Positions 1 to 32,120 of a stretch of DNA of 32,120 nucleotides are shown one piece after another. Made by a program: the position numbers and the translations under genes. Numbering within the stretch: the first letter of the stretch is position 1; each line of letters opens with the position of its first letter. This DNA is from Candidatus Binatia bacterium (GTDB taxonomy: Bacteria > Desulfobacterota > Binatia > UBA12015), in assembly GCA_019749875.1 (NCBI GenBank), contig JAIEPK010000274.1:1-32120 (forward strand). The letters run 5' to 3'. Below the pieces are notes generated by a model. That model saw only the letters and a list, made by a program, of their open reading frames with translations, did no database searches and was not told the origin of the DNA.

Positions 1-50
1 CTGCGAAGGCGAAGCCGAGCGGCCGACCGAAGGGAGCGCGGGGAGTGGGG

Positions 51-97
51 CCCCGTTGGGCTCCGCCCAACGGGGCGAGGGGGCGCGTGCCCCCTCG
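51..97. repeat. Two tandem hairpins (likely terminator region)
   Basis: Two perfect inverted repeats lie back to back. The first has a 10-bp stem (51-60 with 66-75, 5-nt loop) and the second an 8-bp stem (76-83 with 90-97, 6-nt loop). They sit directly downstream of the stop codon of the minus-strand lipoprotein gene, so they probably end its transcript. The plus-strand copy is followed by only three Ts and the minus-strand side has no T-run, so this is not a textbook intrinsic terminator. Confidence 0.5.
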
Positions 98-100
98 TTT

Positions 101-592
101 CTAGAGGTAGCCGAGCGCCTTCAGGCGCTCGACCTGCGCCGGATCGAGGTTGCCCTTCTTCAGGCCGTCGATGTCCTTCGCGAACTGCTCGTGCTCCTGC
201 GGGAACTTCTTGTCGCCCGCGATCAGCACGTCGACGGCGCCGTTCACGTCGCCGGCGGCCTTCAGCTTGTCGGCGAGCGAGCGGTAGAGCGCGGGCGTGA
301 TCTGCGGCGAGTAGGTCGGGTTGGCACCGAGCCGGGCGAGGGTGACGATGACCTCCTGGCCCTGCTTGTCGTTCGCCAGGGCGTCGAGGCGGATCTGCTC
401 GAGACGCCAGGCCATCGCGGCGTCGTCGCCCGACGTCACGCCCACCAGCGCCTGCTCCGAGATGTTGCGCGCCTTCGCCCAGTCGCGCGCGTCGAGTGCC
501 GCGCGGGCGTCCTTCTCGTGGTCGGCGAGCGAGCCCTTGCAGGCGGACAGGACGACCAGGGTCAGGACGACGAGCCAACGCGAACGCGACAT
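101..592 (-). CDS. TPR-like outer-membrane lipoprotein with LGYL C-terminus
   Basis: 163-aa predicted lipoprotein. The start at 592 is fixed by a GGAGG about 8 nt upstream and by a signal peptide beginning MSRSRW; a longer upstream reading has no such features. The lipobox is L15-S16-A17-C18, and Lys at +2 argues for outer-membrane sorting. The mature part is helical and rich in Ala, Asp, Lys and Leu, in a TPR-like pattern (ARAALDARDWAKARNISEQAL), so a protein-protein role is plausible; no enzyme motif is visible. The last residues, VERLKALGYL, match a tail I recall at the C-termini of TPR and sulfatase/phosphatase-superfamily proteins, and resemble the end of the 67-aa protein at 5110-5313. 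It is divergent from the phosphodiesterase operon and shares its upstream region. Lipoprotein assignment is firm; function is unknown. Confidence 0.85.
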   Translation of the reverse strand: MSRSRWLVVLTLVVLSACKGSLADHEKDARAALDARDWAKARNISEQALVGVTSGDDAAMAWRLEQIRLDALANDKQGQEVIVTLARLGANPTYSPQITPALYRSLADKLKAAGDVNGAVDVLIAGDKKFPQEHEQFAKDIDGLKKGNLDPAQVERLKALGYL

Positions 593-816
593 CAAGGGAG
601 CCTCCGAGCGGGTGCCGTTCCGTGGCGGCACCTGGTGGACCACGGACGGGCCAACGCGTACAGTCAGGGTCCCGCCAGTCGGTGTTCCAATTGCGTGCCA
701 CGCCGAACGGAGCTTGCCCGGCGCAGCGCCCGACGCGTACCATGCGGAGTTTCCCGGGAGCAACCGCCGGCGGCACAGCCGATGTCACGACCCCAGGCGA
801 CGACCGCGACCCCACG
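593..816. promoter_or_regulatory. Divergent intergenic region between lipoprotein and phosphodiesterase operon
   Basis: This 224-bp non-coding stretch must hold the promoters for both directions. A possible plus-strand sigma70-type pair is TTGCCC (about 715) followed after 17 nt by GTACCA near 738. A short inverted repeat, TGCCG/CGGCA, occurs near 611-628. Part of it can be read as an N-terminal extension of the downstream gene, but that stretch has no signal sequence or family similarity. The promoter call is weak. Confidence 0.3.
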
Positions 817-3069
817 ATGACGAGCCGAAAATCGAAGCCCGCGACGCGCGGCACTCTGGTCGCGCTCGCGCCCCTGCTCGTTCTCGCGCCCTCGGTCGCG
901 CACGCCTACATCGGACCCGGCGCCGGCTTCGCGTTCGCGGGCTCGCTATTCATGGTCGTCGCCGCCCTCGGACTCGCGCTGCTGACGATCCTGCTGTGGC
1001 CGATCACGACGCTGTGGCGCCTGATCCGCGTCGGCAACCCGTTCAAGAGCGCGAGCGCCAAGCGCGTCATCATCGTCGGCCTCGACGGCATGGACCCGGG
1101 CCTCGCGACCCGCTTCATGCAGGAAGGCCGCCTGCCGAGCTTCCAGCGTCTCGCCGAGCGCGGCGTGTTCCGTCCGCTCGACACGTCGAACCCGTCGATG
1201 TCGCCGGTCGCCTGGTCGACCTTCACCACCGGTACCGACCCGTCGCGGCACGGCATCTACGACTTCATCACCCGCGACCCGTGTACATGTGCGCCGATGC
1301 TGTCCAGCACCGACATCAAGGACGCGTCGCGCGTGCTGAACATCGGGCGCTACATGGTCCCGCTCGGCAAGCCCAAGATCAAGCTGCTGCGCAAGGGCAC
1401 GCCCTTCTGGAAGCTGCTCGGCGACAAGCACATCCACTCGATCATCCAGCGCGTGCCGATCACGTTCCCGCCCGAGCCGTTCCGCGGGCTGCTGCTGTCC
1501 GGCATGTGCGTGCCCGACCTGCGCGGCAGCCAGGGCACGTTCAGCTTCTTCTCGACCGCGAGCGGTGACGCCGGTCAGGCCGCGTTCACCGGCGGCGAGC
1601 AGACGGTGCTGCGGCGCAACAAGCAGGGCGTGATCCGCAGCCGCATCGTCGGCCCGGACAACTCGCTCGAGAAGGGCCATCCGCGCTTGACGCTGCCGTT
1701 CTCGCTCATCGAGTCTGCGGACAAGCGCTCGGCGCGCCTCGAGATCGACGGCTGCGAGCCGATCGAGCTCGAGCTGCAGCGCTACTCCGAGTGGATCACG
1801 CTGACGTTTCCGGCCGGGCTGGGGATCAAGATCACCGGCATCGTGCGCTTCTACCTGATGTCCCTCTCGCCGGACGTCAACCTCTACATGACGCCAATCC
1901 ACATCGATCCGGAAAACCCGGCGATGCCGATCAGCCACCCGAAGATCTACAGCGTGTACCTCGCGAAGAAGCAGGGACCGTTCGCGACGCTGGGTCTCGC
2001 CGAGGACACCTGGGCGCTCAACGAGCGCGTGATCGACGAGAAGGCCTTCTACGACCAGGCGATGCTGATCTGCGACGAGCGCGAGCAGATGTTCTTCGAC
2101 GCGCTCGAGCACCGCAAGCAGGGTCTCGTGACGACCGTCTTCGACACCACCGATCGCGTCCAGCACATGTTCTACCGCTACCTCGACCCGACCCACCCGG
2201 CGAATCGCGACAAGGACGCGACCGGCTACGCCGACGCGATCGCGCGCACCTACGAGCGCATGGACGGCATGCTCGGCAAGCTGCTCGAGCAGGTCGGCGA
2301 CGATCCCGACACCGTGGTGATGGTCATGAGCGACCACGGCTTCACGAACTTTCGCCGCGGCGTCAATCTCAACACCTGGCTGCGCGACGAGGGCTACCTC
2401 GTCCTGAAGGACGATGCGACGACCAGCGGCGACTGGTTCGAGCGCGTCGACTGGTCGCGCACGCGCGCCTTCAGCCTCGGACTCACCGGCATCTTCATCA
2501 ATCGCAAGGGCCGCGAGCGCTCGGGCATCGTCGAGGAGGGCGACGCGTACGTCACGCTGATCGCCGAGATCATGCGCAAGCTCGAGGCTCTCGTCGATCC
2601 CGAGAACGGCCAGCGCTGCATCCGGAAGGTCCGCTCCGCGATCGCGTCCGCCGACGGTCCGTACCGCTACGACGCGCCCGACCTGCTGGTCGGCTACGAG
2701 GGCGGCTACCGCAACTCGTGGGAGTGCGCGACCGGTGCCGTCACGCGAGAGGTCTTCACGGACAACACCAAGAGCTGGTCCGGCGACCACTGCGTCGATC
2801 CGGACATCGTCCCCGGCGTGTTCTTCTGCAATCGCGCGATCACGCTCGAGCGCCCGCACATCGCGGACATCTCCACGTCGGTGATGCGTCTCTTCGGGCA
2901 GCAGCCCGGACGCCACATGCAGGGCCGGATGATCTTCGCCGAAGGCGGTGCCCGCGCGACGGTCGCGGGACCGCTCGACCCGGCGTGCTTGACGCAGTCC
3001 GGCTCGGCACCGGGCGCACTCGTCCATCCGGAGCCCGTCGTCGAGCGGCGCGAGGCAGCGAATGCGTAG
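817..3069 (+). CDS. Membrane-anchored alkaline-phosphatase-superfamily phosphodiesterase (type I NPP-like)
   Basis: 750-aa metal-dependent phosphodiesterase/nucleotide-pyrophosphatase-type protein. Visible catalytic elements are the metal Asp in VGLDGMD (D90), nucleophile Ser in MSPVAW (S129) followed by STFTTG and HGIYDF, the metal pair D506-H507 in MSDHGF, and a metal His in WSGDH (H658). The N-terminus has a hydrophobic segment ending in AHA (about residue 30), the motif AYIGPGAG, then a second transmembrane helix (about 38-65) followed by basic residues (WRLIR, SAKR). By the positive-inside rule the catalytic domain may lie in the cytoplasm if the first segment is not cleaved. The start at 817 was chosen because the signal-like segment begins there; 742 is possible but has no ribosome binding site. 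First gene of the operon; its stop overlaps the next start by 8 bp. Substrate unknown. Confidence 0.88.
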   Translation: MTSRKSKPATRGTLVALAPLLVLAPSVAHAYIGPGAGFAFAGSLFMVVAALGLALLTILLWPITTLWRLIRVGNPFKSASAKRVIIVGLDGMDPGLATRFMQEGRLPSFQRLAERGVFRPLDTSNPSMSPVAWSTFTTGTDPSRHGIYDFITRDPCTCAPMLSSTDIKDASRVLNIGRYMVPLGKPKIKLLRKGTPFWKLLGDKHIHSIIQRVPITFPPEPFRGLLLSGMCVPDLRGSQGTFSFFSTASGDAGQAAFTGGEQTVLRRNKQGVIRSRIVGPDNSLEKGHPRLTLPFSLIESADKRSARLEIDGCEPIELELQRYSEWITLTFPAGLGIKITGIVRFYLMSLSPDVNLYMTPIHIDPENPAMPISHPKIYSVYLAKKQGPFATLGLAEDTWALNERVIDEKAFYDQAMLICDEREQMFFDALEHRKQGLVTTVFDTTDRVQHMFYRYLDPTHPANRDKDATGYADAIARTYERMDGMLGKLLEQVGDDPDTVVMVMSDHGFTNFRRGVNLNTWLRDEGYLVLKDDATTSGDWFERVDWSRTRAFSLGLTGIFINRKGRERSGIVEEGDAYVTLIAEIMRKLEALVDPENGQRCIRKVRSAIASADGPYRYDAPDLLVGYEGGYRNSWECATGAVTREVFTDNTKSWSGDHCVDPDIVPGVFFCNRAITLERPHIADISTSVMRLFGQQPGRHMQGRMIFAEGGARATVAGPLDPACLTQSGSAPGALVHPEPVVERREAANA

Positions 3070-5098
3070 AGCCGCGGGGCTCCTGCTCGCGGTGCTGCTG
3101 CTGGTCGGCCGTCTGGATGCGCTTTCGAGCGCGCACGCGGCGGACGGCAAGGCAGCCGACAAGACGGGCATCTTCGTGCTCGGCGTCGACGGCATGGACC
3201 CCGTCGTGCTGCAGCGCCTCATCGACGAGGGCAAGATGCCGAGCTTCGCGAAGCTCGCCGCGACCGGCAGCTTCCAGAGCCTCGGCACGGCGAACCCGCC
3301 GCAGAGCCCGGTCGCCTGGTCGACCTTCGTGACGGGGCTCAACCCCGGCGGGCACGGCGTGTTCGACTTCGTGCACCGCGATCCGAAGACGTACCTGCCG
3401 ATCAGCTCGGCGACGCTCCCCGAGGATCCCGGCAGCGCGGTATCGCTGTTCGGCTACTACATCCCGATCGGCGGCAAGACGCCGCAGAACACGCGCGGCG
3501 GCGTCCCGTTCTGGGATCCGCTGATGAAGGCGGGGGTCGACGTCGAGGTCTACCGCATGCCGGGCAACTACCCGCCGCCGCCGTCGGACGCGAAGGTCTT
3601 GTCGGGCATGGGCACCGTCGACATGCGCGGCGGCTACGGCACGTACTCGTGGTTCACGACCTATCCCGTGCAGGGTCGCGAGCACATGAAGGGCGACATC
3701 CACCAGGTGTCGCTGTCGGACGACGATCTCGACGGCAAGCCGGACACGGTGCGCGCGACGCTCAAGGGCCCGCCCGACGTCTTTCGCATGCCGCCCGGCC
3801 ACGTGCCGGGCGACGCCGACTACTTGACGGTTCCCGTGACGTTCCGCGTCGACCCGGAGCACGACGCGGTGCTGGTCGAGGCCGGTGACAGCCGCGCGCT
3901 GCTGCGCGTCGGCGAATGGTCGGACTGGCTGCCCGTCAAGTTCCACCCGCTGCCGGCGAGCCTGCTGCCGCTCGAAGGGATCGTCCGCTTCTACGTGCGC
4001 CAGGTGCGTCCGGGACTCGAGATCTACGCGAGCCCGGTGAACATCTCGCCGGCGAATCCGGCGCAGGACATCTCGACGCCGTCGTCGTTCGCGAACGAGC
4101 TCTACGCGCTGCTCGGCTACTACTACACGCAGGGCATGCCCGAGGACACGAACGCGCTGAAGGACCGCATCTTCGACGACGACGACTACAAGCGTCAGGT
4201 GGCACTCGTGCAGCAGGACACGACCGCCATGCTCGACCTGGCCTTGACGCGCTTCGAGCCCGGCGACACGACGTTCATGTACCTCTCGGACATCGACCTG
4301 CAGTGCCACATGCTGTGGCGGCTCGGCGATCCGAAGAACCTGGACGCGCCGCCGCATCCCGCACGCGCGGCCGACGAGCACGCGGTCGCGGCGCACGGCG
4401 AGGACATCGAGGGCTACTACCGGCACGTCGACCAGCTGCTCGGCGGCGTCCTCGAGCGCGTCCCCGAGGGCACGCTGGTGATCGTGATGAGCGATCACGG
4501 CTTCCAGCCGTATACGCGCAAGGTCAACCTGAACGCGTGGCTGCGCGACAACGGCTACCTCGTGCTGAAGGACGGCAAGCACACCGGCAAGATCACCACC
4601 GGCGACGTCGACTGGACGAAGACGCGTGCCTACGGCCTCGGCTTCAACGCGCTCTACGTGAACCAGCGCGGCCGCGAGGCCGAGGGCATCGTCGAGCGCA
4701 CGGCGGCGCCGGCGCTGCTCGCCGAGATCGGCGCCAAGCTCGAGGCCTGGCGCGACGGCGACGCGAAGGTCGTCCGCCGGGCCTTTCTCGGCGACAAGAT
4801 CTACTCGGGGCCGCGCACGGCCGAGGCGCCCGACATGGTGGTCGGCTACGACAAGGGCTACGGCTGCTCCGACGAGAGCACCCTCGGCGAGATCTCCGAG
4901 ACCGTCATCGAGGACAATCTGTCCCGCTGGTCGGGCAACCACCTGATGGATCCCGAGGTGGTGCCGGGCGTGATCCTGACCAACCGCAAGCTGCCGCGGA
5001 CGGGCTATGCACTCCCCGACGTGACGGCGACCCTGCTCGCACACTATGGTGTCCCCCTGCCCCAGGGCATGGAGGGGAAAGACGTCTTCGCCCCGTGA
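3062..5098 (+). CDS. Secreted alkaline-phosphatase-superfamily phosphodiesterase, paralogue of the upstream gene
   Basis: 678-aa protein with a cleavable signal peptide (MRRAAGLLLAVLLLVG, cleavage near AHA, residue 26) and no second membrane helix, so it should act in the periplasm. It aligns along its length with the upstream protein: GVDGMDP (metal D43), QSPVAWSTFVTG (nucleophile S82), HGVFDF, MSDHGF (D478-H479), and WSGNH (metal His, H627), where the paralogue has GDH. The insert SGMGTVDMRGGYGTYSWF corresponds to SGMCVPDLRGSQGTFSFF in the paralogue. It ends GMEGKDVFAP, a typical ending of secreted phosphodiesterases of this superfamily. The ATG overlaps the preceding stop codon (ATGCGTAG), indicating translational coupling. 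The tandem duplication with different topology suggests sequential steps on the two sides of the membrane; this is inference. Confidence 0.88.
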   Translation: MRRAAGLLLAVLLLVGRLDALSSAHAADGKAADKTGIFVLGVDGMDPVVLQRLIDEGKMPSFAKLAATGSFQSLGTANPPQSPVAWSTFVTGLNPGGHGVFDFVHRDPKTYLPISSATLPEDPGSAVSLFGYYIPIGGKTPQNTRGGVPFWDPLMKAGVDVEVYRMPGNYPPPPSDAKVLSGMGTVDMRGGYGTYSWFTTYPVQGREHMKGDIHQVSLSDDDLDGKPDTVRATLKGPPDVFRMPPGHVPGDADYLTVPVTFRVDPEHDAVLVEAGDSRALLRVGEWSDWLPVKFHPLPASLLPLEGIVRFYVRQVRPGLEIYASPVNISPANPAQDISTPSSFANELYALLGYYYTQGMPEDTNALKDRIFDDDDYKRQVALVQQDTTAMLDLALTRFEPGDTTFMYLSDIDLQCHMLWRLGDPKNLDAPPHPARAADEHAVAAHGEDIEGYYRHVDQLLGGVLERVPEGTLVIVMSDHGFQPYTRKVNLNAWLRDNGYLVLKDGKHTGKITTGDVDWTKTRAYGLGFNALYVNQRGREAEGIVERTAAPALLAEIGAKLEAWRDGDAKVVRRAFLGDKIYSGPRTAEAPDMVVGYDKGYGCSDESTLGEISETVIEDNLSRWSGNHLMDPEVVPGVILTNRKLPRTGYALPDVTATLLAHYGVPLPQGMEGKDVFAP

Positions 5099-5109
5099 GG
5101 AGATGACCG

Positions 5110-5313
5110 ATGTTCGGACTCGGCAAGACCCAGTCGATCAAGCTCGAGCGTGACCTGTACGACCGCGTGAAGAAGATCGCGGACGTGGCCGGCTACGCGA
5201 CCGCGGAAGAGTTCGTCGCGCACGTCCTCGAAAAGGAGCTGATCCACTTCGAGGACGCGAAGAACGACGACGACATCCGCAACAAGCTGCGCGGCCTCGG
5301 CTACATTTCCTGA
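5110..5313 (+). CDS. Small ribbon-helix-helix-like protein with LGYI C-terminus
   Basis: 67-aa protein preceded by GAGGAG 7 nt before the ATG and 11 bp after the second phosphodiesterase gene. Residues about 8-45 (QSIKLERDLYDRVKKIADVA, then GYATAEEFVAHVLEKEL) fit the beta strand-helix-helix pattern of MetJ/Arc or CopG-type ribbon-helix-helix proteins, which bind DNA as dimers. The acidic linker (EDAKNDDDD) leads to the tail NKLRGLGYIS, resembling the tail of the lipoprotein at 101-592. If it binds DNA it could regulate this operon, but the shared tail with an exported protein makes another role, such as a scaffold or partner subunit, equally possible. The gene is clearly real by ribosome binding site, spacing and fold pattern. 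Confidence 0.75.
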   Translation: MFGLGKTQSIKLERDLYDRVKKIADVAGYATAEEFVAHVLEKELIHFEDAKNDDDIRNKLRGLGYIS

Positions 5314-5343
5314 TCGGCCCCGCACCGCGCGCTTCGTTCCCCC

Positions 5344-6162
5344 GTGCAGACCTTCAACGCGATCACGAGCCGCGTCTTCGACGTGCTGCTCGCGCCCTTC
5401 GGACACCGCTGGGCCTGGTTCGACCTGCTCCTGTGGCCGGTCCTCGCCGGCGTCGCGGCGCTGCTGATCTACAAGCTGGTCAGCAACCAGAAGGGCATCG
5501 CGGACGCGAAGCGGCGCATGATGGTGAGCCTGCTCGAGGTGGTGCTGTATCGCGAGAACGTCCTCGGCGTGCTGGTGTCGACGGTGAAGGGCCTCGCGCA
5601 GAACCTGCGCTACCTCGGCTACAACATCCTGCCGATGCTGGTGATGATCGTGCCGATGACGGTCATCATGGTGCAGCTGGTCGCGAACTACGCGTATGCA
5701 CCACTGAAGCAGGGCGACGTGCAGCTGCTCGAGGTCACGCTCGCACCGGGAGCCGGGTCGTCGGCACGAAGCGTGACCGCCGACTTCCCGGCCGGAGTTG
5801 CCGTGGAGGCTGGTCCCGTCCGCACGGCGGACGGCCGCGTGTTCTGGCGGCTGCGCATGCTCGAGGACGGCGATCAGGTCGTGACTCTGCGCGCCGGCGA
5901 CGAGACCGAGCCGAAGATCATCCCGGTCGGCAACGGCCCGCGGAAGGTTCCCGTGCTGCGCACGCGCACCTGGGAGGCGCTGCTCTATCCGGGCGAAGCC
6001 GCGCTGCCCGCGGGCTCGGCCTTCGAGACCATCAAGCTCGCGCCCCCCGACCGCAACCTGAAGCCGTTTCCGAGCGGCGAGGGCGGCATCCTGCTGTGGT
6101 TCTTCGCGGCGTCGCTGGTGGCGGGATTTCTCCTGCGCAAGCGGCTCGGCGTGACGCTCTGA
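5344..6162 (+). CDS. Three-helix membrane protein resembling the Oxa1/YidC/EMC3 fold, with periplasmic insert
   Basis: 272-aa protein starting at a GTG; no good ribosome binding site is seen, and no better in-frame start precedes the first helix. Helices lie at about 25-45, 94-114 and 248-264. Between helix 1 and 2 is a basic amphipathic stretch beginning YKLVSNQKGIADAKRRMM, the arrangement seen in DUF106/EMC3/TMCO1 and YidC proteins. A roughly 130-residue, probably beta-rich periplasmic domain (about 118-246) is inserted between helices 2 and 3, and the C-terminus (RKRLG) should be cytoplasmic. It lies between the ribbon-helix-helix gene and the sulfotransferase gene. The fold proposal comes from topology and the SNQK-type motif only. 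The alternative is an unrelated membrane protein of unknown function. Confidence 0.75.
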   Translation: MQTFNAITSRVFDVLLAPFGHRWAWFDLLLWPVLAGVAALLIYKLVSNQKGIADAKRRMMVSLLEVVLYRENVLGVLVSTVKGLAQNLRYLGYNILPMLVMIVPMTVIMVQLVANYAYAPLKQGDVQLLEVTLAPGAGSSARSVTADFPAGVAVEAGPVRTADGRVFWRLRMLEDGDQVVTLRAGDETEPKIIPVGNGPRKVPVLRTRTWEALLYPGEAALPAGSAFETIKLAPPDRNLKPFPSGEGGILLWFFAASLVAGFLLRKRLGVTL

Positions 6163-6175
6163 CGCGAGGTTCCCG

Positions 6176-6805
6176 ATGTCTCTCCTCGACTCGATCCGCG
6201 GCCTGCTCGGCGGCGGCGCCGCGAAGTACGGCGAGCCCATCGTCATCGTGTCCGGCCTGCCGCGCAGCGGCACGTCGATGATGATGAAGATGCTCGACGC
6301 GGCCGGCATCCCGATCATGACCGACGCCGTCCGCACCGCCGACGTCGACAACCCGAAGGGCTACTTCGAGTTCGAGCGCGTCAAGGACCTGGAGAAGGAT
6401 CCCGACCGCAGCTGGGTGCGCGAGGCGCGCGGCAAGGCGCTCAAGGTCATCTCCTGGCTGCTGAAGGACCTGCCCGACGACAACGCCTACCGGATCGTCT
6501 TCATGCGCCGCGACATCGACGAGGTGCTCGCGAGCCAGAACAAGATGCTCGAGCACCGCGGCGAGGACGACACGACCGACGACGCGATCATGGCCGAGGC
6601 GTACCGCAACCACCTCGCCTCGGTGCGCATCATGGCGCGCAAGAAGCCGAACTGGTCGATCGTCGAGATCCGCTATGACGAGGCCATCCGCGATCCCGCC
6701 GCCGTCGCGCGGCGCGTGAACGAGTTCCTCGGCGGACGCTACGACGTGCAGCGCATGGTCGAGGCGGTGGACGAGAAGCTCTACCGCAACCGCAAGACCG
6801 CGTGA
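6176..6805 (+). CDS. Small sulfotransferase family protein
   Basis: 209-aa protein that probably moves a sulfuryl group from PAPS to an acceptor. The 5'-phosphosulfate-binding loop is [11 protein letters not shown] (residues 26-36). A 3'-phosphate-binding segment is seen in [17 protein letters not shown] (about 105-121), equivalent to the family RDP..v..S motif. There is no signal peptide, so it is cytoplasmic. The length is short for the family (usually 250-300 aa), but both cofactor motifs are present and the C-terminus (LYRNRKTA) looks natural. It is the last gene of the operon, 13 bp after the membrane protein gene, with GAGG before the ATG. A link to sulfated lipids or glycans handled by the neighbouring phosphodiesterases is inference. 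Confidence 0.85.
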
Positions 6806-6995
6806 CGCGCACACTCGGCGGCAGCCGCGCTTCCCGCCTCTTCGCGATGGTACCAGCGGAGTGGGCGATTTCCTCGGCCAAGAATCGGGGCTTGCGCGCG
6901 ATGAAGCATCGTCAGAAACTCGCCAGTCACCCGACTACGGGGGAGGCGTAGGTGCCGTCCCCGCCCGTACCCTCACGCCGATGGGAGCGAAGCCC

Positions 6996-8801
6996 GTGAA
7001 CCTCTCGACGACTCCCCCACCGCCGCGCCTCGGTCGTCGGCATCGCGCGCTGGGCGCGGTCTTCGCCGGACTGATCGTCGCCGCCATGGCGGCGGTCGTG
7101 GGCACCCCACGATCAGCGGCTGCCCTCGATTGTACTGCTCTGGCGCCACTCAACGAGTGCATCCCCGGCGGTGCGAACTCGCGTCTCGACTGCATGGCGG
7201 AGTGGCTCACGCTCCCCGAGACCGCGCGCAACTACAAGCGCGTCCCGAAGCCGGTCATCAAGTGCTACGAGGGCGACCCGAACTGCGACGAGGATCCCGA
7301 CCCCGACAACGGGCTCTGCACGTTCTCGACGAGGATCTGCATCAACAACAAGGATCCGCGCCTCCCGAGCTGCGTCCCGTCGGACGTGTCGACCTTCGAG
7401 TTCAACCTGGGGGGCCTGAACATCGACGACCCGGTCGATCAGGTGAACAAGGGCAACCTCGAGTGGGAGGTTCGCTACGGCGGCCTCGGCTCGTACGTCG
7501 TGCAGGACCAGCAACTGGTGTTCGCCGACGGGGTCAATGCCACGCCCAACCTCTGCAGCGGCACGATCCAGCTGTTCGTGCTGATGACGTTGGGGCCCGA
7601 CGGCACCTACCAAAAGGCGCGGCGCCGCTTCCGCGTGCGCGCCGCTGCCGCCGACGGCCGCGTCGACGTCGACACCTTCACCTACGATTGTCTGCCCAGC
7701 CGTTGCGGTGACGATCGCCTCCAGAACAACGAGCAGTGCGACGACGGCAACCGGATCAACGGCGACGGCTGCGATCAGGGCTGCTACAACGAGCCCTCGC
7801 CAACCCCGAGCCCGGTTCCAACCCCGACCCCGACCCCGACCGCGACCCCGGTCCCGACCGAGACCCCAATCCCGACCGAGACCCCAATCCCGACCGAGAC
7901 CCCAATCCCGACCGAGACCCCAATCCCGACCGAGACCCCAATCCCGACCGAGACGCCGGAGCCGACGGCTTCGCCCACGCCTGGCCCCTCGCCTGGACCG
8001 ACCCTCGGTGTGTGGTCGTTCGGCGTCTCGACCGGCAACAGCGGCCCCTGCTCGAGCAGCACCCTGTCCGACAGCTCGCAGATCCACGCGTCCGGCGTGC
8101 CGGGCAGCAACACGACGGGTGGCGGCTCGGTCTGCAGCCTGACCCGCGGCAACTTCTCCGCCAGCGCGAACTTCCAGCTGCAGGGCGGCTCGATCAACCC
8201 GGCCGACGGCAAGGCACCGATCCAGTTCCTCGGCGCCCGCGTCGTCCGCGTCCAGCAGCCGACCGCGTCCGGCAACGACTGGCTCTGCCTGCGCATCGAG
8301 TCGAACGGCCCGGGCTTCGTCGACTGCGATGGCGGCACGAACACCAGGCTGTCCGCGCAGGTGAACAGCAACCTGGCGGCGGCGCCCTCGCCCCCGCAGT
8401 GGGATCCGTTGTGGCTCTCGACCGTGGCTGGTGACACCACGGCCGGCCAGGCGCAGATCCCGGTCAGCGTCAAGCTGCAGCAGCTCACGACGGCCTGCCC
8501 TGATCCGGCGGACGCGAGCTGGACGTCGATCGATCCGATCAACACCATCTTCACCACGGGTCAGGCGCAGGCGCAGATCACCAATCCGCTGCGTTGCCCG
8601 AACGCCGTGGGCTTCTTCAGCTGCCCGGAAGGCAGCAGCTACACGAAGACCGTGGCGAACACGGCCAGCCTGAACTGCGCGACCTGGACGACGCAGACCA
8701 GCAAGACCTTCCAGGCGCCGCTGTTCTTCCTGGACAACGACTTCGGAGGTCCCAACGTCGGCGACATGGCGCTCGTAGCCCGGCTACGAACGCTGCCCTG
8801 A
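6996..8801 (+). CDS. Secreted Cys-rich protein with Myxococcus-type repeat and Pro-Thr linker
   Basis: 601-aa exported protein of unknown function. The GTG at 6996 is preferred because GGGAG lies 8 nt upstream; an in-frame ATG at 6981 has no ribosome binding site and would add five residues. The signal peptide ([18 protein letters not shown]) ends near SAAA. The N-terminal domain contains many Cys. Around residues 237-266 is one Cys-rich repeat with the signature CGDDR...EQCDDGN...GDGCDQGC, matching the Myxococcus cysteine-rich repeat (DUF4215-type). A Pro-Thr-Glu linker (about 268-330) built of PTETPI hexapeptides follows, then a roughly 270-residue C-terminal domain without recognised motifs. 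It is probably a surface or extracellular protein. It stands alone, with a 190-bp upstream region after the sulfotransferase gene. Confidence 0.8.
7861..7950 (+). repeat. Five perfect 18-bp tandem repeats encoding the PTETPI linker
   Basis: The unit agaccccaatcccgaccg occurs five times without a mismatch, flanked by diverged copies at 7843-7860 and 7951-7968. It stays in frame, so copy-number change would lengthen or shorten the protein linker by six residues without breaking the gene. Confidence 0.95.
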
Positions 8802-8827
8802 AGGACTCTCGGCTCGCGACGCGCAGC

Positions 8828-8897
8828 GACCTCGTGCGGCACGGCAAGCCGGTCGCGTTCTACAGCGATCGTCAGAGCGTCTTCCAGGTTCACATGG
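8828..8897 (+). pseudogene. Transposase fragment (ISNCY/integrase-core type)
   Basis: The plus-strand reading DLVRHGKPVAFYSDRQSVFQ matches the integrase-core segment of ISNCY-type transposases (family pattern HG.PVAFYSDKH.VFRV), which holds the second catalytic Asp. Only about 23 residues survive; the reading before and after shows no transposase similarity. The rest of the 299-bp gap (8802-9100) between the secreted protein and the cytochrome gene contains short GC-rich repeats (cagcggac) but no gene that I can see. Confidence 0.6.
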
Positions 8898-9100
8898 CGC
8901 GAGACTGTCGGACATCGCGCCGATCGGGGCTTGCTCCGCCCAGGGGCCGCAGCGGACGCAGCGGACAGCGGACACAGCGCCTGTCAATGACAATCTGGCC
9001 ACGACGTCGTCGCGCCGCCTCGGTCGCGCCCCGACCGGCCCGAAGCCCCGCAACGAGACGCACCACCACCTCGGACCGGCCGACCTCACGTCGGTAGTGG

Positions 9101-12100
9101 TCAGCGCACGCGCGCGGTAGCGCCGGCGATGCGCAGCTTCCAGCCCTCGAGCACCGGGTTGCCGCGGTCGTCGGTCGCGGCATCGACGTCGAGCCGGCTC
9201 GCGACGTAGTGCAGCCGCTCGATGTCGTCGCGTCGCGCCGGGCCGTACGCCGCATCGGCGAAGCGGTCCTGCAGGAAGAACGGCGGGATCGACTGCGACT
9301 GCAGCGTGACCCGCACGTGATCGGCGCGCGCCAGCGTGTCGGGATCGAGCGCGATGCGATAGGCGATCCGGTCGGCGCCGGTACGGCGCGGATCGGTGTA
9401 GTCGGGATCGTCCGCCTCGGCGCCGTGCAGCTCGGCGAGCTCGCGCACGTACGGCGAGTCGGAGCGCGCGAAGAAGCCGGGATCGTAGCCTTTCGGCCGG
9501 ATGCGGTTGTCCTTGACGGTGTCGACGCGGCGCAGGAAGCTCGTCGTCAAGCGACCGTCGGAGTCGCGGATCAGCTCCTGGTAGATCTGCACCTGATCGC
9601 TCGCCGTGATCGTCTGGTAGTGCGGCTGGATGGCTGCGTCGGGGAAGCGCTGCGGCTGCTCGCTCGGCAGCACCGTGTCGCCGGTGCCATCGACGAGGAA
9701 TCCGAGCGCGTTGGTACGACCGGATGCCCACAGCACGTTCTCCTCCGCGTCGAGCACCAGCAGCTCGAGGAACATGCGCCGGAAGCCGACGCCGGTCGGC
9801 AGATCGTGCCCGGTCAGGTTCTCGACGGTGACGTCGGCCTCGAGCAGGCCGCCGCTGCGACGCACGCGCGCGAGCTCGACGGTCGCGGTCTCGTTCGCCG
9901 CCATGTCGAGCATCGAATCGAGCCCGGTCAACAGCGGCAGCTCCATCGGATAGCTCGCCCGGAACGGCGGCGCCGGCGGATCGATCGACGACGCCTGCTC
10001 GGACATGAAGTCGATCTGCTGGATGCCGAGCAGCAGCGGGAACTGCTGCGCCATCTGGTTCAGGAAGACGTTGAGCCCGTGCAGCGCGTGGCGCGAGTAG
10101 CGATCGCGCAGCGCCGGCTGGATGTCGTCGTCGGGCAGGCGGTTGGTCGTCGGCGGAAACGCCTCGGCGGACTCGCTGCTCGCGATCTCGAACGCCAGCT
10201 TCGTGCCGCGGAACGTCTTCGGCATGTGGCAGTCCTGGCACGAGCGGAACGCCTTGCCGGGCCGGCCACTGTCGCTGTTGGTCCACTCGAGGTGCGTCGC
10301 CTGCTCGTAGCTCGCACCGAGGCGGCGGCCGTCGTTCGCGTAGATCGGCAGCAGCACGTTGTGGCAGCTGCCGCACAGCTCCGAGGACGCGACCTGCGCG
10401 CCGTGCATCGGCGTAAGCCCGAGCGCGTGCTGCATCGGCTTCTGCTTGACGGTATCGGTGGCGTACGGGCCGTAGAGCTCGTCGGCGGGACCGGTGACGA
10501 AGTTGCCGGTGAACGATCGCTCCTCGCCCAGGTCCGTGTCGGCGACGTGGTGGCAGACGGTACACGACACGCCGTCGCGGGCGAGCGCCGCATAGCGCTG
10601 CTCGCCGGACGGCTCCTCGCCCGGCCACTGCGCCAGCACCGCGCGCCGGAAGGGCGAGCCGAATGGAACGTCGGGCGGCGGCGGGATCGCGAACAGCTGC
10701 TCGCACGCCGGATCGCTCGCGGTGTCGGCCGCCCACTGCCGCGCGCCCATGACGCCGTGACAGTGCAGACAGGTGGTCTCGATGCACGCGTCGAGGTCGG
10801 GCAGGCGATTGGTCTCGGACTGGAGCTGCGCGAAGAACATCGGATCGCGCCCGGCGAGACCCATCGGCGACACGCGCCACTCGCCGTACGGCGACAGGTT
10901 GCGCAGCCGGCTGGTGCGGCCCGGCTCGGCGGTGACGAGCACCATCTGCGGCAGCAGCGGGCTCTGCGCGGTCGCGTTGTGACAGGCGTCGCACTGCGCC
11001 GACGTCAAGAACTGCCCGGGCCCCTCGTGCGCCGACAGCACCAGCTGATCCCAGGTCTCGGCCGGCATGCGCGTCGCCCACACGTCGGCGAACGCGACCG
11101 GCGGCAGCTGGTCGAAGAACGTCAAGAATAGCTCCGACGGTGCCGGCAGCGGCGCCGGGAACGGCCGCAGCGAGCCGATCGGCGACGGCGCCGGCTCGGG
11201 GTCCGGCCCCGGATCGAAGGCCTTGTAGCGCAGCTCGCTGCCGAGCACGTTGTCGAGCGACGAGAACGTGCTTTCGGCCGCGGCGGTCGCGTGGCAGCTG
11301 AGACAGTACGGGTGGCCGGCGAGCGGAATCAGCGGCACCACGTTCGGCACCTTGAGCGGCAGCTGCAGGATGCCGCCGGTCGGGTACCACGCCGGGTCGT
11401 CGATGATCGGGTCGGGGAACTTGCCGCCGGTGAACCCGGAGCGGTTCAGCAGCGGCGGACCGAACTGCGGCGGGATGCCGAGGTCCGGCTGCTGCAGCGT
11501 CCAGTACCAGCCGTCGTACGACGAGCGGCTGGTCTTGATCATCGGCGCCCACAGCTGCGGCTGGATCGGCTGCTGCGGATCCTCGACGATGTCCATGCAG
11601 CCGTCGGCCGCGGTGCGGATGTCGAGCTGATCGAAGGTGATGTTCATCGCCTTGACGATCATCGCGCCGTCGGGGATGTCGCCCTCGCGACCGTTGCACA
11701 GCCACTCGACGATCTCCGGCGAGTACGAGACGCGCAGCGGAAAGTGCGGGCCGTAGTTCCGCGCGTACGAGCCGTTCTCGACGATCGACGGACCGCTGAA
11801 GCGCCAGCGCGCGTCGCTCACCCAGCCCAGGCGCACGTACTGCTGCGTCGTGAGGAAGGTCTCGAGGCGGAGGTTGTACGCCTGCCAGACCGCGAAGTCC
11901 TCGGGTGACGGCGGATCGCGCAGATCGTCGGGCAGCGGCCGGCCGCGGTCGGGGTGCGCCCGGCACCAGGCCTGAACGTCGGCCTCGCTCGGCGCGGGCG
12001 CGCCGCGGGCGCAGATCCACTGCTGCGGATCGGCTGGCAGCGGCCCCGGCGGCTCGGGGCCGTCGCTCGCGCGGTCGCCGCACGCGGCGAGCAGCAGGAG

Positions 12101-12193
12101 GGCTCCGCACAGCACGAAGCCGCGCGCCGATCGTGCCAGCTGACGAGCGCAGCCGCGCACGGCGGGCCGCAGTGCATGGCGCGAATCCGGCAC
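9101..12193 (-). CDS. Hexaheme c-type cytochrome lipoprotein
   Basis: About 1030 aa. It has six CxxCH heme sites, with first Cys at about residues 297 (CLSCH), 401 (CDACH), 475 (CLHCH), 544 (CTVCH), 607 (CGSCH) and 652 (CQDCH). The N-terminus has a hydrophobic segment and lipobox LAAC (GALLLLAACGD), so it is a periplasmic or outer-membrane lipoprotein. The C-terminal third has no heme and contains the segment NLTGHDLPTGVGFRR, which I recall from large multiheme cytochromes. No in-frame ATG precedes the lipobox; GTG at 12193 is used, and GTG at 12160 is an equally good alternative with a shorter n-region. It probably carries electrons outside the inner membrane; donor and acceptor are unknown. 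No other electron-transfer gene is adjacent except the diheme protein further right. Confidence 0.85.
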   Translation of the reverse strand: MPDSRHALRPAVRGCARQLARSARGFVLCGALLLLAACGDRASDGPEPPGPLPADPQQWICARGAPAPSEADVQAWCRAHPDRGRPLPDDLRDPPSPEDFAVWQAYNLRLETFLTTQQYVRLGWVSDARWRFSGPSIVENGSYARNYGPHFPLRVSYSPEIVEWLCNGREGDIPDGAMIVKAMNITFDQLDIRTAADGCMDIVEDPQQPIQPQLWAPMIKTSRSSYDGWYWTLQQPDLGIPPQFGPPLLNRSGFTGGKFPDPIIDDPAWYPTGGILQLPLKVPNVVPLIPLAGHPYCLSCHATAAAESTFSSLDNVLGSELRYKAFDPGPDPEPAPSPIGSLRPFPAPLPAPSELFLTFFDQLPPVAFADVWATRMPAETWDQLVLSAHEGPGQFLTSAQCDACHNATAQSPLLPQMVLVTAEPGRTSRLRNLSPYGEWRVSPMGLAGRDPMFFAQLQSETNRLPDLDACIETTCLHCHGVMGARQWAADTASDPACEQLFAIPPPPDVPFGSPFRRAVLAQWPGEEPSGEQRYAALARDGVSCTVCHHVADTDLGEERSFTGNFVTGPADELYGPYATDTVKQKPMQHALGLTPMHGAQVASSELCGSCHNVLLPIYANDGRRLGASYEQATHLEWTNSDSGRPGKAFRSCQDCHMPKTFRGTKLAFEIASSESAEAFPPTTNRLPDDDIQPALRDRYSRHALHGLNVFLNQMAQQFPLLLGIQQIDFMSEQASSIDPPAPPFRASYPMELPLLTGLDSMLDMAANETATVELARVRRSGGLLEADVTVENLTGHDLPTGVGFRRMFLELLVLDAEENVLWASGRTNALGFLVDGTGDTVLPSEQPQRFPDAAIQPHYQTITASDQVQIYQELIRDSDGRLTTSFLRRVDTVKDNRIRPKGYDPGFFARSDSPYVRELAELHGAEADDPDYTDPRRTGADRIAYRIALDPDTLARADHVRVTLQSQSIPPFFLQDRFADAAYGPARRDDIERLHYVASRLDVDAATDDRGNPVLEGWKLRIAGATARVR

Positions 12194-12250
12194 GCTTCTA
12201 CTATCGGTCCGCTCCGGCGTGCAGCTTAGGCGCGCCGCGCCGCGACCCGC

Positions 12251-12690
12251 ATGCCGACCACCCCCGTCGACGCACCCGCCCGCAGCATTCGCGGCCACCG
12301 CGCGGCACGGCCGGCGGCTCGCAGCCGTGGGCGCGCTGCTCGGCGTGCTCGTCCTCGCCGCCGCACTGCGCCGGACTGGCCCGCCACCGCCGACCTGCGC
12401 CCGCGACCCGGCGCGCTCGAGTACGCGGAGGCCGCGCGCAGCCTGTACGAGGCCGGGGCCACCTGCTGTGGATCGCCAACCGCGCCTACCCGCCGCGCGA
12501 TCCGGCCCGGCATGTCGGCGTCGATCGCTGCGACGATGCCGGTCGTCGGAGCCGCACACGGGGTCGGGATCTGGACGGTGCTGGCGGGCGCGCTGGTCGC
12601 CGTCGTCGCGACCGCAAGCGCTCGCGCGACGCGTCGCCGGAGCGACCGCCGGCATCGTCGCAGCACTGCTGCTGGCGCTGTCGCCGACAT
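12251..12690 (+). pseudogene. Truncated, frameshifted GT-C (GT39/ArnT-like) membrane glycosyltransferase
   Basis: Piecing together three frames gives the start of a GT-C glycosyltransferase: a first helix (RLAAVGALLGVLVLAAALRR), then RPRPGALEYAEAARSLYEAG, then LWIANRAYPPRDP, then PGMSASIAATMPVVG, then GIWTVLAGALVAVVAT, then ALARRVAGATAGIVAALLLA and LSPT. The order and the (Y)PPR.PPGMS motif fit polyprenyl-phosphate-sugar-dependent transferases. At least three frameshifts separate the pieces. The reading stops abruptly at 12690, where a 34-bp sequence also found at 21286 begins. Nothing of the C-terminal two thirds remains. It is a dead remnant. Confidence 0.7.
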
Positions 12691-12721
12691 CTCGCGCGCG
12701 TCAAGCTATCCGGGAGGCCGC
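12688..12721. repeat. 34-bp repeat, copy A, at gene breakpoint
   Basis: 32 of 34 bases are identical to 21286-21319 (differences at offsets 20-21). The core reads ctcgcgcgcgtcaagc, then two variable bases, then tccgggaggccgc. The flanks on both sides are unrelated between the copies. Here the repeat begins exactly where the glycosyltransferase reading ends. Confidence 0.85.
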
Positions 12722-12767
12722 ACGACCGCCCGGGCGTGCTACCAGCGGGCAGGCAGCGTAAAGCGAG

Positions 12768-13751
12768 ATGCGGCTGACGCGACACGGGACGCAAGAGGTG
12801 AACCCGCTCGAGACGCACCTCGCGGTGGCGTCGGGCTGGGTCGTCGGCGGGCTGGTGGCCGCACTCGCGGCGATCTTCGCCCTCGACGCCCGCACCGGCG
12901 AGGCGCCCGTCCAGCACCTCTACTACCTGCCGATCATGGTCGCCGCGGCGCGCTTCGGGCGCGTTGGCGGAGTCGCCACGGCGCTCGCCGCCATCGTCTT
13001 GTACCACGTCGCCAATCGCGGGCTGCTGCTCGGGCGCGCGCTCGAGAGCGACCTCGTGCAGTGCGCCCTGTTCATCCTCTTGGCCCTGGTGACGGCGCGG
13101 CTCGTCGACGACGCGAACCGCCTGCGCGTGCTGTCCTGCACCGACGACCTCACCGGGCTGCACAACCTGCGCTCGTTCGAGAGCCACCTCGCGCGCATGG
13201 TGGACGAGGCGCACCGGCGTGCGGCGCCGCTGTCGCTGCTGGTGCTGGACGTCGACCACCTGAAGGACCTCAACGACCACCACGGCCACCTCGCCGGCGC
13301 GGAAGCGGTGCGCGCAGTCGGCGGCGTGATCGCGCGCCACGTGCCTGCCGCTGCGGTCGCGTGCCGCTACGGCGGCGACGAGTTCGTCATCGCCCTGCCC
13401 GCGCATCCCGCGGAGCGCGCCGACGCCGTCGCCGACGACATCCGGCGCGCCGTGCAAGCCCTGGCACCGCGGCTCGCCGGACACGAGTTCGCCGCCGGCA
13501 GGCTCAGCGTCAGCATCGGCGTCGCGACGCGCTCGTTCCAGGACGGCGACGGCGCCGTACTCGCAGCGCGCGACGCCGGCGAGCGCCTGTTCCACGCCGC
13601 CGATCAGGCGCTCTACCGCGCCAAGGACGGCGGCCGCAATCGCGTCTGCCACGGCGCGGAGGAGTCCACGGCGAGCAGCGTCACCGCGGTCCGATCGGGC
13701 GCCGGCGGCGAGACCCCAGGGGCACGGCCGACGTCAAGCAGAAGGCACTGA
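12768..13751 (+). CDS. Membrane-bound GGDEF diguanylate cyclase
   Basis: 327-aa protein that should make cyclic di-GMP from two GTP. The N-terminal half (about 20-115) holds several membrane helices in a KdpD/DUF4118-like sensor pattern (YYLPIMVAAARFGRVGG). The cyclase domain starts with SCTDDLTGLHN (about 123-133), has metal Asp residues in DVDHLKDLND (161-170), and the intact active site GGDEF at 202-206. The RxxD inhibitory site expected just before GGDEF is absent (VPAAAVACRY), so product inhibition by that route is unlikely. A tail of about 45 residues rich in Ser, Gly and Arg follows the domain. The start at 12768 lacks a clear ribosome binding site; GTG at 12798 is an alternative. It stands alone between two cytochrome genes transcribed on the other strand. 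Confidence 0.9.
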   Translation: MRLTRHGTQEVNPLETHLAVASGWVVGGLVAALAAIFALDARTGEAPVQHLYYLPIMVAAARFGRVGGVATALAAIVLYHVANRGLLLGRALESDLVQCALFILLALVTARLVDDANRLRVLSCTDDLTGLHNLRSFESHLARMVDEAHRRAAPLSLLVLDVDHLKDLNDHHGHLAGAEAVRAVGGVIARHVPAAAVACRYGGDEFVIALPAHPAERADAVADDIRRAVQALAPRLAGHEFAAGRLSVSIGVATRSFQDGDGAVLAARDAGERLFHAADQALYRAKDGGRNRVCHGAEESTASSVTAVRSGAGGETPGARPTSSRRH

Positions 13752-13817
13752 CCGGCATCACGCTGCCGAGATGCGAGCGCTGCGACTCGCGCGGTCGTGC
13801 GAGCGCCCGGCGCGACG

Positions 13818-16800
13818 TCAGAGAGCAGGACAGATCGCCGGCGCCGCGGCATTACCGTTGGCGATGAACCGGTCGATCTCGTCGATTCGGCCCGACACCT
13901 CGGTGCACCACTGGACACCCGTCCCGAGGGTCAACCGGAGCGCGAGCCGGCCCTGCTCCGCCTCGTCGAGCGAGTAGGCGAAGAATTCGTGCCCGCCCTT
14001 GACCACGATCTTGTCGTCGCGAACGGTCACCTGCTGGATCGGGTCGGTCTTGTGCGGCGCCTTGAACACGTAGGTTGCGGGCTTGGACGGGCTCCCCTTC
14101 GCGGCCCACCCCGAGGACGGCAGCGGCACGCGGATCGATTCTCCGGAGCCGCTCGCGTTGTAGAGGATCAGGGTCGCGCCGCCGGTGCGCGGATCACCCG
14201 AGGTGCCCCGTGCGGGCGCGACGATCCGATGCGGCGCGGGGACATCCTTGCTGGTCGCCGCGAACGCGAGCAGACGCTTCTTGGCGAGTCCCTTCTCGCT
14301 CCCATCCTTGAGCACGAGGCTCTTCGTGCCGATCGTGGTGAGCGCGAAGCCCGGCGGTAGGCTCGACGGATTCTCCGGATCCGATCCGGCCGCGACCTCG
14401 TCCTGGTCGGACACGGTATCGCCATCGCGGTCGAGGACGTAGGGCGCTGCCATCTGCGGCAGCATGCACGTCCCCGTGCGCTCCTCGCCCGGAACGGACA
14501 CGATCGCTCGTACGGCGGCGGCATCGAGCAGCTCGTCCGCCTGACGGCCGGTCGTGAACGTCGTGCCGAAGGCGAGATGCCATGCCTCGTCTCCGGTGCC
14601 ACCGCGCACGACGAAGCTGCAGTGGCCCTCACGATCGGCGCGGCCGAGCGCCGTCAAGTACATCGCCAGCGCGGGGTCATCGATGGTCTCGCGGGTGAGC
14701 GTCACCTGCTGTCCGACGGCCGGCTTCAGTCCGGGATCGATCGCAAGGATGAAGTTGCTTAGATCGATCCGCTCGTCGAGCGGGATCACCGTGAACGCGT
14801 TGTGGAAGTCGACCAGCGACCCCAGGCTGCCATCGAACTCGAGGCCGAAGCCGCGCACGACGTCACCGCCAAAGTACGCCGGGATCTGGTGGTCGTTCGC
14901 GCCGTTCGCACCGAACAGCCCGACCTTCTCGTAGGCGTTGCGCAGGTGCGGAACCTTCATCGGCTGACCGAAGGCGAAGCCGAGGACGACGCGCCCGTCG
15001 GTCGTGAGCGGCAGCCGATGGCACGCGTTGCACGTGCCGACGCGGTCCGCGAAGCCCGTTCGAAAGAGCCGCTCGCCCCGTGCCATGGAGGCGGTCGGCA
15101 GGTCGTCGAGCGGCCTGTACGGGTTCGGCGGGTACACGAGCGTCAAGACGTAGTCCGTGAACGCCTGCAGGTCCGCGGCGGGCAGCGGCGCCGCGCGCCC
15201 GAGCAGGGCCGGAAACGCCGCGTTGAAGGTCTTCAGGCTCTCGGCCGCGTCGTAGGCGCTTCCTCCCGAAGACGCTCCACTCCGGTCGCCGCGCCAGTGC
15301 AGCGGACCGGTCCCCGCGAGCCCGCGCAGGCTCTGCGTCAAGAACGGACCCTTCGCCGGGTGGTAGGTCGCGCCGACGCCCGCTTGTGCGGACAGCAGAT
15401 CGACCGTCGGATTGGCGACCGTGAGCAGCGCACCGAGCGGATCGCCCAGGTCCCAGGCGAGGCCGTCGGTATCGCCGAAGACGTGGCAGCTCGCGCAGGC
15501 GGCATCACCATGTGCCGAGGTCGCGCGGGCGTCGAACAGCAGCCGCTGCCCGAGCCGTACCACCGCGGGCCGCGGATCGGTGCCGAGAGGGGTGACGGTG
15601 CCGAGCGCTCGCGAGGCCTGCGAGGCGTTCTCGACCGTCGCGATCGCATGATCGAACGCCAGCATGACGTAGAGCCGGTCGCGCGCCGCATCCAGCACGA
15701 TGCCGCTCGGGCCACCACCGACGGCAACCTGCGGGCGCGGCGACACCACGCCGGCCTCGAGGCTGTCGCTGTCGAGAACGGCGACCGATCCCGACCCGAA
15801 CGCCGTCAAGTATAGCGTCGTGCCGCCGGGCGAGAACGCGAGGCCCATGGGGAAAGCCAGGCTCTCGGCGATCTCGGCCGGCGGTCCCGGGATCGTGTCG
15901 TAGTCGATGTGGGGATTGAGATGGACCGGCGTGACCGACGTTCCCCGGAGGACGGTGATGCGGCTCTCGCTGACGTGCCCGCGAATGCTCGGTTCGAAGC
16001 GGACGTGGTTCCTCGCGTCGGTATTGCTCACGTACACGGCGCCGGTGTCGGGGCGGACGGCGAGGTTGAACAGCGTCGTGCCGACGCCCGAGAACGATGC
16101 CGTCTGCGCCGGCATGGGTGCCGCGGCGTCGATCGCGAACACGTCGAGGTCCGGCACGTCGAACGGGATGCGCTGCCTCCAGTTGCGGCCGATCTCGTCG
16201 TCCCAGCGATCGGTCGTCGGATCGTACTTGACGATGAGCCCGGTCTTGGGCGCGCCCGCGGTCGCGCCCGGAGGGAACGGCGGCAGCCCGGGACCGCCCG
16301 CGACGACGGAGTTGTTCACCGCGGCAGTCCGGCTCCCCGAGTGAAACACGGCCGCGTACACCGTCGCCCCATCCGGGCTCACCGCAAGCGCACGCGGAGT
16401 GTCGCCGAACAACGTCAGGATCGTCAGCGGATCGCCGCGAAAGCTGCTGCCGAGCGCGTCGGCGTCGAACACCCAGACGTCCGCACGGCCCACCTCCTGG
16501 GTCAGAGGCTGCGCGTCGCCGGGTCGGTTCTGCCCGCGGTGCGCGGCGGTGATGAACGCGCGCGTGCCGCCTGGGCCTGCGAAGACGACGTCGCGCGGCG
16601 CATCGCCCACCAGCAGGGTCCGCATCACGTGTGCGGCCGCCGGATTCCCCGGATCGACGTCGACGACGCTCACGCTGTCCGAGACGTGGTTCACCACCCA
16701 GGCCTCGACATGGCCATCACCGCGTACGCGTGCCGCGACCGCGACCGGCTCGAATCCCACCGCGACGTCGGCAACCGGGTGCAGATCCCCGGTCGACACG

Positions 16801-16994
16801 TCGAACACAAGCAGCCGGTCGCGCGGCGTGCTGACCGCGAACAGGAGATCGAGCGAGGCGACCAGCGCCAGCGGCCGCACGTGCCCGCTCTCGAAGTTCA
16901 GCTCCGCGGTGGCGCCCGCGTCGCGTGGCATGCCAGCACTCATCGAGGCCAGGAAAAATGCGGTCACGGCTCGGCCAACGGCTGACAGTCTCAT
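13818..16994 (-). CDS. Secreted YVTN beta-propeller/diheme cytochrome c protein
   Basis: 1058 aa. The start at 16994 has AGGAG 7 nt upstream and a signal peptide ending near GATA (about residue 30). Residues about 30-480 contain propeller repeats with phrases such as VSPDGATVYAAVF, FSPGGTTLYLTAFGSGSVAV and LDAARDRLYVM, typical of YVTN/6-bladed propellers. Two heme sites follow: CASCH (C500) and CNACH (C655), in a cytochrome-c-peroxidase/MauG-like region with phrases LRGLAGTGPLHWRGDR and VPHLRNAYEKVGLFG. A calcium-type DRDGDTVSDQDE loop comes next, then a roughly 140-residue C-terminal domain (LVLKDGSEKGLAKKRLL to SGRIDEIDRF) that I cannot assign. It is probably a periplasmic or extracellular oxidoreductase or peroxidase-like enzyme; the substrate is unknown. 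Confidence 0.88.
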   Translation of the reverse strand: MRLSAVGRAVTAFFLASMSAGMPRDAGATAELNFESGHVRPLALVASLDLLFAVSTPRDRLLVFDVSTGDLHPVADVAVGFEPVAVAARVRGDGHVEAWVVNHVSDSVSVVDVDPGNPAAAHVMRTLLVGDAPRDVVFAGPGGTRAFITAAHRGQNRPGDAQPLTQEVGRADVWVFDADALGSSFRGDPLTILTLFGDTPRALAVSPDGATVYAAVFHSGSRTAAVNNSVVAGGPGLPPFPPGATAGAPKTGLIVKYDPTTDRWDDEIGRNWRQRIPFDVPDLDVFAIDAAAPMPAQTASFSGVGTTLFNLAVRPDTGAVYVSNTDARNHVRFEPSIRGHVSESRITVLRGTSVTPVHLNPHIDYDTIPGPPAEIAESLAFPMGLAFSPGGTTLYLTAFGSGSVAVLDSDSLEAGVVSPRPQVAVGGGPSGIVLDAARDRLYVMLAFDHAIATVENASQASRALGTVTPLGTDPRPAVVRLGQRLLFDARATSAHGDAACASCHVFGDTDGLAWDLGDPLGALLTVANPTVDLLSAQAGVGATYHPAKGPFLTQSLRGLAGTGPLHWRGDRSGASSGGSAYDAAESLKTFNAAFPALLGRAAPLPAADLQAFTDYVLTLVYPPNPYRPLDDLPTASMARGERLFRTGFADRVGTCNACHRLPLTTDGRVVLGFAFGQPMKVPHLRNAYEKVGLFGANGANDHQIPAYFGGDVVRGFGLEFDGSLGSLVDFHNAFTVIPLDERIDLSNFILAIDPGLKPAVGQQVTLTRETIDDPALAMYLTALGRADREGHCSFVVRGGTGDEAWHLAFGTTFTTGRQADELLDAAAVRAIVSVPGEERTGTCMLPQMAAPYVLDRDGDTVSDQDEVAAGSDPENPSSLPPGFALTTIGTKSLVLKDGSEKGLAKKRLLAFAATSKDVPAPHRIVAPARGTSGDPRTGGATLILYNASGSGESIRVPLPSSGWAAKGSPSKPATYVFKAPHKTDPIQQVTVRDDKIVVKGGHEFFAYSLDEAEQGRLALRLTLGTGVQWCTEVSGRIDEIDRFIANGNAAAPAICPAL

Positions 16995-17028
16995 GTGAGT
17001 CTCCTGCGGCGGGTCGTCGACGCGGCCC

Positions 17029-17057
17029 GTCTATCCCGCGCCGGCTCGCGTGATCAA
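17029..17057 (-). promoter_or_regulatory. Candidate sigma70-type promoter for the YVTN/cytochrome gene
   Basis: On the minus strand TTGATC (17057-17052) and ATAGAC (17034-17029) are separated by exactly 17 nt. This would place the transcription start about 28 nt before the ATG at 16994. It is read by eye only. Confidence 0.45.
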
Positions 17058-17154
17058 GGGCCAAATCTCGACTTGCGCTCGATCGCGATGCAACGCGCGC
17101 GTGCCGTTTGCCGGCGCCGTCGGATCACGACGTCTGGCGCGTCCTCGCGACGGT

Positions 17155-17168
17155 GCTAGCTTCCTAGC
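17155..17168 (+). promoter_or_regulatory. Inverted repeat overlapping the antitoxin promoter/start region
   Basis: GCTAG-cttc-CTAGC is a perfect 5-bp inverted repeat ending 4 nt before the antitoxin ATG. TAGCTT inside it could serve as a -10 box, which would make the message almost leaderless. Phd-type antitoxins commonly bind palindromes over their own promoter, so this is a plausible autoregulatory operator; no binding evidence exists here. Confidence 0.4.
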
Positions 17169-17172
17169 CATC

Positions 17173-17439
17173 ATGTTAGCCAAGAAGCGGGGCGCGCGCG
17201 GCACAGGAGCCGTCGTGAACATGCACGAGGCGAAGACGAGCCTCTCGCGGCTCGTCGAGCGAGCCCGGCGCGGCGAAGACATCGTGATCGCGCGGGACGG
17301 CGAGCCCGTCGTCAGGCTGGTGCCGGTCGACCGGGTGCGGGGGCGGCGGCCCGTCGGGGCGTGGGCCGGTCGCATCCGGATCCATGACGATTTCGAGGCC
17401 CCCCTGCCGGACGAGTACTCCGGCATCACCGGACGATGA
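17173..17439 (+). CDS. Phd/YefM-type antitoxin
   Basis: 88-aa antitoxin of a type II toxin-antitoxin pair. The DNA-binding/dimer core is VVNMHEAKTSLSRLVERARR, then GEDIVIARDGEPVVRLVP, the classic Phd pattern (N.heaK..ls.l...v..Ge.v.i...g.pva.l.p). The C-terminal part (GAWAGRIRIHDDFEAPLPDEYSG) matches the usual toxin-wrapping tail, including DDFEAPLPDE. The start at 17173 gives a short basic extension before the core; GTG at 17215 is an alternative. Its stop overlaps the toxin start by 4 bp (ATGA). It should neutralise the PIN toxin and repress the operon. Confidence 0.9.
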   Translation: MLAKKRGARGTGAVVNMHEAKTSLSRLVERARRGEDIVIARDGEPVVRLVPVDRVRGRRPVGAWAGRIRIHDDFEAPLPDEYSGITGR

Positions 17440-17858
17440 GGATCCTGCTCGACACCTGCACGTTTCTCTGGTGGATGACGCGGCCCGACGACGTTCCGCA
17501 ACGCGCACTCGACATGCTCCGGGACCCCGGGCACGAGGTCCTTCTCAGCGTGGTCACCGGATGGGAGATTGCGATCAAGCGGACGCTGGGCAGGATCGAG
17601 ATTCCGGGATCGACCTCCGCCTTCCTCACCGATGCCATCGCGAGCCACGATCTCGTGGTGCTCGACGTGGCGATGCACCATGCCGTCGCAGCCGTCGAGC
17701 TGCCCCCGCACCACAAGGATCCGTTCGACAGGCTGCTCGTGGCCCAGGCGAAGCTGGAAGGCCTGATCGTCGCCAGCCCCGACCGCGCCTTTCGCCGGTA
17801 CGGCGTCCGCACGATGTGGACGCGTGTTCCAGGCGGGCCTCGATCTCGGTCCAACTGA
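17436..17858 (+). CDS. vapC: PIN-domain ribonuclease toxin (VapC-like)
   Basis: 140-aa PIN-domain protein, the toxin partner of the upstream Phd-type antitoxin (4-bp overlap). Acidic metal-binding residues of the PIN site are visible: D6 in LLDTCTFLWW, E44 in VTGWEIAIK, D95/D98 in HHKDPFDRLLVAQA and D116 in ASPDRAF. Such toxins cut RNA in a Mg-dependent way. The WxWWxx start and HKDPFDR motif are typical of the PIN subgroup paired with Phd rather than AbrB antitoxins. It looks intact. The final residues (RVPGGPRSRSN) may be a small extension caused by damage downstream, because the sequence after the stop is degenerate. Confidence 0.9.
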   Translation: MRILLDTCTFLWWMTRPDDVPQRALDMLRDPGHEVLLSVVTGWEIAIKRTLGRIEIPGSTSAFLTDAIASHDLVVLDVAMHHAVAAVELPPHHKDPFDRLLVAQAKLEGLIVASPDRAFRRYGVRTMWTRVPGGPRSRSN

Positions 17859-17875
17859 GCAGCCTTTCCCGATCG

Positions 17876-17900
17876 CGACACGACACGACACGACACGATA
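17876..17900. repeat. Short tandem pentamer repeat (cgaca)
   Basis: Four perfect copies of cgaca (17876-17895) followed by cgata. It lies just after the toxin gene at the start of a degenerate, non-coding stretch (17859-18048) in which I see no gene. Confidence 0.85.
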
Positions 17901-18048
17901 GCGCGGTCGAGCGCCGCAGTGCCGCCCACGCCTTCCGGTTCGCACGGCGGCCGGATCGTCGGGTCGCACCGGCTCCAAAGGCGTGCTTCCGCATAACAAG
18001 AGAGGTTTTTTCCGCCGCCGGGCGTCAAGCGCACGCTGCCGCCGCGTC

Positions 18049-18158
18049 AGCGACAACCTGACCCTCCACGACAAACGCGTCCTCTTCGTGTCGCGAACCC
18101 CAAGATCACCCTCCGGGAGAAGAAGCGGATTCGCATGGCGGACGATCTGACGGCCTGA
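18049..18158 (+). pseudogene. Possible transposase C-terminal remnant
   Basis: Two frames join into SDNLTLHDKRVLFV then NPKITLREKKRIRMADDL and a TGA stop, which looks like the basic C-terminal end of an IS-encoded transposase. A frameshift separates the pieces near 18090. It is followed within 16 bp by a direct repeat of the sort found at IS ends. The family is not certain; a relation to the fragment at 8828 is possible but not shown by shared sequence. Confidence 0.35.
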
Positions 18159-18173
18159 CCTGCCAGCCAGAAT

Positions 18174-18211
18174 AGGACATCTCTACCTGGGACAGATCAG
18201 GACATCTCTAC
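18174..18211. repeat. 13-bp direct repeat, probable IS end
   Basis: aggacatctctac occurs at 18174-18186 and 18199-18211, followed by tttgcgttgacat. I recall similar ggacattt-ctactttg type sequences at the ends of ISNCY/IS481-like elements. With the transposase-like remnant immediately before it, this is likely the right end of a decayed insertion sequence. No matching left end was found. Confidence 0.5.
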
Positions 18212-18274
18212 TTTGCGTTGACATCGCGCCTACCGGACTGGCCCCCGCTCCGCGCCCGCAAAGTACGTAGTCCC

Positions 18275-18442
18275 GTGACCGTGCTCGGCATCGACGGTGT
18301 CGACCGGATGCTGCGCGCGCTGCATGAGCACGCCATCACGTACTTGACGATCTGCGCGACGCACGACCTGCGGCATCACCACGACGCCGTGCTCGAGGTC
18401 ACCACCGACGGTAGGCGGCGCTGGCAGCACGGCGACGGCTGA
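18275..18442 (+). CDS. Small hypothetical ORF, uncertain
   Basis: 55 aa from GTG at 18275 (VTVLGIDGVDRMLRALHEHA, then ITYLTICATHDLRHHHD). No known family is recognised. Mild support for real coding: it contains the Leu-Thr pair written TTG-ACG after a C, a signature shared with real genes here, and the composition is sensible. Against: no ribosome binding site, no ATG, and a position in an IS-littered stretch. It may be the remaining fragment of a larger gene cut by the element to its left. Confidence 0.3.
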   Translation: MTVLGIDGVDRMLRALHEHAITYLTICATHDLRHHHDAVLEVTTDGRRRWQHGDG

Positions 18443-18469
18443 GCGGCGCGGTCCTCGATGAGAGAGCAA

Positions 18470-20278
18470 TCACGGCACCTCGGTGGGCGCGCGCAGCGCG
18501 CCGGTGCGCGGGCGCAGGGCGAAGATCATCTCGTTGCGCGACCGGTAGACGAGGCTCAGGTCGCGCGGCGGGTGCGTCGCGAAGATCTCCCACGTCAAGC
18601 GCGTGGCCGGCGGTAGGTCGCCAAGCGGGACCGCGATGAGGCTCAGGTCGGTCGTGTCGCGCAGCACTTCGATCGCCCGCCGGTCCGGTAACCGGCTTGC
18701 CCACGAAACGCGCGCTGCAAAGTCGGCCGGGTAGTAGCTGTGGTGGCCATTGATCAAGGGCCGCCAGTAGCCCGTCGATCGGTACATCGCCCGGGCATGG
18801 ACCTTCGGCAGGGTCTTGTCGAGGGCTGGGAACGGAAGCTCCACGACGCTGCCGGGCGCAGCGCGGAGCACCGCCAGCGCACCATCGCTCCACCGGGGCG
18901 GATTGAAGAGGTGGAAGTCCTTCAGGAGGAAGCTCCGCGACGGGTCGGCATGCTCGGATCCGAGGTAGGCGGCGATGCCCACGCCCGCGGCGAGGCCGGC
19001 TTCGAGCCATCCCGGTGCCGTCGAGCGGCGCGCGCGCAGCAAGCGGACGGCTTCTGCCGTCGCGGCACCGGCGAGCAGCGCTGCACCCAGCAGCGCGGCG
19101 AGGCCCAGGCGGTCGGTCGTGCGCGCGAGCGCGAGGGACGGAACCCAGCGCGCGACGATCCCCGCCGGCAAGGGAACGACCGCGTGTCCGACGAACACCG
19201 CGCGCGGTAGCGAGATCGCCGTCCCCACGACGAACCACAATGTTCCGTGGACCCAGATCGAGTCCCGGCGGCGCAGCGGCCGCCCGCGTGCGCGCCGGAC
19301 GAACGCGATCCCGAGCGCGACGACGAAGATCGCGATCGGGAACGGGACGGCACGCGGGCTGGCCGGCGAAAACAGATGCCACACCGTGGGCAGGATCACC
19401 GAGGGCGGCCAGAAGGTCTGCTGTGGAAGGTTGGGATTCGCCAGGCGCACGGCCACGTAGCCTGCGAGCATCGGAGACATCACGACCAGTGCGAGGAAGA
19501 TCGCAGTGGCGAGCGCGATTCCCGAGCGCCGAGTTCGCGCCCGCGCGAACCGGACGACCGCGAGAATGCACAGCGGCGCCAGCACCGCAGGCGCGATGTA
19601 GACCAGGTCGTCGAGACACTGCAGAACGAGAAGGGGTACCAGCCACAGCGACTCGCGAACGCTCCTCGTGCGGAAGGCGGCGAGGTAGATGATGGGCGGC
19701 AGGTAGAACAGCGCGGCGGCGAACGGAGCCGTCGCCACCATGCCGCGCAGCAGCCACTGGCTCGCGAGCAGCGTGAAAGCGGCGCTGCAAGCCGCAGCAA
19801 GCGAGTCGGTCCAGAGCAGCACGACGACGGCCATCGACCACACCGTCAAGCTGACACCGGCGATGTAGAGCACGTTCAATGCGAGCGTCGGATTGCCAGT
19901 CGCGATGAAAATTGGCGCAAAGATCGGCAATGCGCCCATGCCCAGCGGGCCATAGAAGATCGCGTGCGGGCTCGGGTGGAAGATGTTGCCCTCGGCGATC
20001 TCGCGCGGCGCGGTCACGAGCGCGTGGGACTGGTACGCGAGTAGCCAGCCCGCGACCAAGGAGTCCGTGGATGACGCGGCGTTGGTGCTGGGGAGACGAT
20101 CGTGCGCCCGGAGGGCGAGCGGCCACGTGAGAACGAGCGTCGCCCCGAGCGACAGGATCAGCAAGAACGACGCATGCGGCAGAAGCGCTCGCCTGGGTCG
20201 GATGCCGTCCGGGTTTCCTGTCTCGCGGCTGCTCACGTCGGAACGAGGAAGATCGAAAATGGGTTGGTGGGTTTCCAC
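18470..20278 (-). CDS. Polytopic GT-C-like membrane protein (putative glycosyltransferase)
   Basis: About 602 aa with roughly ten membrane helices and a hydrophilic C-terminal part (about residues 450-600). The first loop, TDSLVAGWLLAYQSHAL then NIFHPSPHAIFYGPLG, fits the large family of GT-C-like proteins in which an Asp in the first external loop binds a polyprenyl-phosphate sugar. GTG at 20278 is chosen because GGGAG lies 10 nt upstream; GTG at 20314 would add 12 residues with no ribosome binding site. It probably helps build a cell-surface glycan, but the donor and acceptor are unknown. It stands alone, flanked by IS debris on both sides, and appears intact. The 218-bp region upstream (to 20496) has lower GC and no convincing gene. 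Confidence 0.7.
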   Translation of the reverse strand: METHQPIFDLPRSDVSSRETGNPDGIRPRRALLPHASFLLILSLGATLVLTWPLALRAHDRLPSTNAASSTDSLVAGWLLAYQSHALVTAPREIAEGNIFHPSPHAIFYGPLGMGALPIFAPIFIATGNPTLALNVLYIAGVSLTVWSMAVVVLLWTDSLAAACSAAFTLLASQWLLRGMVATAPFAAALFYLPPIIYLAAFRTRSVRESLWLVPLLVLQCLDDLVYIAPAVLAPLCILAVVRFARARTRRSGIALATAIFLALVVMSPMLAGYVAVRLANPNLPQQTFWPPSVILPTVWHLFSPASPRAVPFPIAIFVVALGIAFVRRARGRPLRRRDSIWVHGTLWFVVGTAISLPRAVFVGHAVVPLPAGIVARWVPSLALARTTDRLGLAALLGAALLAGAATAEAVRLLRARRSTAPGWLEAGLAAGVGIAAYLGSEHADPSRSFLLKDFHLFNPPRWSDGALAVLRAAPGSVVELPFPALDKTLPKVHARAMYRSTGYWRPLINGHHSYYPADFAARVSWASRLPDRRAIEVLRDTTDLSLIAVPLGDLPPATRLTWEIFATHPPRDLSLVYRSRNEMIFALRPRTGALRAPTEVP

Positions 20279-20496
20279 CAGTGACACGCTCCCAACGTCA
20301 TTTACAACCGTCACAGGCTACGGAGCTGGCTCCGTCGTCTGGAATGAGAATCGGGACCCTCTCATCACAGCATGGGCGTGTAGATCACTATGGCTACTGG
20401 TGCGACGCAAACAGATTTGCGGAACCTACCGGGAGATGTCCCGTACGCTGCTGATCTTGGCGCGATCAAAGCGGCGGTCTCGCGAGTTCGTGGTTG

Positions 20497-21288
20497 CTAC
20501 GCGGCCTTCTGCTGACGGTCAAGAGTGTTGTGCTTGATGGCCCGATCGAGTGCGGCGTTCAGCCTGGGCATGTCGGCGTGACCGCGCACGCGACGGAAGC
20601 CGACCGAGGCACGTACGATCCGTGCGCCGACCCAGCGGAGCAGCATCGCGCCACCCCGCCAGTTCTCCACGTTGCGCGTGAAGCGGCCGATGCCGCCGTT
20701 CAAGTTCTCCATCGCGGTCGTGCTGCGCAGCGTCCGGTAGAGAGCGCCGCGCACCCCGAGACGCTGCAGGGTCAGCGTCTCGACGAGGCCCTCGAGCAGC
20801 GAGCTGGCCGCTCCTGGGTGCTCGCGCTCGAGCGAGCCCGCGAGCACACGGAGACGGCGCTCGGTGATAGCCGCGTCGTTCATCTCCCAGGCCGCGCGCA
20901 GCACGCGGCGCACGCGCGGTCGTACGTTCTCGGGCAGGTGCTCGAGGACGTTTCGCTGCTTGTGCGCCGGGCAGCGCTGGACGATGCCGAGCGGTTCGAA
21001 GACGTCGCGGATCGCCTTGCGCAGAGCCGTGGCGCCGTCGATCACGAAAGAGCGTCGCCTGCTCCGTGCTCAGGCCGCGGTCGATGAGATCCTCGAGGAG
21101 AGCCTTGGCGACCGTCGCGTTCTCGGTCGCGCCCTCGCGCAGCGCCAGCGGGTGCTTCTGCCGTCCTCCGACACCCCGAGCGCGATCAGGATCGTGTGTG
21201 CGCGAGCCCGCTGGATCACGACCCGTGCCGTGCCCAACCCCGTGCGCTCGGCGCGCGACGACCCCGGACCACGGCGCGCGAGGACCAT
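20497..21288 (-). pseudogene. IS256/Mutator-type transposase, 5'-truncated and frameshifted
   Basis: The C-terminal 182 residues are open (MIDGATALRKAIRDVFE, QRCPAHKQRNVLEHLPE, HPGAASSLLEGLVETLT, LRSTTAMENLN, NWRGGAMLLRW), a standard IS256-family catalytic C-terminus with the Asp of VIDGA and the Glu of LLEGL/VETL. Upstream the reading continues only across frameshifts: LSTEQATLF before VIDG (near 21047) and HPLALREGATENATVAKALL after GVSEDG (near 21160). The N-terminal third, with the first catalytic Asp, is missing. At 21286 the sequence changes into the msrA remnant through the 34-bp repeat. The element cannot move by itself. Confidence 0.85.
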
Positions 21289-21319
21289 CTCGCGCGCGTC
21301 AAGCGCTCCGGGAGGCCGC
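21286..21319. repeat. 34-bp repeat, copy B, at transposase/msrA junction
   Basis: 32/34 identical to 12688-12721. Here it spans the stop codon of the msrA remnant (tca at 21299-21301) and marks the point where the transposase reading is lost. It includes the heptamer CGTCAAG (CTTGACG on the other strand). Confidence 0.85.
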
Positions 21320-21603
21320 GCGCCGCGGCAGCTTCCAGCCCGGCCGCGGAAAGTGGCAGGTGTAGCCGCCGGGATAGCGCTCCAGGTAGTCCTGGTGCTC
21401 CGGCTCCGCCTGCCAGAACGGGCCGGCCGGCTCGACCTCGGTCATGACGCGACCCGGCCACAGGCCCCGACGCCTCCACGTCGGCGATGGTCTCCAGCGC
21501 GATGCCGCGCTGCTCCTTCGTACCGGACCCGCGTCGACGTCACGCGCGGCTTCATGCCCCAGTAGCAGCCGCCCGCGAGAATCGCCGTCTCCGTCTTCGC
21601 CAT
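21299..21603 (-). pseudogene. msrA: msrA remnant (peptide methionine sulfoxide reductase)
   Basis: The start is intact, with AGGAGG 8 nt before the ATG at 21603 and [17 protein letters not shown], the MsrA active-site motif with catalytic Cys. Soon after RVTSTRVRY the reading jumps to [18 protein letters not shown], so about 60 internal codons are missing. A frameshift near 21455 then separates this from [20 protein letters not shown], then [19 protein letters not shown], the normal MsrA C-terminus. The total is 305 bp against about 550 for an intact gene. MsrA repairs oxidised methionine; this copy cannot fold properly. Confidence 0.85.
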
Positions 21604-21683
21604 CTCGATGCCTCCTGCCTCACTCTCGTTCCTATGCCGCCCGATTCCCCGGCAAGCCCAGGGGCGCGACACGGGCGAGCGGC

Positions 21684-22568
21684 TCAGCCGAGCGTCTTCA
21701 TCCACCCCGCGACCGCCGCACCGATCTCGTGCGGCGAATCCTCCTGGATGAAGTGGATGCCATTGACGGTGACCTCCTGCTGGTTCGGCCACGTGCGACA
21801 GAAGTCCAGCATCGGCCCGCGCAGGATCGCACCGGGCTCGGCGACGATCAGCAGCTTCGGGACCGGGCTCTGCGCGAGCCAGTCCGCGTAGTCCTGCACG
21901 ATCTTCACGACCTCGGCCGGCTCACCCTCGATCGGGATCTGGCGCGGCCACGACAGCGTCGGACGGCGGTCCTCGCCCGGCTTCGCGAACGGACGCCGGT
22001 ACTCGTTCATCTCCGCGTCGCTCAGCTTGCGCAGGATCGACGTCGGCAGCACGCCCTCGATGAACTGGTTCTGCTCGAGCACCAGCTTCTCCCCGTCGGG
22101 CGAGCGGAAGGCCTGAAAGATCGCCTGCGCCGGACGCGGCCAGTCGCGCCACGACGGGATCGGCATGACGATGCCTTCCATGTACGCGATGCCGCGCACG
22201 GCCTCGCGGTGGCGGTTCGCCCAGTCGAAGCCGAGCGCGGAGCCCCAGTCGTGGATCACCAGCGTGACGCGCGCGCGCACGCCGAGAGCGTCGAGCATGC
22301 CGTCGAGGTAGCGGCGGTGCTCGATGAAACGGTAGCTCTCGACACCCGGGTTCAGGAGCTTCTCCGAGTCGCCCATGCCGATCAGGTCCGGCACGATGCA
22401 GCGGCCGAGGCCCGTCAAGTACGGTACGACGTTGCGCCACAGGTACGACGACGTCGGGTTGCCGTGCAGCAGCACGATCGGATCCCCGCTGCCGGACTCG
22501 TGGTAGGCCATCTTCCGACCGAGGACCTCGATCGTCTTCTTCGCGAGCGGTGCCGCCGAGATCTCCAT
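21684..22568 (-). CDS. dhaA: Haloalkane dehalogenase (HLD-II, DhaA/LinB-like)
   Basis: 294-aa alpha/beta hydrolase that hydrolyses carbon-halogen bonds to give an alcohol and halide. The HLD-II set is complete: halide-binding Asn in HGNPTSSYLWRN (N37), nucleophile Asp and halide-binding Trp in VIHDWGSALGF (D107, W108), catalytic acid Glu in AYMEGI (E131) and His in NGIHFIQEDSP (H272). Numbering agrees with LinB to within one residue. There is no signal peptide. The ATG at 22568 has GGAGGGAG 5 nt upstream and overlaps the stop of a short upstream ORF that repeats its first five codons. It lies 49 bp downstream of the molybdopterin oxidoreductase gene, probably in one transcript. The substrate cannot be read from sequence. 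Confidence 0.9.
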   Translation of the reverse strand: MEISAAPLAKKTIEVLGRKMAYHESGSGDPIVLLHGNPTSSYLWRNVVPYLTGLGRCIVPDLIGMGDSEKLLNPGVESYRFIEHRRYLDGMLDALGVRARVTLVIHDWGSALGFDWANRHREAVRGIAYMEGIVMPIPSWRDWPRPAQAIFQAFRSPDGEKLVLEQNQFIEGVLPTSILRKLSDAEMNEYRRPFAKPGEDRRPTLSWPRQIPIEGEPAEVVKIVQDYADWLAQSPVPKLLIVAEPGAILRGPMLDFCRTWPNQQEVTVNGIHFIQEDSPHEIGAAVAGWMKTLG

Positions 22569-22600
22569 CACTCCCTCCGTCCTCCAGCCGAGATCTCCAT
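22568..22600 (-). other. 10-codon mini-ORF duplicating the dhaA start
   Basis: ATG at 22600 preceded by GGAGG encodes MEISAGGRRE and stops in TGATG, overlapping the dhaA ATG. dhaA begins MEISA. The DNA around both starts (gagatctccatcac on the plus strand) is a direct repeat. It could act as a coupling leader peptide or simply be a duplicated initiation region. Confidence 0.5.
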
Positions 22601-22617
22601 CACGTCCTCCGTGCGCC

Positions 22618-24915
<2,298 letters not shown>

Positions 24916-24980
24916 GCCGTCCGCAGATATCCGCTTTGGTTTCTTTACGCAACCAGACCCGGTACGCTAAGGTGCCTTTC
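24916..24980. promoter_or_regulatory. Divergent control region between HxlR regulator and molybdopterin oxidoreductase
   Basis: This 65-bp intergenic stretch is less GC-rich than its surroundings. On the plus strand TACGCTAAG (24963-24971) could be a -10 region and AAGGTG a ribosome binding site. On the minus strand TTGCGT and GATATC 15 nt apart are possible promoter boxes. HxlR regulators usually control the divergent gene next to them, so an operator is expected here, but no clean palindrome is visible. Confidence 0.4.
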
Positions 24981-25469
24981 ATGGGACGCAAGCGCTTCGC
25001 CGGAATGCAGTGCGGGGTCGCCCAGGCGCTGGAGGCCTTCGGCGACTGGTGGTCGCTGCTGATCGTGCGCAACGCGTTCTTCGGCATGCGCCGCTTCGCC
25101 GACTTCGAGCGCGATCTCGGCATCGCGAAGAACATCCTGACGGCGCGCCTCGCGCACCTGGTCGAGCACGGCATCCTCGAGCGCGTCGACGTCGGCACGG
25201 AAGGCCAGCGCTTCGAGTACCGCCTGACCGACAAGGGCGAAGCGCTGCTGCCCGTCCTCACCGCGCTGCGCGAGTGGTCCGACGAATGGGTCTTCGGGCG
25301 CGGCCACGAGCCCGCGATCGTGCGCGACCGGCAATCCGGCAAGCGCATCCCGAAGCTGCGCGTGACCGCCGCCGATGGCCGCGTGCTCACGCGCCGCGAC
25401 ATCCGCATGGAGCCGGGCCCCGGCGCGGACGAGACCATCCAGCGCCTGCTGACGCCGCGGCCTCGCTGA
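24981..25469 (+). CDS. HxlR-family transcriptional regulator
   Basis: 162-aa winged-helix regulator. The HxlR signature is clear: CGVAQALEAFGDWWSLLIVR (about residues 11-30), NAFFGMRRFADFERDLGIAK and NILTARLAHLVEHGILERV, then a wing (EGQRFEYRLTDKGEALLPVL). Cys at about 11 is the position that serves as a redox or electrophile sensor in several HxlR/YodB proteins. The start at 24981 is used because the family motif begins ten residues later and AAGGTG precedes it. It is divergent from the oxidoreductase/dehalogenase pair and is the natural candidate for its regulator. It converges on the amidase gene with 54 bp between them. Confidence 0.9.
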   Translation: MGRKRFAGMQCGVAQALEAFGDWWSLLIVRNAFFGMRRFADFERDLGIAKNILTARLAHLVEHGILERVDVGTEGQRFEYRLTDKGEALLPVLTALREWSDEWVFGRGHEPAIVRDRQSGKRIPKLRVTAADGRVLTRRDIRMEPGPGADETIQRLLTPRPR

Positions 25470-25523
25470 GACCGTCGCGCCCGCGAGCACGCGCTCGTCG
25501 AGGCGTCCCCGGACCGTCGCGGC

Positions 25524-26930
25524 TCAGCAGGCGGCGCGTGCCGAAGCCGTGCCCGCTCGACGCTCGTACGCGGCGCCCGCGGACAAGAGCGCCGCTTCTC
25601 CGAGATGCGGGCCGACGAGCTGGAATCCGAGCGGCGCCCCCTCGGGCGAGCGGCCCATGGGCAAGGTCAAGGTCGGATTTCCGGTGACGTCGAACGGCAG
25701 CGTGTAGACCATGAACGGTGCTGCATCGAGCGGTGGTCCGCCCGTGACCGCGGCCATCTCGGCGACGGTCATCGGCTGGATCGGCATGACGGGCACGGCG
25801 AGAAGGTCGACCTGCGCGAAGACGCCGCCAAGCTGGCCGCGCAGCTCGCGGCGGCGCATGGCGAAGCTCGCATACGCCGTCGCGGCAGCGGCGCGTCCGA
25901 GCTCGAGGATCGCGACGTAGGCGGCGCCGTAGCGGTCCTTCTGCGACGGATACGTCGCCGCGTGCGCGACCGCGGCCTCGGCGAAGCACGCGAGCACCGC
26001 CGGCTCGAGGACCGGTGCGATGTCGGGGAAGTTCACGTCGACCAGCGTCGCACCTGCGTCCTTCAGGTGCGCGAGCGCGGACCGCATTCCCGTCGCGGTG
26101 GCCTCGTCGAGGTTGGTGAGAGCGTAGGCCGCATCGACGCCGACGCGGACGCCGGCGAGCGTCGCGCCGCGGGCCGCCGCCACCGGGTCGCCGACCGGCT
26201 CCCGCAGCGCCGTCGCATCGCGCGGGTCGGCGCCGGCGATCGCGGCATACATCAGCGCCACGTCGAGCACCGTGCGCGCCATCGGCCCGACGTGATCGAA
26301 GGTCTCGGACAGCGGGAACACGCCGTGCCGGCTGACGCGGCCCCAGGTGGGCTTCAGGCCGACCAGGTGGTTGCACGCGGACGGGAAGCGGATCGAGCCC
26401 GCCGTGTCGGTACCGATCGCGCCGTACGCCATGCCCGCCGCGACGCTCACGCCCGAGCCGCTCGACGACGAGCCGGTCCAGCGATCCGGCGCCCACGGGT
26501 TCACCGGCGGCGTGACGTCGGGATGGTGCACACCCCACGCGCCCTCGGTGAGCTGCGCCTTGCCGACGACGATCGCGCCGGCTTCCTGCAGACGCGCGAC
26601 GACGGTCGCGGTGTCGGTCGCGGCGAAGCCGGTGTCGAAGCGTCCACCGGCGCGCGTCGCGGTGCCGGCCATCGCGCACAGGTCCTTGACGGCGACCGGC
26701 ACGCCGTGCAGCGCGCCCATGGTCTCACCGCGAGCGCGGCGCGCGTCGGCGGCCTGCGCCTCGGCGAGCGCCGCCTCGGCACGGACCTCGGCAAACGCGT
26801 GCAGCCGCGGCGCCAGCGTGGCGATCCGGTCGAGGACGTGTCGCGTGACCTCGACCGACGTCAGCTCGCCGCCGCGGATCGCCGCGGCGACGTCGGCGAG
26901 CGCGAGATCGTGCAGGGCAGCCGGCGCCAT
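25524..26930 (-). CDS. Amidase-signature family hydrolase
   Basis: 468-aa enzyme of the amidase signature family (amide bond hydrolysis). The Ser-cisSer-Lys triad is visible: Lys82 in GVPVAVKD, cis-Ser155 in WTGSSSSGSG and nucleophile Ser179 in GTDTAGSIRFPS. The glycine-serine stretch has Ser where many members have Gly (GGSSGG). No signal peptide. The ATG follows the stop codon of the dioxygenase gene with no gap (TGA-ATG), so the two are translationally coupled. Together they might oxidise and then hydrolyse a nitrogen-containing compound, but the substrate is not predictable. Close relatives include indole-acetamide hydrolases and Glu-tRNA amidotransferase A; no GatB/GatC is present here, so the latter is unlikely. 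Confidence 0.9.
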   Translation of the reverse strand: MAPAALHDLALADVAAAIRGGELTSVEVTRHVLDRIATLAPRLHAFAEVRAEAALAEAQAADARRARGETMGALHGVPVAVKDLCAMAGTATRAGGRFDTGFAATDTATVVARLQEAGAIVVGKAQLTEGAWGVHHPDVTPPVNPWAPDRWTGSSSSGSGVSVAAGMAYGAIGTDTAGSIRFPSACNHLVGLKPTWGRVSRHGVFPLSETFDHVGPMARTVLDVALMYAAIAGADPRDATALREPVGDPVAAARGATLAGVRVGVDAAYALTNLDEATATGMRSALAHLKDAGATLVDVNFPDIAPVLEPAVLACFAEAAVAHAATYPSQKDRYGAAYVAILELGRAAAATAYASFAMRRRELRGQLGGVFAQVDLLAVPVMPIQPMTVAEMAAVTGGPPLDAAPFMVYTLPFDVTGNPTLTLPMGRSPEGAPLGFQLVGPHLGEAALLSAGAAYERRAGTASARAAC

Positions 26931-27908
26931 TCAGCGCACCGGCCGCGGTCCGATGATGCTCGCGCGCTCCATCACCCGCACCTCGGGCCAGTAGTCGCTG
27001 CTCGCATAGTGCTGCGCCGCGCGATTGTCCCAGAACGCGACCGAGTTCGGCTCCCAGTGGAAGCGGCACTGGTACTCGGCGATCTCCGCGCGCCGGCTCA
27101 GGCGGTCGATCAGCGCGCGGCTCTCGTCCGCGTCCATGCCGGCGATGTGGCTGGTGAAGAAGCGGTTCACGTACAGGTGGCGGCGTCCGGTCTCGGCATG
27201 CGTGCAGACCACGGGGTGCACGACCTGCGGGTAGCGCTCGCGCATCGCCGGCTTCTGATCCTCGGGGATCGAGTGGCCGAACACCTGGATGAAGTCGTGC
27301 ACCGCGTCGAGCGGCTCGATCTGCTGCTTGACGTCGTCCGGCAGCCCCTCGTACGCGGCGACCATGTCCGCGAACAGCGTGTCGCCACCGCTCGGCGGCA
27401 CCTCGATCGCGCGCAGGATGGCGCCCATCGACGGACACTCGCGCCAGGTCACGTCGTGATGCCAGCCGTTCTCGAATCCGCCGACCGTCGCCGACTTGGC
27501 GAACTGGACGACGGTCGGCTCCGACGTGTTCGCCGGCAGGAAGGGATGCACCTCGAGCTCGCCGAAGCGCCGCGCGAACGCCACCTGCGAGGCCGCGTCC
27601 ATGGGCTGGTCGCGGAAGAAGATGACCTTGTACTCGTGCAGCGCGCGGCGGATCTCGACGATGGCCGGATCCGGCAGCGGCCGCGTGATGTCGATGCCGC
27701 GCAGCTCGCCGCCGATCGTCGCGCCGAGCGGGGCCACGTCGAAGTGCTGCCAGGTCAGACCGCGCAGACGCTGCCGCTCCTCGGCGAGGTGCCGCAGCGG
27801 ACCGACCTCCACGTCGTACTTCTCGATCCGCACCCGGTTCGCGTAATCGGGGGTCGGAGACTTCCGTGCGGGGGCCACGGCTTCGGCCGGCGTCGTCGCG
27901 AGCGTCAT
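26931..27908 (-). CDS. TauD/TfdA-family Fe(II)/2-oxoglutarate dioxygenase
   Basis: 325-aa non-heme iron dioxygenase. The iron site is H150-x-D152 in GWHHDVTW with distal His300 in WDNRAAQHYA; the Arg for 2-oxoglutarate is probably in the segment just after (about residues 309-315). The phrases VIFFRDQ, GDTLFADM and HPVVCTHAETGRRHLYVN are family hallmarks. The N-terminal 45 residues are a less conserved extension. The start at 27908 is preferred because longer readings run into the antisense of the neighbouring cyclase gene. First gene of a two-gene unit with the amidase. Substrates of this family include taurine, sulfates and phenoxyacids, so no specific one can be named. Confidence 0.9.
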   Translation of the reverse strand: MTLATTPAEAVAPARKSPTPDYANRVRIEKYDVEVGPLRHLAEERQRLRGLTWQHFDVAPLGATIGGELRGIDITRPLPDPAIVEIRRALHEYKVIFFRDQPMDAASQVAFARRFGELEVHPFLPANTSEPTVVQFAKSATVGGFENGWHHDVTWRECPSMGAILRAIEVPPSGGDTLFADMVAAYEGLPDDVKQQIEPLDAVHDFIQVFGHSIPEDQKPAMRERYPQVVHPVVCTHAETGRRHLYVNRFFTSHIAGMDADESRALIDRLSRRAEIAEYQCRFHWEPNSVAFWDNRAAQHYASSDYWPEVRVMERASIIGPRPVR

Positions 27909-27982
27909 CCTCGACGCGTACCACGCGGCCGGAGGCGCACGGAAGGGGAGCGCGGAGTCGACGTCCGGCGACGACGAGAGGC

Positions 27983-28363
27983 TCAGCCGCGACCGAAGGC
28001 GCGTCCCCAGCCGCGCCACGGCTCGCCGGGCAGGTCGCCGAAGCGCCACAGGAAGAGCATCGTCGTCTGCGCGACCATGAACGTCGTCAAGAGAAAGAAC
28101 AGCGCCTCCTCGATCGGCAGCACGCCGAACAGGCGCACGCCGACCGTGGTCGCGCCGCCGATCTGCCAGACGCCGCTCGCGATGCCGACCGCGTCGGCCG
28201 CACCGAAGTACAAGCCGAGGCCGGCGGTGAGCGGCAGCCAGCGCCGCGCGGTGCGCGCGAGGAAGCCGTGGAAGGCGAGCCACTGGCCGAGCACGATCGG
28301 CAGCGACCAGCCCAGCAGCCAGACGAAGTACGAGTACGCGCCGAAGCCCGCCGGATCGATCAT
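27983..28363 (-). CDS. crtYd: Lycopene cyclase domain protein (CrtYd-like subunit)
   Basis: 126-aa membrane protein, one half of the heterodimeric CrtYc/CrtYd-type lycopene cyclase. About three helices are present, with the catalytic-region motif LPIEEALFFLLTTFMVAQ (P83, E85, E86), the PxEE signature of this cyclase fold. The ATG at 28363 overlaps the stop of an 18-codon ORF that repeats its own first six codons (MIDPAG). It is the last gene of the carotenoid operon. The enzyme pair closes the rings at the ends of lycopene or a related C50 carotenoid; which product is made cannot be told from the sequence. Confidence 0.85.
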   Translation of the reverse strand: MIDPAGFGAYSYFVWLLGWSLPIVLGQWLAFHGFLARTARRWLPLTAGLGLYFGAADAVGIASGVWQIGGATTVGVRLFGVLPIEEALFFLLTTFMVAQTTMLFLWRFGDLPGEPWRGWGRAFGRG

Positions 28364-28416
28364 TGACGCGCCTCGGCCGTCGCCCGCGCGCCCGCGCGCC
28401 CTGCGGGATCGATCAT
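28360..28416 (-). other. 18-codon mini-ORF duplicating the crtYd start
   Basis: Starts in ATGA overlapping the crtYc stop, encodes MIDPAGRAGARATAEARQ and stops in ATGA overlapping the crtYd start. crtYd begins MIDPAG; the first 18 bases of the two starts differ only at two third-codon positions. It bridges crtYc and crtYd by continuous translation. Confidence 0.5.
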
Positions 28417-28709
28417 CGCATCACCCGGCGCATCAGCAGCAGGCTCGTCACCCAGGTCTGCAGCAGGAAGAACAGGTACTCCTCGACCGGCAGACGCCCG
28501 ATCACGATCCCGGAGATGCGCACCGGATCGAAGCCCCACAGCCCGGCCGCGACCGCGGCGTTGTCCCACGGCGACGTCCACGCGACGACGACCAGCGACA
28601 GCCCGAGCAGGAACAGCAGGTGCCGTCCCGCGAGCACGGACCGTGCGCGCACGATGCCGACGAGGAGCAGCGGCCCGAGGAAGAGCGCGAGGAAGCGCGC
28701 GTAGGTCAC
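28413..28709 (-). CDS. crtYc: Lycopene cyclase domain protein (CrtYc-like subunit)
   Basis: 98-aa membrane protein, the other half of the CrtYc/CrtYd cyclase. It has about three helices, the motif TSPWDN (around residues 45-50) and RLPVEEYLFFLLQTWVTS (P74, E76, E77). The start is a GTG that overlaps the previous stop as GTGA, with GGAG about 9 nt upstream; no ATG is available near the N-terminus. The length is normal for CrtYc (about 100 aa). The two PxEE halves are probably both needed for activity, as in actinobacterial and archaeal enzymes. Confidence 0.85.
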   Translation of the reverse strand: MTYARFLALFLGPLLLVGIVRARSVLAGRHLLFLLGLSLVVVAWTSPWDNAAVAAGLWGFDPVRISGIVIGRLPVEEYLFFLLQTWVTSLLLMRRVMR

Positions 28710-29350
28710 GGCGCGCGCTCCGCCGGTGTCGGCGCGGCCGCGGCATTCGACGACGACGCGGGCGGCGGCGGGACGAGACCGTCGATCGCGGCCGCGAGGC
28801 GCGCGATGCGCGCCGGCGTCGCGTCGCCCTCGTCGCGCAGGACGAGCGTGCCGTCGGGCGCGTAGAGTCGGACGTTCGGCACGCCTTCGCGCGCGTCCAC
28901 CCGCGTCGCCACCGCGCCGTCCCAGTCGAGCAGCAGCGGCGGTCCTCCCGCACCCTGCTCGCCGACCATCTTCGCGATGATCCAGCGCGCGGTGCCGTGC
29001 GCGAAGCCGGGCACGCCGCGCAGGTCCGCGACCGAAACGACGGCCACCTTGCCCGGCACGATCCACGTCGCGACGCCTTGCGGACGCGCCGCGCCGATGC
29101 CGCGCCCCCAGTCCACCGACGCCCCCGACGCCGAGCGGTCCGCCACGACGACGAGTGCGGGATGCCCGGCGAGCAGCGCGAGATCCCACGGCTTCTCCTC
29201 GGGGTCCTCGAGCACGACACCGGCGAGCGGCCACCCCGCGCCCGTCGTCGCGACCGGACCCGGCGTCGGGTCCTGGGCGCGCGCGAAGCACGGCGACACG
29301 ACGACCGCGACCAGCAGCGTCAAGCACCACAACGACGTCGGACGACGCAT
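28706..29350 (-). CDS. Secreted Cys-free thioredoxin-fold protein (YtfJ-like) in the carotenoid operon
   Basis: 214 aa with a signal peptide (MRRPTSLWCLTLLVAVVV, cleavage near ARA). The mature region reads like a thioredoxin-fold protein: DLALLAGHPALVVVADRS, TARWIIAKMVG, PPLLLDWDG and VPNVRLYAPDGTLVLRDEG. There is no CxxC; the only Cys residues are in the signal peptide, so it cannot be a disulfide oxidoreductase. The C-terminus is Pro/Ala-rich. Both ends overlap neighbours (TGATG with the glycosyltransferase stop, GTGA with crtYc), so it is an integral part of the operon. The YtfJ-like label rests on general pattern, not on a firm motif. Its role in carotenoid synthesis or placement is unknown. 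Confidence 0.75.
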   Translation of the reverse strand: MRRPTSLWCLTLLVAVVVSPCFARAQDPTPGPVATTGAGWPLAGVVLEDPEEKPWDLALLAGHPALVVVADRSASGASVDWGRGIGAARPQGVATWIVPGKVAVVSVADLRGVPGFAHGTARWIIAKMVGEQGAGGPPLLLDWDGAVATRVDAREGVPNVRLYAPDGTLVLRDEGDATPARIARLAAAIDGLVPPPPASSSNAAAAPTPAERAP

Positions 29351-30645
29351 CAGCTCGGCGCCCTCCCCCCGACCGGACGCCCGCGCCACGCGAGCTCGCG
29401 CCCGAGCAGTCCCGACACGCCGCCGCTCACCGCGATCCCGAGCAGCGACCACAGCGCCGGCGGCCACGCGGCGAGCGCCACCAGGCGCTGCCGGAAGCGC
29501 GCGAGCAGTCCGGCGTACGTCGCTCCGACGACCACGATCGCGACCAGCGCGAGCGCCCGCTCCGCGAAGGACGGCGCGAGCAGGACGCGCACCCACGGCC
29601 GCAGGCCCATCAGCGCGAGCAGCGTCAGCAGCGCCCCCCACTGCAGCGGGTAGCGCCGCGCCGCCGAGTGGAAGCTCTTCGCGAAGCCCGCGGCCATCGC
29701 ACGTCCGCCGTCGTACATCTCGCACGCGAGCCAGCGGTGTCCGTCGAGCAGCGCGAGCCGCAGGCCGGCGGTCTTGGCCGCGATCGCCAGGCTCACGTCC
29801 TCGACGATGTGGTCGCGCACGGCCGCGTGTCCACCGAGCCGCGCGTACGCGTCGCGGCGCACCAGCATCGCCTGCCCGTTGGCGACCGACAGCCGCGGGT
29901 GCTTGACGCGCGGCACCTCGGGCAGCGGAACCAGCGCCGTGAGGAAGTAGTAGAGCCACGGCACCACGAGCCGGTTCGGCCAGCCGTCGCCGACATAGCG
30001 CGGCAGGAACGACGCGAAGTCGACGCCGGCCGCGCGCGCCGACGCGAGCGCGCGCTGGACCGCATCGGGTGCGAGGCGCGTGTCGGCATCGAGGAAGAAC
30101 AGCCATTCGCCGTGCGCCGCGTCCGCGAGCTGCTGGCACGCGAAGCACTTGCCGCCCCAGCCGTCCGGCAGCGGACGGCCCTCGAGCAAGCGCGCCTCCA
30201 CCGGCGACGCGGATGATGCACGAACGACGTCGTGCCGGGTGCCGCCCGCCGCCGCAGCCGCATCTGCGCCCCAGGCCGCGTGCGCGGCGAGCACCTGCGT
30301 CGCGATCGCCCGCGTCGCGTCGCGCGAGCCGTCGTCGAGCAGGAGGACCTCGCAACGCACGCCGCGCTGCGCGAGCATCCCCTCGAGGCACGCGCCCACG
30401 TTGCGCTCCTCGTCGCGCGCCGGGACGAGCAGGGAGACGAGCGGCGCGTTGTCGGGCGCGCCGTCGAGCACGGAGAGGGTCGCGACGCCAAGCGACGCTG
30501 CGCCCAGCCCCGAGCATGATGCGACCTCCGCATCGGCACGCGCGGCAACGCCCGCGAGCCAGCGGCACGAGCGCCACGCGCACGACGCCGCGGCGACGCC
30601 GAGAATCAGCGCCGTCACGTCGAGCGCGAAGCTCACGCTCGCCAT
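29350..30645 (-). CDS. Membrane GT2-family glycosyltransferase (carotenoid CrtQ/CruC- or hopanoid HpnB-like)
   Basis: 431 aa. An N-terminal membrane segment is followed by a GT-A domain: SLLVPARDEERNVGACLEGM, LLLDDGSRDAT (D104-D105), the DxD-type FFLDADTRL (D186-D188), GQAMLVRRDAYARLGGH and the catalytic HIVEDVSLA (E282-D283). Several helices lie in the C-terminal part, with FAKSFHSAARRYPLQW between. It probably attaches a sugar to a carotenoid at the inner membrane. Start ATG at 30645 lies 13 bp inside the end of the desaturase gene; the end overlaps the next gene as TGATG. HpnB-type hopanoid enzymes look similar, but the carotenoid neighbours favour a pigment substrate. Confidence 0.85.
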   Translation of the reverse strand: MASVSFALDVTALILGVAAASCAWRSCRWLAGVAARADAEVASCSGLGAASLGVATLSVLDGAPDNAPLVSLLVPARDEERNVGACLEGMLAQRGVRCEVLLLDDGSRDATRAIATQVLAAHAAWGADAAAAAGGTRHDVVRASSASPVEARLLEGRPLPDGWGGKCFACQQLADAAHGEWLFFLDADTRLAPDAVQRALASARAAGVDFASFLPRYVGDGWPNRLVVPWLYYFLTALVPLPEVPRVKHPRLSVANGQAMLVRRDAYARLGGHAAVRDHIVEDVSLAIAAKTAGLRLALLDGHRWLACEMYDGGRAMAAGFAKSFHSAARRYPLQWGALLTLLALMGLRPWVRVLLAPSFAERALALVAIVVVGATYAGLLARFRQRLVALAAWPPALWSLLGIAVSGGVSGLLGRELAWRGRPVGGRAPS

Positions 30646-32120
30646 CGTCCGTCCGCACGGTCGCGCTGCACGAGCCGCGCGACCAGCTTGCCGCCGAGGA
30701 TCACCATCGGCACCCCGCCGCCCGGCTGCGTGCTGCCGCCGACCAGGTACAGCCCCGCGACGTCGCGCACGCGCGGCGCCGGGCGCCGGAACGCCGTCTG
30801 GTCGGCACGCGCCGACAGGCCGAAGATCGAGCCGCGGTGGCAGTGATAGTCGCGCGCGAAGTCGGCCGGCGTGTACCAGCTGCGGTACGTGATCGCGTCG
30901 CGCAGCCCCGGCAGCGCCGCGCGCTCGGCGCGCTCCAGCAGGCGCTCCGCATAGGCGGGCGCGAGCGCGTCCCAGTCCACGCCGCCGGCGAGGTACGGCG
31001 CCGGCGCGAGCAGGTAGAGCGCGGTGCAGCCGGGCGGCGCGAGCTCCGGATCGGTGACGCTCGGCGCACAGACGTAGAACGACGGGTCGCTGAGCGGACG
31101 CTTGTCGGCGAAGATCTCGCGCAGATCGCGCGCGAAGTCGTCGGAGAACATGATCGTGTGGTGCGGCAGGCCGGGGAACGTCTTCGCCACACCCGCGTAC
31201 ACGATGAACGCCGACGACGACGGCTCGAGCGCGTCGAGCCGCGCGTCGGTCATGTGCGGCCGCGGCGCATCGCCGAGCAGGTGCGCGTAGGTGTGGTGCA
31301 GGTCGGCGTTGGAGACCACCACGTCGGCGCGCAGCTCGCGGCCGTCGGTGGTGACGACGCCGCGCGCGCGGCCGTCCTCGACCAGCACGCGCGCGACGCC
31401 CGTGCCGTAGCGCAGGTCGATCCCGAGGTCGCGGCACAGCTGCTCGACCGCGAGGGCGATCGCGTACATGCCGCCCTTCGGGAACCACACCCCGTAGGCC
31501 ATCTCGAGGTACGAGATCAGCGCGTAGGTCGCCGGCACCTCGTCGGGCGACGCGCCGACGTAGATCGCCTGATACGTCAAGAGTTGCCGGAGGCGCGGAT
31601 CGCGGATGCGCCCCGCGACGCGCTTCGAGAGCGAGGTCAGCGCGTCCATCTTGAAGCCGGCGACGAGCAGCGACGGATCGGCGAGGTCGCGCCACGAGTG
31701 GAACAGGCGGTCGAGGAAGTGGTGCTCGACCTCGTGCCAGATGCGTCCCGCGCGCGCCAGATACTCGACGTAGCGCGGCTCGTCGTCGGGCGACATCGCG
31801 CGCACCTGCGCCAGCACGTCGGTCATCGAGCTCGACAGCTCGAAGCTCAGGCCATCGGGAAAGTGCGCGCGATAGAACGGCTGCAACGGCCTGAGCTCGA
31901 GCACGTCGCGACGATCGCGTCCGGCCGCGGCGAACAGCTCGTCGAGGACGAACGGCATGGTCAGGATCGTCGGACCCATGTCGAAGCGGAAGCCGTCGAC
32001 CGCGAGCTGGCGAACCTTGCCGCCGGGTGCGTCACGCTGCTCGAGCACGGCCACGTCGTAGCCGGCGCGCGCGAGGTGGATCGCGCTCGCGAGCCCGCCG
32101 AGGCCCGCGCCGACGATCAG
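30633..32120 (-). CDS. Carotenoid desaturase/isomerase (CrtI-family flavoprotein), 5' end outside window
   Basis: At least 495 aa are visible; the true start lies beyond position 32120. The FAD-binding Rossmann motif begins right at the edge (LIVGAGLGGLASAIHLARAG) and continues with VLEQRDAPGGKVR and FDMGPTIL. The C-terminal signature LYLVGGSTQPGGGVPMVILG matches phytoene desaturase/CrtI-type enzymes (family: G..T.PG.G.P...l). It could be a phytoene desaturase (CrtI), a 3,4-desaturase (CrtD) or a related oxidase; the family does not separate by eye. First visible gene of the carotenoid operon. Confidence 0.88.
   Translation of the reverse strand: MIVGAGLGGLASAIHLARAGYDVAVLEQRDAPGGKVRQLAVDGFRFDMGPTILTMPFVLDELFAAAGRDRRDVLELRPLQPFYRAHFPDGLSFELSSSMTDVLAQVRAMSPDDEPRYVEYLARAGRIWHEVEHHFLDRLFHSWRDLADPSLLVAGFKMDALTSLSKRVAGRIRDPRLRQLLTYQAIYVGASPDEVPATYALISYLEMAYGVWFPKGGMYAIALAVEQLCRDLGIDLRYGTGVARVLVEDGRARGVVTTDGRELRADVVVSNADLHHTYAHLLGDAPRPHMTDARLDALEPSSSAFIVYAGVAKTFPGLPHHTIMFSDDFARDLREIFADKRPLSDPSFYVCAPSVTDPELAPPGCTALYLLAPAPYLAGGVDWDALAPAYAERLLERAERAALPGLRDAITYRSWYTPADFARDYHCHRGSIFGLSARADQTAFRRPAPRVRDVAGLYLVGGSTQPGGGVPMVILGGKLVARLVQRDRADGRWRA

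Follow-up and report, generated by a model that had tools for sequence, protein, structure and literature searches.

Do the six genes at the start of a contig from a Candidatus Binatia bacterium form a functional unit and, if so, which process could they serve? The window, meaning the whole stretch of DNA that was analysed (32,120 nucleotides), had been read from its letters alone as carrying a lipoprotein gene divergent from five plus-strand genes, here called PDE1 and PDE2 (two predicted phosphodiesterases), RHH (a ribbon-helix-helix protein), TMP (a membrane protein), and STF (a sulfotransferase). The coordinates, strands, and spacing given in that reading were all confirmed (Table 1): PDE1 and PDE2 overlap by 8 bp, followed by gaps of 11 bp (PDE2-RHH), 30 bp (RHH-TMP), and 13 bp (TMP-STF), and the long reading frames of the locus are backed by GC3 bias. 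In Pfam, RHH, TMP, and the lipoprotein had no family above cut-off. None of the six proteins matched PADLOC (0/6), indicating that the locus is not a known anti-phage defence system, and none of the papers found in the literature searched described this gene set or the LxxLGY tail discussed below. A toxin-antitoxin system was considered and rejected, given that PADLOC returned nothing, no recognisable toxin is present, and the partners of RHH are PF01663 enzymes, TMP, and STF.

Table 1. Features of the locus, in positions of the window.
Feature	Positions	Strand	Basis
Lipoprotein, TPR-like, 163 aa	101..592	-	LSAC lipobox; C-terminal ...ERLKALGYL; orthologues; weak TPR_14 match
Lipoprotein LKALGYL tail and stop codon	101..124	-	Pattern match
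Shared divergent intergenic/promoter region, lipoprotein/PDE1	593..816	.	Comparison of related loci; no consensus sigma-70 promoter
PDE1	817..3069	+	Signal peptide, AYIGPGAG, TM, PF01663 domain; tailless
PDE2, predicted exported PF01663 paralogue of PDE1	3062..5098	+	Pfam, signals; tailless
RHH, 67-aa ribbon-helix-helix protein	5110..5313	+	Model, alignment; C-terminal tail helix ...KLRGLGYIS
RHH LRGLGYIS tail including stop codon	5287..5313	+	Pattern; alignment of 27 sequences
TMP, membrane protein, GTG start	5344..6162	+	Model, topology
STF, predicted cytosolic Sulfotransfer_3-type sulfotransferase	6176..6805	+	Pfam; invariant P-loop

The check proposed with the sequence-only reading, a search for the same gene order in distant genomes, was run and came out in its favour. 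Sampling combined a scan for close relatives with the window's phylum. Scanning 84,980 species genomes with TMP yielded ten loci, which kept the order lipoprotein (divergent)-PDE1-PDE2-RHH-TMP-STF wherever the contig reaches, at 39–96% protein identity. Within the phylum, a profile search detected TMP in 15 of 395 genomes, the window's own counted, and the 14 others belong to many families. These distant loci, in which genes were called with a simple codon-usage caller and HMMs, are mostly of 42–61% GC with TMP identities of about 25–30%, and they keep PDE1-PDE2-RHH-TMP and usually STF. Given that the PDE1-PDE2-RHH-TMP-STF order recurs in distant genomes (loci of 42–72% GC, with TMPs only ~25% identical), the arrangement is not due to chance. 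Six HMMs run on all loci to score gene presence placed RHH on the same strand in 31 of 31 TMP loci (window and near-duplicates counted), with the PDEs present in every case where the contig extends far enough and STF in the majority; one locus (L118) has PDE1-RHH-STF without TMP. Across the family and class of the window, genomes had either both PDE2 orthologues and TMP or neither. The single seeming exception, a same-genus genome apparently without TMP (G001), has the lipoprotein, PDE1, and PDE2 on a contig that stops inside PDE2. The outcome that would have contradicted a unit, genes that are not neighbours in related genomes, was not seen. The operon is a genuine bacterial gene unit that is widely conserved and has no name, and the earlier claim of a functional unit gains support from an order kept across distant genomes and from a module that tends to occur, or to be missing, as a block. 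On plasmids, TMP was not found and PDE2 had remote matches only, those listed being all haloarchaeal 'alkaline phosphatase family' proteins.

PDE1 and PDE2 are two paralogous enzymes of the alkaline-phosphatase superfamily, as the sequence-only reading had proposed: each matches PF01663 at 1e-34, and they are about 37–38% identical over the aligned part. The nucleophile and metal site (D90, S129, D446, H450, D506, H507, and H658 in PDE1) are conserved across 38 PDE1/PDE2 sequences, and both proteins should therefore be active enzymes, with phosphodiesterase as the predicted activity. They share their profile, Asp/Asp-His/His metal ligands, and Ser at the nucleophile position with PF01663 type I phosphodiesterases/nucleotide pyrophosphatases. 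They differ from these in a large insert, predicted anchoring on two membrane sides, constant gene neighbours, and the lack of an LGY tail in cis. PDE2 has no sequence match among solved structures. A formylglycine sulfatase was rejected for both proteins, which lack the C/S-x-P/A-x-R motif and have S-P-V-A-W in 38/38 sequences.

In PDE1, a segment resembling a signal peptide is followed by AYIGPGAG and a transmembrane helix, after which the net charge is +4 to +8. Given this positive charge and the positive-inside rule, PDE1 is likely membrane-anchored with its catalytic domain on the cytosolic face. The signals of PDE2 are of Sec or lipoprotein type in the window's class and of twin-arginine (Tat) type in distant families, including a TIGR01409 TAT match in L042, and because of these signals we infer that it is exported. 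This predicted placement of PDE1 and PDE2 on opposite sides of the membrane is a feature that the sequence-only reading did not contain.

The TMP model (pLDDT 89) consists of TM1 (~24–46), a helical hairpin predicted to be cytosolic, TM2 (~92–116), an Ig-like domain predicted to be periplasmic (~120–199), and TM3 (245–264). TMP had been called Oxa1-like, which holds as a topological resemblance only. Its TM1, cytosolic helical hairpin, TM2, and one more transmembrane helix resemble the Oxa1/YidC/EMC3 superfamily, and the helix layout is compatible with the three-helix core of Oxa1/YidC, but the fold search was filled by the Ig-like domain: Foldseek/VIA returned only Ig-like matches (filamin/bacterial-Ig) at residues 118–199, the best with Z 6.7, to unrelated Ig-like folds. 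Unlike that superfamily, TMP has the Ig-like domain before its last transmembrane helix and no profile similarity to YidC. Profile homology was not supported, hhalign giving a probability of about 0.1% against a YidC profile from relatives, with an alignment outside the membrane core; TMP also had no 60KD_IMP or EMC3 match in Pfam, and the window's genome encodes its own YidC. With a membrane-anchored PDE1, an exported PDE2, and a membrane-spanning TMP, the membrane-associated pathway suggested earlier is plausible.

The proposed sulfotransferase also stood up to analysis. STF matches Sulfotransfer_3 at 3e-14, and the 5'-phosphosulfate P-loop PRSGTS is invariant in 14/14 STF sequences, so that family match and P-loop together suggest a PAPS-dependent-type enzyme. 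The link to sulfate receives independent support from remote proteins that combine RHH and tail, in G353, G116, and G283, whose neighbourhoods include tailless PF01663 genes as well as CysC, CysD, or CysN genes, some of which also encode the tail. Together, STF and these neighbours point to sulfation.

RHH had been described as a small DNA-binding-like protein, and the ribbon-helix-helix fold is now supported by relatives, one of which matches RHH_1 at 3.9e-4, and by a structure model; DNA binding itself is only predicted. In the model (pLDDT 90), residues 4–49 superpose on NikR, PutA-RHH, and Arc with rmsd 1.3–1.6 Å and Z 5.3–6.0, nearly all top rows of the fold search are RHH proteins, and a third helix after the fold corresponds to a C-terminal tail. 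Across 27 aligned sequences the invariant columns are G28, F35, L60, L63, G64, and Y65; no part of the protein, the strand included, is as conserved as the tail, which is preceded by a linker of variable length. In many antitoxins, an RHH domain is followed by a C-terminal segment that binds an enzyme. RHH resembles antitoxins of the ParD, FitA, AtaR, and VapB types in its N-terminal RHH dimerisation/DNA-binding fold, helical C-terminal segment, and enzyme partners in the operon, and this architecture makes it plausible that RHH autoregulates the operon. Unlike in antitoxin systems, the locus has no toxin fold, the 8-residue motif that forms the RHH tail also occurs in the superfamily to which the enzymes themselves belong, and binding to DNA is a prediction here.

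The same tail, LxxLGY[I/V/L], ends both RHH and the lipoprotein, a feature that the sequence-only reading had not recorded. We searched DNA for LxxLGY[IVLM] with at most two further residues before the stop codon, and compared the hits with all PF00884 matches. Of 22 true C-terminal tails in the window's genome, 20 coincided with or adjoined PF00884 genes, which left only those of RHH and the lipoprotein; in G003, 19 of 21 were beside PF00884 and the remaining two were again RHH and the lipoprotein. Four more genomes were sampled through their pattern hits (G016, G020, G076, and G005, the last in part): of 49 ORFs with the tail, 48 were superfamily enzymes, and one looks spurious. The tail is thus a hallmark of the alkaline-phosphatase superfamily in the genomes examined, and its distribution suggests a feature shared between enzyme and partner. 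The PDEs of the operon stand apart, with the tail on 0/38 PDE1/PDE2 vs 12/23 PF01663 enzymes encoded at other places in the genomes searched (Fisher p = 8e-7, kinship ignored). Beyond the enzymes, G039 has the tail on RHH, on an APS-kinase-like protein, and on a 43-aa ORF consisting of hardly anything but the tail. This tail-only ORF closes a tight operon (L116) in which it overlaps the gene for a CobW-type GTPase and accompanies a tailless PF01663 gene, a candidate independent case of a tail supplied in trans. No solved-structure match to the tailed sulfatases covers the tail.

Could RHH be a mere DNA-binding autoregulator of an envelope-modification operon, with a degradation or stability signal that resembles enzyme C-termini by chance? 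The clean fold shared with NikR, Arc, and PutA would fit this, as would a near-invariant Lys at the strand residue which in RHH proteins points towards DNA and the conservation of divergent promoter elements among close loci (between the window and L033, and separately among L004, L005, and L007–L009). However, the tail is better conserved than the strand, it is found in two genomes only on superfamily enzymes and the locus's two proteins, and it is borne by a lipoprotein that is not expected to meet DNA. In addition, the compared divergent intergenic regions share no common palindrome or operator. We consider this explanation rather unlikely. Less probable still is that the operon encodes ordinary enzyme steps making or remodelling a sulfated surface polysaccharide or lipid, the tail being a structural remnant with no partner in common. 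The presence of a sulfotransferase gene and the location of other PF01663 relatives in polysaccharide clusters agree with such steps, but a leftover fails to explain why the tail is invariant on the non-homologous 67-aa RHH protein and why it also ends the TPR lipoprotein and the 43-aa ORF.

The lipoprotein introduces a further candidate partner. Its orthologues were found only in the window's class, where they are divergent from PDE1 in all loci with enough flank. In L003–L009, a CobW-type GTPase gene directly follows the lipoprotein gene, an arrangement absent from the window and from the sequence-only reading. Because this gene recurs in L116, between the tailless PF01663 gene and the tail-only ORF, we considered whether the tail marks clients of CobW/COG0523-type GTPases that load zinc into two-metal enzymes, with RHH and the 43-aa peptide as adaptors. 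COG0523 proteins pass zinc to a client enzyme (PMC10642216), and the Tat signals on distant PDE2 imply export in a folded state. In contrast, the other loci searched have no CobW gene near the operon, and for tailed sulfatase-like enzymes that carry Sec or lipoprotein signals, metal would be acquired outside the cytosol. The linked genes in L003–L009 and L116 recall the COG0523/CobW metallochaperone GTPases ZNG1 and ZigA, but the window lacks such a gene and a client relation here is only a candidate. Metal loading is an improbable role for the tail.

The explanation that we tentatively favour, while giving it less than even chances, is a two-sided phosphodiesterase membrane module in a sulfation-linked envelope pathway, with the tail supplied in trans. 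Its core would be the two superfamily enzymes across the inner membrane, with PDE1 anchored and catalysing in the cytosol, PDE2 exported, and TMP bridging the membrane between them through its cytosolic hairpin and periplasmic Ig-like domain. The tail, present in cis in many superfamily enzymes, would reach the tailless PDE1 through dimeric cytosolic RHH; for the tailless PDE2 of the window's class, the periplasmic TPR lipoprotein would provide it. There the tail would probably dock on the PDEs, much as an RHH antitoxin grips its enzyme through its C-terminal segment, or on a shared maturation or recruitment partner, and so control or place the PDEs; the operon's DNA may be another target of RHH. 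With a PAPS-type STF, a phospho-linked envelope lipid or glycan would most likely be modified by sulfation and by phosphodiester cleavage or transfer. The presence of tails on both cytosolic and exported proteins is no longer awkward if the enzymes sit on both sides.

Several results count against this two-sided module. Distant operons have no lipoprotein nearby, and no periplasmic tail carrier was found for their PDE2; no trans tail was found for several tailless PF01663 enzymes; and STF is absent from some deep loci (L037–L039, L041, L043, and L051), with a further PDE in its place in L037. Given that most tailed sulfatase-like proteins examined carry export signals and RHH is cytosolic, one common cytosolic receptor for the tail is hard to accommodate. 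The tail could also serve some partner other than the PDEs. Somewhat more doubtful is the broader proposal of a general docking tail of bacterial alkaline-phosphatase-superfamily enzymes, moved here onto dedicated carriers on each membrane side (the RHH dimer and the TPR lipoprotein), which would represent a new regulation or assembly of two-sided phosphodiesterases.

If these proposals were true, each genome would have dozens of little-understood superfamily enzymes tied by one short sequence to a few partner proteins, the many sulfatase-like proteins of unknown function would become approachable through the LGY tail, and its binding partner would become a specific, testable question. An unnamed conserved envelope operon would also be defined, with a clear parts list. 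The 20 PF00884 sulfatase-like proteins of the window's genome share superfamily and C-terminal LxxLGY[VIL] with the locus but, unlike it, bear the tail in cis. Given that those examined apparently have Thr at the nucleophile position, rather than the Cys/Ser of the formylglycine motif, the tailed PF00884 proteins are probably not classical sulfatases.

The LGY tail is also C-terminal in CysD and APS kinase (CysC) proteins of four loci from other genomes (L117, L119, L120 and L122), and the CysC-like protein of L117 retains it while having no recognisable Walker A motif. A gene encoding little beyond the tail, a 43-aa ORF (TEEEEAEVQKRLEDLGYVE), was found in a tight operon that sits within a polysaccharide cluster (L116). 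In the tailed sulfatase-like proteins read in the window's own genome (L069-L082), Thr apparently replaces the formylglycine Cys/Ser of sulfatases, which makes their sulfatase annotation, as judged from sequence, doubtful. PDE1 proteins of the window's class have a conserved extension, LDP..LPQSG.APGA, C-terminal to the catalytic domain; those of the distant families lack it.

In seven loci from other genomes (L003-L009), a CobW/COG0523-type GTPase gene lies immediately downstream of the lipoprotein gene; none is seen at this position in the window because the contig begins there. On the other side, a homologue of the window's DUF4215/PTETPI gene follows STF in L001; the remaining loci yielded none. 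Further downstream in the window, a GGDEF gene is flanked by the two haem-match proteins.

Coordinates of neighbouring and tail-bearing genes
Feature	Location	Strand or remark
Secreted-looking protein, DUF4215 + PTETPI repeat stretch	window 6981-8801	immediately downstream of operon
Two proteins, about 1,000 aa, weak haem matches (cytochrome c7 or CCP_MauG-like)	window 9101-12115 and 13818-16931 (-)	
Tailed CysD / APS kinase (CysC) proteins	L119:309-1112; L120:8354-8962; L122:3-803	PF01663 genes nearby
Tailed CysC-like protein	L117:2924-3427	
Tight operon: tailless PF01663 gene, CobW-type GTPase, 43-aa ORF	L116:3122-5585	
CobW/COG0523-type GTPase	L003:3242-4240	-
CobW/COG0523-type GTPase	L004:4055-4999	-
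CobW/COG0523-type GTPase	L005:4015-4965	-
CobW/COG0523-type GTPase	L006:3952-4911	-
CobW/COG0523-type GTPase	L007-L009, about 4050-4970	-
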